Shown: piece after piece, positions 1-64,000 of the stretch
Position numbering within the stretch: position 1 is the first letter of the stretch
How the letters are laid out: the number at the start of each line of letters is the position of its first letter
DNA from: Gemmatimonadaceae bacterium
Lineage (GTDB): Bacteria; Gemmatimonadota; Gemmatimonadetes; Gemmatimonadales; Gemmatimonadaceae
DNA length: 64,000 nt
Direction: 5' to 3'
NCBI GenBank assembly: GCA_019637355.1
Contig: JAHBVT010000001.1
Coordinates: 2,697,192 to 2,761,191, forward strand
Notes under the pieces: generated by a model
The model's database searches: none
The model's input: only the letters and a program-made list of their open reading frames with translations
What the model was told of the DNA's origin: nothing
Made by a program: the position numbers and the translations under genes

Positions 1-2479
1 GGACCACGTTCAGCAACCGCCCCGGCACCAGAATCACCTTCCTCGGCTCCCCGGTGATGAACTTCCCGATCACCGGATCCGCCTTGGCCGCCGCCAGCGC
101 GGCCTCCTGTGTCACGTCCTTCGGGACCAGCACCTTGCCGCGCGTCTTGCCGCCCACCTGCACGACGAGTTCGATCTCGTCGCTCACCAGCAGCGCCGGA
201 TCGTAGGCCGGCCAGCGCGAGTCGAACACGCTCGTCTGGTGCCCCAAGATCGCCCACAGTTCCTCGGCCACGTGCGGCGCGAACGGCGCCACGAGCTGCA
301 CCACCGGCTCCACCTCGGCGCGGGCGGCCGTGCGCTCGTTCTTCCGCACCGTGTTCATATACTCCATCATCGCGGCGATGGCGGTGTTGTAGCTCAGCGC
401 CGGCACGTCCTCGCCCACCTTCTTGATCGTCGCGTGCAGCTTGCGCTGCACCTCGGCGTCGGGCGCCGCCGCGTCGTCACGGTCGCGCACCGCGATCCAC
501 AGGCGGTCCAGGAAGCGCTTCACGCCGCTGATGCCGCCGTCGCGGAAATCGCCGCCCTCCTCGAAGGGGCCGAGGAACATCAGGTAGGTGCGGAACGCAT
601 CCGCGCCCCACTGCTCGATGTACTCGTCCGGGTTCACCACGTTGCCGCGCGACTTCGACATCTTCGCGCCCTCGCGGATGATCAACCCGTGCGCGCGGAA
701 CTTCGTGAACGGCTCCTCGAAGTCGAGCAGCCCCGCGTCGTGCAGCACCATCGTGATGAAGCGCGAGTACAGCAGGTGCAGCACGGCGTGCTCGTTGCCG
801 CCGATGTACGTCGTCACCGGCAGCCACTTCTTCGTCGTGGCGGCGTCGAAGGCCACGTCGTCGCGGCCCACGCTGGGGTAACGGAGGAAGTACCAGGCCG
901 AGTCGAGGAAGGTGTCGCTGACATCGGTCTCGCGCCGCGCCTGCTTGCCGCAGGTCGGGCACGGCACGTGATACCACTCCTCGTGGCGCGCCAGCGGCGA
1001 GATGCCCGAGTCGTCCGGCTTGAAGTCGGGGATGTCAGGCAGCAGCACCGGCAGCTGCGACTCCGGCACCGGCACGGTGCCGCAGGCGTCGCAGTAGATA
1101 ATCGGGATCGGCGGACCCCAGTAGCGCTGCCGCGAGATGCACCAGTCGTGCAGACGGTAGTTCGTCACCGCCTCGCCGGCACGGCGCTCCGCCAGCCACG
1201 CGGTGACCTTGGCCTTGCCCTCGTCCACACCGAGCCCGTCGAACTGCTCGGAGTTCACGAGCACGCCGTCGCCGACGTAGGCCGCATCGCCGAGCGGCGT
1301 CTTGGCATCGTCGCCCGGGCCGGCCACCACGCGCAGGATCGGCAGCTCGAACTTCGTCGCAAACTCGAAGTCGCGTTCATCGTGGCCCGGCACCGCCATA
1401 ATCGCGCCGGTTCCGTACTCCATCAGCACGTAGTCGGCGATCCAGATCGGGATCATCTCGCCGGTGGCCGGGTTCACCGCGTACGAGCCGGTGAACTCGC
1501 CCGTCTTCTCCTTGCTGGTCTTGCGGCTCACGAGGTCCTGCTTGGCGGCACGCGCGCGATACTCGCGCACCACGCCCTCCTGCATCGGCGTCGTGAGCTC
1601 CTCCACCAGCGGATGCTCCGGCGCCAGCACCAAGTACGTCGCGCCGAAGATCGTGTCCGGGCGCGTGGTGAAGACCTCGATGCTCGTGCGGTCGGTGCGC
1701 AGCTCCGTAGTCACCGCCACGGCCGAGCTGCCGGCGTCGGCCAGCGGGTCGAGCACCGGGAAGCGCAGGCGCGCGCCGTCGGAGCGGCCGATCCAGTTCC
1801 GCTGCGCCTGCTTGGTCGTCGCCGACCAGTCCATCGTGTCGAGATTGGCCAGCAGGCGCGGCGCGTACTTGGAGATGTTGAAGAACCACTGCTCCAGGAA
1901 GCGCTGCTCGACCATCGTGCCGCAGCGCTCGCAGGCGCCGTTCACGACCTGCTCGTTGGCGAGCACCGTCTTGCACGACGGGCACCAGTTCACCGCCGCC
2001 GCCTTCTTGTAAGCCAGGCCCTGCTTGTGCAGCTGCAGGAACACCCACTGCGTCCACTTGTAGTACGCGGGGTCGGTCGTATCCACCGACTTGGACCAAT
2101 CCACCATCAGGCCGGCGCGGTCGAGCTGCCGGCGGAAGTTCCGGATGTTGCTCGGAATCAGCTCCATCGGATGCCGCCCGACCTTCAGCGCGAAGTTCTC
2201 CGAGTGGATGCCGAACGCGTCGTAGCCCAGCGGCTCGAAGACCGTGTGGCCTTGCAGGCGCTGGAAGCGCGCATAGATATCACAACCAGTGAACGCGAAG
2301 AGATTCCCCACGTGCAGGCCTTCGGCCGACGGGTAGGGGAACATCATCAAGGCGTAGAACGGGCGCTCGCCGGTCGCGAGGTCGGTGCGGTGCGTACCGC
2401 GCTCGGCCCAACGCTCCCGCCAACGCGCCTCGACCACTGCCGGATCGTAGGTCACGGGCTCAGGAACTGATGCAGTCAT
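1..2479 (-). CDS. leuS: Leucyl-tRNA synthetase, 3' end cut by the window edge
   Basis: Class I aminoacyl-tRNA synthetase that charges tRNA-Leu in the cytoplasm. Reading the minus strand from the ATG at 2479 gives an uninterrupted frame of about 826 residues to the window edge. It shows the HIGH-type signature as HVGN near residue 57, two Cys pairs of a zinc-binding insert (WCPSC and CERCG; later CDACG and CPTCG), the editing-domain region, and KMSKS within [10 protein letters not shown] near residue 605. The last visible residues, GRLLNVV, match the usual LeuS C-terminus, so only a residue or two plus the stop is missing. It is divergent from the chemoreceptor gene with almost no gap, so each gene's promoter must lie inside the other or further away. 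Identification is secure. Confidence 0.96.
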
Positions 2480-2499
2480 CGTCTGTGGAAAGGAATTCC

Positions 2500-3840
2500 T
2501 TGAATCTAGCTCCCTCCCGAACGGCCTCCAACACGGATGCCGCTCCCGACGCCGCCGTGCGCACGCACGTCATCGACCGCGTCGCCGACTGGGCGGCCAT
2601 CCTCGGCTCCCTCGCCGTGCTGGTGCTGCTCTGGGCCGGCTGGGCCACCTTCGGCACACTGGCCTCGGCCGGCGACCTCGTCTGGATGCTGGCCCTGCTG
2701 CTCGCCGTGGCCGTGGCGTCGTCGGCCTTGGTCTTCCGGCTCCTCATCTCGCCGATCGTCGGAAACCAGCTCCGCGGCCTCGCCGACGTCGCCGAGGCCA
2801 TCGCTGCCGGCGACCTCACGCGCACGCCCGAGGCGGCCAGCGCGGGCGGCCAGCTCGGGCGGCTCGGCCGCGCGATGGTCGAGATGACGTCCACGCTCCG
2901 CCGCTTGGCCGGCCTCATCCACGAGAACGGTGCGGCCACCTCCGTCAACGCCTCCGAAATCACCGCCAGCACCGAGCATATGGCGCAGGCCGCGTCGGGC
3001 ATCGCCGAGACGGCCAGCACGCTCAGCGACGAGGCCGCCGGAATGGCCCAGACCATCCGCCTGCTCAGCGAAGATGCCACGCGGCTGGCCACGTTGGCGG
3101 GCAATGTGTCCGCCGGCGCCGCCGATGGTCTCGCGCGCAACGACCGCCTCAAGACGCTGGCCACCGAGAACGCCACGCTGCTCGACGAGAGCGCGCGCCG
3201 GCTCGACGACCTGGCCGTGGACGTGCAGGAGGGCGCCAAGGCCACCGAGGCGCTGGCCACGGCCTCCGACGAGATCCGTGCCTTCGTCGCGCTGGTGCAG
3301 AAGATCGCGCGGCAGTCCAAGCTGCTCGCGCTCAATGCGGCGATGGAGGCCGCGCGTGCCGGCGAGCACGGCGAAGGCTTCACCGTCGTCGCCAACGAAG
3401 TGCGCCGCCTCGCACAGAACACCGCCGAAGCCGCCGAGCAGACGGACCAGTTGATGAAATCGCTGATCGCGCAGATGGAAGCCGCCAGCACCAGCGGCCT
3501 GCGCGCCCGCAGCGCCGTCGAGGCCGTGCGCGGCGCCACGACGCGCGGCCGGCAGGCCTTCGCGCAGGTCGAGCGCGCCGTCGGCGACGCCGAGCTCTGG
3601 GTCTCGGCGATGGCCTCCTCCGCCGCCTCGGGTCAGGCCCTCGCCGCCGAAATCACCGCCAAGCTCGGATCGCTCTCTCAGGGCACGCAGGCCTTCGCCG
3701 ACTCGATGCAGGACGTCGCCGCCGCCAGCGAGGAGCAGAGCGCCAGCACGCAGGAAATCGCCGCCGCGGCGAACTCGTTGGTGAAAGCGGCGGTGGCAGT
3801 CGAGCGGACGGCAAAGTCCTTCAAGACGGATGACGGATGA
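2500..3840 (+). CDS. Methyl-accepting chemotaxis protein
   Basis: Transmembrane chemoreceptor that would signal to CheA/CheW. Two hydrophobic segments in the first 85 residues form a short hairpin with hardly any periplasmic sensor domain. A HAMP-like segment and a long helical cytoplasmic domain follow. The signalling tip is clear ([15 protein letters not shown], then [13 protein letters not shown]). The ATG at 2470 would overlap the divergent leuS start codon. The in-frame TTG at 2500 has a good ribosome-binding sequence (GGAAAGGA) a few bases upstream and is preferred here, giving 446 residues. With no sizeable ligand domain, it may sense membrane or cytoplasmic state. The stop codon lies inside a GACGGAT heptad repeat. 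No other che genes are in the window. Confidence 0.9.
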
Positions 3841-3890
3841 CGGATGACGGATGACGGATGCGGACAAGCTTCCGTCATCCGTCATCCGTC
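3825..3890. repeat. GACGGAT heptad array with inverted arm
   Basis: Five tandem GACGGAT copies (3825-3859) run through the stop codon of the chemoreceptor gene. They are followed by three inverted copies (TCCGTC spaced by AT, 3871-3890) that abut the stop codon of the convergent asparaginase gene. The arms can pair into a hairpin around an 11-base loop and may act as a bidirectional terminator. No T-run follows. Related arrays occur at four other gene ends in this window. Confidence 0.8.
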
Positions 3891-4916
3891 CTATCTCCTG
3901 TACATATACGCACAGCGCTCCAACCGCGCCCCGCGCTCATCGCAGACCGCGAACTGCGCCCCTTCGTACAGGCAGGCCCCGGCGTAGCGTCCGTCCTTGT
4001 GCACCACGTAGAACTGGAGATCGAACTTCGGGCGGCCGCGCTCGTCGAGCAGGCGCGCCTCGGTCATCGCGACGATGCGCTCCATCGTCTTCATCGCCGC
4101 CGCCTCGGGCGCGAGGCCCTGGCGCATAAACTCCACGATCAAGAACGACGCGCAGGTCTTGATGTTGGCCTCGCCGCGGCCGGTGCTGCCTGCCGCGCCG
4201 ACGAGGTTGTCGCAGTACTGACCGGCCCCGATGATCGGTGAGTCGCCCACGCGCCCCGGCACCTTCCACGCCATCCCGCTGGTGGTCGTCACGGAGCTGA
4301 TGTCCCCGCGCGCGTCCACGGCGTTCATATTGATCGTGCCGGTCGTGAACTTGATGTCCACGTCGCCATCGTAGTCGAGGAAGGCGTCGTTCGGGTTCAG
4401 CCGCGCGCGCCAGCGCAGCCATTCCTGCCGCGTCTTCTCGGTGAGCAGGTTCTGCGGCGTGAAGCCCATCTCCAGCGCGAAGCGCCGCGCGTCCTGGCCC
4501 ACGAGCATCACGTGGTCGGTGTAATCCATCACCGCCTTGGCCACGAGGCTCGGCGTGGCGATGTCCTCGAGGCAGGCCACGGCGCCGGCGCGCTTGGTGG
4601 GACCGTGCATACAGCTGGCGTCGAGCTGCACGACGCCGTCGCGGTTCGGCAGGCCGCCGAGGCCCACTGATGTGTCCTCGGGATCCAGCTCCTGGATGTT
4701 CACGCCCGCGATGATCGCGTCGAGCGCGTCGGTGCCTGCGACGATGCGGTCGTAGGCGAGGCGCACTCCGCGCAGGCCGTTGGCCGAGGCCACCACGGTG
4801 GGGCGCGCGCGCAGCAGAGTCGCAATGGGCGCAGCGGCGGCCGCTGTGGTCGGGAGGGCCGTCGCCCCGAGAGCGGCGGCGGACGTGGCGAGGAAATCGC
4901 GGCGGGTCGTAGGCAT
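3891..4916 (-). CDS. Tat-exported glycosylasparaginase family protein (Ntn hydrolase)
   Basis: Predicted N4-(beta-N-acetylglucosaminyl)-L-asparaginase-like amidohydrolase, 341 residues. The N-terminus has a twin-arginine signal (TRRDFLATSAAALG), so the folded enzyme is probably exported. The family core is visible: GPTKRAGAVACLED, then TTGTINMNAVDARG with the predicted autoprocessing threonine, then VTTTSG and GRVGDSPIIGAG for substrate binding. The threonine is preceded by Gly rather than the Asp of the classical HDT site; self-cleavage is therefore inferred, not certain. The ATG at 4916 was chosen because it places the Tat motif at residues 5-6. The gene is divergent from a secreted M20 peptidase across 95 bases, suggesting joint use in scavenging peptides or glycopeptides. 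Confidence 0.88.
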   Translation of the reverse strand: MPTTRRDFLATSAAALGATALPTTAAAAAPIATLLRARPTVVASANGLRGVRLAYDRIVAGTDALDAIIAGVNIQELDPEDTSVGLGGLPNRDGVVQLDASCMHGPTKRAGAVACLEDIATPSLVAKAVMDYTDHVMLVGQDARRFALEMGFTPQNLLTEKTRQEWLRWRARLNPNDAFLDYDGDVDIKFTTGTINMNAVDARGDISSVTTTSGMAWKVPGRVGDSPIIGAGQYCDNLVGAAGSTGRGEANIKTCASFLIVEFMRQGLAPEAAAMKTMERIVAMTEARLLDERGRPKFDLQFYVVHKDGRYAGACLYEGAQFAVCDERGARLERCAYMYRR

Positions 4917-5011
4917 CGGCGGGCGGGTTCGGGGTCTGCGGTATGCTAGTCCCTCCGCCCGCCTCGCGTGAGGGGCCGCCCCAGACCGGCGCGAGGGGCC
5001 ATATTGCACGG

Positions 5012-6421
5012 ATGCCGACCCGCCTCCGCTTCGCCCTCGCCGCCGCGCTCCTCCTGGGCGCCGCCACCGCCCCCCTCGCAGCGCAGGGCCGCCAGCTGAC
5101 GCGCTGGGAGACCCAGGCCCGCGCCCTGCTCAAGGAGCTGGTCGAGATCAACACGACCCACTCCACCGGCAACACCGTCACCGCCTCCGAGGCGATGGCA
5201 CGGCATATGCTCGCCGCCGGCTTCCCGCGCGAGGACGTGGTCGTGATCGAGAACGCGCCACGCAAGGGCAACCTCATCGTCCGCTATCGCGGTCGCTCGC
5301 GCACGCTGCGGCCCATCCTCCTGCTCTCACACATCGACGTGGTCGAGGCCAATCCGGCCGACTGGACGCTGCCGCCCTTCGAGTTCATCGAGCGCGACGG
5401 CATCTTCTACGGCCGCGGCGTCGCCGACGACAAGGACGAAAGCGCCATCCACCTCACGCTGCTCCTGCGGATGAAGGCCGAAGGCTACGTCCCCGAGCGC
5501 GACATCATCGTCGCGCTCACCGCCGACGAGGAAGGCGGACCCGAGAACGGCGTCGAGTACCTCCTCGCCAACCATCGCGAGCTGGTGGATGCGGCCTTCG
5601 TGCTCAACGAAGGTGGCGGCGGACGGATGGACGGCAGCCGCCGCATCTCCAACGACGTGCAGGCCGCCGAGAAGTACGTGGTGAACTTCATCCTCGAGGC
5701 CACCAACAGCGGCGGTCACAGCTCCGTCCCGAGGCCGGACAACGCCATCTACTCGCTGGCCCGCGCCCTCGCGCGCCTCGCCGAGATGCAGCAGCCGGTG
5801 CGCCTCAACGAGACCACCCGCGCCTACTTCACCCGGCAGGCCGACATCCTCGGCGGCGAGACCGGCGCCGCGATGCGACGCCTCGTCGCCAACGAGCGCG
5901 ATGCGCAGGCCGCCGTCATCGTCTCGCGCGACTTCTCCAACAACTCGCGCCTGCGCTCCACCTGCGTGGCCACGCTGCTCGAGGCCGGCCACGCGATGAA
6001 CGCCCTGCCCCAGCGCGCCCGCGCCACGGTCAACTGCCGGATCCTCCCGGAAGAGACCCGCGCCCAGGTGCAGGCCCGCATCGTCGAGGCCATCGCCGAT
6101 CCCGAGATCAAGGTCACGGTCGAGCGCGAGGACTCCAACTCGCCCGCCTCACCGCTGACCCCGGAACTGCTGCGCGCCATCGAGGCCGCCACCGAAGAAA
6201 TCTTCCCGGGCACGCCGGTCGTCCCAACGATGAGCACCGGCGCCACGGACGGCGCCTACTTCCGCGCCGCGGGCATCCCGGTGTATGGCGTCAGCGGCCT
6301 GTTCTACTCCGCGCCCAACGCGCACGGGATGAACGAGAAGATCGAAGCCGAGGCCTTCTACCAGGGGCTCGAGTTTATGTATCGCCTCGTGCGCCGCCTC
6401 ACCGGCGGCCCCGGGATGTAA
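5012..6421 (+). CDS. Secreted M20 family metallopeptidase
   Basis: Zinc carboxypeptidase/deacylase-type hydrolase of 469 residues with an N-terminal signal peptide ending near AAQGR. The two-metal site is visible: His in LLLSHIDVV (near residue 107), Asp in GRGVADDKD, the ADEEGG motif with the catalytic Glu, and a late His in NAHGMNEKIE. The lid/dimerisation domain (residues about 210-330) carries GGHSSVPRPDNAI. It most resembles the Ss1-carboxypeptidase/ArgE-like branch, so the substrate could be a peptide or N-acyl amino acid; specificity cannot be read from sequence. It ends 9 bases before the next gene, so the two may be cotranscribed. Confidence 0.9.
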   Translation: MPTRLRFALAAALLLGAATAPLAAQGRQLTRWETQARALLKELVEINTTHSTGNTVTASEAMARHMLAAGFPREDVVVIENAPRKGNLIVRYRGRSRTLRPILLLSHIDVVEANPADWTLPPFEFIERDGIFYGRGVADDKDESAIHLTLLLRMKAEGYVPERDIIVALTADEEGGPENGVEYLLANHRELVDAAFVLNEGGGGRMDGSRRISNDVQAAEKYVVNFILEATNSGGHSSVPRPDNAIYSLARALARLAEMQQPVRLNETTRAYFTRQADILGGETGAAMRRLVANERDAQAAVIVSRDFSNNSRLRSTCVATLLEAGHAMNALPQRARATVNCRILPEETRAQVQARIVEAIADPEIKVTVEREDSNSPASPLTPELLRAIEAATEEIFPGTPVVPTMSTGATDGAYFRAAGIPVYGVSGLFYSAPNAHGMNEKIEAEAFYQGLEFMYRLVRRLTGGPGM

Positions 6422-6430
6422 TTTCCGAGG

Positions 6431-8284
6431 ATGAGTACCGTGGATCTCAATACCATCCCGTTCTTCGCCGGCCTCCCGGACCAGCTGCGCTGGCACCTCT
6501 CGCGCGCCGCCGAGCGCATCGAATACCCTGAGGGCGAGCGGCTCTTCCGCGACGGCGAGCCGCGCCGCGCGCTGTGGGTGATCCTCGAAGGCACGCTGGC
6601 CATCGAGCTTCCCGGCGGCGGCGACGAGCCGCACCGCCTGGCCACGCTCGGCCCCGGCGACGTCGTCGGCGAGAGCATCCTGCTCGGCGACGACGTGCAC
6701 CACACCGAGGGCAAGGTGCTGGCGCCGCTGGTCGCGCTGCGCTTCGAGAAATTCACGCTCGAGCCCCTGCTCAAGGACCAGCCCCGCCTGCACGCCGCGC
6801 TGCTCGCGCGTAGCGCCCGCGTGCTCGCGGCGCGCCTCAAGTCGGCGGACGGGGCGCTCTCCGGGCGCGATCGCGCCGCCGGCTTCGGCGGCCCGACGCG
6901 CACAGAGAAGGACTTGCTCGGCGAGCGCGACGTGCCGCAGGCCGCGCTCTTCGGCGTGCAGACGCTGCGCGCCATCGAGAACTTCCCGATCACCGGCGTC
7001 ACGCTACAGAACTTTCCCGACCTGATCGTCGCGCTGGCGCAGGTGAAGGAAGCCGCGGCGCGCGCCAATATGGAGATCGGCACGCTGCCGGCCGACATCG
7101 GCGAGGCCATCATCAAGGCCTGCCGCGAGATTGCCGCCGGCACGCACCACGAGCACTTCCGCGTGGATATGATCCAGGGCGGCGCCGGGACCTCGACGAA
7201 TATGAACGCCAATGAGGTCATCGCGAACCGCGCCTGCGAACTGCTCGGCGTGCCCCGCGGCAGCTATGCCCGCGTGCATCCCAACGAGCACGTCAACCTC
7301 TCGCAGAGCACCAACGACGTCTATCCCACCGCCGTGCGCCTCGCGCTGCACGCGGCGTTGGCCGGTCTGCAGCGCGAGATGCGCGCGCTGGTCGAGGCCT
7401 TCCGCGCGAAAGGCCAGGAGTTCGCCCCGCACGTGAAGATGGGCCGCACCCAGCTGCAGGACGCCGTGCCGATGACCCTCGGCCAGGAGTTCACCGCCTT
7501 CGGCAACACCATCGCCGAGGATGTGGACCGGCTGGAGGAGGCCAAGGCGCTGCTGCGCGAGATCAATATGGGCGCCACCGCCATCGGCACGCGCATCACC
7601 GCGCCCGAGGGCTACACCGAGAAGGTGCGGGCGCATCTCAGCCAGGTCAGCGGGCTCGGGCTCATCACCGCGCCGGACCTTGTGGAGGCCACCAGCGACA
7701 CCGGCGGCTTCGTGCAGCTTTCCGGCGTGCTCAAGCGCTGCGCCGTCAAGCTGAGCAAGGTCTGCAACGACCTGCGCCTGCTCTCCAGCGGCCCGCGCAC
7801 CGGCTTCGGCGAGATCCGCCTGCCCCCGATGCAGCCCGGCTCGAGCATTATGCCCGGCAAGGTGAACCCGGTGATCCCGGAAGCGGTGAACCAGGTGTGC
7901 TTCGACGTGATCGGCGGCGACGTGACGGTGACGATGGCGGCCGAGGCGGGGCAGTTGCAGCTGAACGTCTTCGAGCCGATCATCGCGTTCCGGCTGCTGC
8001 GCCACATCAGCGCGATGACCAACGCCTGCCGCATCCTGCGCGAGAAGTGCGTGGTCGGCATCGAGGCCAATCCGCAGGTGATGCGCGACTACGTCGAGCG
8101 CTCGATCGGCCTCGTCACGGCACTCCTGCCGACGCTGGGGTACGAGCAGTGCACGGCGCTGGCGAAGGAAGCCCTGGAGAGCGGCCGCGGCGTGGCCGAG
8201 CTCGTGCTGGAGAAGAAGCTGATGACCCGCAAGCAGCTCGACGCGGTCTTGGATCCCGCGCGAATGGTCAGCGGCGCACACTAG
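6431..8284 (+). CDS. aspA: Cyclic-nucleotide-binding domain fused to aspartate ammonia-lyase
   Basis: A 617-residue two-domain protein. Residues about 1-135 form a Crp-type cNMP-binding fold (FFAGLPDQ, then the phosphate-cassette-like region GPGDVVGESILLGDD). Residues about 150-612 form a full fumarase/aspartase lyase: LLGERDVPQAALFGVQTLRAIENF, GGAGTSTNMNANEVIANRA, and the signature loop GSSIMPGKVNP. The lyase half resembles AspA (L-aspartate to fumarate plus ammonia) more than FumC. Typical AspA is about 470 residues, so the extra N-terminal domain is a true fusion; both halves are in one frame without a break. The cassette lacks the Arg usually seen after the Gly-Glu of cAMP binders, so the ligand may not be cAMP. 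Allosteric control by a nucleotide or another small effector is inferred. Confidence 0.92.
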   Translation: MSTVDLNTIPFFAGLPDQLRWHLSRAAERIEYPEGERLFRDGEPRRALWVILEGTLAIELPGGGDEPHRLATLGPGDVVGESILLGDDVHHTEGKVLAPLVALRFEKFTLEPLLKDQPRLHAALLARSARVLAARLKSADGALSGRDRAAGFGGPTRTEKDLLGERDVPQAALFGVQTLRAIENFPITGVTLQNFPDLIVALAQVKEAAARANMEIGTLPADIGEAIIKACREIAAGTHHEHFRVDMIQGGAGTSTNMNANEVIANRACELLGVPRGSYARVHPNEHVNLSQSTNDVYPTAVRLALHAALAGLQREMRALVEAFRAKGQEFAPHVKMGRTQLQDAVPMTLGQEFTAFGNTIAEDVDRLEEAKALLREINMGATAIGTRITAPEGYTEKVRAHLSQVSGLGLITAPDLVEATSDTGGFVQLSGVLKRCAVKLSKVCNDLRLLSSGPRTGFGEIRLPPMQPGSSIMPGKVNPVIPEAVNQVCFDVIGGDVTVTMAAEAGQLQLNVFEPIIAFRLLRHISAMTNACRILREKCVVGIEANPQVMRDYVERSIGLVTALLPTLGYEQCTALAKEALESGRGVAELVLEKKLMTRKQLDAVLDPARMVSGAH

Positions 8285-8288
8285 ACCG

Positions 8289-8346
8289 GACGGAAGACGG
8301 AGGACGGAAGCCGACAGCAGGTCGCATCCGTCATTCGTCATCCGTC
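8289..8346. repeat. GACGGAN heptads and inverted arm after aspA
   Basis: Five bases after the aspA stop lie GACGGAA, GACGGAG and GACGGAA (8289-8309). After a 16-base gap come the inverted heptads ATCCGTC, ATTCGTC and ATCCGTC (8326-8346). The arms can pair. It is the same family as the arrays at 3825, 13067, 42574 and 61833. Confidence 0.8.
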
Positions 8347-8365
8347 CCCAATCGGAGTTCGAAGT

Positions 8366-8740
8366 ATGGCTGGAATCAAGCTTGACGGCGCCGGCACCCA
8401 GAAGATGAAGACCATCGAGGAGGCGCTGGGGACGGTGCAGACCATCCACGGGCTCGTCGAGCGGATGGCCGTGGACGTGAAGAACAACCGCGGCGTCGGG
8501 GCCATCCCGGGGCAGATCAAGCGCATCGGCACCAACCTGCAGGGGCAGCTGAAGGCGCAGTTCGGCCTGATTGCCGATCAGGTGTCGGCGATGATCATCG
8601 CGATGGGACGCGGCGGCGGGGAGCAGGCCAAGGTCCGGGTGCTCCGCGAGGCCGTGGCGCAACTGCGCACCGCCTTGGAAATCAACGCCGCCAAGGTCAA
8701 GGAACAGCACGCGGTGAAGATTGAAGTCGCGCCAGACTGA
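8366..8740 (+). CDS. Conserved-looking hypothetical protein, 124 residues
   Basis: I do not recognise a family. The product is small, soluble and mostly helical with no signal peptide or membrane segment. It carries an amphipathic N-terminal helix (TIEEALGTVQTIHGLVERM), a Gly-rich turn (GVGAIPGQIKRIG) and a C-terminal helix rich in Ala, Arg and Lys. The heptad-like spacing suggests a helical bundle or small coiled coil. It sits between aspA and the cytochrome oxidase operon, with the heptad repeat just upstream. Codon use matches its high-GC neighbours, so it looks like a resident gene. Confidence 0.7.
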   Translation: MAGIKLDGAGTQKMKTIEEALGTVQTIHGLVERMAVDVKNNRGVGAIPGQIKRIGTNLQGQLKAQFGLIADQVSAMIIAMGRGGGEQAKVRVLREAVAQLRTALEINAAKVKEQHAVKIEVAPD

Positions 8741-8888
8741 GACGGCGGGCCGACGCGCCGAACCTGTTCTGGACACGGATTCTACGGGCGTTTTCCGCTT
8801 GCCCCACCCAATCGGGTAGGTGTAGCTTTTGGGGTCGTACCCGCGGGCCGAACCCGGGCCTGACTCGATCCCCCCAGCCACGAACGAA

Positions 8889-10079
8889 ATGTCGATGCTG
8901 CGCCTGCGCCAGGCAGCACCAGCCCTGCTTATGGCAGTGGCCCTCCTGGCGCTCACCGCGTGCGGTGGAGCGGAGTACCCGAACTCCACCTTCAATCACA
9001 CCACGGATTTCAACACAGCCATCGATGGCCTGTGGAACCGTCTCCTGTTCTGGGGGACGATCGTCTTCGTGGTCGTGGAAGCTGGGCTGATCTACACAAT
9101 CTTCCGCTTCCGGAAGCGTCCGGGCGGCGCGCCCGCCAAGCAGATCCACGGCAACGTCGCCCTCGAGATCACCTGGACGGTCATCCCGGCCGTCATCCTG
9201 GTGCTGATCGCGGTGCCGACCGTGAAGACGATCTTCCAGACACAGGCGCCGGCACCGGCGGGCGCGCTGACGATCGAGGTCACCGGCCACCAGTGGTGGT
9301 GGGAGTTCCACTACCCCGAGTACGGCGTGACCACGGCCAACGAGGTCTACATCCCGGTCGGCCGCACCGCCAACTTCGTGCTCCGCACCAAGGACGTGCT
9401 GCACTCGTTCTGGGTGCCGCAGCTCGGCGGCAAGCGCGACCTGATCAGCAACAAGACCAACCTGCTGTGGTTCACGCCCAACGCGGACCTCGGCACGAAC
9501 GCCTGGAACGGCTTCTGCGTCGAGTACTGCGGCGCGAGCCACGCGAATATGAAGTTCCGGATGTTCACGGTGCAGCCGGACGAGTTCGCCTCGTGGGTGG
9601 CGCACCAGGCACGGCCGGCGGCGCTGCACGATTCGACGGCGCGCTCCGCCCCTGCCGGCTACATCTTCCCCGCCGCCGACCTGCCGGCGCACGTGCTGCC
9701 GCAGACTCCGACGCCGGCGCGCTTGCAGTTCGACGATGCTTTGCTCGCGCAGGGCGACGCCAAGCGCGGCGAAACGGCCTTTATGATGGGCGGCTGCATC
9801 GGCTGCCACGCCATCCAGGGCAATCCGATGGCGGTGAGCCCGATCGGCCCGAACCTCACGCACTTCGGCTCTCGCCATACGCTGGGCGGCGGGCTGTTCC
9901 CGAACGACGACCACCACCTCGCGCGCTGGATCAAGAACGCCAAGGCGATGAAGCCCGGCGCGCTGATGCTGGTCGTCGGCATCGGCGAGTACAGCCCCGA
10001 CCTCAAGGGCCCCGTGACCGCGGGCCTCACCGATGCGCAGATCGCCGACGTCGTGGCGTACCTGCGCGCGCTCAAGTGA
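8889..10079 (+). CDS. coxB: Cytochrome c oxidase subunit II with C-terminal cytochrome c (caa3 type)
   Basis: Electron-entry subunit of a caa3 oxidase. A lipoprotein signal ends at LTACGG (Cys near residue 25), followed by two membrane helices and a periplasmic cupredoxin domain. The CuA ligands are visible: His in VLHSFWVPQ and the cluster CVEYCGASHANM. A fused class I cytochrome c domain follows, with haem-binding CIGCH near residue 302 and a distal Met in the C-terminal part (GALMLVV region). The first in-frame ATG would precede the lipobox by too much; ATG 8889 gives a normal signal. The 148-base upstream gap must hold the operon promoter; I see no convincing -35/-10 pair there. It is the first gene of the coxBACD cluster. 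Confidence 0.95.
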   Translation: MSMLRLRQAAPALLMAVALLALTACGGAEYPNSTFNHTTDFNTAIDGLWNRLLFWGTIVFVVVEAGLIYTIFRFRKRPGGAPAKQIHGNVALEITWTVIPAVILVLIAVPTVKTIFQTQAPAPAGALTIEVTGHQWWWEFHYPEYGVTTANEVYIPVGRTANFVLRTKDVLHSFWVPQLGGKRDLISNKTNLLWFTPNADLGTNAWNGFCVEYCGASHANMKFRMFTVQPDEFASWVAHQARPAALHDSTARSAPAGYIFPAADLPAHVLPQTPTPARLQFDDALLAQGDAKRGETAFMMGGCIGCHAIQGNPMAVSPIGPNLTHFGSRHTLGGGLFPNDDHHLARWIKNAKAMKPGALMLVVGIGEYSPDLKGPVTAGLTDAQIADVVAYLRALK

Positions 10080-10101
10080 CCCCCCGGAGACTCTGACACC
10101 A

Positions 10102-12018
10102 ATGGCATCCATCGCTGCCCCCACGACGGCCACCGCGCCGACCGCGACGGCGGAGAACACCGGGATCCGGAGCTGGATCACGACGGTCGATCACAAGCGG
10201 ATCGGCACGTTGTACCTCTGGACCGCCCTCTTCTTCTTCCTCGTCGGCGGCTTCGAGGCCGTCCTCATCCGCACGCAGCTGATGCAGCCCAATATGGGCT
10301 TCGTCAGCGCCGAGACGTACAACCAGCTGTTCACGATGCACGGCACCACGATGGTGTTCCTTGCCGTGATGCCGCTCTCGGCCGCCTTCTTCAACTACCT
10401 GATCCCGCTGCAGATCGGGGCGCGCGACGTCGCCTTCCCGCGGCTGAACGCGTTCTCGTACTGGGTCTATCTGCTGGGCGGCATCTTCATCACGCTGCCG
10501 ATCCTGTTCAAGCTCGCGCCGGACGGCGGCTGGTTCGGCTATGCCCCGCTGACGACCCCCCGCTTCTCGCCCGGCCCCAACATCGACTTCTGGGTGCTCG
10601 GCCTGCAGATCCTCGGCGTCAGCTCGCTGGCCGCGGCGTTCAACTTCATCACGACGATCATCAATATGCGCGCACCGGGGATGTCCCTGATGCGGATGCC
10701 GATGTTCACGTGGATGTCGTTCGTCGTGCAGTTCCTGCTGATCCTCGCGTTCCCGCCGATCACGGTGGCGCTGTTCTTCCTGCTGATGGACCGCTTCTTC
10801 GGGACGAACTTCTACGCCATCGCCGCCGGCGCCGACCCGCTGCTGTGGCAGCACCTGTTCTGGGTGTTCGGCCACCCCGAGGTGTACATCCTCATCCTGC
10901 CCGCCTTCGGCCTCGTGTCCGAGGTGCTGCCGACCTTCTCGAAGAAGCCGCTCTTCGGCTACAACGTGATGGTCTACTCGGGCATCATGATCGGCTTCCT
11001 CGGCTTCGGCGTCTGGGCCCACCATATGTTCGCGGTGGGGATGGGGGCCGTGGCCGACTCGATCTTCTCGCTGATGACGATGCTCATCGCCATCCCCACC
11101 GGCGTGAAGATCTTCAACTGGATCGCCACGATGTGGGCCGGCGAGATCCGCTTCACCGTGCCGATGAAGTTCGCGATCGCGCTGATCGCGATGTTCACCA
11201 TCGGCGGCATCTCCGGCGTGATGCACTCCTCCCCGCCGGCCGACCTGCAGCAGACCGACACCTACTTCATCGTCGCCCACTTCCACTACGTGCTGTTCGG
11301 TGGGTCGATTATGGGCATCTTCGCGGGTATCTACTTCTACTACCCGAAGATGACCGGCCGCCATATGAGCGAGTCGCTGGGCAACTGGCACTTCTGGCTG
11401 AACTTCATCGGGATGAACCTGACCTTCTTCCCGATGCACTTCAGCGGCCTGTACGGGATGTCGCGGCGCATCTACACCTATGACGCCGGCCAGGGCTTCG
11501 ACCTGTTCAACAAGCTGGCCACCTACGGCACCTACCTGCTGGTGGTGGCGACGCTGATCTTCGTCTGGAACTTCCTGCGCAGCCGCACCCGCGGCGCGGT
11601 GGCCGGCAACGATCCCTGGGGCGCGGCCACGCTTGAGTGGTCCATCCCCTCGCCGCCGCCGGAGTACAACTTCGCGCAGCTGCCCGAAGTGACCTCGCGC
11701 TATCCGCTCTGGGACCTCAAGGATCCCAAGATGACGGAAGGCATCGACCACTCGCACGCCGACCCGATGCAGATCACTGACTCGCACGCCGTCCCGGTGC
11801 ACGAGGAGACGGAGCGGCACACCGCCAAGGAACTCGGCATCCCGATGCCGCTGCCCACGGCCAAGCCGCTCTTCGTCGCCACCGCGATGGTCGTGATGTT
11901 CAGCGGCCTGCTCTTCCTCCACAACGGGATGTTCGCCGTCGCGATGACCGTCACCATCGGCGGTGCCGCCTCGATGGCCATCGGGCTGTACCTGTGGCTC
12001 ACCAGCCCCCTCGAGTAA
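10102..12018 (+). CDS. coxA: Cytochrome c oxidase subunit I
   Basis: Catalytic subunit of the haem-copper oxidase, 638 residues. It has the haem a ligand in MHGTTMVF, the CuB His and cross-linked Tyr in FGHPEVYILILP, the CuB His pair in WAHHMF, and the haem ligands in AHFHYVLFGG. HPEVY places it in the A-family with a Tyr in helix VI, consistent with proton pumping. After the usual 12 helices there is a long hydrophilic stretch (about residues 500-580, rich in His, Asp and Glu) and two extra C-terminal helices, as in caa3 fusions of subunit I with the start of subunit III. The start at 10102 follows coxB by 22 bases with GGAG upstream. It contains one of only four CATG sites in the window (10986). 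Confidence 0.97.
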   Translation: MASIAAPTTATAPTATAENTGIRSWITTVDHKRIGTLYLWTALFFFLVGGFEAVLIRTQLMQPNMGFVSAETYNQLFTMHGTTMVFLAVMPLSAAFFNYLIPLQIGARDVAFPRLNAFSYWVYLLGGIFITLPILFKLAPDGGWFGYAPLTTPRFSPGPNIDFWVLGLQILGVSSLAAAFNFITTIINMRAPGMSLMRMPMFTWMSFVVQFLLILAFPPITVALFFLLMDRFFGTNFYAIAAGADPLLWQHLFWVFGHPEVYILILPAFGLVSEVLPTFSKKPLFGYNVMVYSGIMIGFLGFGVWAHHMFAVGMGAVADSIFSLMTMLIAIPTGVKIFNWIATMWAGEIRFTVPMKFAIALIAMFTIGGISGVMHSSPPADLQQTDTYFIVAHFHYVLFGGSIMGIFAGIYFYYPKMTGRHMSESLGNWHFWLNFIGMNLTFFPMHFSGLYGMSRRIYTYDAGQGFDLFNKLATYGTYLLVVATLIFVWNFLRSRTRGAVAGNDPWGAATLEWSIPSPPPEYNFAQLPEVTSRYPLWDLKDPKMTEGIDHSHADPMQITDSHAVPVHEETERHTAKELGIPMPLPTAKPLFVATAMVVMFSGLLFLHNGMFAVAMTVTIGGAASMAIGLYLWLTSPLE

Positions 12019-12034
12019 CCGGAGCCCCTGACCA

Positions 12035-12730
12035 ATGACTGCCCATACCGCGACCGCTGACGCCCACGGCGACGGCCACGTGCACCACCACTACACCACC
12101 ACCGGACTCGACAACCGCAAGATCGCCATCTGGGCGTTCATCGGGTCCGAGTGTATGCTCTTCGCGTCGCTCATCGCGACCTACCTGATCTACAAGGGCA
12201 AGTCCCTCGTCGGTCCCTTCCCGCACACCGAGTACGTGGACGCGGCCGGCAAGGTCTTCCCGCCCATCCTCGACATCCCGGTGACGTCGGCCTCGACCTT
12301 CGTCCTCCTGGCCTCGTCGTTCGCGATGGTGCTCGCGCTCCAGGCCGTGCAGCTCAAGGGCGTACCGCTGCCCGAGAACGCCAGCTGGTGGACCCGCGTC
12401 CAGCGCTCCTCCCAGACCTGGCTGCTCGTCACCGCGTTGCTCGGCGCGACCTTCCTCGGCTTCCAGGCCTATGAGTTCACGGCCTTCGTGCACGAGGGCC
12501 TGACGATCAAGACCAACCTGTTCGGCTCGACCTTCTTCACGCTCACCGGCTTCCACGGCGCCCACGTCACCGTCGGCGTCCTCTGGCTGATGTCCCTCCT
12601 CTGGGTGGACCGCAGCCGCGGACTCGCCGGCCCCGGCGACGAGCTCCTCGTGGACATCACGGCGCTGTACTGGCACTTCGTGGACGTCGTCTGGATCGCG
12701 ATCTTCACGCTCGTCTATCTCATTCAGTAG
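12035..12730 (+). CDS. coxC: Cytochrome c oxidase subunit III
   Basis: Integral membrane subunit of 231 residues that stabilises subunit I. It has a short His-rich N-terminus (DAHGDGHVHHHY) and five hydrophobic helices. Typical features are SECMLFASLIATY, FLGFQAYEF, TGFHGAHVTVG and the C-terminal YWHFVDVVWIAIF. The lack of the first two helices of seven-helix subunit III fits the two extra helices at the end of CoxA. A GGAG lies 10 bases before the start; it follows coxA by 16 bases in one operon. Confidence 0.95.
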   Translation: MTAHTATADAHGDGHVHHHYTTTGLDNRKIAIWAFIGSECMLFASLIATYLIYKGKSLVGPFPHTEYVDAAGKVFPPILDIPVTSASTFVLLASSFAMVLALQAVQLKGVPLPENASWWTRVQRSSQTWLLVTALLGATFLGFQAYEFTAFVHEGLTIKTNLFGSTFFTLTGFHGAHVTVGVLWLMSLLWVDRSRGLAGPGDELLVDITALYWHFVDVVWIAIFTLVYLIQ

Positions 12731-12743
12731 CGGAGCCCCGGCA

Positions 12744-13055
12744 ATGGCACACGACGCCCAACACGCTGCCCACGCACACCCGACGGGCAACACGTACCTC
12801 AAGGTCTTCGGCATCCTCACGGTGATTACCGCCGTCGAGGTCTGGGCCTATTACATCCCGGCCCTCGTCGCCTCGCCGCTGTTCAACCCCTCGCTCATCG
12901 CGATGTCCGCGGCCAAGTTCGCGATCGTGGTGCTGTGGTATATGCACCTGAAGTTCGATCACAAGCTCTTCAAGGTGCTCTTCTCCGGCCCGCTCATCAT
13001 CGCGATGGCCACGATCGTCGCGCTGCTGTTCCTGTTCGGGCAGTTCGCGTTGTAG
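12744..13055 (+). CDS. coxD: Cytochrome c oxidase subunit IV (prokaryotic type)
   Basis: Small 103-residue membrane subunit with a His-rich N-terminus and three hydrophobic helices. The MHLKFD segment between helices two and three is typical of the COX4_pro family. It begins 13 bases after coxC with GGAG upstream and closes the coxBACD unit, followed by a strong terminator. Confidence 0.9.
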   Translation: MAHDAQHAAHAHPTGNTYLKVFGILTVITAVEVWAYYIPALVASPLFNPSLIAMSAAKFAIVVLWYMHLKFDHKLFKVLFSGPLIIAMATIVALLFLFGQFAL

Positions 13056-13066
13056 ACAGGACTGGG

Positions 13067-13138
13067 GACGGAAGACTGAAGACGGAAGGGGCGCCCCGAG
13101 ACTTCGGGGCGCCCCTCTCTCTTTTCCCGTCTCCCGTC
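13067..13138. repeat. GACGGAN heptads flanking the cox operon terminator
   Basis: Three heptads (GACGGAA, GACTGAA, GACGGAA; 13067-13087) start 11 bases after the coxD stop and end exactly where the terminator stem begins. Two inverted TCCCGTC heptads (13125-13138) follow the T-rich tail. It is a diverged member of the same gene-end repeat family. Confidence 0.65.
13088..13125 (+). terminator. Intrinsic terminator of the cytochrome oxidase operon
   Basis: A perfect 12-base-pair stem (GGGGCGCCCCGA paired with TCGGGGCGCCCC, four-base loop) is followed by TCTCTCTTTT, directly downstream of coxD. This is the clearest rho-independent terminator in the window. Confidence 0.88.
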
Positions 13139-13170
13139 TCCCCCCTCCCCTCTCCCACTATTTTCCGCAG

Positions 13171-13998
13171 ATGGGCCTGCCCATCCTCCTCCTCCACCCC
13201 AACGTCGACCTCTCCCAGGGCGGCTTCACCGTCCACTGGTCCACCGTCATCGGCCTGGTCGCCCTCCAGGCGCTGTGGCTGCTGCGCGCCCACGCCCACC
13301 GCGGCGAAGCCCGTCCCAGCGCCCTCCAGGCTTTCTGCTTCACCGCCGGCCTCGTCGTGATGTTCCTGTCCCTCAACGGACCCATCCACGACATCTCCGA
13401 CTACTACCTGTTCTCCGGCCATATGGTGCAGCACCTCGTGCTCACCATCGTCGTGCCGCCGCTGCTGCTCGTCGGCACGCCCGGCTGGATGCTGCGCCCC
13501 GCGCTGCGCGTCCCCGCCGTGGCCGCCGTCGCCCGCGCGATCACCGGACCCAAGACCGCGTTCACGATCTTCAATGTCGTGCTCGCCGGCTGGCACCTCC
13601 CGCCGCTCTACAACGCCGCGATGTACTACCACGAGGTGCACATCATCCAGCACCTGATGTTCCTTGTCGGGGCGGTGCTGATGTGGTGGCCGATGCTGAG
13701 CCCGCTGCCGGAGCTGCCGCGCCTGAGCTACCCGGGCCAGATGCTCTACAGCTTCGTGATGACGCTGCCGATGACGGTGGTGTCCATCTACATCGTGTAC
13801 GCCGACCACGTGCTGTACCCGGCCTACGCCAGCGCCCCGCGACTCTGGGGGCTCTCACCGCTCGATGACCAGCGGCTCGGCGGTCTCATTATGTGGATTC
13901 CGGGCGGATTGTTCTTCTATCTGCTGACCTCGATCATCTTCTTCCGCTGGGTCACGACGCAGCGGGACGACCAGGCGGGCGCGCAGGCAACGGCCTGA
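13171..13998 (+). CDS. ctaG: CtaG-type cytochrome c oxidase assembly factor
   Basis: Polytopic membrane protein of 275 residues, of the caa3_CtaG family of Bacillus type, which aids maturation of caa3 oxidase and is not related to the Cox11 copper chaperone. It has about seven hydrophobic helices, with conserved-looking His residues in FSGHMVQHLV, AGWHLPPLY and HEVHIIQHLMF that could bind metal. It lies downstream of the oxidase operon but beyond its terminator, so it probably has its own promoter in the pyrimidine-rich gap. The context supports the role strongly. Confidence 0.9.
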   Translation: MGLPILLLHPNVDLSQGGFTVHWSTVIGLVALQALWLLRAHAHRGEARPSALQAFCFTAGLVVMFLSLNGPIHDISDYYLFSGHMVQHLVLTIVVPPLLLVGTPGWMLRPALRVPAVAAVARAITGPKTAFTIFNVVLAGWHLPPLYNAAMYYHEVHIIQHLMFLVGAVLMWWPMLSPLPELPRLSYPGQMLYSFVMTLPMTVVSIYIVYADHVLYPAYASAPRLWGLSPLDDQRLGGLIMWIPGGLFFYLLTSIIFFRWVTTQRDDQAGAQATA

Positions 13999-14060
13999 GC
14001 AGAGGGCGGATTCGGCCGCAGGGGTTGAGGCTCGGCGCTCGGGTGCTAACCTAAGAGGAT

Positions 14061-15614
14061 ATGCCCGTCCGCCCCGCCCGCCTGCTGGCCCTCGCGCTCG
14101 CCCTCGCTGCCACCTCCGTGGCGGCGCAGACAGGCAGTGGTGGCAGCCCGAACCCGGGCGGGACCGTGGCGCGGCCCACCGTCGCGCCTGCGGCCCGACG
14201 CCCCGCGCCGAGCCGCAGCGCACTGGTGCCGGCGGCCCCGCGTGGCACCGCGATGCTCCGCCGCGACCTCGACCACCTGGTCGGCACGAGCACGTCCTCG
14301 GGCGAGTGGGGCATCCTTGTCGTCTCGCTCGCCACCGGCGACACGCTCTACTCGCGCGGCGCCGACGAGCTGCTGCTCCCGGCTTCGACGATGAAGCTCT
14401 ACACGGCGGCGATGGCGTTTGATCGCTTCGGACCCGCACACCAGTTCCGCACCGAGGTGCTGCGCGACGGCCCGCTCAGCCGCGAGGGGACGATTACCGG
14501 CAACCTCTACCTAAAGGGTGCCGGCGATCCGTCACTGGGCCCGCGCTACCGCAACTGGCACGGCGGTATCGCACCGATGGATGCCATCGCCGACCTCATC
14601 TATGCCTCGGGCGTGCGGCGCATCACCGGCGACATCGTCGGCGATGCCTCGGCGTTCGAGAGCCGCCGCGTCCCCGAAGGCTGGCGCAGCCGCTACCTAC
14701 AGGCCGGCTACGCAGCGCGGGTCTCCGCCCTCTCGGTGAACGAGAACATCGCCAACGTCGTCGTCCGCGCGACACCCAAGGGCCCCGAGGTCGAGTTCGA
14801 CGAGCCGCTCATCGGCATCCCGATTCACTCCACCGTCGAAGTCCGCCCCGGCACTCGCTCGGCGTACATCCGCGTCTGGCAGGACACCACCGCCGACCAT
14901 TTCCGCGTGCACGGCTGGATCGGCGAGCAGAGTCCAGAGCGCAGCTACCGCGTGGTGATCGAGCAGCCGGAGCGCTTCGCCGCAGCCGCCCTGCGTGCGG
15001 CGTTGGGCAAGCGAGGCGTCGTCATCGAGGGCGAGACGCGCGCCGACGTCGCACCGCCCACCGCCCTGCGCGTCACCGCCTGGGCCTCACCCACCGTGGC
15101 GCAGCTCGCCGTCACGATGAACGGCGAGAGCAACAATCACTTCGCCGAGCTGCTGTTCCGCAACGCGGCGCGCTCGGTCTCCGGCGTCGGCTCGGCCGAG
15201 GCGGCCAACGAGGCACTGCGCGAATTCCTGAACCAACGTGCCGGCGTGCGCCGCGACGACGTCTACGCCGCCGACGGCAGCGGCCTCTCCACCTTGGACC
15301 GCGTGACCGCGCGCTCGATGGTGCACCTGCTTGCCTACGCCGGCAGCGCACCCTGGGCCGAAGTCTTCGAGGCCACGTTGCCGGTGGCCGGCCGCACCGA
15401 GACGCTCAAGACGCGGATGCGCCGCACCGCCGCCGACAACAACCTGCGCGGCAAGACGGGCACGACCAACGACGTCACCTCGCTCGGCGGCTACGTGGAG
15501 ACGCGCGACGGCGAACGCCTGGCCTTTGCGATGCTGTACAACGGGCGCGACCTTTGGCGCGCGCGCGCCGCCATCGACGCGATGGGCGCGACGCTGGCGG
15601 GCTTCGCGCGCTGA
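14061..15614 (+). CDS. dacB: D-alanyl-D-alanine carboxypeptidase/endopeptidase, PBP4 type (peptidase S13)
   Basis: Periplasmic low-molecular-weight penicillin-binding protein of 517 residues that trims or cleaves peptidoglycan cross-links. It has a signal peptide ending near VAAQ, then a Pro/Ala-rich spacer. The three active-site boxes are present: SxxK in LLPASTMKLYT (near residue 110), SxN in NGESNNHFAE (near 357), and KTG in LRGKTGTTNDV (near 464). The long insert between the first two boxes is normal for the S13 family. It appears monocistronic. Confidence 0.93.
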   Translation: MPVRPARLLALALALAATSVAAQTGSGGSPNPGGTVARPTVAPAARRPAPSRSALVPAAPRGTAMLRRDLDHLVGTSTSSGEWGILVVSLATGDTLYSRGADELLLPASTMKLYTAAMAFDRFGPAHQFRTEVLRDGPLSREGTITGNLYLKGAGDPSLGPRYRNWHGGIAPMDAIADLIYASGVRRITGDIVGDASAFESRRVPEGWRSRYLQAGYAARVSALSVNENIANVVVRATPKGPEVEFDEPLIGIPIHSTVEVRPGTRSAYIRVWQDTTADHFRVHGWIGEQSPERSYRVVIEQPERFAAAALRAALGKRGVVIEGETRADVAPPTALRVTAWASPTVAQLAVTMNGESNNHFAELLFRNAARSVSGVGSAEAANEALREFLNQRAGVRRDDVYAADGSGLSTLDRVTARSMVHLLAYAGSAPWAEVFEATLPVAGRTETLKTRMRRTAADNNLRGKTGTTNDVTSLGGYVETRDGERLAFAMLYNGRDLWRARAAIDAMGATLAGFAR

Positions 15615-15640
15615 CGTCGGCCGGGTTGACGTCGGCCGGG
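15612..15640. repeat. 14-base direct repeat at the dacB 3' end
   Basis: TGACGTCGGCCGGG occurs twice in tandem with one base between copies; the first copy starts at the dacB stop codon. The GC-rich tail that follows can fold weakly. It may be a trace of slippage. Confidence 0.5.
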
Positions 15641-15651
15641 CCGCCGCCGGC

Positions 15652-15906
15652 CTAGCTGACCGGAGGGCCCGGCGGCGCTTCCGGATCGGTCGCCGCCGCC
15701 GCATCCAGCAGGCGCACCGCCGTGTCCACGTCACCCTGCCGCACGACCAGGCGCACTGGGTGCAGCACGTTCAGGAAGGGCAACATCCCGCTCGCATTGT
15801 CCTTCAGCAGCATCGACGGAATGCTGTTCGCGTCCAACACCGCCTGCGCGAACTCGGCTTCAATGCTGTTCTGGTACGTCCGGACCACGAACGCGTTCTC
15901 TGGCAT
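15652..15906 (-). CDS. DUF2007-like small protein
   Basis: An 84-residue soluble protein resembling the DUF2007 group of putative signal-transducing proteins. It has an N-terminal beta-alpha-beta unit typical of this small ferredoxin-like fold (FVVRTYQNSIEAEFAQAVLDANSIPSML, here broken as FVVRTYQNS and EAEFAQAVLDANSIP). The middle strand VRLVVRQGDVDTAVRLL fits, and the tail is Pro-rich. ATG 15906 was chosen as the only start that begins directly before the fold. It is convergent with dacB. Its cellular role is unknown. Confidence 0.7.
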   Translation of the reverse strand: MPENAFVVRTYQNSIEAEFAQAVLDANSIPSMLLKDNASGMLPFLNVLHPVRLVVRQGDVDTAVRLLDAAAATDPEAPPGPPVS

Positions 15907-16031
15907 CGTGCCCTCCGGGCGAATCGGGTGAACGGGAATCGTAGCACTGCGGCGCAGATGCGGCCAGCGATGCGTCGGTCCCACACATACCGCGGCGGCG
16001 CGGCGGAGGTTCCCGCCGCGCCACCGTCCGC

Positions 16032-17180
16032 TCAGTGCACCGACTGGCGGATGAGGATGCCGCGCTTGGCGAGTTCCATCACGTAGCGGTCGCCGGGGAT
16101 GCACTCGTCGGGCGTGTGCACGCCGCCCGGCACCGCGCCCTGCGCCTGCAGCTGGCCGGTGATGGACAGCGAGAAGCCCGTCGTGCGCATCATCGCGCTG
16201 ATGCCCTGCGCGGCATCGTAGCGGTCCACCAGCTCGAAGCTCTGCGTCTGCGGCTTGCCGTCCTTGCTGCCCTTCACCACCACGCGCAGGGCCACGAGGT
16301 CCGGCGAGTTCTTCTTGAACAGGCGCGGATGCATCTGCGCGATCGCGACGTCGCGCGGCGACACCTGCTGGCCCTTCACGTCCACCGGCGCGTCGTCGAT
16401 CAAGCCGAGCTCGCGAATGGCCTCCATAATCTTCGCGTGGCCGGGGTAGCGTAGCGTCTTGTACTCGAGCTCGGGAATCTTGCCCTCGTAGCGGTGCGCC
16501 ATCGTCGAGAGCCCGCCGGCGGTGTGGAAGGCCTCGAGCTCGCCCACCGGCGCGTCGAAGTGCACCGGCTCGATCTCGCTCAGCGCCTTCACCTGCACGC
16601 GCTTGCCGTCACGCACGATCCAGCTCAGCGTCGTGTAGTAGTCGAGCACGCCCTCGATCGAGTACACGATCTGATACTTCAGCGGGCCGCTCGGCTCCTG
16701 CGGCAGGCCGCCGACATAGATGCGCACCGACTGCGTCTTGTCGAGTCGGTCGATGCCGAGCTGCGCGAGGATGTTGACCATCCCGGGAGCCAGCCCGCAG
16801 TCCGGCACCACGCTCAGGCCCTTGGCCTTGGCCGTGGCGTCGAGCGTCTTCTGGTCCTGCACGATCTCGGTGTTGCCACCGAGGTCGCAGAAGTGTGCCC
16901 CCGCGGCCAGCGCCGCCTCGGTCATCGGCTGGTTGAAGTAGTACGGCAGCGCGCACATCACGGCCTTCACGCCCGTCATCGCCTGCGACACCGCCGCGGC
17001 GTCCTTCACGTCCAGCGTGATGAGCTTGAGCCGCTCGCCGCCGACGTACGGCTGGAGGAACTTTGGTAGCTGCTCGACGGTCCGGTCGGCGAGGCGCACC
17101 TCGGTGATGGCGTCGTTCTGCAACAAATCGTATGCACAGGCCGAACCTTGCAGGCCGGCACCGAGGACAAGCATCCGCAT
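16032..17180 (-). CDS. Saccharopine dehydrogenase-like oxidoreductase
   Basis: NAD(P)-dependent dehydrogenase of 382 residues. It opens with a Rossmann nucleotide-binding site (MLVLGAGLQGSACAYDL) and has the family core CALPYYFNQPM, HFCDLGGNTEIV and VVPDCGLAPGMVNILA. It most resembles the lysine 6-dehydrogenase/saccharopine reductase group, which act on the amino group of lysine-type substrates; the exact substrate is not fixed by the motifs. A good AGGAG lies just before the ATG at 17180. It is divergent from the CoA-binding protein gene across 76 bases. Confidence 0.86.
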   Translation of the reverse strand: MRMLVLGAGLQGSACAYDLLQNDAITEVRLADRTVEQLPKFLQPYVGGERLKLITLDVKDAAAVSQAMTGVKAVMCALPYYFNQPMTEAALAAGAHFCDLGGNTEIVQDQKTLDATAKAKGLSVVPDCGLAPGMVNILAQLGIDRLDKTQSVRIYVGGLPQEPSGPLKYQIVYSIEGVLDYYTTLSWIVRDGKRVQVKALSEIEPVHFDAPVGELEAFHTAGGLSTMAHRYEGKIPELEYKTLRYPGHAKIMEAIRELGLIDDAPVDVKGQQVSPRDVAIAQMHPRLFKKNSPDLVALRVVVKGSKDGKPQTQSFELVDRYDAAQGISAMMRTTGFSLSITGQLQAQGAVPGGVHTPDECIPGDRYVMELAKRGILIRQSVH

Positions 17181-17256
17181 CGGGGCTCCTTCCGGGGGTA
17201 CTATTCAGGACAGCCCCGCAATTTATCCGATTGTCACCCCTTTTTCACCCCGCGCG

Positions 17257-17700
17257 ATGAGCGATTGGCAGCGCTTTCTCCTCGAGACGGACGAGCAGAT
17301 CTCGGCCCTGCTCGCCGAGGTCCGCACGGTGGCCGTGCTCGGCATCAAGACGGCCGATTCCGGGCGCGCGCCGGCCTACTACGTGCCCGAGTACGCACAG
17401 CGCGCGGGGCTGCGCATCGTGCCCGTGCCGGTGTACTTCCCCGAGGTCACGGAGATCCTCGGCGAACCGGTGTATCGCCGCGTGAGCGACATCGGCGAAG
17501 CGGTGGACCTGGTCAATGTCTTCCGTCGCCCTGCGGACCTGCCGGCACACCTGGATGACCTCCTGGCGGCCCGGCCGCGCGCCGTGTGGTTGCAGCTCGG
17601 CATCCGGCACGACGCCGTCGCCGAGACGCTGGCGCGCGCCGGCATCCAGGTGGTGCAGGACCGTTGCCTGATGGTGGAGATGCAGCGCATCGGACGCTGA
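17257..17700 (+). CDS. CoA-binding domain protein
   Basis: A 147-residue single-domain protein of the CoA_binding_2 type, a Rossmann fold related to the N-terminus of succinyl-CoA ligase alpha. Visible pieces are VRTVAVLGIKTADS for nucleotide binding, VPVYFPEVTEILGEPVYR, VDLVNVFRRPAD, WLQLGIRHD and the C-terminal QDRCLMVEMQR. Such proteins bind CoA, but their function is mostly unproven. The ATG at 17257 begins directly before the fold. It is divergently placed next to the saccharopine-dehydrogenase-like gene. Confidence 0.85.
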   Translation: MSDWQRFLLETDEQISALLAEVRTVAVLGIKTADSGRAPAYYVPEYAQRAGLRIVPVPVYFPEVTEILGEPVYRRVSDIGEAVDLVNVFRRPADLPAHLDDLLAARPRAVWLQLGIRHDAVAETLARAGIQVVQDRCLMVEMQRIGR

Positions 17701-17747
17701 TGGCCGCGTACGCGGCGAACGCGTACGCGGTGCGCACGCCGCAGACG

Positions 17748-18638
17748 CTACGGCGTGCTTCCCGCGCGAGTGGGCAGGTTGCGCTGTGACCAGTCCTGGT
17801 ACGATCCGTCGTACATCCGCGTCTCGTAGCCGAGCAGCGACGCCACGAACCACGTGGCCGAGGCACGGTAGCCCACCCAGCAGTACGTGACGACGCTGTC
17901 GCCGGGTGTGACGCGTGCGCGGAAGAGCGCCTCCAGTTCCGCGCGCGGCTTGAGCCTGAGCGAGCCGTCGGCGAAGAGTTCTTCCCACTCGAGCTGCCGT
18001 GCACCGGCCAGGTGGCCCGCGCTCGGCATCCCGCTGCGGTTGCCGGCCCCGACGTACTCGCCGGTCGTGCGCGTATCCACCAGCGAGAGTCCCGGACGTC
18101 CGATGCGCGCCTGCACGTACTCGGCGTCGGCCACGACCTGCGGACGCAACGCGCGCGTGATGCGGCCCGGTTGCACCGTCGGCGGCACCGCGCGCGACAC
18201 GTCGCGTCGCTCGGCGCGCCACCGATCGAGCCCACCATCGAGGTACGCGATGTCGCCGAGCCCGAGGTATGCCAGCGTGAAGATGAGGCGCGTGGCCATC
18301 GGTGCTTCGTGCGCGTAGACGACGATGGTGCTGTTGTCCGAGACACCGAGACGTTCGAGCGTCGCACGGAACCGGTCGGGATCCGGCAACTCGCGCGTCA
18401 GCGTGCCGCGCGCCCCGCCGATGTCGTCGTACGGGATCTCGCGCGCACCGGGCACGTGGCCCTTGCGGAACTCCTCCCCGTTGTGCGTGACGTGGAGGAC
18501 GACCACACCGGGGTCGCCGAGGCGCCCGGCCAGCCACGTGGGGTCGACGACGTCCAGGCGCGGCCCCGGGCCCTGCGCCTCGGCGGGGAATGCGGCGAAC
18601 AGCGTGGCGAGCGCAACCAACAAGCGGCGGACCTGCAT
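17748..18638 (-). CDS. Secreted tandem rhodanese (sulfurtransferase)
   Basis: A 296-residue protein with a signal peptide ending near AEAQ and two rhodanese domains. The first (residues about 28-150) is inactive-like and has HVPGAREIPYDDI and TIVVYAH. The second carries the active-site loop TYCWVGYRAS with the catalytic Cys near residue 251. The order matches thiosulfate/3-mercaptopyruvate sulfurtransferases; export to the periplasm is predicted. The gene is divergent from a GlxA-like regulator, with a palindrome in the 92-base gap that could control both. Confidence 0.88.
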   Translation of the reverse strand: MQVRRLLVALATLFAAFPAEAQGPGPRLDVVDPTWLAGRLGDPGVVVLHVTHNGEEFRKGHVPGAREIPYDDIGGARGTLTRELPDPDRFRATLERLGVSDNSTIVVYAHEAPMATRLIFTLAYLGLGDIAYLDGGLDRWRAERRDVSRAVPPTVQPGRITRALRPQVVADAEYVQARIGRPGLSLVDTRTTGEYVGAGNRSGMPSAGHLAGARQLEWEELFADGSLRLKPRAELEALFRARVTPGDSVVTYCWVGYRASATWFVASLLGYETRMYDGSYQDWSQRNLPTRAGSTP

Positions 18639-18694
18639 CTCGGGCTCCGGCTGGGGATGCTCGAAATCTCCGCCGGCGCGCCGATGTCCGCGAG

Positions 18695-18729
18695 TGGCCG
18701 AAATGCCACTTAGCGATATATTTCGGCCA
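18695..18729. promoter_or_regulatory. Palindromic operator candidate between the rhodanese and AraC-type genes
   Basis: A perfect 10-base inverted repeat, TGGCCGAAAT and ATTTCGGCCA, with a 15-base spacer ends one base before the regulator's start codon. The left arm also sits in a second small palindrome (GTGGC/GCCAC). The position suggests autoregulation and control of the divergent rhodanese gene. Confidence 0.5.
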
Positions 18730-18730
18730 T

Positions 18731-19702
18731 ATGCCCGCCAACCGCCACCTCGTCGCCGTCCTCGCCCTGCCGTCGGTGGTGCCATTCGACCTCGGGGTGC
18801 CGCTGCAGGTGTTCGGCTACCCGCGGCCCGACCTCGGCGCCATACGCTACAAGGCCGTGCTCTGCGGCGTGCGCCGCGGGCCGGTGATGACGTCACAGGG
18901 ATTTCCCGTCGTCGCGCCGGCCGGGCTCGAAGCGCTCCGCCGCGCCCAGACCATCATCGTGCCCGGCGTCGATGACCTGGATCTTCCCATCCCTGCCGCC
19001 GTCACGCGCGCCCTGCGAGCCGCACACGCGCGCGGAACGCGCATTGCGGCCATCTGCACCGGCGCCTTCGCGCTCGCCGAGGCGGGCCTGCTCGACGGAC
19101 GCCGCGCGACGACGCATTGGATCGACGCGCCGGAACTCATCCGGCGCTATCCCGACGTGCGCGTGGACGCCGACGTGCTGTACGTCGACGAAGGGCGCAT
19201 CCTCACGTCGGCCGGCATCGCGGCGGGCGTGGATCTCTGCCTGCACCTCGTGCGGCGCGACCACGGCGCGGCGCTCGCCAACACCATCGCGAGGCGGCTC
19301 GTCGTCCCGCCGCTGCGCGATGGCGGCCAGGCGCAGTACATCGCCGCGCCGGTCATCGCCGACGACGGCGGCTCGCTCGACCGCACGCGCTCGTGGGCGC
19401 TCGCACGGCTCGATGCGCCGCTCGACGTGCCCGCGCTCGCACGGCACGCCAAGCTGCCCGTCCGCACCTTCGCGCGCCGGTTCCGCGCCGAATGCGGCAC
19501 GACCCCGCTGCAGTGGCTGACGCGCCAGCGCGTGCTGCGCGCGCAGCAACTGCTCGAGACGACGCGCTGGGGCATCGAACGCGTCGCCAGTTCGTGCGGG
19601 CTTGGCTCGGCCGTCACGCTACGCGCGCAGTTCCGGCGGACGCTGGGCACGTCACCCGTGGCATACCGCCGCACCTTCCAGGCGGCAGGGAGCACGCGTT
19701 AG
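18731..19702 (+). CDS. GlxA-family AraC-type transcription regulator
   Basis: A 323-residue regulator with an N-terminal DJ-1/PfpI-like domain (residues about 5-180) and a C-terminal AraC DNA-binding domain (about 215-318). The PfpI part shows TIIVPGVDDLD, the nucleophile-elbow-like AAICTGAFALAEAGLLDGR and ATTHW. The HTH part has the two helix pairs LARHAKLPVRTFARRF and ERVASSCGLGSAVTLRAQF, ending GTSPVAYRR. The ATG at 18731 sits right after the palindrome. GlxA-like regulators usually act on neighbouring genes, so the divergent rhodanese is the likely target. Confidence 0.9.
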   Translation: MPANRHLVAVLALPSVVPFDLGVPLQVFGYPRPDLGAIRYKAVLCGVRRGPVMTSQGFPVVAPAGLEALRRAQTIIVPGVDDLDLPIPAAVTRALRAAHARGTRIAAICTGAFALAEAGLLDGRRATTHWIDAPELIRRYPDVRVDADVLYVDEGRILTSAGIAAGVDLCLHLVRRDHGAALANTIARRLVVPPLRDGGQAQYIAAPVIADDGGSLDRTRSWALARLDAPLDVPALARHAKLPVRTFARRFRAECGTTPLQWLTRQRVLRAQQLLETTRWGIERVASSCGLGSAVTLRAQFRRTLGTSPVAYRRTFQAAGSTR

Positions 19703-19764
19703 ACCGGGGCGGTGGTGCAGAACCGCTGCCTGTGGTGGAGCTACGCGCCTGGGACGCTGAGGCG

Positions 19765-20544
19765 CTACGGCGCCGCCAGGGTCACCGTGGCCACGAAGGC
19801 ACGGTGATCCGAGCTGAGCGAGTCGGTGACCACGCGTCCGGTCGTGGCCGTCCACGCGGAACGAGGGCCCAGGAGGATGTGGTCGATCTCCTTCTCGGGC
19901 TGCGTGGACGGAAAGGTGAAACGATCGGCGGCCGGCTTGTCGACCGTCAGGAACCGCGTCTGCCAACGTTCCATCGTGCGCGACGTGGGCTCGTCGTTGA
20001 AGTCGCCAAGCAGTAGCACTGGCAGGGAGATGGTATCCAGCACCGCCGCCAGGGCCTCGGCCTGCGCGAAGCGGAATGCGTCGTCCGCCACCCAGTCGAA
20101 GTGCACGTTCACGGCGACGATGCGCCGCCCCGGGGCGACCTCCAGCTCCACCAGCAGCGCGACGCGTGGCTCGTTGCCGACGGGCAGGGGAATCTCGTGG
20201 ATGCGCCGCATCGGGTGGCGCGAGAGAATCGCCATTCCGTACTCGCCGCCCTGGTAAGGCATAAACGCCCCGAAGGCGTGTTCCATCCCCAGACGTTGTC
20301 CTAGTTCTGCGGCCTGCGCGCTGCGCCCGGAGCGCTCGACCGCGCGATCCACCTCTTGGAGTCCGATAATGTCCGCGTCGAGCGCGCGCAGGGCTGCCGC
20401 CGTGCGCGCCAGGTCCACGCGCCCATCCATACCGCGTCCGTGCCGGATGTTGTACGTCGCGATCGTGAGCGACTGCTCGGAGGGCGCGACACACCCCTCG
20501 ACGACGAACGCCGCGACCAATGCGGCGAGCGCGGCCAGACGCAT
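19765..20544 (-). CDS. Endonuclease/exonuclease/phosphatase family lipoprotein
   Basis: A 259-residue metal-dependent phosphoesterase of the EEP fold. The N-terminus looks like a lipoprotein signal (VVEGCVAP), so it is probably envelope-bound. The catalytic elements are in order: TYNIRHG, IGLQEVD with the metal-binding Glu, NVHFDW, LLGDFNDEP and the final SDHRAFVATV. The substrate could be nucleic acid, inositol phosphate or a phospholipid. Its ATG shares a base with the upstream stop (TGATG at 20544), so it is translationally coupled to the TPR-like gene. Confidence 0.88.
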   Translation of the reverse strand: MRLAALAALVAAFVVEGCVAPSEQSLTIATYNIRHGRGMDGRVDLARTAAALRALDADIIGLQEVDRAVERSGRSAQAAELGQRLGMEHAFGAFMPYQGGEYGMAILSRHPMRRIHEIPLPVGNEPRVALLVELEVAPGRRIVAVNVHFDWVADDAFRFAQAEALAAVLDTISLPVLLLGDFNDEPTSRTMERWQTRFLTVDKPAADRFTFPSTQPEKEIDHILLGPRSAWTATTGRVVTDSLSSDHRAFVATVTLAAP

Positions 20545-21434
20545 CAGCGCTCGACCCGCAGCGTACCCGCACGCGCATCAAGCTGCCACCGCGCCCCGCG
20601 CAGCAGCGCGCGACCCGCCGCGCTCTCGATGCGCACCGGTGCCTGGCCCACCTGCGGCACCAGCAGCAATCCGGGAAACGTCACGACGAAGGGAATCTGT
20701 CGCACCCGCGCGTCGGGACCGAGCGCTGCGGGCGCACGACCAAGCGTCAGCGTTCCGGCGGCCTCGTCCACGAGCGGATGCAATCCCCAGAGCACGTCGA
20801 GTCCGACGCGCACTTCGTCGGGTGACGCCAGCGAATCCACGCGCGCCTCGAGCCGCGCGAGCCGCCGCTCGCCGATCCACAGTGCCTCGAGCCGCCTCGA
20901 ACCGTCGAGCGAGAACGCCGCGGCGGCGCGGCGTCCGAGCACGACGCCGCGCAGGTTCGGGTCCAGCGTCGCGGTGAACGCGCTCGCCGCACTGCGGCCC
21001 GGACGCACCGTGAACGCGCCGAGCGTGGCGGGCTGCGTCGGCGTTGCGAAGGGAACGGTGACGGCAGGGCCAGGCGCCTGGGCCACGTGGTACGGCAGGA
21101 TTTCCTGTCGCGCGAGCTGCACGCGACCCGCATCGGCGCCGAAGCGCTGCGCTTCGTCAAAGAGCACCAGTGCGATGGTGAATCGTCCGCGCGAGGCCAG
21201 ATACGCCGCCAGTGCGCCACGTGCAGCCGGATCGCGCGGCCGCGCATCGGAGGCCGCATACAGCGCCTCCTCGGCGGCGGCCAAGCGTCCCTGCGCGAGC
21301 AGCGAATCGGCGCGCGAGGGTTGGGCGGCGGGCAGCGCGGGGCGCGGGGCTTGGGCCCTCGCCGCCACGTTCGCGCAGACGACGAGCACGACCGCGCCGC
21401 ACAGCCGGCGCGCGACATCGCGCGCAGGCCCCAT
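20544..21434 (-). CDS. Secreted protein with TPR-like N-terminus and retropepsin-like hints
   Basis: A 296-residue exported protein, signal peptide ending near AARAQ. Residues about 40-105 look like tetratricopeptide helices (DSLLAQGRLAAAEEALY, then GRFTIALVLFDEAQRFG). The C-terminal half has beta-rich segments (GVVLGRRAAAAFSLDG, GLDVLWGLHPLVDEAAGTLTL) reminiscent of one lobe of an aspartyl protease. I do not see an intact catalytic DTG, so enzyme activity is not claimed. It starts 5 bases after the kinase gene and overlaps the next gene by one base; it is part of one operon. Confidence 0.65.
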   Translation of the reverse strand: MGPARDVARRLCGAVVLVVCANVAARAQAPRPALPAAQPSRADSLLAQGRLAAAEEALYAASDARPRDPAARGALAAYLASRGRFTIALVLFDEAQRFGADAGRVQLARQEILPYHVAQAPGPAVTVPFATPTQPATLGAFTVRPGRSAASAFTATLDPNLRGVVLGRRAAAAFSLDGSRRLEALWIGERRLARLEARVDSLASPDEVRVGLDVLWGLHPLVDEAAGTLTLGRAPAALGPDARVRQIPFVVTFPGLLLVPQVGQAPVRIESAAGRALLRGARWQLDARAGTLRVER

Positions 21435-21439
21435 CGCGC

Positions 21440-22453
21440 TCAGCCGATGGCGGCGCGCAGCGCCGCCGCGAACTCCGGCGCCGTCGCGTAACGGTCGGCG
21501 GCGTCGCGGGCCATCCCCTTCAGTAGCACGGCGTCCACCGCTTCGGGCAGCTCCGGACGCCGGTTGCGCGCGGGGATCGGGTCGGCGCGCAGGCGCGCGA
21601 TCATCATCGCCTGCTGGTTGCCGCCCTCGAAGGGCAGCTTGGCCGTGAGCATCTCGTAGGTCATCAACGAGAGGGAGTAGATGTCCGTGCGCGGGTCCAG
21701 CGGCTTGCCGCGCAGTTGCTCGGGGCTCATAAACTCCGGCGTCCCGAGGATGATGCCGGTGGCCGTGAGCTTCTGCAGCTCGCCGCCCGCCTTGCGCTCC
21801 TTGGCCAGCCCGAAGTCCATCACGACCGCGTACTCCTCGCCCTCGGGCTTCTTGCAGATCATGATGTTCTCGGGCTTCAGGTCGCGGTGCACGATCCCGA
21901 GTTGGTGTGCCACGTGCAGGCCATCGGCGATTTCGGTGATGAACTTGGCCGTGTCCTCGAGCGTGGTCTTGCCGACGCGATAGTTGCGGTCGGAGAGGAT
22001 TTCGCCCTCGACGAAGGGCATCACCACGTAGCAGAGGCCGTCCTCGGTCTCGCCCATCCGCACGATGTGGCAGACGTTGGGATGCGCGAGGCGGATGCCC
22101 AGCGCCGCCTCGCGGCGCAGGCGGGCCATCGCGTTCTCGTCCTTGCTCAGCGCCGGCGAGAGGATCTTAATCGCGTAGCGCGTGTTGCTCGAGACGTCGC
22201 GCGCGAGGTACACGTAGCTCATTCCGCCCTCGCCCACCTTCTTCACGATGGCGTAGCGGCGGTCGAGCACCTGGCCGGCCATATTCGCGTGGCTGGTCGC
22301 CGCCGACGGCGTCGGCGCCGAGGGGCCTTCGCCGATGCGCACCGCGGTGGCGCGCGCCGAGACGTCGCCGGAGCCGAGGCGCGTCCCGTCCTTGGTGCAG
22401 AAGCGTGCGTCGTCGGCGTATTCGAGACCACAGGTGGGGCAACGCATCGGCAT
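21440..22453 (-). CDS. Zinc-ribbon Ser/Thr protein kinase
   Basis: A 337-residue Hanks-type kinase. The N-terminus is a small zinc ribbon (CPTCG near residue 5, then ARFC). The kinase domain spans about residues 58-335: GEGGMSYVYLA (glycine loop), AIKIL (ATP-anchoring Lys), HRDLKPENIM (catalytic loop), MDFGLAK, then GTPEFMSPEQL. All catalytic residues are present. No membrane helix or PASTA domain follows, so it is soluble. The start overlaps the dehydratase stop in TGATG; a second in-frame ATG lies 6 bases later. It holds one of the four CATG sites (21860). Targets are unknown, perhaps the operon's own envelope proteins. Confidence 0.92.
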   Translation of the reverse strand: MPMRCPTCGLEYADDARFCTKDGTRLGSGDVSARATAVRIGEGPSAPTPSAATSHANMAGQVLDRRYAIVKKVGEGGMSYVYLARDVSSNTRYAIKILSPALSKDENAMARLRREAALGIRLAHPNVCHIVRMGETEDGLCYVVMPFVEGEILSDRNYRVGKTTLEDTAKFITEIADGLHVAHQLGIVHRDLKPENIMICKKPEGEEYAVVMDFGLAKERKAGGELQKLTATGIILGTPEFMSPEQLRGKPLDPRTDIYSLSLMTYEMLTAKLPFEGGNQQAMMIARLRADPIPARNRRPELPEAVDAVLLKGMARDAADRYATAPEFAAALRAAIG

Positions 22454-23454
22454 CAGGCCGTTCCTCCGGGCGCGCCGTCGCCCAGCAGGACGCGCACGCC
22501 ATCGTATTCGATGTTTCCGCCACTGAGCACGGCGACCGTCTTTCCCCGCGGCGTCACGATGCCGTCGAGCAGCGCCGCCAGCGTGATCGCACCGCTCGGC
22601 TCGCAAACGAGCTTGAGTCGCTCCATCGCGTACTGCATCGCCGGCGCGAGTCGCTCGTCCCGCACCGTCACCACGTCGTCGAGGTGCGCCTGCAGGTGGT
22701 GGAAGTTGCGCGTCCCGATGCGCACCGCAAGCAAGCCATCGGCGAGGCCCTCGGGATTGGCCGGGATGGTCACCGGTTCGCCGGCCGCGCGCGCCTTGCT
22801 GAACTTGGGCGACCCCGCTGGCTCCACGCCAATCACGCGCGCCCGCGGCGCCAGCGCCTTGATGGCCGTCGCGACGCCGGCGCTGAGGCCGCCGCCGCCG
22901 ATCGGCACGAGCACGGTGCCCACGTCCGGCAGGTCCTCGGCGATCTCGAGGCCGCAGCTGCCCTGCCCCGCGATGATCGTGTCGTCGTCGAAGGGCGGCA
23001 CGAAGCTGAGCTGCTCCTTCTGCTGCAGCTCGTGCGCCAGCGCGATGCGCTCCGCCGTGGTGATGCCGTGGTAGAGGCAGCGCGCGCCGAGCCGCTCGGC
23101 GCCGTCGCGCTTGGCGCGCGGCACCGTCGTCGGCATCACGATGGTGGCCTTCACGCCGAAGAGCTTGGCGGCCAGCGCTACGCCTTGGCCGTGATTGCCC
23201 GAGCTGGCGGTGATGACGCCGCGATTGCGGTCCTCGGGCGACATCGACGCGAGATACGTGTACGCGCCGCGGAACTTGAAGGCGCCGCCGCGCTGGAGCA
23301 TCTCGGGCTTGTAGTAGATCGGGGCTCCGAGGCGAGCGCCGAGGGCGTCGTCGGGCAGCAGGGGCGTGCGGACCGCGACGGGGCGGAGGATCTCGGCCGC
23401 GCGACGGATGTCCTCGAGGAGGACGAGCTGCGCAGTGGCGACGGCGCTGGTCAT
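22453..23454 (-). CDS. Threonine/serine dehydratase (PLP type, no ACT domain)
   Basis: A 333-residue fold-type II PLP enzyme that deaminates threonine or serine. The Schiff-base Lys is in GAFKFRGA, the substrate loop is ASSGNHGQGVA, and the phosphate-binding Gly stretch is PIGGGGLSAG. It lacks the C-terminal ACT-like regulatory domain of biosynthetic IlvA, so it is closer to catabolic TdcB or serine racemase. An in-frame TTG at 23475 would add seven residues; the ATG at 23454 is preferred. It is coupled to the downstream kinase gene by a one-base overlap. Confidence 0.9.
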   Translation of the reverse strand: MTSAVATAQLVLLEDIRRAAEILRPVAVRTPLLPDDALGARLGAPIYYKPEMLQRGGAFKFRGAYTYLASMSPEDRNRGVITASSGNHGQGVALAAKLFGVKATIVMPTTVPRAKRDGAERLGARCLYHGITTAERIALAHELQQKEQLSFVPPFDDDTIIAGQGSCGLEIAEDLPDVGTVLVPIGGGGLSAGVATAIKALAPRARVIGVEPAGSPKFSKARAAGEPVTIPANPEGLADGLLAVRIGTRNFHHLQAHLDDVVTVRDERLAPAMQYAMERLKLVCEPSGAITLAALLDGIVTPRGKTVAVLSGGNIEYDGVRVLLGDGAPGGTA

Positions 23455-23476
23455 CGGGGGCGCCGACGCGGGCAAA

Positions 23477-24922
23477 TCAGCGCGACGCGCCGTCCCACCG
23501 CGAGACCGACTGACCGCGGGCCTGGAGGTCCATCGAGAGTAGCGAGATGGCCAGGACGGGGGCGTCGTTGCGGCGGCCGACGGCGAAGCGGGCGTTGAGC
23601 GTCAGCGGCGTGCGCAGGATGTCGTACTGGCGGGCGGTGCCGCGCGGAATCTTCCACATATCGCCCGCTTCGTAGGTCATCCCAGCTTCGGTGCTGCACC
23701 AGAACACCGGCCGCGAGTAGCAGGTGAACGACAGCGTGCCGGGCGCGTTGCCGCCGGCGCTGCGCGTGATGGGCAAGCCCACGCCGTCTACCGTGAACTC
23801 GAAGATCTCGCGGTCCGGGTCGTAGCGCACTTCGCGCACCGGCATCGCCACGACGTAGGTGCGGCTGTTGCTGGAGAAGAACTCGCGCTCGCGACGCTGC
23901 GTGGCCTCGAAGGCCGCGGCGCGGCGCGCCTCGAACTCGGCCGTACTCTCGTACGGGTCGCGCACGAGGCTCTCGTTGCGGGCCTGCAGCTCGGCGTACA
24001 TCGTGGCCGCGCCCTGCGCGAACTCGTTGAGCTTCTGCGAGAACTGCTGCGCGCTGATGTTCTCAGTCTGGGACGGAACGGTCATCCCAGCCGGATCGAT
24101 GTCGCGAGTGCCCGTGCGGGCGCTGGCGGGAATGTCGCTGGCGGGCAGCGGCGCCGCCGCGGTCGGGCGCGCGGCGCCGGGGGTGGCACCGGCTTGCTGG
24201 CCGGCCGTCTGTGGGCGCAGTGGAGGCGCCGGGGTGGCCGGCGTCATTCCGGTTTCTTGCCTTGCCGCCGACTGTTGCGGTGCCGGTTCAGTGCGCGCGG
24301 GTTCCTGCCGTGCCGCAGGCTGCGAGGGCGTCGTGGTGACCGTCGGGGTCGCGGGCTGGGCGGCAGGCTGCTGCGCGGGCGCTTGGGACGGTGCCGGCGT
24401 GGGTGTCTGGGCCGGTGTCTGGGCCGGTGTCTGGGCAGGGGCCTGACTCGGCGTCTGAGCGGCGCCCGTGCGCGGTGGCGTCTGTGTCTGTGGTGCCGCC
24501 TGCGGAGGAGTCGCTGGGGCCGCCGCGACGGGTGCCCCAGTGCCCGGGCGCCCTTCCTGGCAGAACGGCTGCGAGGCCGGGCCCGTGGGCTCGGCCGACG
24601 AGATGATGATGAAGCAGGCCACCGGCGAGAGCGTCGGATGGGTCGCGTTGGCGGCCCAGGCGTTCATCGAGGCGTAGGCGATGTTAATCGTCGCGCCCGA
24701 GGTCGGCGCGAAGCCTATGTCGCGGGCATCGGCGGCATAGACGCGGGTGCGGTTATGGTGCGCCGTCTGAAGCTCGGAGAGCCGGACGAGGTCAGCCTTG
24801 ACCGCATCGGCGACCTGGGCCTTCTCGCCCGTCAGGGCGGGGCGCTGGGCCATCGCCGGGCCTGCCAGGGCGGCAAGCAGGGCGACGGGAAGCAAAATCC
24901 GGGACACGAACGGAACCGTCAA
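23477..24922 (-). CDS. Secreted protein with long Pro/Ala/Gln/Thr-rich linker
   Basis: No known family is recognised. The 481-residue product has a signal peptide (ILLPVALLAALAGPAMAQ) and an N-terminal globular region that may be pilin-like (residues about 25-115). A low-complexity linker of about 150 residues follows (PAQTPAQTP and similar). The C-terminal domain contains a helical segment (QQFSQKLNEFAQGAATMYAEL) and a beta-rich end with Cys pairs. The start is uncertain: the TTG at 24922 has GGAG seven bases upstream and gives a standard signal peptide, while the GTG at 24976 would add 18 residues. It heads the operon running to 19765 and likely acts in the cell envelope. Confidence 0.7.
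   Translation of the reverse strand: MTVPFVSRILLPVALLAALAGPAMAQRPALTGEKAQVADAVKADLVRLSELQTAHHNRTRVYAADARDIGFAPTSGATINIAYASMNAWAANATHPTLSPVACFIIISSAEPTGPASQPFCQEGRPGTGAPVAAAPATPPQAAPQTQTPPRTGAAQTPSQAPAQTPAQTPAQTPTPAPSQAPAQQPAAQPATPTVTTTPSQPAARQEPARTEPAPQQSAARQETGMTPATPAPPLRPQTAGQQAGATPGAARPTAAAPLPASDIPASARTGTRDIDPAGMTVPSQTENISAQQFSQKLNEFAQGAATMYAELQARNESLVRDPYESTAEFEARRAAAFEATQRREREFFSSNSRTYVVAMPVREVRYDPDREIFEFTVDGVGLPITRSAGGNAPGTLSFTCYSRPVFWCSTEAGMTYEAGDMWKIPRGTARQYDILRTPLTLNARFAVGRRNDAPVLAISLLSMDLQARGQSVSRWDGASR
24408..24443. repeat. 12-base tandem repeat coding for the PAQT linker
   Basis: About three copies of a GTGTCTGGGCCG unit lie inside the linker-coding part of the proline-rich secreted gene, giving repeated AQTP on the minus strand. 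It is typical of length-variable linkers. Confidence 0.7.
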
Positions 24923-25039
24923 GGAGGGTCTCCAAGGGGGGCGCGAACGAGGGGTAATCTGCGCCCCCACCGACACTTCCGCAACGTTCGGGACCCGTGA
25001 TTTTCCCTGTGAAAACCCCCTTCCGGAGCCCCGGCGCGG

Positions 25040-25648
25040 CTAGGGCCGCGCCGGCGGCGCCATCATCGTCGCACAGCCGGGTGCGGCCGGGGGGTTCGGG
25101 CCGCCATAGCGGCCCTCCACGAGGTGGGCTTCCCCGTGGATCAGCACCAGCGTGTACAGGCCGTCGTACTGGTGGTCGCAGAGCTCGGCCCGGCGGGGCC
25201 CGCCGAGCGCCGCGATGTACTCCATAATCGTGTTCGAGTGCCCCACCACGAGGACGGTCTTGCCGTGATGCTTGCGCACCGCGGCCGCCATCGCCTCGAT
25301 GTGCGAGGTCCCGGCCGAGAGCGGCACGACTTCGGGTGTGATGCCGAAGTGCCGCGCCACCGGCAGCGCCGTGTCGCGCGTGCGGACGCGCGGCGTGTGG
25401 ATGACCACCTGCAGCTTCGAATCCCGCAGCGCCTCCACCAGCGCCAGCGCGCGCTGCTCGCCGGCCGGCGTGAGCACCGGATCGTTGGCCGGCTCCGTGC
25501 CGCGCTCCCCGTGGCGCACGAAGATCACGATGGTCGGCTCCTCGTGCGGCGCGGCCTGCCCCGGCTGGTGGTGCGCGGGGTTGTGCTGCTGGGCGCCGAG
25601 CGCGGCCGGCAGCGCGACGAGGGCGAGGAGGCGGGCGAGTGAGCGCAT
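25040..25648 (-). CDS. Secreted histidine phosphatase family protein
   Basis: A 202-residue phosphoglycerate-mutase-like phosphatase with a signal peptide ending near LGAQ. The catalytic RHG motif is in IFVRHGERG, and the second catalytic His is in VVGHSNTI, with TPRVRTRDTA in between (phosphate-binding Arg). The substrate is unknown. The ATG at 25648 gives the signal peptide. It follows the DUF486 gene by 7 bases, so the two are likely cotranscribed. Confidence 0.88.
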   Translation of the reverse strand: MRSLARLLALVALPAALGAQQHNPAHHQPGQAAPHEEPTIVIFVRHGERGTEPANDPVLTPAGEQRALALVEALRDSKLQVVIHTPRVRTRDTALPVARHFGITPEVVPLSAGTSHIEAMAAAVRKHHGKTVLVVGHSNTIMEYIAALGGPRRAELCDHQYDGLYTLVLIHGEAHLVEGRYGGPNPPAAPGCATMMAPPARP

Positions 25649-25655
25649 CGTCAGG

Positions 25656-26012
25656 TCAGGCTGGAGTGAGGTTCCCACGGAACACAAAGTACACCGCGCC
25701 GAGCAGGCAGAGGCTGGCCCAGAGGAAATCGAGCTTGAGCGGCTGCTTCATATACACCACCGCGAAGGGCACGAAGACCGCGAGCGTGATGACTTCCTGC
25801 AGCATCTTGAGCTGGCCAAGCGAGAGCACCGTGAAGCCGATGCGGTTGGCCGGTACCTGCAGCAGGTACTCGAAGAGGGCGATGCCCCAGCTGATGAGGG
25901 CGGCAGCGTACCAGGCGCGGTGCTGATGGTGCTTGAGGTGGCCGTACCACGCGAAGGTCATAAACGCGTTGGAGGCGACGAGCAGCAGGGTGGTGCGGAG
26001 GACGGCGGACAT
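25656..26012 (-). CDS. DUF486 family small membrane protein
   Basis: A 118-residue inner-membrane protein with four hydrophobic helices. It matches the DUF486/DMT-like family: FMTFAWYGHLK, SWGIALFEYLLQVPANRIG, LKMLQEVITL and LGAVYFVFRG are typical. The family is distantly related to small drug/metabolite transporters, but no substrate is known. ATG 26012 fits the usual family length of about 115 residues. Confidence 0.87.
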   Translation of the reverse strand: MSAVLRTTLLLVASNAFMTFAWYGHLKHHQHRAWYAAALISWGIALFEYLLQVPANRIGFTVLSLGQLKMLQEVITLAVFVPFAVVYMKQPLKLDFLWASLCLLGAVYFVFRGNLTPA

Positions 26013-26229
26013 AGGGTGGGATGCTGCGCTGATTGAGGGTGGCACGCTGGCCGGCAGCGCGAATTCTACAGCGCGCTCGTCCGCTTGGCCCTGAGGCAGT
26101 TGGGCAACTGCTTGGCGACGGCCGCTCCACAGGAGTGCCCAGTAATATCTGCGCTGGAAACCGATCGCCGGACTCGATTCCGTTCAGGTCAGATCACCAA
26201 CGCAGCCCGCGGCCACGACGTCCCGGCGG

Positions 26230-27285
26230 TCAGCGCCTTCGAACGACTATCGCTCTAGGATACGGGAAGTTGTCTAGGATTACGAGCCTGTCGCCTCGGG
26301 CTGCCGCGACCAGCGGTAGACGTTCCGAGCGCTCGACCTCCGTCCCGTTCGTGAGATTGAGAAGTCGCGAGTCGATTGCGCTGAACTCTCGAGTCTCGGG
26401 AGGAGGGCCGGGAAAGCTCCGGACGTACTGAACGAGCAGATGCTGCTCATCCCACGCGACCATCGAACGCGCGAAGCTCGCCCCGTGAATCGAGTCGAGC
26501 ACGCCCCCGACACTGCCGTCGTCATTAACCCGGAAAGCGAGGGAGTGAACGCCATCCAGCCGGTTCGACCACTTCAACTGCCCGAGCGAGTCATACGCGT
26601 GCACCAGCGGGTGCGATCTACCAGCGAGAACCACCTGACTCCGTCGTTCATCGCAATAGAGACGCGGTTCGACAATCTGGCGGCGAGCAAGGAGGCCGAA
26701 CGTGCCGGCCGTGGCCTGCGGCAAAGACGGTTCCGGTCCGAAGGAGCGTCGCGCCTTCCCGTCCGGCCCGAGAGTGTGAGCCACGAACCCATCGAGCAGG
26801 AAGCTTGCGTAAACCCGACCCGCCAGTTCGCAAACGCTTGTCGAAACGTGCAGCGTACCAATCGAAGAGTCGAGGGACACGCGGCCACCAGTCGCCCGGA
26901 GAAACGAGAGGCGTGCGGAGGCAGGATCGAGCGCGAGGATCGCACCGGACGCGCTGCTGCCGATCGCTCGCGGTTGCGAGAGTTCCCCAGGACCCCTGCC
27001 CACTCTGGTGGAAGCCTGGAATCGTCCCACCGAATCGAACCACGAAACGCCGGGACGACGGAGATCCAGGAGCGCCAGGTCCCCGTGCGGGCCGTACTCC
27101 GCCGCGATGAGCTGGCCGAACTCCTGTTGCGGGTCGCCGTCCGCGACGCCCACGATGGCGACGGTGTCGACGGACCACAGGAGCAGCGTGGACGAGAGGG
27201 TTTGCGGGTTCTCACCGCCGCCTGTACAGCCGCCGAGCATTACTGCGGCAAGCAATGCTCGGACTGCGTGATGGACGTTGACCAT
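26230..27285 (-). CDS. Six-bladed beta-propeller lipoprotein (propeller 1)
   Basis: A 351-residue exported protein with a lipobox (LGGCTGG) and repeated beta-blade units. Hallmarks are GDLALLDLRRPGVSWFDSVG followed by RVGRGPGELSQP, the G-x-G-PGE-type loop shared by all six propeller genes here. The fold belongs to the 6-bladed/NHL-like group found as secreted proteins in Bacteroidota and Gemmatimonadota; the function is unproven. Base composition is clearly more AT-rich than the core genes. A broken Cys-rich mini-gene lies directly upstream on the same strand. Family assignment rests on pattern similarity, not a search. Confidence 0.72.
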   Translation of the reverse strand: MVNVHHAVRALLAAVMLGGCTGGGENPQTLSSTLLLWSVDTVAIVGVADGDPQQEFGQLIAAEYGPHGDLALLDLRRPGVSWFDSVGRFQASTRVGRGPGELSQPRAIGSSASGAILALDPASARLSFLRATGGRVSLDSSIGTLHVSTSVCELAGRVYASFLLDGFVAHTLGPDGKARRSFGPEPSLPQATAGTFGLLARRQIVEPRLYCDERRSQVVLAGRSHPLVHAYDSLGQLKWSNRLDGVHSLAFRVNDDGSVGGVLDSIHGASFARSMVAWDEQHLLVQYVRSFPGPPPETREFSAIDSRLLNLTNGTEVERSERLPLVAAARGDRLVILDNFPYPRAIVVRRR

Positions 27286-27353
27286 TGAACGCTCGCGCGG
27301 CGACCCACGCGAAGGACCTGCTGTCCGCACTCTCGTCGGGTACGCCAAAGCTT

Positions 27354-27544
27354 CTACTGCTGATTGCACGGACTGGACTTGCAGGGATCGCCACTACAGC
27401 TGTACTTGAGGTCAGTATTGAAGCAGGTGTTGTACTGCGTGTCGCAAGCCTGGCTATCGCACCCAGACGTTGCCGAGAGTGGCGGTGCGACTAAGAGAGA
27501 TGCAACAAGCCCCGCAAGCGCCGCACCAAGAAGCTATCCTGCAT
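27354..27544 (-). pseudogene. Cys-rich secreted mini-gene, apparently frameshifted
   Basis: On the minus strand, 27533-27354 is an open frame of 59 codons. It reads as a hydrophobic signal-like start (LLGAALAGLVASLLVAPPLSA) and then a small domain with six Cys (CDSQACDTQYNTC and CSGDPCKSSPC, ending NQQ). No ATG, GTG, TTG or CTG exists in this frame, and an in-frame TAG precedes it. An ATG at 27544 with GGCGGG upstream lies one base out of frame. Inserting one A in GATAGCTT (giving GATAAGCTT) would restore an intact start, MQDK then LLGAAL. It therefore looks like a single-base deletion or a sequencing error. It sits 68 bases upstream of propeller 1 on the same strand. Confidence 0.55.
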
Positions 27545-27685
27545 CCCGCCAAGTCGCTCGTGTCCTGACACCGGACATCCGCGCGTGGGCAAGGTGTTGC
27601 ACTTAGTATGTGAATGCGCGGGGCCTAACCGCTAGTTGCTGCTGACAGCGGCTGCGCCGCTGCAGCAGAACGTAGGGTTAGGCTG
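27545..27685. other. Non-coding remainder upstream of the Cys-rich mini-gene
   Basis: I find no supported gene here. The stretch is more AT-rich than the core genome and contains a small inverted pair around GCTGCGCCGCTGCAGC (27651-27666) that could form a short hairpin downstream of the unknown gene at 27686. Confidence 0.4.
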
Positions 27686-28138
27686 TCACGCGAGTGCCCG
27701 CAAGAAGTCTGCAACAGTCAGATCCAGGATACGTTCGACCCACTCGTCCTCGTTCTTCGGCGCCGGAGCGAAGAACACACTCTCGACGCGCGTCGGCTTC
27801 TCGCGGAACTTGCGTTCGACAAGATCCAGCAAGCCGAAAGCAAACGGGTCGACAACATCATCGAGACCGACCTTGGTCATGAGCTTCCCAATCTCGCTCC
27901 CTAGCTCATTCCGATGAACTCGAAGCGACTCGCGTAGAGTTTCGGTTGGGCGGAGATGCCCGACTTCAACCCCGATCACTTTTGCGAGTTCAGCGGCGAG
28001 CGAGCTGACCGCGCTCTCGTCCTCGAGTCCGGCACTGCCGACGACTGATTCCACGAGGGGAATCATCGGCCTTTGCCGTAGTCGCTCGCGCACCTGAGCT
28101 TCGGCAGCTCTCAGGAGCTTGGTGGTGGTGAATGCCAT
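27686..28138 (-). CDS. Unknown small soluble protein downstream of the RHS gene
   Basis: A 150-residue protein with no signal peptide. It is mainly helical and acidic towards the C-terminus (DDVVDPFAFGLLDLVERKF, then EDEWVERILDLTVADFL). I do not recognise a family. It begins 26 bases after the RHS stop codon on the same strand, the usual place for an immunity gene of a polymorphic toxin, but nothing in its sequence proves that. Base composition is well below the genome's GC level, and it contains CATG at 27878, a word almost absent elsewhere in the window. Both points suggest recent arrival together with the RHS tip. ATG 28138 is the first start that avoids running into the RHS gene. Confidence 0.6.
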   Translation of the reverse strand: MAFTTTKLLRAAEAQVRERLRQRPMIPLVESVVGSAGLEDESAVSSLAAELAKVIGVEVGHLRPTETLRESLRVHRNELGSEIGKLMTKVGLDDVVDPFAFGLLDLVERKFREKPTRVESVFFAPAPKNEDEWVERILDLTVADFLRALA

Positions 28139-28164
28139 CTGCGGGTTCCTCCTCGAGTTCGGCG

Positions 28165-31100
28165 TTAGGGCTCTCTGGCTTCCAAGCCACACCGCACGAG
28201 TGTGGTAACCACGTAGGTGGTCGCGAACGTCGACACAACGGCGGCACCCGTTCCGAGTGTACCGGCGGTCTTCACTGCGCCACTGCCTACCGTTCGTACT
28301 GGCATTCCACCTTGAGTGTTCGCGCCTGGCAGTCCCGGAAAGCGCCGATCGACCGACGTGAACGGTGAGGAGCCCGGCTGCCGGAAGCCTTGGCCCATCT
28401 TCATGTTCGCAAGGCCAAGAGGTGAAAGCGCCAGCATCGCGTTGAAGCCCGGCGTGTCTTGAGTGCACGTATGCATCCGCGAGAGATATGCCGTACGCTC
28501 TGCGGCCCGCTGCTCACGTTCTGCTTCCTCGGCCTTCTCGCACTCTTCTCGCTCAGCCGTTGCGAGCGAATCGGGACAGAGACCGAAGGGATCCGAAAAG
28601 TTTATGGGGTCGCCGTTCGCGTACCCGTACAAATTCAGGCCGCCGGCGAGCCCGATCGGGTCCGGCTGCGTGAACTGCCCGCTTGCCGGATTGTAGTACC
28701 GGTTCCGCATATACTGCAACCCGCTCGGGTCCGTCTTCCCGTCGAGCAGGCTGCCCTGCCACGACGTCGCCGTCGGCGGCGAGACGCGCGCATCCGGCGC
28801 GTGGTACACCCCGGCATAGCGCTGCGGCCAGTGGTAGCCCGTGACCTCGGTCCCGCTGCCGACGTACGTCCCCGTCTCGTAGGTCCCGCGCCCGCTGCGG
28901 TGCGGCACGAAGGCCGCGCTCCCGTCCTTGTGCACGAGCACGGGATCGTCGATGCCCTCCGCGTGCACGTAGCGCACCCGCCCGAAGAACGCCGCCCCGC
29001 TCGGCGCCGTGGTGCTCTCGAGCGTGGCGTCGCCGGCCCCTGCGTGCCCGGCCGAGCGCAACTCGTAGAGCAGCTCGTCGCCGTCCCAGACGAAGCGGTC
29101 CATCGTCGAGAGGCAGTTCCCGCTGAGGGCGCTCACGGAGTCGGGGCAGGTCTGCACGTCGGCGCGCGTGCGCACGAGCACCCGGCGGCCGAGCGCGTCG
29201 TAGCGGTACTCGGTCTGGAGGTGCCGCCCGGTGCTGCGGTCGAAGGAGCGCTGCGAGACACGCAGGCGCTGCAGGGCGTCGTAGGCGTAGAATGCGTACT
29301 CGCTTCCTTCGAGCGGGCTCTCGAAGACGTCCTCCCCTTGCCCGTCGAGGTGGGAGAAGCGCCGCGCCAGCTGCAGCGCGAGCACCAGGTTGCGCGCGTT
29401 GTCGAAACTGTGGGTGACGGTGTCCAGCACGGTGACGGCGGGGGCGCTGCCCGAGCGGACGGTCGAGAGCGGGTCGGGTTGCCGCGCGGTCTGCACGTCG
29501 CCGCTGTAGAGCTGGTCGCTCGCCGCACGCCCCGCGGGGGACGCGCGGTTGCTGTGCGTGCGCCAGACCCGGCCGAGCGCGTCCGCGTCGAACTCGTCGG
29601 TCAGGCGGCCGAGGGTGCCGTAGTTCACGTAACGCGTCACGGCGGAGACCGCGCCGAACCCGTCGTAGGCCACGTAGGCGGTGTCGCTGAGGGTCGCGTT
29701 CCACGCCGCGCTGTGGCGCGACACCTGCTTGTCGCGCTCGTCATAGGTGAACGCGTCGGCGAAGATGGTGTAGCCGCCGAAGCCCGTCTCGCTGCGGCTC
29801 TCCAGCCGCCCCGCCGTGTCGTAGGTGTTGGTGAGCGCGATGCCCGGCGACGCACCGACGACCTGCCGCGTGAGCAACTGGCCGATGGTGTTGTGCGTCA
29901 TCGCGAAGGTGGTCTTGCTTCCAGACCCGATGAGCGAGTCGACCAGGCCGGTCAGGAAGCCGGTCTCGGGATGGTACGTGTACTTCAAGTGCCGCCCGAA
30001 CGTGTCGGAGCGCCCCGTGCGTCGCCCGAGCAGGTCGACGAGGAACGTCAGGCCGTAGACGTGCGTGGCGTAGGGTGACGCCGCGGTATCGGCGGCGTCG
30101 TAGCGCCGCAGTCGCAGGGTGTCGGTCTTGAGGGCGCCATTGGCGTAGTACGAGCGCGCAATCCGCGCGTCCCGGTTGTCGGCCGTGAGGAGGCGTCCGC
30201 CGGCGTCGTAGGTGAACAGCTCGAGGTCGCCCGGGATGAGCAGGCTGGGCGTGGTGCCGCCACCGAGGAGCGGGCTGCCAAAGTACGGGAAGGTCACGCG
30301 CGGACCGATCCAGCCCGGGGGCTGGTTGGAACAGGCCTCGCAGACGACCTGCGCGGCGGACACCTCCGGCAGGAAACGATACAGGAGGCGACCGAGCGCG
30401 TCGTAGCCCTGCCGGACCTGGTGCCCGCGCCGCGTGATCTGAATCGTCGCATTGCCGGCGGGGTCGTATCGGAAGGAATCCGGATGCACGGCCTCGTTGT
30501 GCCGGAGGACGCGGTTGGCCGCGTCGTAGAGGTAACTGGTCTGCGCACCGGCGGTACCGGGTCCCCCGAGCGTCCACCGCCCGATGGTGAGGACGTTGCC
30601 CTCCGCATCGTAGGTGTTGTGGACGATGCGCGTGCGCTCCGGCACCAGGTCCCAGGTCGCGTCACCAAGGCTGTCGAGGCGCGTGGTCGCCAACCCCACC
30701 GTGATGACGGAGTCCACCAGACCGATCGGGTTCCGGACGATGCGCTCGGTGAACCGGCCGGCGTCATCCTCGCGCTTGATCTCGAAGCCGAACGGATCGC
30801 GCACGGACGTGATCTTCGCGGCGAACTCCCGGACGGCAGAGACGTTTCCGAGGGCGTCGCGCCAGAGGGTGGTATGCTGCCCGGGTCCGACGACGCTATC
30901 CACCAGATTGTCGTCGTCGTAGTGAAAGTTCACGCGGGAGCCGGAGTCGTTGCTCCGTTGCGTCCAGTTCCGCAGTGGCCACGTACTGTCGTAGCTGTGG
31001 ATGATCGAGTCGAGGAGCGGCTGCGCGACGGTCAGCGGCAAGTGCCACTTCGTATGCCACGCAATCGTCGTCACGGCATTGCTGTCCGTGCCGATGGGAT

Positions 31101-33780
31101 TGACGGTCGTGAGAGACGTCGGCAGCCCGCGCGCGTTGTAGGCCGCCTGCTGCGTCAGCCCGGTGGGATCTTGGACGCCCAGCACCCGGCCCGGGAAATC
31201 GGGGTCTCGGCCCAGCGCCGTGCGGCCGCCGAGCGCATCGAAGAGGGAGTCGAGCTGTCCGAAGCGGTTGAGGTGGAACGTGGTGACGTCGATGAGGCCG
31301 CCGCGCGGACCGTCCACGCGCGTGACGACGCTCGGGAGCGGCACGCCACCGACGCTGCCCTCGGACCAGGCGCAGGCCACGAGGCTGCGGGTCTCGGCCG
31401 GGCAGTAGCGCGTCGTGATCGTGGTATCGCCGGTCCGCTGCATCCCGATGCTCGTCTGACTGATGGCACCGAACGCGTCGTAGGTGAAGGCCACGGTGTC
31501 GGCGGCGATGCGGCGGCGGCGCCAGCCCACGCGGCCGTGGGCACCTGCGGTATCGAAGCGCACCACGTGCGCATTGGGGTCCGTGATGCCGTCCACGGCC
31601 CCATTCCCGGCGTGCGTCACGGCCACCGTGCGCGTACTGTCGCCCGGATTGCGTTCGGCACGCACTTGCGTGAGGAGGCCTCCGCTGTACGCGAGTTCGT
31701 AGCGCAGATACGCCGACGAGGCGGCCGGGGCCGGCAGGAGAATGCGGGTGAGACGGTCGCTGGTGTACGTGAAGACGGTCGTGTCGCCGAGCCGGCCGAC
31801 GGTTCGCGTGTGCCGCCCATTGTCGTCGAACCGGACGTACGCGCGGTCCGGCAACAGGCGCCGCCAGTCACCGGATCCCACGTGCCCGAGCGTATCCACG
31901 CGAGTCAGCGGGGCGTGCGCGTAGTAGTTGGCGGTATCGGCGCCCGCGCCGCGGATGTACAGTCGCGTGCTGCCGTCCCCGCCGATCCAGAGCTTGTGGG
32001 TGGCAGAGAGGTGAAGGACTTGCTCCAGCCCCTCAAGCCACCACCCGCGGCCGAACGGACTGGCGATACGGTTCACGACCACGAAGCTGCCGGTGTCCGT
32101 GGCGGCGTAGCTGCTGTCGCCGGGCGACTGTGCACGCAACGTGTAGTGGTACAGGCCGGTGGCGAGCGCCAGCGAATCGGCGTTCACGGGGTAGACCACG
32201 CGGCAGGCGGCGTTCCGGCAACTGGCCGGCCACGCGAACTTCCGCATCGGCAGACTCGCCCCGCCGGTGATCTCGAGCGAAATGCCCATCGTGTCCGGCG
32301 TGGCGTGGAGCGTCGTCACGTCGGCCGCGACGAGCGCGATGGGATTCGCGTGCCGGCTGAGGTAGGTCAGGGCCGGAGTCCATCGACGGCCCATCGTGTG
32401 GACTGTCGGCAGCGGGTGCGCGAGGCGAAGGTCTCCGCACTCGACGCCCGCGGCGTCGCCCGCCGCGAAGGAGACGCATTGTCCGCGCGCCAAGGTCGAG
32501 CCCGGGTTGACCGCGTGTGAGGCGACGAGGACCGACGGCGCACCGCCGCTGCCACCGTTGGGCCCGACGGTGACGGCCGTCCGGCCCGTCGCCGAGGCGC
32601 CCTCTGCACGGGCCGTGAGGTAGACGGCCCCGACCGTCGGAGTCGAGAAGGACTTTGCGACAATGGAATCGACGGTCACCATCGAGGAACTGCCGGCACC
32701 GATCGTCACGGTGGCCGGCGCCTTGCAGGGTGTGGCCTCGAGCGCGACGGTGCACGAGGCCTGCAACGTGTAGGTGGTCGCGACCGTGCCGGTGTTGCCG
32801 ACGGTGAACGAAGCGCTGAACGTAGTCCCGTTGCCCTGCTGGGTGGTATTGGCCGTCGGCGTCACGGTGACCGCGCGCGCGACGGGCGCCGACGGCGGGA
32901 CAGGGTGCGTGTTCGTGCGCTGCGAACAAACGTCCTGAGAGTCGACGTAGCGGCAGACCCGGAAGGTGACTACCCCCATCCCGACCGAGTTCCCACTCAC
33001 CAAGACCGAGACGGTCGCCGAGTTGCCACCGGCAATGGTGACGTGGGAGGAGCCGACGATGCTGCACCCGGAAGCGCTGCGCGTGCAGAGGGCCGCAAGG
33101 CTGTAGGTGCGTGCATAGCCGACGCCATTGGCGATCCGGTAACGCAGGGTCGCGTTCTGGCCGATCGCGAGCACCGTGCCTGGGTCAAGCGGGGTGAGCG
33201 TCGTCTCCGTGTCCTCAGGGTACTCGCGGTAGTACGTGAAGGTCCGCTCGTCGCAGGCGTAGGCGGGCCAGTTCGAGCAGGCGTACACGGTGAACGTGTT
33301 CGCGCCAAGCTCCATCCCGGTGTCGTAGGCCGGATTCCAGTTCACGAAGTAGGCCGTTCCTGACTCGCCCGACCCACATTGAGCGTACGCATCCGAATTG
33401 ACGCTGGCGATTGGCGCGGTCACCTCGACTTCCGTGACGCCGTACTGGTGACAGATGGAGACGATGACTTCGAGCGTCGGGCTCAGGTTGGTCCAGTGGT
33501 TCGGGACCGACACGTAGATGTTTGGAATTGCTCCGCGTGAACGCGAGAGCGAGTCGCCCACTCGCAAGGAGGGAGCAGCGACGAGGTCGTTGTCAGCGGC
33601 GGCGGTCACCGGAGCCGCACCCCTCGCCCAGTGCGCACTGATGGCAAGTAGTGCGATTCCCACGCTGACAGCGCCAAGCCGCAGTGCGAGAGTGGATGGC
33701 AGCCCTACCCTCACTACCTGCACCACCCGACGAAAAGCACTATGCAGCGCAAGAAGTCCTACACTCGTTCTCGTGAGCAT
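28165..33780 (-). CDS. RHS/YD-repeat surface protein
   Basis: A 1871-residue protein. An N-terminal hydrophobic segment (residues about 30-55) should serve as export signal or anchor. Residues about 60-430 contain Cys-containing and CARDB/Ig-like beta domains. From about 560 to 1720 there are many YD/RHS repeats forming a shell (YDALGRLLYRF, YRYDALGRRV, FVWDGDELLYEL). The core ends with the usual hyper-conserved junction (YNPASGQFTQPDPIGLAGGLNLYGYANGDP, here noted as YANGDPINFSDPFGL). The last about 105 residues form a distinct tip: a charged helix rich in Glu and Arg, then a Gly-rich hydrophobic stretch ending VTTLVRCGLEAREP. The tip has no toxin motif I recognise. It contains CATG (28402) and lower GC, unlike the repeat core. 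Confidence 0.9.
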   Translation of the reverse strand: MLTRTSVGLLALHSAFRRVVQVVRVGLPSTLALRLGAVSVGIALLAISAHWARGAAPVTAAADNDLVAAPSLRVGDSLSRSRGAIPNIYVSVPNHWTNLSPTLEVIVSICHQYGVTEVEVTAPIASVNSDAYAQCGSGESGTAYFVNWNPAYDTGMELGANTFTVYACSNWPAYACDERTFTYYREYPEDTETTLTPLDPGTVLAIGQNATLRYRIANGVGYARTYSLAALCTRSASGCSIVGSSHVTIAGGNSATVSVLVSGNSVGMGVVTFRVCRYVDSQDVCSQRTNTHPVPPSAPVARAVTVTPTANTTQQGNGTTFSASFTVGNTGTVATTYTLQASCTVALEATPCKAPATVTIGAGSSSMVTVDSIVAKSFSTPTVGAVYLTARAEGASATGRTAVTVGPNGGSGGAPSVLVASHAVNPGSTLARGQCVSFAAGDAAGVECGDLRLAHPLPTVHTMGRRWTPALTYLSRHANPIALVAADVTTLHATPDTMGISLEITGGASLPMRKFAWPASCRNAACRVVYPVNADSLALATGLYHYTLRAQSPGDSSYAATDTGSFVVVNRIASPFGRGWWLEGLEQVLHLSATHKLWIGGDGSTRLYIRGAGADTANYYAHAPLTRVDTLGHVGSGDWRRLLPDRAYVRFDDNGRHTRTVGRLGDTTVFTYTSDRLTRILLPAPAASSAYLRYELAYSGGLLTQVRAERNPGDSTRTVAVTHAGNGAVDGITDPNAHVVRFDTAGAHGRVGWRRRRIAADTVAFTYDAFGAISQTSIGMQRTGDTTITTRYCPAETRSLVACAWSEGSVGGVPLPSVVTRVDGPRGGLIDVTTFHLNRFGQLDSLFDALGGRTALGRDPDFPGRVLGVQDPTGLTQQAAYNARGLPTSLTTVNPIGTDSNAVTTIAWHTKWHLPLTVAQPLLDSIIHSYDSTWPLRNWTQRSNDSGSRVNFHYDDDNLVDSVVGPGQHTTLWRDALGNVSAVREFAAKITSVRDPFGFEIKREDDAGRFTERIVRNPIGLVDSVITVGLATTRLDSLGDATWDLVPERTRIVHNTYDAEGNVLTIGRWTLGGPGTAGAQTSYLYDAANRVLRHNEAVHPDSFRYDPAGNATIQITRRGHQVRQGYDALGRLLYRFLPEVSAAQVVCEACSNQPPGWIGPRVTFPYFGSPLLGGGTTPSLLIPGDLELFTYDAGGRLLTADNRDARIARSYYANGALKTDTLRLRRYDAADTAASPYATHVYGLTFLVDLLGRRTGRSDTFGRHLKYTYHPETGFLTGLVDSLIGSGSKTTFAMTHNTIGQLLTRQVVGASPGIALTNTYDTAGRLESRSETGFGGYTIFADAFTYDERDKQVSRHSAAWNATLSDTAYVAYDGFGAVSAVTRYVNYGTLGRLTDEFDADALGRVWRTHSNRASPAGRAASDQLYSGDVQTARQPDPLSTVRSGSAPAVTVLDTVTHSFDNARNLVLALQLARRFSHLDGQGEDVFESPLEGSEYAFYAYDALQRLRVSQRSFDRSTGRHLQTEYRYDALGRRVLVRTRADVQTCPDSVSALSGNCLSTMDRFVWDGDELLYELRSAGHAGAGDATLESTTAPSGAAFFGRVRYVHAEGIDDPVLVHKDGSAAFVPHRSGRGTYETGTYVGSGTEVTGYHWPQRYAGVYHAPDARVSPPTATSWQGSLLDGKTDPSGLQYMRNRYYNPASGQFTQPDPIGLAGGLNLYGYANGDPINFSDPFGLCPDSLATAEREECEKAEEAEREQRAAERTAYLSRMHTCTQDTPGFNAMLALSPLGLANMKMGQGFRQPGSSPFTSVDRRFPGLPGANTQGGMPVRTVGSGAVKTAGTLGTGAAVVSTFATTYVVTTLVRCGLEAREP

Positions 33781-33839
33781 TTGAGGTAGGCTAGCGTGGA
33801 CAGTGGCTCCCGCACGACTCGCCTACCATAAAGACTCAC

Positions 33840-33868
33840 ATTCTAGTGCGCCAGTACTGTTTTGTGCC
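33840..33868 (-). promoter_or_regulatory. Weak promoter candidate for the RHS gene
   Basis: The AT-richer gap upstream of the RHS start contains TAGAAT (complement of 33840-33845) as a -10 candidate. GGCACA (33863-33868) lies 17 bases upstream as a poor -35. Only the -10 resembles the consensus, so support is weak. Confidence 0.25.
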
Positions 33869-33910
33869 ACGATGCCTAGGTCACTGCCGAAACCGACGGC
33901 TGTAACGGAC

Positions 33911-36900
33911 CTATGTGGCGTCGACCACGCCCGCTCGTCGCCACCGCCAGAACGCCAAGACCCCCCAAACCCGCCACTCCCGCCAGCGCCCACGCCGCCT
34001 CGGGCCTCCCCGCGCCCCACCCCGCAACCGCGCCAACATCGCCGGCAGGATCAACATCGCCCCCAGCGTCCCGGCCAACGTCCCGCCCGCCGTCGCCAGC
34101 GCGATCGCTCCGAACAGCGTCGTCGACTTCGTCCCCACCGCCAGCGGCACCAGCGACGCCAACGTCGTGAGCGTCACCATCAGGATCATCCCCGAACGGT
34201 CCAGCGCCGCGTGATACACCTGCGACGCGCGCAGCCGCCCGCCGCTCTTGCGCCGTCGCTCGAGTGCCGCGTCCACGAGCAGGATGCTCTGGTTCACCGC
34301 CAAGCCCACGACGAGGATCACGCCCACCGCCGCCTCGCGCGTGAACGCCGCATCGGCCCACCAGAACGACGCCACCACGCCCGCCAGCGCGATCGGCAGC
34401 GAGATGAACACCATCGCCGCGCCCCACGCGGAGTCGAACACCATCGCCACCGCGAGGATCACCAACGTCACGCCGATGGCGAACACCAGCCACAGGCCCT
34501 TCTGGCTCTCGTCACCGCGGTTCTGGAACAGCTGCTGGTCCTCCACGGTGAATCCGGGCGGCACGCTGATGCTGGCCATAAAGGCCTCGTGCGTGCGCTG
34601 CGCCAGGCGATTGGGCCCGCGGAACTCATAGGCCACCACGCGCAGGTAGCGCTGGTCCTCGCGCGTCACGACGGCCAATTGCTCGCGCTCGTCCACCCGA
34701 GAGAGGTCGGCGATGCGCGCCGGCGTGCCGGTGGCGGTAGGCACGAGCGCATCACGCAGCTCGTCGAGCGAGCGCTCCCGCGACCCGACGGCCTTCACTG
34801 TCACCGGAATCTCCTCGCCGCCGATCTCCAGCCGCTGTCCGCCCACCGGGCCGCGCACCTCGCGCCCCACGGCCTGCGTGAACGCCGCCGCCGTCACGCC
34901 GTAGCGCGCCAAGGCGTCGCGGTCAGGATCCAAGGTCACCGCGAAGGCGCGGTCCCCGCCGAAGAAGCTGCCGCTGGTCACGATCGGGTTCCGCACCCGC
35001 GCGATGTTCTCGAGCCGTGCGCGAATGTCCTCAGCCAACTCGGCCACCGCCGCGTACGAGTACCCCAGCACGCGGATGCGGAAGTTGCTGCTCGAGCCCA
35101 TCCCGCCGCCGGAGCTGAACGCCGGCCCCTGTCCGCTCACGTAGATGCTCGCGCCGCCGATGTACACGGCGCGCGCCGTGAGCGCCTCCTGCACCTCCAG
35201 CGGGATCGCCGTCACCTCGGCGGCCGGGGTGAACGACACCCGCATTCCCGCGCCGGAGACGCTGTAGCTGTTGGCGATGACTTCCTCCACGCCCTCGCGA
35301 CCCACGACCACGCGTTCCATCTCGCGCATCGCCGCGTCCAGCGACGCCGGGTCGGAGCCGCGCGGGAAGCTGATGTTCACCGACACGGAGTTGCGCTGCG
35401 TGCCGAAGCCGCCGAAGGCGAAGCGCGGGATCTTCTTCACGAACACCCAGCCGAGCCCGACGATGGCGCCGGTGGTGAGCACGATGGTGACCCAGCGCCA
35501 ACGCAGCGCCTTCTTCACCGTCCAGCCATACACGCGCTGCAGCCGCGGCCAGTGGGTCTCCTTCATCCCGTGTCCCGCCGCCAGCGCGGGAATCATCACC
35601 AACGCCGAGACCACCGACCACGCGAGCCCCAGCGTGAACGCCGCCGCGAAGGGGAAGAACGCCGCGCGCGCGTTGCCCTGCAGATACAGGAAGGGAAACA
35701 GCACGACCGTCGTCGTGAGCGTCGCGCCGACGACGGCCGGCATCATTCGCTGCGCCACGTTGGCACGGCCCTCCGGCGTGTCCGGCGCCGAGCGCAGGCG
35801 CTCGACGACCACCAGCCCGTTCTGCACCAGCACACCGATGCCCATCCCGAGCCCGGCCAGCGTCAGCATATTCGCGGGAATCTCGAGCAGGAACAGCCCC
35901 AGCGCCGTGCCGGCGATGGCGATCGCCGCGGACCCCATCACCAGCGCGACGGCCCGCCAGTTGCGCAGGGCGATGATCAGCACCAGGGCCACGGCCACGA
36001 ACGCGATCGCGCCGCGGCGGATGAGGTCCTTCAGTTGCCGATCCAACTCCACCGACTCGTCGGCCGTCACGCGCCAGCGCACGCCCGGCGGCAGCTCCGG
36101 CGTCATCGTGCGCAGCGCCGCACGCACGGCACGCGCGGTCTTGATGGCATCCGAGCCCGCCTCGCGCGCCACGGTCAGCGACAGCGCGTTGTTGCCGTTC
36201 ACGCGATAGAACATCCCGCGCGAATCTTCCTCGGGGCGCACCTGGGCCAGTTCGCCGAGCCGGAAGACGCGGCCGCCGCGGCCGCGGATCGGCAGGTCCT
36301 CCAGCTCCTGCAACGCGCCGGGCTGGTCGCGCAGCACGACCTCGCGGCGGCTCGCGCCCATCCGCTCGGTGCCCAGCGCGCTCACCACCCGCGCCTCGCG
36401 CACGGCATTGGCCAGCGCCTGCGGCTCCACGCCTACCTGCCGCAGCAGCAACGGGTCGTACGACACGCTGGCGCCGAACTCGGTACCGCCGCCCACCGAC
36501 ACGCCGCTCACGCCGCTCACCGCGCTCAGCCGCGGCGTCATCACCTCGTTGGCGATGCGCTGCAGCGCCCCGGCAGTGTACGGCCCGTTCAGCAGCACGC
36601 GCAGCAGCGGCGGCTCCTGCAGCGCCTCGGGCACGAGGTTGCCGACCACCGGCTGCGTGGCGCCGAGAGGGAAGTCGCCGCGCAGCAGCTCCAGCCGCTC
36701 GAGGATGGCCAGGCGCGTGAGCTGCACGTTAGCCTTGGGGTCGAGCTCGATCGTCAGCCGCGACGAGCCGTCGCGCGATTCGCTGCTGGTGCGACGCACG
36801 CCACGCACGCCCTGCGCCGCCGCCTCCACCGGCGACGAGATGTACATCTCCACCAGCTCGGCCGACGCGCCCTGCCACGTGGCGGTGATCTGCAGCCGCG

Positions 36901-37021
36901 GGAGCTCGACGGTGGTGCGCGTGGCCAACGCCAGCCGCGTGAACGACACGCCGCCACCGAGCACGATGCCCACCGCCACGGCCCACACCACGGCCGGCCG
37001 GCTCACCGCCCAGCGAATCAC
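33911..37021 (-). CDS. RND efflux pump subunit B, lacking the helix-4 aspartate
   Basis: A 1036-residue inner-membrane RND transporter with two large periplasmic loops and about 12 helices. It begins with GTG at 37021, overlapping the stop of the first pump gene by four bases (GTGA), which is typical of coupled partners. The hydrophobic relay helix 4 reads GVLVQNGLVVVE near residue 400, where active pumps carry Asp; Gln replaces it. Helix 10 reads GLAVNQSILLVD. The protein is otherwise full length and not degraded. It probably forms a mixed complex with the partner subunit, which keeps the Asp. The C-terminal tail is unusually Arg/Trp-rich. Confidence 0.9.
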   Translation of the reverse strand: MIRWAVSRPAVVWAVAVGIVLGGGVSFTRLALATRTTVELPRLQITATWQGASAELVEMYISSPVEAAAQGVRGVRRTSSESRDGSSRLTIELDPKANVQLTRLAILERLELLRGDFPLGATQPVVGNLVPEALQEPPLLRVLLNGPYTAGALQRIANEVMTPRLSAVSGVSGVSVGGGTEFGASVSYDPLLLRQVGVEPQALANAVREARVVSALGTERMGASRREVVLRDQPGALQELEDLPIRGRGGRVFRLGELAQVRPEEDSRGMFYRVNGNNALSLTVAREAGSDAIKTARAVRAALRTMTPELPPGVRWRVTADESVELDRQLKDLIRRGAIAFVAVALVLIIALRNWRAVALVMGSAAIAIAGTALGLFLLEIPANMLTLAGLGMGIGVLVQNGLVVVERLRSAPDTPEGRANVAQRMMPAVVGATLTTTVVLFPFLYLQGNARAAFFPFAAAFTLGLAWSVVSALVMIPALAAGHGMKETHWPRLQRVYGWTVKKALRWRWVTIVLTTGAIVGLGWVFVKKIPRFAFGGFGTQRNSVSVNISFPRGSDPASLDAAMREMERVVVGREGVEEVIANSYSVSGAGMRVSFTPAAEVTAIPLEVQEALTARAVYIGGASIYVSGQGPAFSSGGGMGSSSNFRIRVLGYSYAAVAELAEDIRARLENIARVRNPIVTSGSFFGGDRAFAVTLDPDRDALARYGVTAAAFTQAVGREVRGPVGGQRLEIGGEEIPVTVKAVGSRERSLDELRDALVPTATGTPARIADLSRVDEREQLAVVTREDQRYLRVVAYEFRGPNRLAQRTHEAFMASISVPPGFTVEDQQLFQNRGDESQKGLWLVFAIGVTLVILAVAMVFDSAWGAAMVFISLPIALAGVVASFWWADAAFTREAAVGVILVVGLAVNQSILLVDAALERRRKSGGRLRASQVYHAALDRSGMILMVTLTTLASLVPLAVGTKSTTLFGAIALATAGGTLAGTLGAMLILPAMLARLRGGARGGPRRRGRWREWRVWGVLAFWRWRRAGVVDAT

Positions 37022-40000
37022 GCCACGCCCTCGGTGCGCCGGGCCTTCCAGCGCTCCATCATCGTGTACGCCACCGGCAGCAGGAAGAACGTCACGAACT
37101 GGGCCGAGATCGCGCCTCCGATCACGGCGGCGGCCAGCGGCTGGTAGAGCGCGCCGCCCTGGCCGAGCCCGAGCAGCAGCGGCAGCACGCCGAGGATGGT
37201 CGTCAGCGTCGTCATCGTCACGGCACGCAGGCGCTGGCGGCCGCCGGCCAGCACGGCCTGCTCCAGCGGATAGCCCTTCTCCTGGAACTTCATAATCGCG
37301 GCGATCTTCACGACGGCGTCGTTGTCGGCGACGCCGATCATCACCACGATGCCGATCAACGACACCACGTTGATGCTCTGCCCCGTCATCCAGAGCAGGG
37401 CGAGCCCGCCGGCCGCGGCGAGTGGCACGGTGGTCATCACGACCAGCGGCGTGGTGAACGAGGCGAACTCGCCCGCCAGCACCAAGAACACCAGCGCCGC
37501 GGCGAGCAGCGCCACGAGGTATAGCTGCTCCGTCGTACGCCGCTGCTCCACATCCGCACCGGTGATCTCCCACGTAAGGCCCGCCGGCGGGTTCAGCTCG
37601 GCGAGCTGCCGCTCCACGTCGCGCGACGCGCGGGCCGTGCCGCCGTCGGTGATCAGCCCCTCGACGATGCTCACCGGGCGCTGGTTCACGCGCACGACTT
37701 CGATCGGCGCGCGTACCTCGCGCCAGGTCACCAACTGGCTGAGCGGCACGCCGTTCACGGGTGTCGCCAACGCCACCTGGAGGTCCTCGTTGGCATTGCC
37801 GGCAAAGCGCACGCGGATCGGCGTGCGTCGGTCGGTCTCGCGCAGCTCGCTGGCGTCCACGCCACCGAGCCCGCCCTGCAATGCCCGCAGCACGGTCTGC
37901 ACCGGGATGCCGCGCTCGGCCAGGCGCGTGCGCTCCAGCGCGACTTCGATCTGCGGCTGCGTGGTGCTGTTGGCGCTGCGCACGTCCGCCAGCGAGGCCA
38001 GCGTCAACAGCCGCAGGCGCACGGAATCCGCCCAGGCCTGGCTCTCCGGTAGCGTGCGCGCGCTGACCTCCACGCGCACGAGGCGGCCTTCGCGGCCGAT
38101 CAACGATCCGAACTCCGACTGCCCGGCCAGGTCGAGGGCCAGCATCCCGCCCTCGGCAAGATCGGGCACGCCCTCGCGCAGTCGGTCGGCGAGCTGCGCG
38201 GCGTCGACGCCGTCGTCCACGGGAATGAGCAGTTGCGCCGTCGCGGACGTGCCCGGCTCGGCGCCGGCGAGAATCTCCTCGTCGGTGGCGATGCCGATGC
38301 GCGAGTACACGCCCCGCGCGCCCAACGACGCGGCCAACGCCTCGATGCGGCCCACCTGGCGCGTCGTCTCCTCGATCGACGTGCCCTCCGGCAACTGCAC
38401 CGCCGCGACGATGATGCCTTCGTCCACCTGGGGCAGGATCTCCTTCGGCATCCGCAGCAGCGCGATCCCGAGGAACACCATCAGCGCCACGCCCGAGCCG
38501 AGGATGACACGCGGATGCCGTAGCGACCACTCCATTCCGTGCTCATAGACGTCGGCGAGGCGCTCGCCGAAGGCCACGAGCTTGGCCTCGCGCGGCCCCG
38601 GCTCACGGTCCGCCCGCAGCCGCGCCTGGGCGATCCGCTGCCGACGGCCGATGATCATCACCGGCAGCAGCGTCATCGCGAGCACCAGCGACCCGCCGAC
38701 GGAGAGCACCACCGCCAGCGAGAGATCGCGGAAGAGGGCGGCGGCGAGCCCCTTCACGAAGATGATCGGCCCGAACACCAGCATCGTCGTGAGCGTGCCG
38801 GCCAGCAGGGGCCCCGCCACCTCATCCGTCGCTTCGATCGCGGCATCGTCCAACGGGAGGTCCGTCTCGCCGAACTTCCGGCTCGTGGCGTCGGACACCA
38901 CGATGGCGTTGTCCACGAGGAGCCCGACGCCCAAGGCGAGGCCGCCGAGCGAGAGCACGTTCACCGTGACGCCAAAGAGTTGCAGGAACACCAGCGCCAC
39001 GCCCACCGAGAGCGGCAGCACGATGGCGATCGCCACCGCCGACCGGAAATGGCGCAGGAAGATGAAGATCATCCCGAGCGCGAGGACGCCGCCGACGATG
39101 ATCTCCTGCGCAAGGTTCGACAGCGCGCCGACGACGAAATCAGCCTGCGCCGCCACGACGTGCATCCGGATCTCGGGGAACTCGCCCTGCAGCAGGTCGA
39201 TGACTTCCATCATCTGCCGCGTGACCGCCACCGTGTTCGAGCCGGCATCCTTGTAGACCACCAGACCCACCGCCGCGCCGCCATCGAGCCGCGTCAGCGT
39301 GCGGGGCTCGGCCAGGCCGCTCGTCACGGTCGCAATGTCGCGGAGGCGTAGGTTGGCGCTGGCGGGCCCCACCGGCGTCTCGGCGATCTCATCGAGTGCG
39401 CGGAACTCCGTGAGGGCTCGCACCGAGAAGCGGAACTGCCCGCGCCGGATCGTGCCGCCGGCGCCGTTGGCGTTGGCCGACTGCACCGCGTTGGCCACGT
39501 CGTTGGTGGAGATGCCCAGCGCGCGCATCCGCTCGGGGTCCACCTCGATCTTGATCTCGTCTTCCGGTGCACCCACCACGGCCACGCTGGCCACGCCACC
39601 GATCTGCTCCAGGCGCCGCGCGTGCACGTCGTTGGCCGTCCGTCCGAGCAAGCGCAGGTCGTTGAGCCCCGTCAGGCCGATGACGGCGATCGGACGTTCG
39701 CCCGGGTCGGAGGTGAGCAGCGTCGGACGCGCCGCGCCTTCGGGCAAGCGCGCGCGCACTTGGTCGAGTCGCTCGCGCACGGTCAGGATCGTCGACGGCA
39801 TATCCGTGCCCCACGCAAAACGCAGCGTGGTCACGGCCTCGCCGTTGCGACTCACCGACCGCAGCTCCACGAGGCCCGGCGTGGCCGCCACCTGCGCCTC
39901 GATCGGCTCGGCCACGAAGCGCGACACTTCCTCGGCCGCTGCACCGGTGTAGGTCGTGCGTACCGTCAGCACGGGGAGCGTCACGTCGGGCAGCAGCGTC

Positions 40001-40101
40001 ACCGGCAGGCGCGTCAGCGACACGCTGCCGAGCAGGACGATGGCCAAGGTCGCGGCCACCGTCGTCACGGGACGACGGACGGCGTAGGCAGTGAGCGACA
40101 T
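37018..40101 (-). CDS. RND efflux pump subunit A (AcrB/MdtB-like)
   Basis: A 1027-residue inner-membrane proton/substrate antiporter. It starts MSLTAYAVRRPVTTVAATLA as is usual for the first helix, has two periplasmic porter domains and keeps the proton-relay Asp in GLLVDNAIVVSD near residue 397. Helix 10 has GVADNDAVVKIAAIMKFQEKG, close to heavy-metal/multidrug types. It follows the adaptor gene by 12 bases and overlaps the second pump gene by four. The three genes form a tripartite efflux operon that would also need a TolC-like outer-membrane channel, not found in the window. Substrates are unknown. Confidence 0.94.
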   Translation of the reverse strand: MSLTAYAVRRPVTTVAATLAIVLLGSVSLTRLPVTLLPDVTLPVLTVRTTYTGAAAEEVSRFVAEPIEAQVAATPGLVELRSVSRNGEAVTTLRFAWGTDMPSTILTVRERLDQVRARLPEGAARPTLLTSDPGERPIAVIGLTGLNDLRLLGRTANDVHARRLEQIGGVASVAVVGAPEDEIKIEVDPERMRALGISTNDVANAVQSANANGAGGTIRRGQFRFSVRALTEFRALDEIAETPVGPASANLRLRDIATVTSGLAEPRTLTRLDGGAAVGLVVYKDAGSNTVAVTRQMMEVIDLLQGEFPEIRMHVVAAQADFVVGALSNLAQEIIVGGVLALGMIFIFLRHFRSAVAIAIVLPLSVGVALVFLQLFGVTVNVLSLGGLALGVGLLVDNAIVVSDATSRKFGETDLPLDDAAIEATDEVAGPLLAGTLTTMLVFGPIIFVKGLAAALFRDLSLAVVLSVGGSLVLAMTLLPVMIIGRRQRIAQARLRADREPGPREAKLVAFGERLADVYEHGMEWSLRHPRVILGSGVALMVFLGIALLRMPKEILPQVDEGIIVAAVQLPEGTSIEETTRQVGRIEALAASLGARGVYSRIGIATDEEILAGAEPGTSATAQLLIPVDDGVDAAQLADRLREGVPDLAEGGMLALDLAGQSEFGSLIGREGRLVRVEVSARTLPESQAWADSVRLRLLTLASLADVRSANSTTQPQIEVALERTRLAERGIPVQTVLRALQGGLGGVDASELRETDRRTPIRVRFAGNANEDLQVALATPVNGVPLSQLVTWREVRAPIEVVRVNQRPVSIVEGLITDGGTARASRDVERQLAELNPPAGLTWEITGADVEQRRTTEQLYLVALLAAALVFLVLAGEFASFTTPLVVMTTVPLAAAGGLALLWMTGQSINVVSLIGIVVMIGVADNDAVVKIAAIMKFQEKGYPLEQAVLAGGRQRLRAVTMTTLTTILGVLPLLLGLGQGGALYQPLAAAVIGGAISAQFVTFFLLPVAYTMMERWKARRTEGVA

Positions 40102-40113
40102 CGCGCGGCCGGC

Positions 40114-41253
40114 TTAGGGGTTCCGCTCGCGCGGCGCTACCGCACGGACGGGCGCATCGTGCGTCAGCGTCAGGTGCCCTTCGATGATCACTTGGTCGCC
40201 GGGGTTCACGGGGATGATGCCGCTGCTCGAGTCCGGCAGGATCTCCGTCACCTGCCCGTTGCTTCGCCCAGGCAGCACGTAGGTCCACTGCGCGCGGCCG
40301 CCCCGCACCACGAACACCAGCGGGCGCCCGTCGCGTTCGATGATGGCGCGCGCCGGCACCAAGCGGCGATTGCTCAGGCGCTGCGCCTCGAGCCGCACGT
40401 CGGCGTACATCCCGGGCCGCAGGGCCGAGCCGCCGGACGCGCGCACGAAGGCGCGGCCTGCGCGCGTGGTGCTGTCCACCATCGGCAGGATCGCCGAGAC
40501 GCGGCCGGGAATGGCCTGGCCCGGCACGGCGGCGCTCGTGATCACCGCCTCGCCGCCGACGCGGATCAGCGGCAGGTCGTGCTCGAGCACGGCGGCCTCG
40601 ATGCGCAGGCTCTCAAGGTCCACCAGCGCGGCAAGGTCCTGGCCGGCATTGACGCGGTCGCCCACGACGGTGCTGATGCGGTCCACCGTGCCGTTGAACG
40701 GCGCGTAGATAGTGGAGCGCTCGCGGGCGAGCTTGGCGCGGTCGAGGCGCACCCGCGCCGCGGCCAGGCCGGAGCGGATCACGAAGGCATCGAGGCGCAC
40801 CTGCGAGGGCATCACGCCCGTCGCGGCTGAATCAGGCCGGTAGAGGTCTTCATACCGCTGCGTGGCCTCCCTGAGCGCAACTTCCGCTTCGGCGAGGTCG
40901 ATCTCGAACGGTCGCGCATCGAGTTCGACAATCGGCTGGCCGCGGCGCACGCGGTCGCCCGGGCGCACCAGCACGCGAGCCACCGTCCCCGCGACTTCCG
41001 TGCGGATGCGGCCCTCGCTCTCGGAGCGCACCTGCCCCGTGGTATTGATGGAGAGCACGAGGTCGCCGTCGGTGACTTCCGTGGCCACGACGGGCAGCGA
41101 GACCGTGCTACCGCCCGACGAACCGGCGGAATCCGAGGCGGTCGAACCGTCTTCGGCGGCGGCGTCCGTGGCGGCATCGCTGGACTTGAGCTTGTCGCAG
41201 GCCCCAAGGGCGGCCGCGGCGAGGAGGATCAATGAGAGACGGCGCATCGACAT
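40114..41253 (-). CDS. RND periplasmic adaptor lipoprotein (membrane fusion protein)
   Basis: A 379-residue HlyD/AcrA-like adaptor linking the RND pump to an outer-membrane channel. The lipobox is in LGACDK. The lipoyl half-motifs GTVARVLVRPGDRVRRGQPI and STIYAPFNGTVDRI flank a short helical hairpin. Beta-barrel and membrane-proximal domains follow. A Ser/Asp-rich linker (residues about 22-48) follows the lipid anchor. Two in-frame ATGs lie 6 bases apart (41253 and 41247). It is the first gene of the efflux operon. Confidence 0.93.
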   Translation of the reverse strand: MSMRRLSLILLAAAALGACDKLKSSDAATDAAAEDGSTASDSAGSSGGSTVSLPVVATEVTDGDLVLSINTTGQVRSESEGRIRTEVAGTVARVLVRPGDRVRRGQPIVELDARPFEIDLAEAEVALREATQRYEDLYRPDSAATGVMPSQVRLDAFVIRSGLAAARVRLDRAKLARERSTIYAPFNGTVDRISTVVGDRVNAGQDLAALVDLESLRIEAAVLEHDLPLIRVGGEAVITSAAVPGQAIPGRVSAILPMVDSTTRAGRAFVRASGGSALRPGMYADVRLEAQRLSNRRLVPARAIIERDGRPLVFVVRGGRAQWTYVLPGRSNGQVTEILPDSSSGIIPVNPGDQVIIEGHLTLTHDAPVRAVAPRERNP

Positions 41254-41332
41254 CTGGCTGGGCGTTCGTGGGAAGGTGTCGGGTGTTTGACCCCCGTCGC
41301 TATCAGAGGGTTGCCCGCGGTAGCGATTCAGT

Positions 41333-42487
41333 TCACTTGCGCACGCGCATCCGGGCGATGACCAGCCCACCCGAATCTTCATCATCCAGCGGGACTAGCA
41401 ACTCGCCGTTGGGCAGCAGCCCCACGGGAAGGTAGAGCCCGCGGACGGACCCTGCATACGCCCCGTCGCTGCCGAAGACATCCAGCACCGGCGGCTTCTC
41501 GTTGGCCACTGAACGCTGCACCCACATCGTCGCATCGGCGAGCAGCGCGACGCCGTGCACCTCGAGCATCACCGGAGCGAATCCCACGGTCTGCAGCAGC
41601 TCGTCCAGCGGCACCGTACACTCGCCGCCCCCGAAGCGAATCTTGAGCCCCTCCGGATACATCCGCTGCAGGTCCGCGACGGTCGGCGCGCGCTGGGGGA
41701 GATCGCGGCGGATGCTGGCGATGAGCCGCGAGCCTTCGAAGAGCTGCAGGCGGTAGTCCGGGCCCAGCGTAGCCAGCATCCGCGCCCCGCTATGCGTCCA
41801 GATGATGCGGGGCGAGAAGAAGGCCGGCATCGCGAAGCCCAGGCGCCCGCCGCAGGCCTGCATCATCTTCGGCCGCCCCTCGTTCACCTCGAACAGCGGG
41901 GCCGAGCCCAGCGTGTCGAGATACAGCATCGTGCGCGATCCGGTGGAGTCGAACGCCGAGCTCTCCACCCACGCGCCGCCGCTGCGGAAGGCCAGTCCCT
42001 GCACGCGGTCGAGCGCCCCGCGGCGCGGCAGGTCTTGGATGGGCTCCAAATCCGGCCCCCAGCGCACGATGGCGTTGCGGCCGAGGTCGAGCACCGCGAC
42101 GGAATCGCCTTGTTGCAGCAACTGGTACGCGAACTCCATCTCCCCCGGCGCGCCGCCCTTGCGGCCGAAGCTGCGCTCGTAGCGCCCGTCTCGCCCGAAG
42201 CGCCGGATGGCCGGTTCGTTCTCGAGCACATACGTGCGGCCCGCACGGTCGGTCAGCACGACCCGCCGCGACACGCCCGTAAACAGCCAGGGTTCACCGA
42301 GCGAGTCGGTGAGCAGGCCGAGAGTGTCGAAGCGCCACGCGAGCTCGGCATCCGGGCCAGTGGAGGTGATGATCTTCACGCCGGCCGAGTCGCTGCGGAT
42401 GACGTTGGCGGCGGCTGGCGTGCCGCGGTCGCAGCCCATCACCGCGAGCAGCAGCAGGCCCGCCGCTGAGATTGGGGGGAATCGCAT
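41333..42487 (-). CDS. Six-bladed beta-propeller lipoprotein (propeller 2)
   Basis: A 384-residue exported protein with a lipobox (AVMGCDRG). Blades are recognisable as RVVLTDRAGRTYVLEN, the loop SFGRKGGAPGEMEF, and SVAVLDLGRNAIVRWGPD. The late Cys in GGGECTVPLDE may pair with CGGRLGF. It ends near LVIARMRVRK rather than with the KDEDDL motif of propellers 3 and 6. It lies 79 bases upstream of the efflux adaptor on the same strand. Function is unknown. Confidence 0.72.
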   Translation of the reverse strand: MRFPPISAAGLLLLAVMGCDRGTPAAANVIRSDSAGVKIITSTGPDAELAWRFDTLGLLTDSLGEPWLFTGVSRRVVLTDRAGRTYVLENEPAIRRFGRDGRYERSFGRKGGAPGEMEFAYQLLQQGDSVAVLDLGRNAIVRWGPDLEPIQDLPRRGALDRVQGLAFRSGGAWVESSAFDSTGSRTMLYLDTLGSAPLFEVNEGRPKMMQACGGRLGFAMPAFFSPRIIWTHSGARMLATLGPDYRLQLFEGSRLIASIRRDLPQRAPTVADLQRMYPEGLKIRFGGGECTVPLDELLQTVGFAPVMLEVHGVALLADATMWVQRSVANEKPPVLDVFGSDGAYAGSVRGLYLPVGLLPNGELLVPLDDEDSGGLVIARMRVRK

Positions 42488-42573
42488 CGGCCCTATTTGC
42501 AGTTGGGGGTTGAGCGGGTCAACCCAGTTCACCAAACCCTAATGAAAGTGGGGACGAGCACCGAGCCCGCCCC

Positions 42574-42594
42574 CACCGTCTTCCGTCCTCCGTC
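42574..42594. repeat. GACGGAN heptads after propeller 3
   Basis: Read on the minus strand, GACGGAG, GACGGAA and GACGGTG begin 6 bases after the stop of propeller 3. No inverted arm is seen here. The order matches the arrays after aspA and lpdA in the first units. Confidence 0.65.
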
Positions 42595-42600
42595 TTGCCC

Positions 42601-43992
42601 TCAGTTCCCTCGCAACGGAATCTCCCCCGCCGCGTGGCGCTGCAGATACACCAGGTCGTCCTCGTCCTTGCGCACGGTATAGATCGTGTTCTGTCCGAAC
42701 CCGACCAGCGTGAGCCCTTCAGGAATGCGCACCTGGAAGGCCACCGCGCCCTGCGCGTTGATCACGTCGTAGAGCGTCCCGCGGGCCTGCGCGTTCTCGG
42801 TCCGGCGCACCCAGAGCTCTCCGTTCGGGCGGGCCAGCACACTGGCCAGGCCCGGACGGAACGCCGGCTTGGTCGCCGGCCAATCGGTGAGCGGCTCCAG
42901 CGGCGGCGCGTTCGCACCCGGACCCATCTGGGCCGAGCGGGAGATCTGCCCATTGTTGTTCGAGACCAGCATACTCATCTGGTTGGCGCGCGCCGCGTTG
43001 CGCAAGCCTTCCTCGTAGCGGATCTCGGCAGCGTTCATCCGCACCGGCGTGTAGGCAATCGGCGCGCCGGCTTGGCGCGTACCATTGGGCAGGATGAAGT
43101 CCACGCGATAGTCGGTGCCCCGCACGATCGCCACGCGCCCGTCCGGGAACACCGTCCATTCGTCGCGCGGGGTCAGCGGGTTCGCCGCGCCAATCATCAT
43201 CCGCATATTGCCCTGCCCGCCGCTCATCTGCGTGTTTCCGCGGGCGAGCTTCACGTAGGCCAGCGTGTCGAGACGCCGCGTGCCGCGGTCAAAGCGCACG
43301 AGCGCCGCCGAGTCGGCCTGCTGCGGCCGGCCGTCGGCGTCGAAGCTGATGCCCATCGCTTCGCCGTAGAGGCGACCCTGTGCGTCCGAAGCGCGCGCCA
43401 CGAGTCCGGCGCCCAGCATCATCATTCCGGGCCCTGGACCGCCGGGACGCGCAGCGCCTTGGCCAGCCGGCGCGCCTGGACGCGCAGCGCCTTGGCCACC
43501 CGGAGCGCCGGGGCGTGCCGCGCCCTGGCCGCCACCCGCTGCGCCCGGCCGCACCACCTGACCGCCCGCCGGCGGACCGCCACCCAGCCCCGCCTGCGCC
43601 ACCGGGTCGGCCTCGGTGCGGAACGTGTTCACCGGCCGCCCGTCCGGCCCGATGACGAGGTAGCGCGAATTCACCGCGTCGTAGAGCAAGGTCGTGTCGC
43701 CCGGCGCAGCATACAGCCGCATCGGCAAACCGAATTCCTGCGGGCCGCTGCCTTCACGGCCAATCTTGGTCGCCGAACCGCGGCGCATATCGACAAGGCT
43801 TACGACCTTGTCCCGCGGGTCGGCTACGACGAGCCGTCCGTCGCGGAGCTCGCGGATGGAGCCGATGCCCAACTGGCTGAACGGCTCCTCATACTCGGCT
43901 TCCGGCGCCGGCAGCGTACGCGGCGCCTGTTGCGCGGCCAGCGGCATCGCCGCCACGGCGAGGGTCACGGTGGCAATCGCTCGAATCGACAT
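42601..43992 (-). CDS. Secreted six-bladed beta-propeller protein with collagen-like insert (propeller 3)
   Basis: A 463-residue exported protein, signal peptide ending near PLAAQQ. Blade features are REL-RDGRLVVADPRDKVVSL, the loop GREGSGPQEFGLP, and the C-terminal GFGQNTIYTVRKDEDDLVYL. Residues about 140-195 are a Gly/Pro/Ala insert with an 11-residue repeat (GAARPGAPxGQ), followed by a Met-rich stretch (GPGMMMLGAG). The insert falls between two blades and makes this the longest propeller here. Propeller 6 is its closest relative in the window. Confidence 0.75.
   Translation of the reverse strand: MSIRAIATVTLAVAAMPLAAQQAPRTLPAPEAEYEEPFSQLGIGSIRELRDGRLVVADPRDKVVSLVDMRRGSATKIGREGSGPQEFGLPMRLYAAPGDTTLLYDAVNSRYLVIGPDGRPVNTFRTEADPVAQAGLGGGPPAGGQVVRPGAAGGGQGAARPGAPGGQGAARPGAPAGQGAARPGGPGPGMMMLGAGLVARASDAQGRLYGEAMGISFDADGRPQQADSAALVRFDRGTRRLDTLAYVKLARGNTQMSGGQGNMRMMIGAANPLTPRDEWTVFPDGRVAIVRGTDYRVDFILPNGTRQAGAPIAYTPVRMNAAEIRYEEGLRNAARANQMSMLVSNNNGQISRSAQMGPGANAPPLEPLTDWPATKPAFRPGLASVLARPNGELWVRRTENAQARGTLYDVINAQGAVAFQVRIPEGLTLVGFGQNTIYTVRKDEDDLVYLQRHAAGEIPLRGN
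43445..43543. repeat. 33-base tandem repeat in propeller 3
   Basis: Two near-identical 33-base units (43445-43477 and 43478-43510) and a diverged third encode an 11-residue Gly-Ala-Ala-Arg-Pro unit on the minus strand. In-frame length variation is expected. Confidence 0.75.
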
Positions 43993-44111
43993 CTTCGTTC
44001 TCGGAGCTAAGGGTTTCTCCCGCCGGCTTGCGATGCGTGGCGGGACCTCAATTTGTCACCGCCGGCTGCCCGGGGGTTTCCCCGCGCCCCGCCGGGTGGC
44101 GCGGGCCCGCC

Positions 44112-45329
44112 TCACTCGTACCGCAGGGCCTCAATCGGGTCCAAGGCGGCCGCGCGACGCGCCGGGAGGACCCCGAACGTAATCCCGATGGCCGCGCTGA
44201 ACCCCACCGCCAGCAGCACGGACCCCGGCGTCACTTCCATCGGCCATCCGTTGAGCCGCCCGAGCAGCATCGCCGCGCCGTACCCCGCCGCGACGCCGAC
44301 CACGCCGCCGATCAGGCAGAGCACCATCGCTTCGAGCAGGAACTGCGCGAGCACGTTGCGCTTCGTCGCGCCCAGCGCCTTCCGCACGCCGATTTCCTTG
44401 GTGCGCTCCGTGACCGACACCAGCATAATGTTCATTATCCCGATGCCGCCGACGAGCAACGACACGGCGGCGATGCCGGCGAGCAACCAGGTCAGCGTGG
44501 CGCTCGCCTCGGCGCGCGCCGCCAGGAACTGCGAATTGTCCTGGATGCGGAAGTCGTTGCTCTGCTCGGGCCGCAGGCGGTGCGCGCTGCGCAGTGCCGC
44601 CTCGATGTCGAGCACGCCCGACATCATCCGCTCGGCATCGACGAGCTTTACATTGATGCGCGCGATACGCTCCGTCCCGAAGATGCGGAACTGGCCGGTG
44701 CTCAGCGGAATGAACACCGATTCGTTCGGGTCGTCGCGTCCGCCTTGGGCCGAGGGGTCGAGGACGCCTATCACTTCGAAGTTGATGCCGCGCACCTGGA
44801 TCTGCTGGCCGACGAGGTCCACCGCCTCGACGTCCTCCACCCGCAGCTCCGCGAGGATCTCGCTGCCGAGGACCGCGACTTGCCGTCGCTGCGCGTGGTC
44901 CCCGGCCGAGAGGAACCGCCCGGCCGCCAACGTATAGCGATCGATCTGTTCCAGCTCCGGCAGCGTCGCGATCACGTCGATGTTGCCGTTCTTGTCGCCG
45001 ATCTGCACCTGCGCCCGGCCGGTCAGGATCGGCGCCACCGCCGCCAGCAAGGGCGCACCGCGCAACGCGTCCGCATCGGCCACGGTCAGGCGCGCGCGCT
45101 CTGCGCTCGCCACACCGTTCGTGTACGACTGCCCCGGCTGGATCGTCAACCGGTCGGTGCCCATCGCGTCGAGCTGCGCCTCAACCGCGGCCTGCGCACC
45201 CGAGCCCAGCGCAATCATCGTGATCACGGCGCCCACACCGATCACGATGCCCAGTGCCGTCAGGAAGGCGCGCGCCTTCGTCGCCCGCAACGACGAAAGC
45301 GCCACCCGGAGGATCTCAATGAACCGCAC
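44112..45329 (-). CDS. MacB-like ABC transporter permease
   Basis: A 405-residue permease with the MacB/FtsX architecture. One N-terminal helix (LTALGIVIGVGAVITMIALG) precedes a large periplasmic domain (about residues 50-280) and three C-terminal helices. The signature ERTKEIGVRKALGATKRNV lies after the second helix, and it ends DPIEALRYE as in the family. It lacks the ATPase domain of full MacB, and no separate ATPase gene lies beside it. It follows the adaptor gene by 3 bases and must use an ATPase encoded elsewhere. Confidence 0.92.
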   Translation of the reverse strand: MRFIEILRVALSSLRATKARAFLTALGIVIGVGAVITMIALGSGAQAAVEAQLDAMGTDRLTIQPGQSYTNGVASAERARLTVADADALRGAPLLAAVAPILTGRAQVQIGDKNGNIDVIATLPELEQIDRYTLAAGRFLSAGDHAQRRQVAVLGSEILAELRVEDVEAVDLVGQQIQVRGINFEVIGVLDPSAQGGRDDPNESVFIPLSTGQFRIFGTERIARINVKLVDAERMMSGVLDIEAALRSAHRLRPEQSNDFRIQDNSQFLAARAEASATLTWLLAGIAAVSLLVGGIGIMNIMLVSVTERTKEIGVRKALGATKRNVLAQFLLEAMVLCLIGGVVGVAAGYGAAMLLGRLNGWPMEVTPGSVLLAVGFSAAIGITFGVLPARRAAALDPIEALRYE

Positions 45330-45332
45330 GGC

Positions 45333-46538
45333 TCAGCCGCCGCCGAAGGGGCCGCCACCGGCGCGGCGCTGCGCCCACTCCTGCCGCCGCGCCTGCTCGC
45401 GCAGCAGTCCCGAGGTCGGCAGGATCAGCACCGTGTCCCCTGGGCTCAGTCCGTCGCGGACCGCGGAGTAGTCATAGTCGGTGAGCCCCGTGGTCACCGG
45501 CACGGCGCGGATGCGCCCACCGTCCCGCGTGAACACCACGAAGGCACCCGCCGGTACGCTGCGTAGCTCCGCTCGCAGGCTGTCCCGCGAGATCCCGAGA
45601 AAGTCCGCCGCCTCGTCGAGCTCCCGCGCGTCGCGCAGCGCCGAGTTCGGCACCGCCACCGCCTCGCGCTCCTCGCCGATCATCACCTCGACCTCCGCAT
45701 TCATCCCCGGCTTGAGCAGCCCCTGGCGGTTCGGGATGCGCACGATCACCGGGAACGTCGTCACGTTCTGGTCCACGATCGCCTCGGCGCCCACGCGCAG
45801 CACTGCGCCGCGGAACGGGCGTTCCGGAAACGACGCCGTCGTCACGGTCACGCCCAGACCCGCGGTGATGCGTCCGATGTCGCGCTCGTCCACCAGCGCC
45901 CGCACCTCGACGGTGTCCAGCGACGCCATCCGCAGCAGCACCGCACCGCCGCCGACGTCACGGCTCGCCGAGGCGATCACGCTGCCCTCGGCGACGGTCA
46001 GCGAGAGCACCACGCCGTCCGAGGGCGCGCGCACCTCCGTCTGCACGTAGGCGATGCGGGCGTCCTCCAACGCACGCACGGCGCGAATGAGGTCGGCCTG
46101 CGATGTGGCAGCCGCGAGGCGCGCCACCTCCACCTCCTCCTCCGTCAGCGCCTGCTCGGCGAAGAGCTGTTCCGCTCGCCGCAGCCGTGACTCGGCGTTC
46201 TGCAGCGAGGCCTGCGCCACCGCCGAGTCCGCCTCGGCTTGCGTCACGGCATTCTGCGGGATGCGCGGATCCACGCGCACCAGCAGTTGGCCGCGACGGA
46301 CGCTCTCGCCTTCCGTCACGTGCACCGCCGTAATCTCGCCCGAGGCCTGGGATTTCACTTCGATCGTCGTCACCGGCGCGACGACGCCCGCTGCGCGCGC
46401 CGAGATCACGATGTCACGCGCGCGGATGACGTCCGTGCGGAGCGGCTCGGCACTCTCGGCCTGTGCGCAGGCGATGCCGGCAAGTCCGGAGACGAGGAGC
46501 GTGGCGATCGGACGCCGCCAAAGATGAACGAGCAGCAT
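45333..46538 (-). CDS. MacA-like periplasmic adaptor
   Basis: A 401-residue HlyD-family adaptor with a signal segment ending at CAQAES, partner of the adjacent MacB-like permease. It shows paired lipoyl half-motifs (GEITAVHVTEGESVRRGQLL and TEVRAPSDGVVLSLTVAEG) around a helical hairpin of about 75 residues, then LKPGMNAEVEVMIGE in the beta-barrel. The C-terminal Gly-rich tail ends GGGPFGGG. The pair would export or move envelope molecules; the substrate might be one of the neighbouring propeller proteins, which is speculation from context. Confidence 0.9.
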   Translation of the reverse strand: MLLVHLWRRPIATLLVSGLAGIACAQAESAEPLRTDVIRARDIVISARAAGVVAPVTTIEVKSQASGEITAVHVTEGESVRRGQLLVRVDPRIPQNAVTQAEADSAVAQASLQNAESRLRRAEQLFAEQALTEEEVEVARLAAATSQADLIRAVRALEDARIAYVQTEVRAPSDGVVLSLTVAEGSVIASASRDVGGGAVLLRMASLDTVEVRALVDERDIGRITAGLGVTVTTASFPERPFRGAVLRVGAEAIVDQNVTTFPVIVRIPNRQGLLKPGMNAEVEVMIGEEREAVAVPNSALRDARELDEAADFLGISRDSLRAELRSVPAGAFVVFTRDGGRIRAVPVTTGLTDYDYSAVRDGLSPGDTVLILPTSGLLREQARRQEWAQRRAGGGPFGGG

Positions 46539-46664
46539 AGGACCTCAGCCGCTGGAGTGACCGGCGCGCGCCAGGCGACACCGCAGGTGGGGCGCATCTG
46601 CGCCCGCGCTCTTTGCGAGACGCCGTGGCGTCCTGACCGTTAACGCGCCAGGACGCGGAAGCGT

Positions 46665-47852
46665 TCAGGGCGGCGGCATTGGATGCCGCTTCACCCACTG
46701 CAGCCCATCGTCATCGGACCACGCCACGAACACCGCCTGGCGGCCAAACCCGATCACCCTCCCTCCCGCCGCCACCGCGACGGCCGTTAGGAATCGACCG
46801 TCTCGATCAAACAGGTCGTAGCGGCTCGCACCGGTATCGCGTGGCGCCGAGCGTACCCTCACCCACGCGCGGTCCTGCCAGTCCACCGAGATCTCGTCAC
46901 CCCGCAGCAAGGGCCAGTGCGAGGGAAGCGGATCGGGCAGCGCCGGTAGCGGTCGGCTTCCCGCGGCCACACCCGCTTGGGCTCCGAGTGGATTGCCGGG
47001 CATCTGCTGCATCAACTCAGCCCGCTCACGGTTCAGCGAGTCCCGCGTGTACTCGGCGTCCGCGCGCGTCAGCGCAATCAGCGCCGTGGGGCCACGTCCG
47101 GCGTGAATCACGCGCCCGTCCGGCTCCACCAACTCGATTCCGTAGTCGCGCGCGCGCACCACAATCACCCGCCCGTCGCGGAATACGCCCCAAGCGTCTA
47201 TCGGGTCGAATGCGTCGAGACGCGGAGGGATCGAGCGCGCCGTGAACTCGATTGGGCGCATCCCCACTCGGGCCAGTGTGTCTGTCCGGCCATCTGCCCT
47301 GCGCCAGCGCACGACGCTCGCCGAATCATCGACGTAGAATGTCGGGGCGAACCGCATCGTGCGGTCGCTCGCATACCAATCGCCCGCCTCGCTGACCGCA
47401 CGCACCCAGCCGAAGTTCAGCGAGGCGGTGGCGGAACTCGGAATCGGGCTGCGCTCCTCGCGCTTCGGCCGCCCGTCTGCGTCGAGCACGACGGCCTTCA
47501 CGCCGACAATGTCCATCACCCACAGCGAGTCGCCCGGCCCGCGCAGGATGCGTTGGACCCTGCGCACCTCCAGTGGGCCGGCCCCGGGCGTGGTCACTGG
47601 GACGAGATCGTTGGATCCTGCCCGCGTGCGCATCAAGCCGCCGTCGCGCTGGTCGTGGATCACGACGACGCCGTTCTGCGTCTCCGCAAGCCACCGGATT
47701 AGTGTGCGCGGCGCGGCGAGTGAATCGCTGGCGGCGCCGAGGGGTACGGGAGGCGGTGCGTCGGTGCGGGCGGGTTCGCCGCAAGCGAGCAAGATCCCAA
47801 GTGCCGCGAGGGACAGCCGCCCCACTCGCGGCTTGGTTACGTCCGATGTCAC
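46665..47852 (-). CDS. Six-bladed beta-propeller lipoprotein (propeller 4)
   Basis: A 395-residue exported protein with a lipobox (ILLACGEP). Blade-like units include SLWVMDIVGVKAVVLDADGR, the segment IDAWGVFRDGRVIVVRARDYG (nearly the same as in propeller 6), and the C-terminal GFGRQAVFVAWSDDDGLQWV with final KRHPMPPP. The GTG at 47852 was chosen because GAGGTG lies eight bases upstream and a normal lipoprotein signal follows; a TTG 36 bases earlier is less likely. It is divergent from the 47978 gene. Confidence 0.7.
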   Translation of the reverse strand: MTSDVTKPRVGRLSLAALGILLACGEPARTDAPPPVPLGAASDSLAAPRTLIRWLAETQNGVVVIHDQRDGGLMRTRAGSNDLVPVTTPGAGPLEVRRVQRILRGPGDSLWVMDIVGVKAVVLDADGRPKREERSPIPSSATASLNFGWVRAVSEAGDWYASDRTMRFAPTFYVDDSASVVRWRRADGRTDTLARVGMRPIEFTARSIPPRLDAFDPIDAWGVFRDGRVIVVRARDYGIELVEPDGRVIHAGRGPTALIALTRADAEYTRDSLNRERAELMQQMPGNPLGAQAGVAAGSRPLPALPDPLPSHWPLLRGDEISVDWQDRAWVRVRSAPRDTGASRYDLFDRDGRFLTAVAVAAGGRVIGFGRQAVFVAWSDDDGLQWVKRHPMPPP

Positions 47853-47977
47853 TGCGTGTTCACCTCGTCGCGGGGACCACGAATCCAATTGCGGCAGACG
47901 TTGACTGGCGTAAGGCCGGATTCTCTGCGAAACTTGATTGACGCAGCACTCGCGCGATAGCGAAGGAGTGAAAGCCT

Positions 47978-48394
47978 ATGCTGGGAAAGCTGCTCCGATA
48001 CCTCTGGCCTGCCTCGCTGATTTGTGGACTGATTCTACCAGCGCGAACGGCAACCGCACAGTCTGGACTTTCGCAGGAGCGCATCGACGAGCTGATGCGC
48101 GGAAGCTACCGACCCGCGTCCTCGCCGGAACAGATGCAGGACTGTCACTTCAGGGCGCTCACCCGCGGAATCGAGCTCGATGCGGATCAAGAAGCGCGAA
48201 TTCGCGCCGTCATCGCGCTGTTCCGCCGCGCGCCGAACCCCGCCGCGGGAAGTCGCGAGTGGACGCTCCGGTTTGCCGAACGCGACTCCAGTGCCCTTTC
48301 CGTCCTGACACAGCGAGCCGACTCCATCCGCTATCGCCGAAACGCTCAGTCCGAGCGCGCCTGGTTCAGTGCCGGGAACTGCAACGGCCGCTGA
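47978..48394 (+). CDS. Secreted hypothetical protein, 138 residues
   Basis: Not recognised. It has a signal peptide (residues 1-28, ending TATAQ) followed by a helical domain (LSQERIDELMRG, LTRGIELDADQEARIRAVIALF) and two Cys, one near residue 56 and one near the C-terminus. The helical pattern resembles small periplasmic Spy/CpxP-like proteins in a very general way. It ends 10 bases before propeller 5 and is probably cotranscribed with it. GC is somewhat lower than the core genes. Confidence 0.65.
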   Translation: MLGKLLRYLWPASLICGLILPARTATAQSGLSQERIDELMRGSYRPASSPEQMQDCHFRALTRGIELDADQEARIRAVIALFRRAPNPAAGSREWTLRFAERDSSALSVLTQRADSIRYRRNAQSERAWFSAGNCNGR

Positions 48395-48404
48395 ATTCCG
48401 CGCC

Positions 48405-49538
48405 GTGAGGTCTGGATTCAGCCACACGAGCGTGCTGCTGCTTGCCGTGGCCGCGGCCTGCGGCTCCGATCGGCTTCGCGAAGGCGACGACGTCGTGCTC
48501 AAGGGGCCGTTTGAGCAGCTTGGCGAGACGTTCACGTATGTCACGTCCGTGCGAGAACTCAGCGACGGGGCCGTCATCGTCACGGACCCACGAGAGCAGA
48601 AGATCGTGCTGGGGCGCTTCGGCGACAGTCTCGTGCAGATGGTCGGACGACGTGGCGCCGGCCCTGAGGAGTGGAGCACGGCCGTCGCGCTGCACCCACT
48701 TGGCGGCGACTCCAGCGTCCAGGCCGACCCGACGACGCGTAGGCTGATCTACTTCGACGGATCGCGGGTGGCCGCGTCGGCACCGCCAGAGGTCGCCACG
48801 CGCGCGCACGCGCTCGGAATGCTCCAGGGCGCGAGTGCGGACGGATCACTCTTCTCGATGCGGGCACCGGCACCATCGACGGTCGGACCACGTGATCTCA
48901 CGCCGAATGATTCGCTGGCGCTCGTGCGCATAGCAACCACGTCGGATCGCGCAGATACGATCGCGATGCTGCGTGACGCGCCGGGACGTGTCCACGCCCG
49001 TCGAGAAGCAGATGGAACGTTCCGCGACTTTGCGCTGAGCCGACCTGCGATGGCGGTCTCCGAGATCTTTGCCGTGTTCCCGGATGGGTGGGTCGCCATC
49101 GCTCGTCTCGAACCGTATCGCGTCGACTGGATTGACTCGTTCGGGCAGATGCATCTCGGCGAACCCATTCCGATAGTACCGAGAATGTTCGATGCCCGGA
49201 CGCGCGAACAGTATCTCGCGCGACACCGGCGGGCGATTGAGCAGCTCGAGACCGCTCCAGCAGAAGTGCGCGAGGTGCTCGGGACACGCTACGCAGAGTT
49301 CCCGCGCGAAGTCCCACCGTTCGATGCCTCGTCGCTGGTCGCCGGAATGGACGGCAGGCTCTACGTGCGCCGAGCTGAGCCAGGGTTCGCATCCCACACG
49401 CGGTACGACGTCGTTGACCGCACGGGCGCATTGGCTCGGCTCGCGCTGCCTTCCGACGCTCGCTTGGTCACGGCAACGAGGGAGCACCTGTACGTGGTGC
49501 GCCGAGACAGCCTGGACGTGGAGTACCTGCGTCGCTAA
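48405..49538 (+). CDS. Six-bladed beta-propeller lipoprotein (propeller 5)
   Basis: A 377-residue exported protein, lipobox in VAAACGSD. The blades show SVRELSDGAVIVTDPREQKIVL, then the loop GRRGAGPEEW, and ISEIFAVFPDGWVAIARLEPYRVD in altered form (SEIFAVFPDGWVAIA). It ends EHLYVVRRDSLDVEYLRR. The start is uncertain: GTG at 48405 gives a clean lipoprotein signal, while GTG at 48369 would overlap the upstream gene. It is the only propeller on the plus strand in this cluster and is convergent with propeller 6. Confidence 0.7.
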   Translation: MRSGFSHTSVLLLAVAAACGSDRLREGDDVVLKGPFEQLGETFTYVTSVRELSDGAVIVTDPREQKIVLGRFGDSLVQMVGRRGAGPEEWSTAVALHPLGGDSSVQADPTTRRLIYFDGSRVAASAPPEVATRAHALGMLQGASADGSLFSMRAPAPSTVGPRDLTPNDSLALVRIATTSDRADTIAMLRDAPGRVHARREADGTFRDFALSRPAMAVSEIFAVFPDGWVAIARLEPYRVDWIDSFGQMHLGEPIPIVPRMFDARTREQYLARHRRAIEQLETAPAEVREVLGTRYAEFPREVPPFDASSLVAGMDGRLYVRRAEPGFASHTRYDVVDRTGALARLALPSDARLVTATREHLYVVRRDSLDVEYLRR

Positions 49539-49578
49539 ACGCGGCCGTAGGGCATCCAGGCGACAGCGAGGGTCCGCC

Positions 49579-50733
49579 CTACGGCAGCGGATGCCGCCGG
49601 ATGTACAGCAAGTCGTCCTCATCCTTGCGCGCCGTGTACACCGCCTGCGCGCCGAAGCCGAGGAGCTGCACGTCCCGCTGCAGCTTGATGGCGTCCACGA
49701 CGCGCCCGTCCGCGTCCAGGAGGTCGTAGCGCTGACCGGGCGTGCGGTCCACCACCGGCACCCACGCGCGGCCCTTCGGATCTACCCGGATCAGGTCGCC
49801 CGTGATTGGCGGCCGCTGCGTCTGCCACGGACTGGGCTCGACGAGCTCGATGCGTGGCATCTGAGCGCCACCGCCCATCCCCGCGAACTGACGGATCCCG
49901 TCGTCGATTGCCTTGCGCACCGAGTCCATAATCGCCCGGCGATCTTCCGCCGTCACGGGAAGCTGGGCATACGACAGCGCCGCGGCGCGGCGTGGCGCTC
50001 CGCCCACGGGAAAGATTTCGGGCACGTACCCGCGCCCGCGCACCACCATCACGCGCCCGTCGGGAAACACACCCCAGGCGTCAATCGGCGGATAACCCGG
50101 CACTGGCATCCGGACGACCTGCGGTGACATCTGCGGCGCCGTCATAAACGTCGGGAACTTCGTCAGCGTGTCGGCGCGCATCGTTGCCGGATCGGTGCGC
50201 ACGATCAACGCCGAATCGGCCATCTGCATCTGGCCGCCCTCGAATGCCACGGCCATCTGCTGGCCGTACCACCGACCCCGCGCGTCCAACGCGCGCGTCA
50301 TCGGTCGATTCATCATTTGCATCGGATCCCCCGCCCCGGGCAGCGGACGCGTCGCACGCGGCGTGCCGGAGGGATCGAACACCAGCACTCGTTGCTGAAA
50401 CAGATCCAGCGCCTGCACGGAGTCGCCGGGCATCAACCACATTCCCATCACGCTACGGTACTCGGTGGGTCCGCCCCCTTCGCGCGCCACTTCGCGCTGC
50501 TCCTGGGTGCGGAAGTCGGCCACGGCAACGCGCTTGTCCCGACTGTCGTGGACGAGGATGTTGCCGTCGCGCAACTCCACCAGCTGGAGCGGACCCGACC
50601 ACGGCTCCTCGAGCTCGGCTGTCGGCGCGGCCAAGGCGCGCGCTGGGCGCGGCGCCTGCGCGGCAGCAGGCAATGCGAAGGCCACCGCGAGAGTGCCGAC
50701 GAAAATGAAAGCGCGCAGGGAGCTGACTCGCAT
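49579..50733 (-). CDS. Secreted six-bladed beta-propeller protein (propeller 6)
   Basis: A 384-residue exported protein, signal peptide ending near AAAQAP. Blade features are QLVELRDGNILVHDSRDKRVAV, the loop REGGGPTEYRSV, IDAWGVFPDGRVMVVRGRGY, and the end GFGAQAVYTARKDEDDLLYI with final RRHPLP. It carries a Met-rich stretch (PMQMMNRPM) similar in place to that in propeller 3. It appears to be a single-gene unit; its promoter would lie in the 157 bases before gyrA's end. Confidence 0.75.
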   Translation of the reverse strand: MRVSSLRAFIFVGTLAVAFALPAAAQAPRPARALAAPTAELEEPWSGPLQLVELRDGNILVHDSRDKRVAVADFRTQEQREVAREGGGPTEYRSVMGMWLMPGDSVQALDLFQQRVLVFDPSGTPRATRPLPGAGDPMQMMNRPMTRALDARGRWYGQQMAVAFEGGQMQMADSALIVRTDPATMRADTLTKFPTFMTAPQMSPQVVRMPVPGYPPIDAWGVFPDGRVMVVRGRGYVPEIFPVGGAPRRAAALSYAQLPVTAEDRRAIMDSVRKAIDDGIRQFAGMGGGAQMPRIELVEPSPWQTQRPPITGDLIRVDPKGRAWVPVVDRTPGQRYDLLDADGRVVDAIKLQRDVQLLGFGAQAVYTARKDEDDLLYIRRHPLP

Positions 50734-50890
50734 ACGATCTCCTTGATGAGGGTATCGACGAGCCGGTCAGGCTCGGTCACCGCCCCCCCGTACGCTCCGC
50801 GTGCCGCGAGGTTGTACACTTCGTCACCGCAGCGAAACGGTTCCTCACATCGCAGCGGGGCGGCACGCCGTGCCGACCCGCCGCGGACCC

Positions 50891-53416
50891 TCACTCGCTC
50901 TCGGGAGCGCTCAGCTCAATCTGTTCATCCGGCCCGGACTCGGCGCCGCCCTCGGCGCCGTCTTCCTTGTCGTCCGACACTACGCGGGCGATCGCCGCCA
51001 CCACGTCGCCGAGCTCGAGGTCCTTGAGCCGCACGCCCTGCGCCACGCGCCCCGTCTCGCGGATGTCCTTCACCGCGCAGCGTAGCGACTGCCCGCCGCG
51101 GGTGATCAGCATCAGGCCGTCTTCCGGCAGCACCTCGAGCAGGCCGACCACGTCGCCGGTCTTCTCGGTGCGTTTCACCGTCAGGATGCCCTTGCCACCG
51201 CGGCCCTGCACGCGGTACTCCTCGACGTTGGTGAGCTTGCCGAGCGCCAGCGAGGTCACCACCAGCAGCGAGGCCTCGCGCTTGACCACCACCATCCCGA
51301 CCACGCGGTCGCCCTCGCCGAGCGCGATGCCGCGCACGCCGGTGGTGTCGCGGCCCATCGGACGCGCCTCCTGCTCGTGGAAGCGGATGCTCAGGCCGTG
51401 CCGCGTCACCAGCACCACGTCGTTCGTGCCCGAGGTGATCTGCACGTCGATGAGTTCGTCGCCGTCCTCGAGCTTGATGCCCTTGATGCCCGTCGAGCGC
51501 ACGTTCGAGTACTCGGACAGCGCCGTCTTTTTCACGGTGCCGTTGCGCGTGCAGAACATCAGGTACTCGTTGTCCGTGAACTGCTTCACCGGCACGATCG
51601 CCTTCACCGTCGTGTCCGGGGACACGTTGATGAGGTTCACGATCGGCTTGCCCTTCGCCGCCCGCGCGCCCTCCGGGATCTCGTGCACCTTGAGCCAGAA
51701 GCAGCGCCCGTCGTGCGTGAACACGAGCAGGTAGTCGTGCGTCTGCGCCACAAAGAGGTGCTCGACGAAATCGTCAGTGCGCAGCTCGGTCCCCTTGGTC
51801 CCCACACCGCCGCGCCGCTGCTTGCGGTAGGTGGAGATGTTGGTGCGCTTGATGTAGCCGGCGTGCGAGATGGTCACGACCATCTCCTCGTTGGCGATGA
51901 GGTCCTCGATCGAGAACTCGCCCTCGTCGCTCACGATCTCGGTGCGGCGCTCGTCGCCGTAGGTCGCCACCAGCGCGCCGAGCTCGTCCTTCATCACCTT
52001 CATCCGCTTGGGCTTGCTGGCCAGCAGCGCCTCGAGCTCCTTGATCTGCCCGCGCACCTCGGCCAGCTCCTCCTCCAGCTTCTCGATCTCGAGGCCGGTG
52101 AGCTTGGCGAGGCGCATATTGAGCACCGCCTCGGCCTGCCGCTCGCTGAGCTTGAAGCGCTTCTGCAGTTGGGCGCTGGCCGCCGGCGAGTCCTCGGCCG
52201 CGCGGATGACCTTGATCACCTCGTCGATGTTGTCGACGCAGATCTTGAGGCCCTCGAGGATGTGCTCCCGCTCCTTGGCCTTGTCGAGGTCGAACTGCGT
52301 GCGACGCACGATGACTTCGTGGCGGTGCGCGATGTAGTGCCCGAGCACCTCGCGCATCCCCATCACCTTCGGGACCAGGCGCTTCGACACCGGGTCCGGC
52401 ACCAGCGCGAGCATAATCACGCCAAAGGTGCTCTGCATCGAGGTGTGCTTGTACAGCTGGTTCAGCACCACCTTCGGGATCGCGTCACGCTTGAGCTCGA
52501 CGACGATGCGCGTCTGTGCATCCGATTCGTCGCGCAGGTCGGAGACGCCTTCGATCTTCTTGTCGCGCACCAGCTCGGCGATGCTCAGCACGAGATTGGC
52601 GCGGTTCACCTGGTATGGCAGTTCGGTGATGACGATCTGCGACTTGTTCGAGGACTCCTTCTCCTCGATCACGGCGCGGGCGCGCATAATCACCTTGCCG
52701 CGGCCCGTCTCGATGTAGTCCTTGATGCCGGCGCGGCCGTAGATGAAGCCGGCTGTCGGGAAGTCCGGCCCCTTGATCAGCCCGCGGATCTCCTCGACCG
52801 TCAGGTCGGGGTTGTCGATCATCGCCGTCACCGCCGCGGCCACTTCGCGCAGGTTGTGCGGCGGGATGTTCGTCGCCATCCCGACCGCGATGCCGGCCGA
52901 GCCGTTCACGAGCAGGTTCGGGAACGCCGACGGCAGCACCGTCGGCTCCTCGAGGCGGTCATCGAAGTTGGGCGCGAAATCGACGGTGTCCTTGTCGATG
53001 TCGGTGAGCATCTCGACCGCGATCTTCGTGAGGCGCGACTCCGTGTAGCGGTACGCCGCCGCCGGATCGCCGTCCATCGAGCCGAAGTTGCCCTGCCCGT
53101 CCACCAGCGGATAGCGCAGCGAGAAGTCCTGCACCATTCGCACCAGCGCGTCGTACACCGACTGGTCGCCGTGCGGGTGGTACTTACCGAGCACGTCACC
53201 CACCACCGTCGCCGACTTCTTGTACGGCCGCCCCGGCACCAACCCGAGCTCGTTCATCGCGTACAGCACGCGCCGGTGCACCGGCTTGAGGCCGTCGCGC
53301 ACGTCCGGCAGCGCGCGGCTCACGATGACGCTCATCGAGTAGTTGATGAACGATTCCTTCACCTCGTCCTGGATCAGGCGCGGGAGGATCCGCTCACGGT
53401 TGTTCGGGGCCGTCAT
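50891..53416 (-). CDS. gyrA: DNA gyrase subunit A
   Basis: An 841-residue type II topoisomerase subunit that cuts and rejoins DNA. It has the winged-helix region with the catalytic Tyr in YRYTES (near residue 124), the coiled-coil arm, and a C-terminal beta-pinwheel with the GyrA box QRRGGVG, which marks gyrase rather than topoisomerase IV. In the quinolone-determining region the usual Ser (E. coli Ser83) is Gln at residue 85 ([11 protein letters not shown]); the acidic residue four positions later (Asp) is kept. The acidic tail is normal. ATG 53416 is a standard start. Confidence 0.97.
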
Positions 53417-53763
53417 AGACGCTCAGATTAGGGGCGATTTTCAGAGGGAACCGCGACCCCGAAAGTTAGGCGATGCGGGGGGCGCAAACAACGGGTAACG
53501 GCGGTCACCACAGAGGGCACAGAGAACTGCCGACCGCGGTTCAACGCAGAGGCGCAGAGGGACGCAGAGAACTGCAAGAAACGTGGGAACCACCACTGCA
53601 AGGACTTGGGGGTCCGCACCGACGCATCGGTGACGGACCCCCAAAGCACTTGCAGTTGCCCTTCTCTGCGCCCTCTGCGTCTCTGCGTTAAGAGGCAGTC
53701 CGCAGTTGGCAGTTGGCGGTTGCAGTTCTCTGTGCCCTCTGTGCCCTCTGTGGTGAAACGCAG
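53417..53763. repeat. Nested palindrome of CACAGAGG-type repeats downstream of a channel-like gene
   Basis: There is no gene in this 347-base gap. An outer inverted pair (53506-53530 and 53722-53755; core CACAGAGGGCACAGAG) encloses a second pair based on CGCAGAGG units (about 53543-53578 and 53649-53690). At the centre is a near-perfect hairpin (TTGGGGGTCCG and CGGACCCCCAA around CACCGA/TCGGTG, 53606-53645). The whole can fold as one long cruciform or RNA stem. The outer repeat is the same one that brackets the GxxExxY gene at 59.8-60.3 kb. The remaining 90 bases upstream of gyrA hold its promoter, which I cannot pinpoint. Confidence 0.85.
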
Positions 53764-54483
53764 TTACCGCGGCTCCACACTCGGCTGCTCTCCCTCCGCC
53801 ATCTCCGACGCCCGCCGCAGCGCCTCGCGCTCCGCCCGCCACTCCTCGTACCAGCGCCGCGTCACCTCGCCCGCGAGCTCACGGTTGCCGAGCCCGAAGC
53901 TCAAGGCCAGCGCCAACGCGACGGCCCCGAAGATGATCGCGAACGCCGTCGTCACGATGCCCGTCGCCACCCCGAGTTCCTGCAGCGACATAAACACGGC
54001 CAGCAGCACCACGCCGCCCTTGCCCACGCGTGCCAGCGTGCCGGCACCGGCCAGCGCACCGGCGCTCGCCGCGATCAAGGCCGCCACCAGGTCGCCCAGC
54101 ACCAAGCCGAGGATCACGATCACCACCGCCGCGATCACGCTCGGCACATAGCTGACCAGCTCGGCGAAGGCCTGGCCGAGGTAGTCGATGCCCAGCGTGT
54201 CGGCGGCGAGCAGCATCGCCGTGAAGAGCAGCACCCAGAACACCACGTTCGCGATCACGCGCGACGGCGTGAGCGGCACGCCGTAGGGATCCAACGGCGG
54301 CTGCACCCCGCCCTTCTCGAGGGCTTCGTTGAGGTGCACGCGGCGCAGCAGGCGTTGCACGGTCCGCTGCGCAAGACGGGCGACGAGATACCCCGCCGTC
54401 AGCACCACCGCCGCGCCGAAGAGCGCCGGGATGTATTCCCAGAGGCGCAGCAGGCTGTCTTGCAATCGATCGAGGAACGTCAT
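53764..54483 (-). CDS. MscS-related small membrane protein with conserved TM helices
   Basis: A 239-residue inner-membrane protein with about five hydrophobic segments of the 'TM_helix' type seen in mechanosensitive channel relatives (IPALFGAAVVLTAGYLVARL, SYVPSVIAAVVIVILGLVLGDLVA, FAIIFGAVALALALSFGLGN). The soluble beta domain of MscS is absent, so channel function is uncertain. It follows the 54499 gene by 15 bases in a minus-strand operon. The C-terminus is a charged helix (RRWYEEWRAEREALRR). Confidence 0.75.
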   Translation of the reverse strand: MTFLDRLQDSLLRLWEYIPALFGAAVVLTAGYLVARLAQRTVQRLLRRVHLNEALEKGGVQPPLDPYGVPLTPSRVIANVVFWVLLFTAMLLAADTLGIDYLGQAFAELVSYVPSVIAAVVIVILGLVLGDLVAALIAASAGALAGAGTLARVGKGGVVLLAVFMSLQELGVATGIVTTAFAIIFGAVALALALSFGLGNRELAGEVTRRWYEEWRAEREALRRASEMAEGEQPSVEPR

Positions 54484-54498
54484 CGGAGTATGTGGGAA

Positions 54499-55656
54499 CT
54501 AGAACGTGATGCGCAGGAGCGGATGGATGCCGGGCGCCTTCGCCGCCACAGCGACGGCCCCGGCCGGGTTCAACTGGATGCGACTGCCGTACTCATAGCG
54601 GCGCCTCTCGTCGAGCGCCGGCTGCGCGTAGCGGCTGGTGAGCCAGGCCCCGCCGATGGCGCCCATCGTCGCGAAGGCCATCGTCGGCGCGGCGTTGCGG
54701 TCGGCCTCGCCGGAGATGAGTACGCCGAGCCCGATGCCCATCAGCGCGCCGGCACCGGCGCCCGACGCGAGCAGCAGGCCCTCCGAACGCGAGTGGTCGT
54801 ACTTGCGCACCAGCAGGCGGTCCGCGCCCCACACCCCGACGAGACCGCCGGCGAGTAGCGAGCCGGCCACCACCGGCGTGCTCGGCGACTGCCCCACGAG
54901 GAAGGTGCTCGCGCCCGTCATCCCGATGCCCGCACCCAGCCACAGCAGCATCGCGTCGCCGGCGGTCACTTCGTAGGCGGCGTTGCCCGCCCAACTGCGG
55001 CCCAGCGCGTAGCCGCCCCAGCCCAGCACCAGCGGGATCGCGATGCGCGCGCTATAGCTCAGTCCTTCGCCGTCGCCTTCCTTGGGGTCGAACACCCAGG
55101 TCAACGCGTACGCCGAGGCCGCGACCAGGTCGTGTCCCACCACGGCCGCCACGGCCTCGCCCTCCGTGAGGCCGCCGCCGATCATCAACCCGGCCGCGGT
55201 GCCCGAGAGCCCGCCGATGAGCGTCAGTGCCGCCACCTCGCGCTGCGGCATACTCGCGGCGTTCCCCAGCAGCAATCCGTTGATCGTGCCGCGCCAGGCC
55301 ATCCGCGAGCTGAGCACCTGCCGCGCCGGCGTAACCTCCACCTGGCGCGCGAGCTCACTGGCCGCAAAGAACGACCCGCCGGCCATCACCATATACGCGG
55401 CCACACGGGTCGCCGGCTCGTCGCCGAGCATCACGGCGAAGGCAGGGCCATACGCCGCCAGGCCGAGCACGAGCTGCGTGCGCACGAACGCCGAGCGCAT
55501 CTCGCGGGAGGTGACGCCGCCGGTACGCGCGGTGTCGCGCGGCTGGACCTCTTCGACGCCGCTCCCGAGGTTCAGACGCCGCGGCGGGTCCTGCTGCGCC
55601 AGGAGCGGCGACGCCGCCAGCGTGAGGACGGCGACGGCGCGGAGAAGGATTCGCAT
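54499..55656 (-). CDS. Hypothetical Gly/Ala-rich envelope protein
   Basis: Not recognised. It has 385 residues with a signal peptide ending near LLAQQ. The middle consists of many short hydrophobic Gly-rich segments (GGLSGTAAGLMIGGGLTEG, GAGAGALMGIGLGVL) that could be membrane helices like those of glycine-zipper proteins. The C-terminus ends HPLLRITF, with a final Phe and alternating pattern typical of an outer-membrane beta strand. The two signals conflict, so location is left open. It sits between the MscS-related gene and an M20 peptidase, with gaps of 15 and 10 bases. Confidence 0.6.
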   Translation of the reverse strand: MRILLRAVAVLTLAASPLLAQQDPPRRLNLGSGVEEVQPRDTARTGGVTSREMRSAFVRTQLVLGLAAYGPAFAVMLGDEPATRVAAYMVMAGGSFFAASELARQVEVTPARQVLSSRMAWRGTINGLLLGNAASMPQREVAALTLIGGLSGTAAGLMIGGGLTEGEAVAAVVGHDLVAASAYALTWVFDPKEGDGEGLSYSARIAIPLVLGWGGYALGRSWAGNAAYEVTAGDAMLLWLGAGIGMTGASTFLVGQSPSTPVVAGSLLAGGLVGVWGADRLLVRKYDHSRSEGLLLASGAGAGALMGIGLGVLISGEADRNAAPTMAFATMGAIGGAWLTSRYAQPALDERRRYEYGSRIQLNPAGAVAVAAKAPGIHPLLRITF

Positions 55657-55666
55657 AGCGCGGAAT

Positions 55667-57199
55667 CTAGCGTACGTTGCCGATGCCCGTCATCACGGCG
55701 GCGACAATCTCGATGCCCTGCCAGAACTCGCCCAAGCGGAGGTGCTCGTTGGCCGCGTGCTGGTTGTTGTCGTAGTTCACCAGCGGCAGCGTCAGGATCC
55801 GCGCAGCGAGGACTTCCTCGAACACGCTCAGCGGCAGGCTGCCGCCGAGAATGGGCACGCGGGCCACGGTCGTGCCCGCGGCGCGCTGCACGACACGGTG
55901 GATCTCCAGCGACCACGGATCGTCGAGCGGCAGTTGCTGCGCCGCGTAGCCCTGCCCCCAGCCGAGACGCACGACGCGCGGATGCGTGCGCAGCGTCGCG
56001 CTGTCCGGCACCTCGTGCACCAGGTGGTAGCCCTGACGCTGCAGATGCCGCTCGACCAACTCGCGCACGCGCACCGGCGTCTGCCCGGGCACGAGGCGGA
56101 AATCGATGGCCGCCGAGGCGCTGGGCATCACGGCGTTGGTGCCCGTGCCACCGGCGAGCTGCGTGATGTTGAGCGCCGGCCGCAGCACGGCCAGCCCCAG
56201 CGGCATCTGCGTCTCCGTGCGCCCTAGCTGCAGTTCAGCCGCGAGACCACGGTCGGGCGATGGCGCGTCGGCGATCGCGCGGCGATCCGCGTCGGTGATC
56301 TCGCGGACGTCGTCGTAGAACCCGTCGATGGTGATGGTGCCGTCTGTCGCGCGCATCCCGGCGAGCAGGTGCGTGAGCTCATTGGCCGGGTTCGGCGCCC
56401 AGTTGCCGTAGTGACCGCTGTGCAGCGCGCGCGCGGGCCCGTAGGTCGTGACGCGCAGGCCCATCACGCCGCGCACGCCGTGCACGATCTGCGGGATGCC
56501 CGACTGGTGCCGCGGTCCGTCGAGGAACAGCCACAGGTCAGCCGCGAGTCGCGCACGATGCGCAAGCAGCATCTCCCGCAGGTGCTGCGAGCCGGCTTCC
56601 TCCTCGCCTTCGAAGAAGAACTTGAGGTTCACGCTCGGCTGCCGCCCCTGCGCGCGCAGCGCGTCCAGCGCCGCGAGCATCATCAGGATCGGCCCGCGGT
56701 CGTCGCTGGCGCTGCGTGCGTAGAGGCGCCAGTTGTTCGCGCGCGGGCCCAGTTGCGCGGCCTCCTCGAGCGTGCGGACTTGCCCGCCGCGTTCGACGTG
56801 CCCGTCGCGCAGCTCCGGCGTGAAGGGCCCCGCGGTGAGCCAGTCGCGGGGCTGCACCGGCTGGCCGTCGTAGTGCGAGTACAGCATCACCGTGCGGCTG
56901 GCGCCTGGCACGAGCAGCTCGCCGTAGACCGCCGGCGGGCTGCCCGGCGTCTCGAGCAAGGCCATCTGCACTCCGCGCCGCTCGAACATCGCCACCAGCG
57001 TATCGGCCACGCGCCGGATGGCCGCCGAATCGCTGGCCACGTTCGGCAATGAGAGGAAGTCGCGGAACCCCTGCAACACCGGCAGCGCATTGGCACGGTG
57101 CCAGGCACGCGTGTCGCGCACCACGGGGTCCGGCGCCTGCGCGGCGACGACCGGCGCGAGGACGCCCAGCAGGGCAAGGCAGCGGAGGATTCGCGTCAT
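55667..57199 (-). CDS. Secreted M20 family dipeptidase-like metallopeptidase
   Basis: A 510-residue zinc peptidase, signal peptide ending near VVAAQ. The metal site is visible: His in LYSHYDGQPV, Asp in ASDDRGP, Glu pair in EGEEEAGS, Asp in FLDGPRHQ and a late His in NNQHAANEHL. The lid domain has ALHSGHYGNWAPNP, as in carnosinase-like dipeptidases. The second domain arrangement and length fit the CNDP/DapE-like branch. It is the second secreted M20 enzyme in the window. It heads the operon ending at the MscS-related gene. Confidence 0.9.
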   Translation of the reverse strand: MTRILRCLALLGVLAPVVAAQAPDPVVRDTRAWHRANALPVLQGFRDFLSLPNVASDSAAIRRVADTLVAMFERRGVQMALLETPGSPPAVYGELLVPGASRTVMLYSHYDGQPVQPRDWLTAGPFTPELRDGHVERGGQVRTLEEAAQLGPRANNWRLYARSASDDRGPILMMLAALDALRAQGRQPSVNLKFFFEGEEEAGSQHLREMLLAHRARLAADLWLFLDGPRHQSGIPQIVHGVRGVMGLRVTTYGPARALHSGHYGNWAPNPANELTHLLAGMRATDGTITIDGFYDDVREITDADRRAIADAPSPDRGLAAELQLGRTETQMPLGLAVLRPALNITQLAGGTGTNAVMPSASAAIDFRLVPGQTPVRVRELVERHLQRQGYHLVHEVPDSATLRTHPRVVRLGWGQGYAAQQLPLDDPWSLEIHRVVQRAAGTTVARVPILGGSLPLSVFEEVLAARILTLPLVNYDNNQHAANEHLRLGEFWQGIEIVAAVMTGIGNVR

Positions 57200-57284
57200 A
57201 CTGGAGCTTCGCCACGGCGCCCGCGCCGCGCCAGCGGGCAGGGACGAGCCGAGGCCCCGCGCACCCCGACAGTTCCGCGCACCG

Positions 57285-57509
57285 CTAGTTCCGCGTCCCG
57301 CGCTTGACGTCGAACAGCACGCTGCGGCGACACTGCGGACAGAGCAGCCACTCGCGCTGCCGCGCGTAGCCCAGGCCGAAGCTGCCGCCGCCGATCGCGC
57401 GTTCGTGCATCCGCACCGCACAGCGCGGGCAGTCGGCGTGCCCGTCGCGCGCGTAGGCCTCGCGCACGCTGCGCTCCTCGTCCGTCGTGAACTGCGCTTT
57501 CTCAGCCAT
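57285..57509 (-). CDS. Small zinc-ribbon protein
   Basis: A 74-residue cytoplasmic protein with a four-Cys ribbon: CPRC near residue 27 and CPQC near residue 57, separated by 26 residues that include a Gly-rich turn. The C-terminus is basic. It may bind nucleic acid or a protein partner. Its start overlaps the end of the dehydrogenase gene by 8 bases, so it is likely coupled. No specific family is recognised. Confidence 0.7.
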   Translation of the reverse strand: MAEKAQFTTDEERSVREAYARDGHADCPRCAVRMHERAIGGGSFGLGYARQREWLLCPQCRRSVLFDVKRGTRN

Positions 57510-58545
57510 CGCTTACCCGCAGCACGAGCTTGCCGAACTGTTCGCCCCGCGCCATCCGCTCGAAAGCCGCGCGACCCTCGGCTAGCGGATACACGGCATC
57601 GACCGTCGGCCAGAGCCGGCCGGCGTTCAGCTCCGCCGTCACCGCCGCGAACTCGGCGTCGTTGCCCATCGTGGAGCCCAGAAGCGACCACTGGTACCAG
57701 AACAGCCGCCGCACGTCCATCTGCAGCTGCGCTCCCGACGTGCCGCCGCAGGTGACCAACCGACCGCCGCGGCTCAGCGCCATCAGCGAAGCGTTCCAGG
57801 TATTCTCGCCCACGCTCTCGATGACCACGTCCACGCCGCGCTTGCCCGTGCGCTCCCGCACGGCGCGCCCCACGTCCTCGCGGGCGTGATCGAGGCAGAC
57901 GTCAGCGCCGAGTGCCGCCGCGCGCTCCAGCTTGGCCGCGTCGGACGACGTGACCCACACGCGTGCCCCGAGCTGCTTGCAGATGCGCAGCGCCGCCTGC
58001 GCCACGCCGCCGCCGATGCCCCAGATCAGCACATCCTCGCCGGCCTGCACCTTCGCGCGCGACACGCACATCCGCCACGCCGTGAGCGTCGCCAGCGTGT
58101 GCGCCGCCGCGACGTCGTCGGGCACGCGGTCCGCAATCGGCAGCACGTTCGCCGCCGGCAGCACGACGAACTCGGCGAAGCTGCCCGGATGGTGTTCGCC
58201 GAGCAGTCCGAAGCGCGGGCAGAGCGGCTGCTCGCCGCGGCGGCACCACTCGCAGTCACGGCAGGAGAGGCCGGGATTCACGACGATGCGCTGGCCCACG
58301 CGCAGGTGCTCGACCGCGTCGCCGACCGACTCCACGACCCCAGTGCAATCCGCGCCGAGCACCCACGGCGGCGTGATCGTCACGCCCGGCAGTCCACCGA
58401 CCGTCCAGAGGTCGAGGCGGTTCAGGGCCACCGCGCGGACGCGGACGCGAACCTCGTGCGGGGCACGGAGTTGCGGCTCTGGCAGATCGTCGCGAAAGCG
58501 GATCTGCTCGGTGCCGCCGTGCGCGTCGATCGTCAGTGCTCGCAC
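57502..58545 (-). CDS. Zinc-containing alcohol dehydrogenase/quinone oxidoreductase (MDR family)
   Basis: A 347-residue medium-chain dehydrogenase. The GroES-like domain has [12 protein letters not shown] and four structural-zinc Cys (CRDCEWC and LC). The position of the first catalytic-zinc Cys is occupied by Leu-Asp (NRLDLW), as in the quinone-reductase-like branch. The NAD(P) site is [12 protein letters not shown]. The start is GTG at 58545 with GAGGAG six bases upstream. It is divergent from sucB with only 26 bases between start codons, so the promoters must overlap the coding regions. Confidence 0.88.
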
Positions 58546-58571
58546 TCCGCTCTCCTCGCTATATTTCGCGA

Positions 58572-59840
58572 ATGATCGAGATTAAGGTTCCCCCCCTCGG
58601 TGAATCGATCACCGAGGCGACCGTCTCCCGCTGGCTCAAGAACGAGGGCGATGCCGTCGCGGTCGGCGACACGCTCGTCGAACTGGAGACGGATAAGATC
58701 ACCGTCGAGGTGCCCGCCCTCAATGCCGGCGTGCTCCGCAAGCGCCTGAAGGCCGAGGGCGATGTGGTGCAGCTGGCCGAGACGCTTGGGCAGTTAGAGG
58801 AAGGTGCATCGGCGGCGGCCAGCGCGCCTGCCGCGGCCGCGCCGGCTCCTGCTGCGGCGGCTCCTGCCGCACCGGCTCCCGCCGCGCCGACTCCCGCCGC
58901 TCCCGCGCCAACTTCATCCCCGAGCGACGTGCGCGCCGCCCCGTCTGCGCAGAAGCTCGCGGCCGCGACCGGCGTCGACCTGTCGTCCGTCCAAGGCAGC
59001 GGCCGCGGTGGCGTGGTCTCCAAGCCCGATGTCATCGCGGCGAGCGCGGCACCGTCGGCTCCTGCGGCCAGCGTCCCGGCGCCCGCGCCGACGACGGCGC
59101 CGGTGAAGGCGCCGCCCGCCCCCGCCCCGCGCGCGGACGGTGTGCGCGAGACGCGCGAGAAGATGACGACGCGCCGCAAGCGCATCGCCGAGAACCTGCT
59201 TCAGGCCCAGCACTCCACCGCGCATCTCACGACGTTCAATGAGATCGATATGAGCGCCGTGTCCGCCGTGCGCGAGCGGATGAAGGAGCGCGTGGAGAAG
59301 GAGCACGGCGTGAAGCTCAGCTTTATGCCCTTCTTCGCGAAGGCCGCCTGCCTGGCGCTGAAGGCGTATCCCGTGGTGAACGCCCAGATCGACGGCGACA
59401 GCGTCATCTACAAGCACTACGTGAACCTCGGCATCGCCGTGGCCAGCGAGCAGGGCCTCGTCGTGCCCAACGTGAAGGACGCCGACCGGATGGGGATGGT
59501 CGGCTTCTCGCGCGCGATGAACGCCGTCGCCAAGCGCGCCCGCGACGGCAAGCTGACGATGGACGACCTCACCGGCGGCACGTTCACCATCACCAACGGC
59601 GGCGTGTTCGGGTCGTTGGTCTCGACGCCGATCATCAACTTCCCGCAGGTCGCGATCCTCGGGCTGCACAAGATCCAGGAGCGGCCGGTGGCCATCGACG
59701 GCCAGGTCGAGATCCGGCCGATGATGTACGTGGCGCTCAGCTACGACCACCGGATCATCGACGGGCAGCAGGCGGTGCTGTTCCTCGTGCGGGTGAAGGA
59801 GCTGATGGAGGATCCGGCGGCGATGTTGATCGACGACTGA
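58572..59840 (+). CDS. sucB: Dihydrolipoamide succinyltransferase, E2 of 2-oxoglutarate dehydrogenase
   Basis: A 422-residue TCA-cycle acyltransferase. The lipoyl domain (residues 1-77) has the lipoylated Lys in ETDKITVEV, typical of the succinyl type. An Ala/Pro-rich linker follows, then the peripheral-subunit-binding domain ([20 protein letters not shown]), a second linker, and the catalytic domain ending with [11 protein letters not shown] 58572 is preceded by ATATTTCGCGA rather than a clear ribosome site. The partner E3 gene lies downstream but is separated by a repeat-bound GxxExxY gene. The E1 gene is not in the window. Confidence 0.94.
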
Positions 59841-60341
59841 ACTGCGGGTCACCACAGAGGGCACAGAGAACACAGAGAACGGCAACTGCTCTTGGGGGCG
59901 GTTGCCGTTCTGGTTTTAGAGGACGAGTCTGATGAGGCCGTCCTTGAGCTGCAGGACGTTGAAGTTGATGAGGAGGCCTTTTCGGTGGCCTGTCAGCTTG
60001 AGGTAGGTGAGCAACTGTGCCGTGTGGATTGGGGAGAGTTTTTCAATGCTCTTTAGTTCGAGTACGAGTTGGTCGGCAACGACTACATCAAGTCGCAGCT
60101 TTGCATCGAGTGCCTGACCTGCGTAGACCAGCGGCACCGAGACGCCCTGTGCGAACGGAACCTCCCGCCTCCGAAGCTCAAACACCAGGCAGGCCTGATA
60201 CACAGACTCCAACAAACCCGGCCCCATCGCCCTGTGTACGGCAATCGCCGCCCCAATCACCGCGTGCGAAACCGAATCCCGCTCCACACACCCCCCAAAG
60301 CGGTTGCAGTTCTCTGTGCCCTCTGTGGTGAATAGCAGTTC
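59841..60341. mobile_element. Inverted-repeat unit carrying a GxxExxY gene
   Basis: A 501-base unit bounded by 32-base inverted repeats that differ at three positions. The inner 22 bases (59850-59871 and 60309-60330, core CACAGAGGGCACAGAG) are perfect complements. Inside lies one minus-strand gene. The ends next to the repeats also resemble each other (GCAACTGCTCTTGGGGG and GCAACCGCTTTGGGGGG). The unit sits between sucB and lpdA, which are usually adjacent, and starts right after the sucB stop. No transposase is present and no target duplication is evident. Calling it mobile is inference from symmetry, position and the second repeat copy at 53.5 kb. Confidence 0.55.
59916..60287 (-). CDS. GxxExxY family protein (PD-(D/E)XK nuclease-like)
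   Basis: A 123-residue protein matching the GxxExxY group (PDDEXK_3-like). The name motif is in GPGLLESVYQACL. Next come the core pieces VPLVYAGQALDAKLRLDVVVADQLVLELK (Asp and Glu-x-Lys of the nuclease core, here LDVVVADQLVLELKS), HTAQLLTYLKLTG, and GLLINFNVLQLKDGLIRLV. It starts at GTG 60287; a longer frame to 61133 runs antisense through lpdA and is not real. The family is widespread in repeat-rich environmental genomes and its function is unproven. Composition is AT-richer than its neighbours. Confidence 0.85.
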   Translation of the reverse strand: MERDSVSHAVIGAAIAVHRAMGPGLLESVYQACLVFELRRREVPFAQGVSVPLVYAGQALDAKLRLDVVVADQLVLELKSIEKLSPIHTAQLLTYLKLTGHRKGLLINFNVLQLKDGLIRLVL

Positions 60342-60422
60342 AGCCCTCGCACGAAACCACCGGAACCCCGCCACCCAAGCCATTAGATTCCACCGCAGCA
60401 CCTCAACCCGAGACACCCCCCA

Positions 60423-61832
60423 GTGCCCGATCAGAACCTCGCCCCGGACCTCGTCGTCATCGGCGGTGGCCCCGGCGGCTATGTCGCCTCCATCCGCGCC
60501 GCGCAGCTTGGCCTCTCCGTCGTCTGCGTCGAGTTCGACAAGACCCTCGGCGGCACCTGCGTCAACGTCGGCTGCATCCCGTCGAAGGCACTGCTCGCCT
60601 CGAGCGAGCACTTCGAGTTCGCGCACAAGCACGCCAAGGAGCACGGCATCGAGCTTGCCGGCGTGCAGCTCAACCTCGCGCAGATGCTCAAGCGCAAGGA
60701 CGACGTCGTCGCGCAGAACACCAAGGGCGTGGAGTTCCTCTTCAAGAAGAACAAGGTCACCTGGGCCAAGGGCGTCGGCACGCTCAAGCCCGGCAACGTC
60801 GTCGAGGTGAAGGCGCTCGACGGCGCGGTCACGACCTACACGCCCAAGCACGTCATCCTCGCGACGGGCTCGGTGCCGATGCAGCTGCCTTTCCTGCCCT
60901 TCGACGAGGAGCGCGTGCTCTCGAACGTCGGCGCGCTGCGCATCCCTGAGGTGCCCACGCACCTGATCGTCATCGGCGGCGGCGTCATCGGCCTCGAGCT
61001 CGGCTCCGTGTGGCAGCGCCTCGGCGCCAAGGTCACCGTCATCGAGTACGCGCCGACGATCCTGCCCGGCAACGACGACGACATCACCAAGGAAGCGCAC
61101 AAGGTCTTCACCAAGCAGGGCCTGGAGATCCACGTCGCGACGAAGGTCACGGACGGTGGGCGCCAGGGTAACCGCGTCGTCGTCGAGACGGAGAAGGACG
61201 GCGCCACGCAGCGCTTCGAGGCCGACTACGTGCTCGTGTCCATCGGCCGCAAACCCTCACTCACCGGCGTGGACGCGGCGGCGCTGGGCCTCGCGCTCGG
61301 CAAGCGCGGCGAGATCCTCGTCGACGCGCAGATGCGCACCAACCTCCCCGACGTATTCGCCATCGGCGACGCCGTCGGCGGCAAGCTGCTCGCGCACAAG
61401 GCCGAGGAGGAGGGCGTGATCGCGGCGGAAGTCATCGCCGGCCACCACGCCAAGATGCACTACCACAATATGCCGGGCGTGGTCTACACCTGGCCCGAGA
61501 TCGCGACGGCGGGGCTCACCGAAGCCGAAGCGCGCGCCACGGGCAAGGCGATCAAGGTCGGCAAGTTCCCCTTCAGCGCCAACGGCCGCGCCCGCTCGAT
61601 GGGCAGCACCGAGGGCTTCGTGAAGTTCGTCACCGACGCCGCCACCGACGAGATCCTCGGCTGCCATATGATCGGCCCCAACGTCAGCGACCTGCTCAGC
61701 GAGATCGTGCTGGCGATGGAGTACCGCGGCACCGCCGATGACGTCGGCGAGACGGTGCACTCGCATCCCACGCTCAGTGAGGTCGTGAAGGAAGCGGCAC
61801 TCGCGGCGTTAGGGAAGGCGGTCCATATCTAA
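60423..61832 (+). CDS. lpdA: Dihydrolipoamide dehydrogenase (E3)
   Basis: A 469-residue FAD disulfide oxidoreductase that reoxidises lipoyl groups of 2-oxo acid dehydrogenases. It has the FAD motif VIGGGPGGYVAS, the redox-active pair in GGTCVNVGCIPSKALL, the NAD motif VIGGGVIGLELGSVW, the second FAD segment FAIGDAVGG, and the C-terminal catalytic HSHPTLSE. It begins with GTG at 60423, 81 bases beyond the repeat unit; its promoter may be inside that unit or upstream of sucB. Confidence 0.95.
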   Translation: MPDQNLAPDLVVIGGGPGGYVASIRAAQLGLSVVCVEFDKTLGGTCVNVGCIPSKALLASSEHFEFAHKHAKEHGIELAGVQLNLAQMLKRKDDVVAQNTKGVEFLFKKNKVTWAKGVGTLKPGNVVEVKALDGAVTTYTPKHVILATGSVPMQLPFLPFDEERVLSNVGALRIPEVPTHLIVIGGGVIGLELGSVWQRLGAKVTVIEYAPTILPGNDDDITKEAHKVFTKQGLEIHVATKVTDGGRQGNRVVVETEKDGATQRFEADYVLVSIGRKPSLTGVDAAALGLALGKRGEILVDAQMRTNLPDVFAIGDAVGGKLLAHKAEEEGVIAAEVIAGHHAKMHYHNMPGVVYTWPEIATAGLTEAEARATGKAIKVGKFPFSANGRARSMGSTEGFVKFVTDAATDEILGCHMIGPNVSDLLSEIVLAMEYRGTADDVGETVHSHPTLSEVVKEAALAALGKAVHI

Positions 61833-61910
61833 GACGGAAGACGGAGGACGGAAGCTTGAAGGGTGCGCGGAGCGAAGCTCCGCGCACCCTGTTGGCATCC
61901 GTCATCCGTC
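61833..61910. repeat. GACGGAN heptads and inverted arm bracketing the lpdA terminator
   Basis: GACGGAA, GACGGAG and GACGGAA (61833-61853) begin at the first base after the lpdA stop. Two inverted ATCCGTC heptads (61897-61910) end three bases before the stop codon of the convergent DinB-like gene. A strong hairpin lies between the arms. Confidence 0.82.
61860..61890. terminator. Bidirectional hairpin between lpdA and the DinB-like gene
   Basis: A perfect 14-base-pair stem (AGGGTGCGCGGAGC and its complement) with a GAA loop lies between two convergent genes. There is no T-run, so termination by hairpin alone or with Rho is inferred. Confidence 0.7.
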
Positions 61911-61913
61911 TGT

Positions 61914-62438
61914 TCAAAGATACCGGTCTTGCACCACCGCCAAATGATGCAGCAGATGCCCCGCCGTGATCCACGCGATCGCCCGCACCGACACCGGGCT
62001 CTCTGAGGCGGTGCCGCGCCGGGTCCAGGCTTCCGACGGAAGGCCGGAGTACAGCGTCACCGTGGCCTCGCGCACGGACTCGAACTCGTCGAGGATATCG
62101 GCGATGGTGCGGTTGGCGGCGCCGCTCATCGGGGCGTAGGCGTTCTCGTCGAAGCTCGGCAGCGGCGTGGTGTCGCCGCGGGCGATGCGCAGGGCCCGGT
62201 ACGAGAAGATGCGCTCGGCGTCGGCGCAGTGGAGCAGCACTTCCTTGAGCGTCCACTTGCCGGGCGCGTAGGCCCGCGAGGCGGTGGCATCGTCAAGGTC
62301 GCCGAGTAGCGCCGAGGCGATCTCGGCACCGCCAATCAGCGCCTCCACGACGTCGCCGTCGGGGACCTGCGCGATGTAGCCCGCATAGAAGGGATTGAAC
62401 TCGTCGGCCAACGGCCGGATGCGACGATGCGCGCTCAT
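61914..62438 (-). CDS. DinB-like superfamily protein
   Basis: A 174-residue four-helix-bundle protein of the DinB/YfiT group. His residues at metal-ligand positions are visible in KEVLLHCADAERIF and near the end in TAGHLLHHLAVVQ. WTLKEVLLH is the usual first ligand segment. Such proteins act in thiol-dependent or unknown small-molecule reactions; no substrate can be named. It is convergent with lpdA. Confidence 0.85.
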   Translation of the reverse strand: MSAHRRIRPLADEFNPFYAGYIAQVPDGDVVEALIGGAEIASALLGDLDDATASRAYAPGKWTLKEVLLHCADAERIFSYRALRIARGDTTPLPSFDENAYAPMSGAANRTIADILDEFESVREATVTLYSGLPSEAWTRRGTASESPVSVRAIAWITAGHLLHHLAVVQDRYL

Positions 62439-62577
62439 AACAGGCTCCGGGAAAACTCAAAATCTACCACGCGGCTCGTGGCGCGGAGATGCGCCGCGTC
62501 CGCAGCGAGCGATGCCGCGAAACACAAACCGGCCCCCGAGGCGGGAGCCGGTCGCGGACCTGCGGGCCAACGCAGCC

Positions 62578-62874
62578 TCAGTCGTCCGCGAGCTTGGCCA
62601 GGATCTGCACCGGCACGTGCGCCGGCGTGGTCATCCGACGCCGACGACCGGCCTCGGCGTTGATCTCCTTCCACAGCGCCACCTCGCGCTCGGCGCCAGA
62701 GAGTGTGGACTCCGGCACGGACTCCCCGTCGAGCCACGCGTGCACCGCCTGCGGCAGCTCGCGCGAGTCCAGCGGCACTTCGCGGTCCGTCGCCTGCGGC
62801 TCGGCCTGGGCCGGCGTACGCGGCTCGGTGGACGGCTGCGCCGCCTCGTTCCGGGGATCAATGGGGTCGTGCAT
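62578..62874 (-). CDS. Small partner of the ECF sigma factor, possible anti-sigma protein
   Basis: A 98-residue soluble protein. The first half is Pro/Glu/Ala-rich and likely disordered. The second half is helical (LPQAVHAWLDGESVPESTL, then REVALWKEINAEAGRRRR). No zinc-binding HxxxCxxC motif and no membrane helix are present, so it is not a standard ZAS anti-sigma factor. Its ATG shares a base with the sigma-factor stop (TGATG at 62874), which implies coupled translation and a functional link. The role as regulator is inferred from position. Confidence 0.6.
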   Translation of the reverse strand: MHDPIDPRNEAAQPSTEPRTPAQAEPQATDREVPLDSRELPQAVHAWLDGESVPESTLSGAEREVALWKEINAEAGRRRRMTTPAHVPVQILAKLADD

Positions 62875-63446
62875 CACGAGTATCGCTCCTCCAGCAGTTT
62901 CTGCAGCGCCTCTCGGGCGCGATGGACACGCATCTTCAGGGCTCCGACCGTCGCGTCGAGCAACACGGCCATCTCTTCGTACGAGCGGCCCTCGACGTGC
63001 TTCATCACGAACGCTTCCCGCAACGAGTCCGGGAGGGCCGAGAGCGCACCGTCCAGGTCGCGCCGCAGTTCCCCACGGTCCAGCTCTTCCTCAGGCGTCT
63101 CGAACCCCGACGGCTGATCGTCTTCCTCGTAGCTCAGGTGCGTGCGCCGGATGTTCTTCAGCCAATCCTTGCAGCCATTGGCCACGATCCGGAACACCCA
63201 CGCGTCGAACCGGCCGCGCACTTCGGCGAGATGGTGAAACGCCTTGATGAACGACACCTGCAGGATGTCTTCCGCAACGTCCGCACTGCCCGTCATCCCG
63301 TATGCGTGGCGGTACAGCGGATCGCTGTAGCGTTCGATCAGGATGCCGAAGGCATTGCGATCCCCGGCGAGCACGCGGTCAATGACCGCTTGATCGGCGT
63401 CGAGGAGGTCGTCCGGGGGAGCGGGCTCTGTCTGCTTGGCAGGCAC
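62874..63446 (-). CDS. ECF-type RNA polymerase sigma factor
   Basis: A 190-residue sigma-70 family protein with region 2 (LYRHAYGMTGSADVAEDILQ, SFIKAFHHL, FDAWVFRIVANGCKDWLKN) that melts the -10 element. A linker of about 30 acidic residues follows, then region 4 (LSALPDSLREAFVMKHVEG, YEEMAVLLDATVGALKMRVHRARE) that reads the -35 element. The start is likely GTG at 63446; a TTG at 63515 would add 23 unstructured residues. TACACT just before the start could be part of a promoter with a very short leader. It is cotranscribed with the small coupled gene. Confidence 0.92.
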   Translation of the reverse strand: MPAKQTEPAPPDDLLDADQAVIDRVLAGDRNAFGILIERYSDPLYRHAYGMTGSADVAEDILQVSFIKAFHHLAEVRGRFDAWVFRIVANGCKDWLKNIRRTHLSYEEDDQPSGFETPEEELDRGELRRDLDGALSALPDSLREAFVMKHVEGRSYEEMAVLLDATVGALKMRVHRAREALQKLLEERYS

Positions 63447-63554
63447 GACGCTAGTGTAATCCAACGCGCGCGTCGCGAACAGGGTCCGAACCTCCGAACA
63501 GCCACTCGACTCCAAGGCCGTCGCACAGCAAGGACGAAGCGACCGTGGCCCGGG

Positions 63555-64000
63555 TCACAGCGCGGTCACGGCGAACGAGGCCCAGCCCTTCGCGCGCACT
63601 AGCGTGCCGTGTTCGTCGAGCCGCGGCGGCGCACGGCGCACGGTACCCGGCGCCTGCGGGGCCACACCCGTGATCGGTGAAGCATCTACCTCGCGCAGGG
63701 CTTCCAGCACGGGCTTCACCACGCCGCAGGGCACCCCTGCCGCCTCGAGCACACGCATCCACTCCGCCGCCGGGCGGGTCGCGACGGCCTGCGCGATGGC
63801 CGCGACCACGGCCTCACGCCGCGCCAGTCGGCCCGCGTTCGTCGCCAACTCCGGATCGGCCGCGAGGTCCGCGAGCTCCAACGCCTGCGCACAGGCGAGC
63901 CACTGCGGGTCGCTGCCGACCGCGATGACGAGCGGCCGGTCGGCGGCATCGAAGCACTGATACGGCACGAGATTCGGGTGTGCGTTCCCCCAGCGCTTCG
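63555..64000 (-). CDS. CaiB/BaiF-type CoA-transferase, N-terminal part beyond the window
   Basis: The C-terminal 147 or so residues of a class III CoA-transferase. The fragment starts at the edge with RWGNAHPNLVPYQCFDAADR, the typical junction of this family, then LVIAVGSDPQWLACAQAL, RLARREAVVAAIAQAVATR, WMRVLEAAGVPCGVV and RRAPPRLDEHG. The catalytic Asp lies in the missing N-terminal part. The frame continues to base 64000 without a start, so the gene is cut rather than broken. Substrate unknown. Confidence 0.88.
   Translation of the reverse strand, partial: KRWGNAHPNLVPYQCFDAADRPLVIAVGSDPQWLACAQALELADLAADPELATNAGRLARREAVVAAIAQAVATRPAAEWMRVLEAAGVPCGVVKPVLEALREVDASPITGVAPQAPGTVRRAPPRLDEHGTLVRAKGWASFAVTAL

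Follow-up and report, generated by a model that had tools for sequence, protein, structure and literature searches.

The window, i.e. the whole 64-kb stretch of DNA that was analysed (contig C1, positions 2697192-2761191), contains one RHS gene, which is the sole RHS gene detected in the 3.15-Mb genome. Its product matches the RHS-associated core model TIGR03696 of NCBIfam at residues 1672-1734 (E-value 5e-18, 65 bits against a cut-off of 32.5) as well as the RHS_repeat family PF05593 (1.2e-10). The N-terminus of the protein is hydrophobic and signal-like, and no PAAR domain, the feature by which T6SS-type RHS effectors are judged, was found in it with Pfam or NCBIfam. The core ends in DPFGL, i.e. 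in the DPxGL-type motif by which membership is recognised, and the junction reads INFSDPFGL followed by C.

Beyond the junction lies a C-terminal tip. The next gene, which we call the partner, starts 26 nt past the RHS stop codon on the same strand, and an attC-like hairpin follows it (Table 1). The preliminary description of this DNA had proposed that tip and partner form a recently acquired module of the toxin/immunity type, and it had read the order of junction, tip and partner, including the 26-nt spacing, correctly. The interval that it gave (27686-28560) leaves out the hairpin, and it stops short of the tip's initial 6 residues.

Table 1. Features of the RHS locus, in window coordinates.
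Feature	Position	Strand	Basis
RHS gene, 1871 aa	28165..33780	-	TIGR03696 and PF05593 domain matches
RHS core including the DPFGL junction (28579-28593)	28579..33780	-	GC3 0.882, zero CATG
C-terminal tip, 137 aa after DPFGL, putative toxin domain	28165..28578	-	sequence, model, GC3 0.647
Partner gene, 150 aa, putative immunity protein, predicted ACP-like fold without carrier serine	27686..28138	-	model, one relative
attC-like hairpin, 61 nt, 2 nt after the partner stop	27623..27683	-	R boxes, fold, covariance model
CATG in tip	28402..28405		word count
CATG in partner	27878..27881		word count
Block without counterpart in four same-genus genomes, between the DUF486-like and AcrB genes	26046..33910		synteny

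The tip and its partner

The tip has no recognised domain or family in Pfam and NCBIfam, and the partner has no Pfam match, in agreement with the earlier statement that neither belongs to a known toxin or immunity family. No convincing relative of the tip was found in about 400 genomes of the class, and neither protein had a match among plasmids, viral contigs, PADLOC, PHROGs and PDB sequences. The sole relative of the partner is a 37% identical protein in G077, a Gemmatimonadetes MAG of the same family, where it is the third gene of an RHS locus that has no RHS-end hairpin. This relative stands behind an unrelated tip, so a one-to-one pairing of tip and partner is putative. As a pair, the two are absent from every other genome searched. 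Further matches to the tip or the partner (including those in L004, L005, L007 and L008) were discarded as short chance matches in unrelated genes or wrong frames.

In the single-sequence model of the tip, a helix is joined by a disordered linker to a hydrophobic helix at the C-terminus; the model has low confidence and no confident globular fold. Since the C-terminal helix is hydrophobic, a membrane would probably be the target. By analogy with known RHS systems we infer that the tip is a toxin and that the partner is the immunity protein for it.

For the partner, the best of five AlphaFold models, built with two sequences in the alignment, has a mean pLDDT of 81, the other four ranging from 66 to 35. 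Residues 38-150 of this model align to acyl carrier proteins (Z 6.3, 74 residues, 2.8 A), and the best rows are all ACPs, with Foldseek E-values above 3. A profile alignment with ACPs independently agrees on the register of loop I, though the similarity is weak (6 of 200 shuffles were equally good). The predicted fold of the partner may thus be related to that of acyl carrier proteins, from which it differs by an extra N-terminal helix, an insertion and the lack of the phosphopantetheine serine. The place of this serine is taken by D97-P98-F99 (S-P-F in the G077 relative), and there is no serine between residues 82 and 118, a range that includes the aligned carrier position. We rejected a working carrier protein because the carrier serine is missing, and a membrane-type immunity protein because the partner has no hydrophobic segment (maximum 1.16 on the Kyte-Doolittle scale over 19 residues). 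SCOP places ACPs and colicin E immunity proteins under one fold, so an immunity role of the partner may be compatible with an ACP-like fold.

Composition of the locus and exchange of tips in relatives

The word CATG occurs only four times in the window (10986, 21860, 27878 and 28402), as opposed to 245 +- 12 times in dinucleotide shuffles. Two of the four lie in the partner and the tip, as was pointed out in the preliminary description. That two copies fall within about 525 nt is weak evidence when taken alone, as some such pair would be expected anywhere in the window with a chance of about 10% by our estimate. Genome-wide, 16 of 20 sampled 20-kb stretches (400 kb) hold 0-3 copies and the other four hold 14-34, which shows that most of the chromosome has been purged of CATG, whereas the word persists in islands (e.g. 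L135, L140, L152 and L153, compared with the other sampled stretches). The rate outside the islands is about 0.04 per kb, and the ratio of observed to expected counts is 0.09 overall and near zero in core stretches. The clustering is stronger once this purge is counted: at the purged rate, 0.042 copies are expected in the 956-nt cassette and two are seen (the probability of two or more is 8.5e-4).

The 5.2-kb RHS core has no CATG where its composition predicts 15, and homologous cores in relatives have 9-10. In the same manner, the syntenic AcrB pair carries 9-16 copies in four same-genus relatives and none in the window genome, i.e. the relatives show no avoidance here. A likely cause of the purge is that the lineage has an active system, of the restriction type or similar, directed at CATG. 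Whatever its cause, the purge makes the word an unusual internal marker of recent DNA in this genome.

The base composition changes at the same place. G+C is 0.688 in the core (0.703 in its last 500 codons), 0.624 in the tip and 0.594 in the partner, so the earlier observation that tip and partner are AT-richer than the core holds. GC3 is 0.882 in the core as a whole and 0.944 in the last 500 codons, and it drops exactly at DPFGL to 0.647 in the tip and 0.669 in the partner; values of 0.67 or less are found in only 5% of ORFs from core-like stretches of the host genome. On the far side of the cassette, a 379-codon gene for a beta-propeller-like lipoprotein (26230-27369) has a GC3 of 0.70 and zero CATG.

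In four same-genus genomes the DUF486-like and AcrB genes are about 22-40 bp apart, whereas 7.9 kb lie between them in the window. As the flanking genes are adjacent in these four relatives, the 7.9-kb block is an insertion here or was lost elsewhere. Within the block, the tip-partner part looks youngest. A fifth relative, G005 (L165 6679-9534), has another insert of 2.9 kb between the same flanks, which encodes a 951-residue protein with phosphoesterase-like sequence, so the site may be an insertion hotspot.

A segment of the RHS core finds matches in 70 of 199 relatives, and in G015, which belongs to the same genus, the core is 41% identical over nearly its full length. We collected 51 tips from the RHS loci of the relatives set, including the window tip, and compared all 1275 pairs: only 12 pairs are related, and in two of these the next genes are related as well. 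One tip of the relatives is Tox-REase-7. The comparison of RHS loci thus gave conserved cores, followed by about 50 tips and next genes that are for the most part unrelated. In addition, G015 has orphan arrays of more than 15 units, each made of a conserved core end, an unrelated tip and an unrelated next gene, which is the classical layout of RHS CT-immunity cassettes (PMC4524185).

With conserved cores carrying varied tips and orphan arrays in the relatives, the proposal of an exchanged module was right; that tip and partner are an exchangeable module is well supported. The foreign composition, the absence of the block from four same-genus genomes and the occurrence of the pair in this genome alone among those searched support such a module as well. 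A clade-wide conserved pair with core-like composition, which would have spoken against it, was looked for and not found. Most likely, tip and next gene were recently exchanged as one unit.

The attC-like hairpin behind the partner

Read from 27683 to 27623, the hairpin is GCCTAAC-CCTA-CGTTCTGCTGCAGCGGC-GCA-GCCGCTG-t-CAGCAG-c-AAC-TAGCG-GTTAGGC. Its outer boxes, GCCTAAC and GTTAGGC, are complementary and fit RYYYAAC and GTTRRRY, the R boxes of attC sites (PMC7370490). Between the boxes there are unpaired spacers and a stem. On one side of the stem two bases are extrahelical and lie six nt apart (t-CAGCAG-c), which is the spacing that integron integrases prefer (PMC3053210). Neither an Rfam gathering search of window positions 24-36 kb nor a promoter/terminator scan gave a match. 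No other hairpin of this kind lies in the 64-kb window, and the host genome has exactly one further site with the same boxes, behind an RHS-type tip remnant and a partner. An IS3-type transposase gene truncates this remnant, whose sequence is similar to an RHS tip of G015 (E-value 0.013, common motif). A gene pair of DUF4411/PIN and M78-peptidase (ImmA/IrrE-like) type faces the second host site in the canonical cassette orientation (L166 1656-2923, minus strand). Close to the hairpin of the window, at about 27360-27533 on the minus strand, there is also a frame that would encode a short, cysteine-rich peptide beginning like a signal sequence (LLGAALAGLVASLLVAPPLSATSGCDSQACDTQYNTCFNTDLKYSC...); it is probably a relic, as it lacks a usual start codon and is immediately preceded by a stop.

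A covariance model (R1) was trained on five RHS-end hairpins only and run over 159 relative genomes. All 12 short matches of at least 50 bits lie behind an RHS tip and partner, one of them an IS-truncated remnant. The 11 matches with an intact junction are 633-1219 nt from the last core codon, on the same strand. The RHS-end hairpins come from seven genomes and three genera and follow unrelated tips, and at most sites the stop codon of the partner overlaps the R box or is within about 20 nt of it. In the seven hairpin-bearing genomes the site is present at 11 of 24 RHS junctions; the large arrays of G015 have none.

The alignment of twelve hairpin copies (11 sites, one of them in both directions) has 97.7% of its cells paired, and 9 of the 22 pairs have changed on both sides. 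The covariation is 0.32, compared with 0.01-0.06 when the pairing partner is slid. The R boxes are nearly invariant and the stems covary, i.e. the pattern of attC sites. The copy in G009 has one extrahelical base only.

R1 also detects an array in G032, where more than 60 directly oriented sites extend over about 55 kb beside an integron integrase (TIGR02249, 423 bits). In G044 and G068 an RHS unit stands between two hairpin sites in direct orientation; the window has one site only. The orientation of the RHS-end sites is conspicuous, since in all 11 testable cases they are inverted with respect to canonical cassettes: the partner is on the model strand, whereas at canonical sites in the relatives the gene is mostly opposite to it, as in class 1 integrons. 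We therefore dropped the simple view that the hairpin serves a tip-partner cassette as its normal attC. In the RHS surroundings that were searched, no integron integrase came to light. The only recombinase seen there is a non-integron tyrosine recombinase in G009, a same-genus genome, which scores below the TIGR02249 cut-off and was rejected as an integron integrase; it is a 620-residue protein with a C-terminal XerC-like domain, inside an RHS orphan array (L047 6778-8637).

How the modules may be exchanged

In the reading that we consider rather probable, the RHS protein of this locus carries a polymorphic-toxin cassette, with exchanged tip and partner and an attC-like 3' border. The giant RHS shell would be resident, and the tip and the gene behind it would be swapped as one unit, bounded on the 5' side by the DPFGL junction and on the 3' side by the hairpin right after the partner. 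Going by known RHS systems, the tip would be freed after DPFGL, enter a competing cell and harm it, while the partner would shield the producer. Since a subset of the tip-partner units in this family of Gemmatimonadota bears its own attC-like site, an integron integrase could excise, insert and stockpile such units as cassettes with their genes in the reverse of the usual direction. Homologous recombination at the conserved junction might then join stockpiled units to an RHS core. Our proposal for Gemmatimonadota as a whole, namely that RHS tip and immunity modules are mobilised as reverse-read integron cassettes, with the integrase building a library of tips and homologous recombination plugging them into the core, is a tentative one to which we would give somewhat less than an even chance.

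The tip-partner part is in itself a further case of a known type of RHS cassette, and the attC-like 3' border is new. RHS polymorphic toxins with orphan CT-immunity cassettes have been described in Serratia and Salmonella (PMC4524185; survey in PMC3482391). These systems share with the present one a core ending in DPxGL, a variable tip, a small gene behind it and displaced orphan pairs, and their reactivation by recombination into the core (PMC4524185) is a further likeness. The present locus differs from them by its secreted-type N-terminus without a detected PAAR domain, by a tip and partner outside known families, and by the attC-like hairpin in which a subset of the units ends. With integron cassettes (PMC8618304, PMC7370490, PMC3053210) the sites share the R boxes, the hairpin, the two extrahelical bases six nt apart, a stop codon in or beside the R box and, in G044 and G068, repeated sites in direct orientation. 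Unlike in those cassettes, the site is inverted relative to the genes, no integrase was found beside the RHS units, and the gene is joined to the end of a large resident gene or has arisen from it. The T6SS effector-immunity arrays of Vibrio cholerae likewise include displaced immunity arrays, and their authors liken insertion to integron recombination while stating that there is no evidence of integrase-mediated insertion (PMC5361080); attC-like sites at the module ends are an additional feature here.

The same data can be read in other ways. One is an ordinary RHS toxin-immunity cassette that moves by homologous recombination only, the hairpin being an attC relic or a common 3' sequence that provides homology on the right side. 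We regard this as a rather unlikely explanation. In its favour, the core junction sequence is repeated in every orphan unit, most RHS units have no hairpin, and in two genera the hairpin and a terminator-like sequence behind it are common to the loci, which would be enough for a double crossover, so that homologous exchange may be the sole use of the conserved 3' end. Against it, R boxes and bulges are kept from genus to genus whereas the stems vary and covary, as expected of a recognised structure rather than of mere homology, and pairs of sites in direct repeat bracket units. A far less probable view is that the hairpin is a transcription terminator, or an RNA end structure of convergent genes, and no recombination site. 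It does sit directly at gene ends, and G009 has a nearly perfect palindrome at which two convergent RHS units meet. However, it is without a T tract, a separate terminator-like hairpin follows the RHS-end hairpin in several loci, a terminator needs neither invariant R boxes nor bulges six nt apart, and a model trained on these hairpins finds canonical integron arrays.

Finally, the tip could be a decayed, non-toxic end of the RHS protein, with an unrelated or orphan gene behind it by chance. The missing tip domain and the low-confidence model would fit this, as would the position of the G077 relative, which comes third in its locus after an unrelated tip and a gene for a membrane protein. On the other hand, the tip is an open frame of typical length (138 residues if counted after the G of DPFG; the range in the set is 83-182), the partner follows closely on the same strand, and the hairpin comes directly after the partner, as in other units. 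We consider decay improbable.

It is an open question in the field by what route effector-immunity pairs arrive at RHS and T6SS loci and displace one another there. If the modules are indeed reverse-read cassettes, two major gene-shuffling systems of bacteria that are normally studied apart would be united, and integrons would provide bacteria with antibacterial weapons in addition to resistance genes. Among the papers searched, none mentions integron, attC, Rhs, toxin and immunity together. The attC-like site is at the exact 3' end of RHS modules with unrelated tips in three genera, which makes the involvement of an integrase directly testable.

Two further observations concern the surroundings of such sites. 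With model R1, attC sites of canonical length (95 nt) are also found at contig ends of the host genome (L217, 9026-18404; L218, 7432; L219, 1579; L135, 2220), so the host seems to carry an integron cassette array where the assembly breaks. Downstream of the hairpins in L198 and L199, the RHS units are followed by a MazEF-like toxin-antitoxin region that is about 79% identical between the two genomes.

Follow-up and report, generated by a model that had tools for sequence, protein, structure and literature searches.

A GxxExxY gene as the probable coding member of a palindromic repeat family in Gemmatimonadaceae

A GxxExxY gene framed by inverted repeats between sucB and lpdA

Between sucB and lpdA of a Gemmatimonadaceae genome (G000; 3.15 Mb, 96% complete) lies a small GxxExxY gene enclosed by inverted repeats, which raises the question of whether gene and repeats belong together and, if so, what the encoded protein does to them. 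An earlier reading of the window (the whole stretch of 64,000 nucleotides that was analysed), made from its letters and called the sequence-only reading below, had placed this unit at 59841-60341, with 32-base terminal repeats of three mismatches and 22 perfect inner bases set directly after the sucB stop codon. The unit, the repeat pair and the three mismatches (GGG/TAT) are real, but the inverted repeats are best framed at 59837-59871 (forward strand) and 60309-60343 (reverse strand), with a length of 35 nt and 23 perfect inner bases. The former ends are thus a few bases off in strict register, and the left repeat includes the sucB stop codon TGA (59838-59840), which had been placed ahead of it. 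The left repeat reads CTGAACTGCGGGTCAC-CACAGAGGG-CACAGAGAAC, the right one is its inverted copy, and both ends of the unit are CTGAACTGC; the same terminal pair is also detected as a longer, weaker match of 54 nt. Named from their translated sequences, the neighbors are sucB on the left (58571-59840, forward strand) and lpdA on the right (60423-61832, forward strand, GTG start).

The GxxExxY gene lies on the reverse strand (59916-60287, stop codon at 59916-59918), as judged by profile matches, alignment and a structural model, and encodes 123 amino acids from a putative GTG start at 60287. This start was chosen within an open frame that extends to 60314, and many analyses were run on the longer frame 59916-60314. 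Between gene and unit ends, a second pair of inverted arms (pair I2) spans 59862-59898 on the forward strand, with TTGGGGG at its end, and 60291-60327 on the reverse strand, with CCCCCCAA at its start; the two arms are 37 nt long and 84% complementary, and the left one is a remnant of the core hairpin. Since the TTGGGGG and CCCCCCAA arms match the central-hairpin stem of the gene-less copies described below, the gene occupies the position of the hairpin loop. A search of positions 53000-60800 against Rfam gave no match at E <= 0.1.

GxxExxY is a predicted PD-(D/E)XK nuclease

The description of the gene product as a nuclease-fold GxxExxY protein is borne out by profile matches to PF13366 (PDDEXK_3; E 2.1e-39, 134.9 bits versus a cut-off of 22) and TIGR04256 (GxxExxY; E 3.8e-40, 136.9 bits versus a curated cut-off of 35). 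The GxxExxY motif and the nuclease motifs D..ExK and QxxxY are all present in the window protein, with conserved E27, D67, E77xK79 and Q91xxxY95 in the numbering of the 123-residue form. Across 75 aligned proteins, comprising 30 GxxExxY proteins of relatives and 45 from the best 80 named loci (L200, with an internal stop, was omitted), E, Y and D are invariant (75/75), a further E and the K are each found in 74/75, and Q and Y in 73/75 each. An AF2 model (pLDDT 91.8, pTM 0.83) has as its best solved-structure match SSO0001 (Z 9.5, rmsd 3.1, 98 aligned; the next rows start from Z 7.2), which we take to be a Cas4 protein, with a modest Foldseek E-value of 2.1e-3. Hjc, the fdxN excision controlling factor and others match the model below Z 8, which points to a common fold only, and a sequence search of the PDB returned no relative of GxxExxY. 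Model and motifs together make GxxExxY a predicted PD-(D/E)XK nuclease that has a restriction-endonuclease-like fold and carries a QxxxY motif.

A tblastn search gave no GxxExxY match in 50,697 phage records, and 8 of 72,556 plasmid records have one. A literature search, with preprints and most subscription papers outside its reach, did not turn up any study that connects GxxExxY with repeats; in the portions of text available, the name is mentioned only in passing and given no role.

A dispersed family of layered palindromes without the gene

As the sequence-only reading had noted, the repeat also occurs in the window without the gene, namely in a copy with the repeat at 53509-53752. The complete element (L056; 53495-53766, no strand assigned, limits drawn by eye with the consensus of the tips as a guide) consists, from the outside inward, of CACAGAGGG arms, CGCAGAG arms and a GGGGGTCCGCACCGA hairpin at the center. 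With up to two mismatches, the 16-nt core CACAGAGNNCACAGAG has 7 matches in the window versus 0.40 expected, a number reached by none of 100 shuffles. The genome-wide count that had been proposed was made with CACAGAGGNCACAGAG at up to one mismatch and gave 88 matches (44 + 44; reversed control 0 + 0), which group into 27 loci. Only one of these loci holds a GxxExxY gene, matching the single PF13366 match of the genome, and the other 26 are gene-less. Both inverted arms are found at 24 of the 27 loci and a single arm at L033, L037 and L041. The 51 readable ends share the common tip AACKGCNNTTCAC followed by CACAGAG, and many copies are layered, with CACAGAG arms on the outside, CGCAGAG arms within and the GGGGGTCCGCACCGA hairpin at the center. 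The inner pattern matches 31 times in G000, each time within one of the 27 loci, and twice in the other 60 genomes of our comparison.

Two copies are unusual in their surroundings. At L036 (G000:C1:423041-423280) the inverted match runs 10 bases past the element tips, with GGGGGAGAGG on both sides, as if the element sat in an older palindrome. L053 (L053:1501-1553; G000:C1:2344100-2344152) is an element reduced to about 80 bases that lies within a coding region, in frame as judged by eye; this region, also by eye, resembles a pyruvate dehydrogenase E2 linker.

The gene-less copy of the window folds as one long hairpin; treated as single-stranded DNA, this copy, the only one folded, reaches -115.4 kcal/mol (z -14.25), and none of 200 shuffles is as good. 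Of the 51 element ends, 30 have the stop codon of a long ORF (at least 100 codons) no more than 20 nt outside them, 22 of these at -13 to -10, compared to 523 of 6000 non-ORF positions of the window and 50 of 1080 positions drawn at random from the same loci. Since TAACGGC or TGAACGGC is a frequent reading of the tips, part of the stop codon may come from the element. Such a position past stop codons and so stable a fold would suit bidirectional host hairpins involved in termination or mRNA stability, with GxxExxY as a resident, immobile regulator or processing nuclease acting on DNA or RNA, and it fits this explanation that all 7 genus genomes with GxxExxY keep it close to lpdA. We nonetheless consider a purely regulatory role improbable, as a copy placed in frame within a coding region (L053) does not agree with it, and neither do the comparisons between species given below.

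Direct signs of movement were sought as well. Target-site duplications were not found at 24 elements (mean 2.67 nt versus 2.73 for shuffled flanks, a value reached by 128 of 200 shuffles, with element boundaries uncertain by a few bases in this test), and neither a transposition intermediate nor a polymorphic insertion was seen within the species examined. The copies could still be ordinary MITEs moved by a DDE or other transposase encoded elsewhere, with GxxExxY merely riding along: they are intergenic and have terminal inverted repeats as MITEs do, and relatives contain IS elements that even interrupt these palindromes in G011 (type assigned by eye). The lack of target-site duplications speaks against such a passenger role, which we regard as unlikely, as does the absence of the Y1 (HUH) transposase PF01797 from all 10 genomes searched for it (the control search was positive in 5 of 14 known genomes). 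The sole coding member of the palindrome family that we have seen holds GxxExxY.

Many GxxExxY genes of other genomes are bracketed by inverted tandem arrays

Among relatives, 13 of 30 GxxExxY genes, including the one in the window, are bracketed by inverted repeats when flanks of 200 nt are examined at a threshold score of 34, compared to 0 of 300 controls. Similarly, tight brackets of inverted tandem arrays enclose 49 of 78 testable GxxExxY genes from many phyla among the matches listed, compared to 1 of 390 controls; this sample consists of the best 80 named loci, two of which lie too close to a contig end for testing. The ends seen across phyla often resemble TTCACC-ACAGAG-ACACAGAG (again among the matches listed) and occur in loci titled Proteobacteria, Planctomycetota, Acidobacteria, Bacteroidetes, Chloroflexi, Verrucomicrobia, a Methanothrix and others. 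At the same threshold, 17 of the 30 genes of relatives and 29 of the 78 from other phyla (among the matches listed) have no clear bracket, which counts against the idea that GxxExxY is the repeats' own nuclease.

That GxxExxY recurs in brackets across many phyla, each time with its own end sequence, is difficult to reconcile with a mere passenger of foreign MITEs. It also bears on a further explanation, in which gene and repeats are independent and simply gather in the same tolerant gaps past stop codons. Although the insertion context is indeed common to both and the genus has two favored gaps (sites A and B, see below), tight brackets with matched ends in unrelated genomes would be unexpected from a shared hot spot, as would the matched lineages of repeat and gene, and we strongly disfavor this explanation as very improbable.

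Repeat types co-vary with the presence of GxxExxY among 61 genomes

The sequence-only reading had proposed that termini and gene be examined for covariation, and between genomes they do co-vary, both in number and, as shown further below, in lineage. For counting, four repeat types were taken from the ends of relatives' GxxExxY genes. They have 551 matches in the 21 of 61 genomes that contain GxxExxY, versus 9 in the 40 genomes that do not, and at least one match is found in 13 of the 21 versus 4 of the 40. As the patterns were drawn from GxxExxY genes themselves, this count tests specificity and not whether every such repeat is accompanied by GxxExxY.

The individual types are distributed accordingly. 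All 6 of the 61 genomes with CACAGAGGNCACAGAG contain GxxExxY (G016 with 136 matches, G000 69, G032 56, G029 46, and G021 and G031 1 each). The type GACAGGATGNACAGGA is confined to G032 among the 61 genomes, with 54 matches, and these GACAGGATG repeats are thus exclusive to the genome whose GxxExxY gene has that end; G032 has nine TIGR04256 matches, of which some are fragments. More widespread is CACGGAGACACGGAG, with matches in genomes containing GxxExxY (G015 26, G002 18, G011 and G019 2 each, G007 and G029 1 each) and in others lacking it (G058 6, G010 and G039 1 each); for this type the reversed control is compromised, its string being a variant of the repeat. The fourth type, CACGAAGNCACGAAG, is found in G011 (101), G007 (21), G002 (9), G060 (6) and G030 (1) as well as once in G042, which lacks GxxExxY. 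Gene-positive G003 shows no clear bracket (L073) and no match to any of the four types. In the relatives searched, the dispersed repeat is the one that brackets the GxxExxY gene. The G000 type is CACAGAGG and the G011 type CACGAAGG. These sequence comparisons support the conclusion that GxxExxY genes and the repeats form one linked system.

Gene lineage, repeat type and turnover within the genus

In the genus, the loci share the gene order QOR-like gene, sucB, site A, lpdA, DinB-like gene, site B, anti-sigma-like gene and sigma-like gene, with neighbors named by sequence resemblance. GxxExxY was matched, always as a single copy, in 7 of 17 genus genomes (G000 counted), and no match was found in the other 10, which argues against an essential role such as host regulation might imply. 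The unit resides at site A between sucB and lpdA in G000, G016 and G003, at site B between the DinB-like and anti-sigma-like genes in G011, G002, G007 and G015, and at both sites in none of the loci read; G016 has one solo arm left at site B. Site A is without the unit in G007, G015, G010, G001, G008, G012, G004, G009 and G011, and that of G002 was read incompletely, with no sucB match beside lpdA in the available stretch. The alignment of sucB-lpdA loci suggested by the sequence-only reading has thus turned up vacant sites in most relatives. The unit is not fixed at one place, and gene and repeat occur together elsewhere, so that the idea of a link between them stands. Mobility of the gene unit as the main story was rejected in part, with the gene being single-copy and found at one of two nearby sites. 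By eye, a glycosyltransferase-like gene lies between sucB and lpdA in G016, G003 and G009 (L122, L123 and L130) and is absent from G000. There the repeat includes the sucB stop, and a deletion reaching as far as the repeat end may have occurred.

FastTree phylogenies of host proteins and GxxExxY disagree: the former groups G000 with G011 and G002 (support 0.998), the latter with G016 and G003 (support 0.82-0.87; 0.74-0.95 inside the genus clades of this tree and 0.16 at a deeper node). G000 and G011/G002 are about 91% identical in host proteins and 49-52% in GxxExxY, and their repeats differ, while G000 and G016 are 79% identical in host proteins and 68% in GxxExxY and have repeats identical in type. 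Even G011 and G002, with host proteins 96.9% identical, share only 59% identity in GxxExxY and differ in their dominant repeats. GxxExxY thus diverges far faster than the neighboring host proteins (L057, L119-L124), and, as judged from these trees and repeat types, the type of repeat follows the GxxExxY lineage and not the species. This agreement against the species tree would not be expected if GxxExxY were a passenger of another transposase, and the wholesale change of repeat type between close species is unlike the behavior of conserved regulatory sites.

For G011, the available 785 kb contain both flanks of 13 of the 27 G000 loci, i.e., 12 gene-less loci and the gene locus. G011 holds an element or arm of its own type at 7 of these 12 gene-less sites (L045, L047, L049, L052, L055, L056 and L058) and is empty at the remaining 5 (L046, L048, L050, L051 and L053), which again does not suit a regulatory function. 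Shared sites with different ends imply either repeated insertion at one spot or replacement of the ends in place, and we favor in-place replacement; the ends could also have changed at conserved sites through host recombination alone, by repeat slippage and conversion. Three G011 palindromes (L119 and the counterparts of L045 and L047), one of them the GxxExxY unit itself, are interrupted by transposase genes (IS110-like and another, by eye).

Relation to known repeat systems

The REPIN/RAYT systems, as described in the parts of the literature available to us, combine one resident gene with many gene-less, hairpin-forming inverted doublets that are intergenic and of lineage-specific types (PMC3116915; PMC3733652). 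The GxxExxY system resembles them in its dispersed inverted doublets (24 of 27 loci two-armed, hairpin z -14.25) but differs in its protein, a predicted PD-(D/E)XK nuclease instead of the Y1/HUH tyrosine transposase of RAYTs, and in its ends, which are tandem 7-9-mers rather than GTAG-tagged palindromes; no GTAG was found at the repeat end among the 51 ends of the 27 loci, where the tip is AACKGCNNTTCAC-CACAGAG. In TIRtrons/TIRYTs, according to the accessible part of the source, RAYT-like genes are flanked by long TIRs whose families are also dispersed alone (PMC3733652). A gene bracketed by TIRs that also occur by themselves is what we see for GxxExxY, with the difference of a predicted restriction-endonuclease fold in place of a tyrosine transposase.

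A PD-(D/E)XK protein has been linked to miniature inverted repeats before, as the hupL MITE family of Candidatus Thiomargarita nelsonii was proposed, in the part of that study available, to originate from a PD-(D/E)XK_2 element (PMC4853749). The protein there is PF12784 (YhgA-like), and the same portion of text describes a 19-bp inverted repeat with a 10-bp direct repeat on its outer side, while no direct repeat was found for GxxExxY elements. The absence of Y1 transposases from the 10 genomes searched and of the GTAG tag, together with this precedent, suggests a variant of the REPIN/RAYT-TIRtron type and not a typical member. 23S rRNA intervening sequences with an S23/four-helix-bundle ORF, called selfish elements in the available part of their description (PMC4990558), are similar as units of about 430 nt with one small ORF. 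Their protein has another fold, and the classic ones lie in rRNA and are excised by RNase III, whereas the GxxExxY unit is intergenic; situated between sucB and lpdA and encoding GxxExxY, it is no such intervening sequence. Finally, as far as the source was accessible, the TAACTGA repeats of marine Beggiatoaceae are likewise short tandem arrays (of 7-mers) that are mostly intergenic, with some overlapping ORF ends, but these arrays are mostly direct rather than inverted and no gene has been assigned to them there (PMC4679880).

A proposed role for the nuclease

We consider it likely that the unit is the coding member of the palindromic repeat family and GxxExxY the family's own nuclease, in a REPIN/RAYT-like arrangement whose movement would be read from the distribution of its copies. 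Since a different gene type comes with a different repeat type from relative to relative, the GxxExxY nuclease probably copies or maintains these selfish-looking palindromic repeats. The earlier proposal that GxxExxY proteins move or maintain the repeats therefore keeps its core (linkage, covariation and brackets), while its transposition part found no counterpart in target-site duplications or intermediates, and this lack of any direct sign of movement also counts against the own-nuclease interpretation. As the gene looks resident, a mobile gene unit is a poorer fit than a nuclease acting in trans to maintain, convert or spread the repeats.

In the mechanism that we propose, the nuclease would recognize tandem units of 7-9 nt that belong to its own type. 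Since the element is able to form a long hairpin or cruciform by folding back on itself, cleavage might take place there or, alternatively, at a target. Repair could then fill the break with a copy of a current-type element, which is the step that we are least sure of. Elements would thereby spread to new sites, chiefly just past stop codons, and older elements would be overwritten in place. If so, GxxExxY, a common name in environmental genomes, gains a proposed substrate and a testable job, and its activity would explain a class of "CACAGAG/CACGGAG" repeats that many genomes contain. A nuclease-based dispersal route would also be added for bacterial palindromes, until now credited to HUH transposases. 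As gene and repeat turn over in pairs between close species, exchanging the types offers a direct test of recognition. Abundant repeats without an assigned agent are described in the accessible part of a report on Gemmatirosa kalamazoonensis (PMC11237797).

A second family with a parallel layout

Four-helix-bundle genes of relatives (PF05635, 23S_rRNA_IVP) are found in an inverted tandem-repeat layout, too, which suggests that the arrangement arose more than once. A broader reading is conceivable, and we put it forward tentatively, as one that may well prove wrong. GxxExxY would represent a widespread, unrecognized class of selfish elements with a single gene each, found in bacteria and in one archaeal genome or more, and PF05635 would drive a parallel class. 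As parts of the same joint reading, each GxxExxY element would consist of a minimal PD-(D/E)XK nuclease and trans-dependent, layered palindromes of tandem 7-9-mers, nuclease and repeat would co-evolve so fast that sister species carry different types, and a new type would overwrite old copies in place by nuclease-driven conversion.

At the window and threshold used for GxxExxY, 16 of 20 PF05635 genes of relatives lie between inverted arrays of 7-8-nt tandem units, compared to 3 of 200 controls, and flanks of 350 nt give 17 of 20; PF05635 status is known for part of the 61 genomes, from a search that sampled 200 of the phylum. The loci are L135-L154 (e.g., L138:1017-1328; G009:C3:109513-110049). 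In G009, AGATGNGAG brackets the PF05635 gene and is also dispersed in the genome, with 86 matches.
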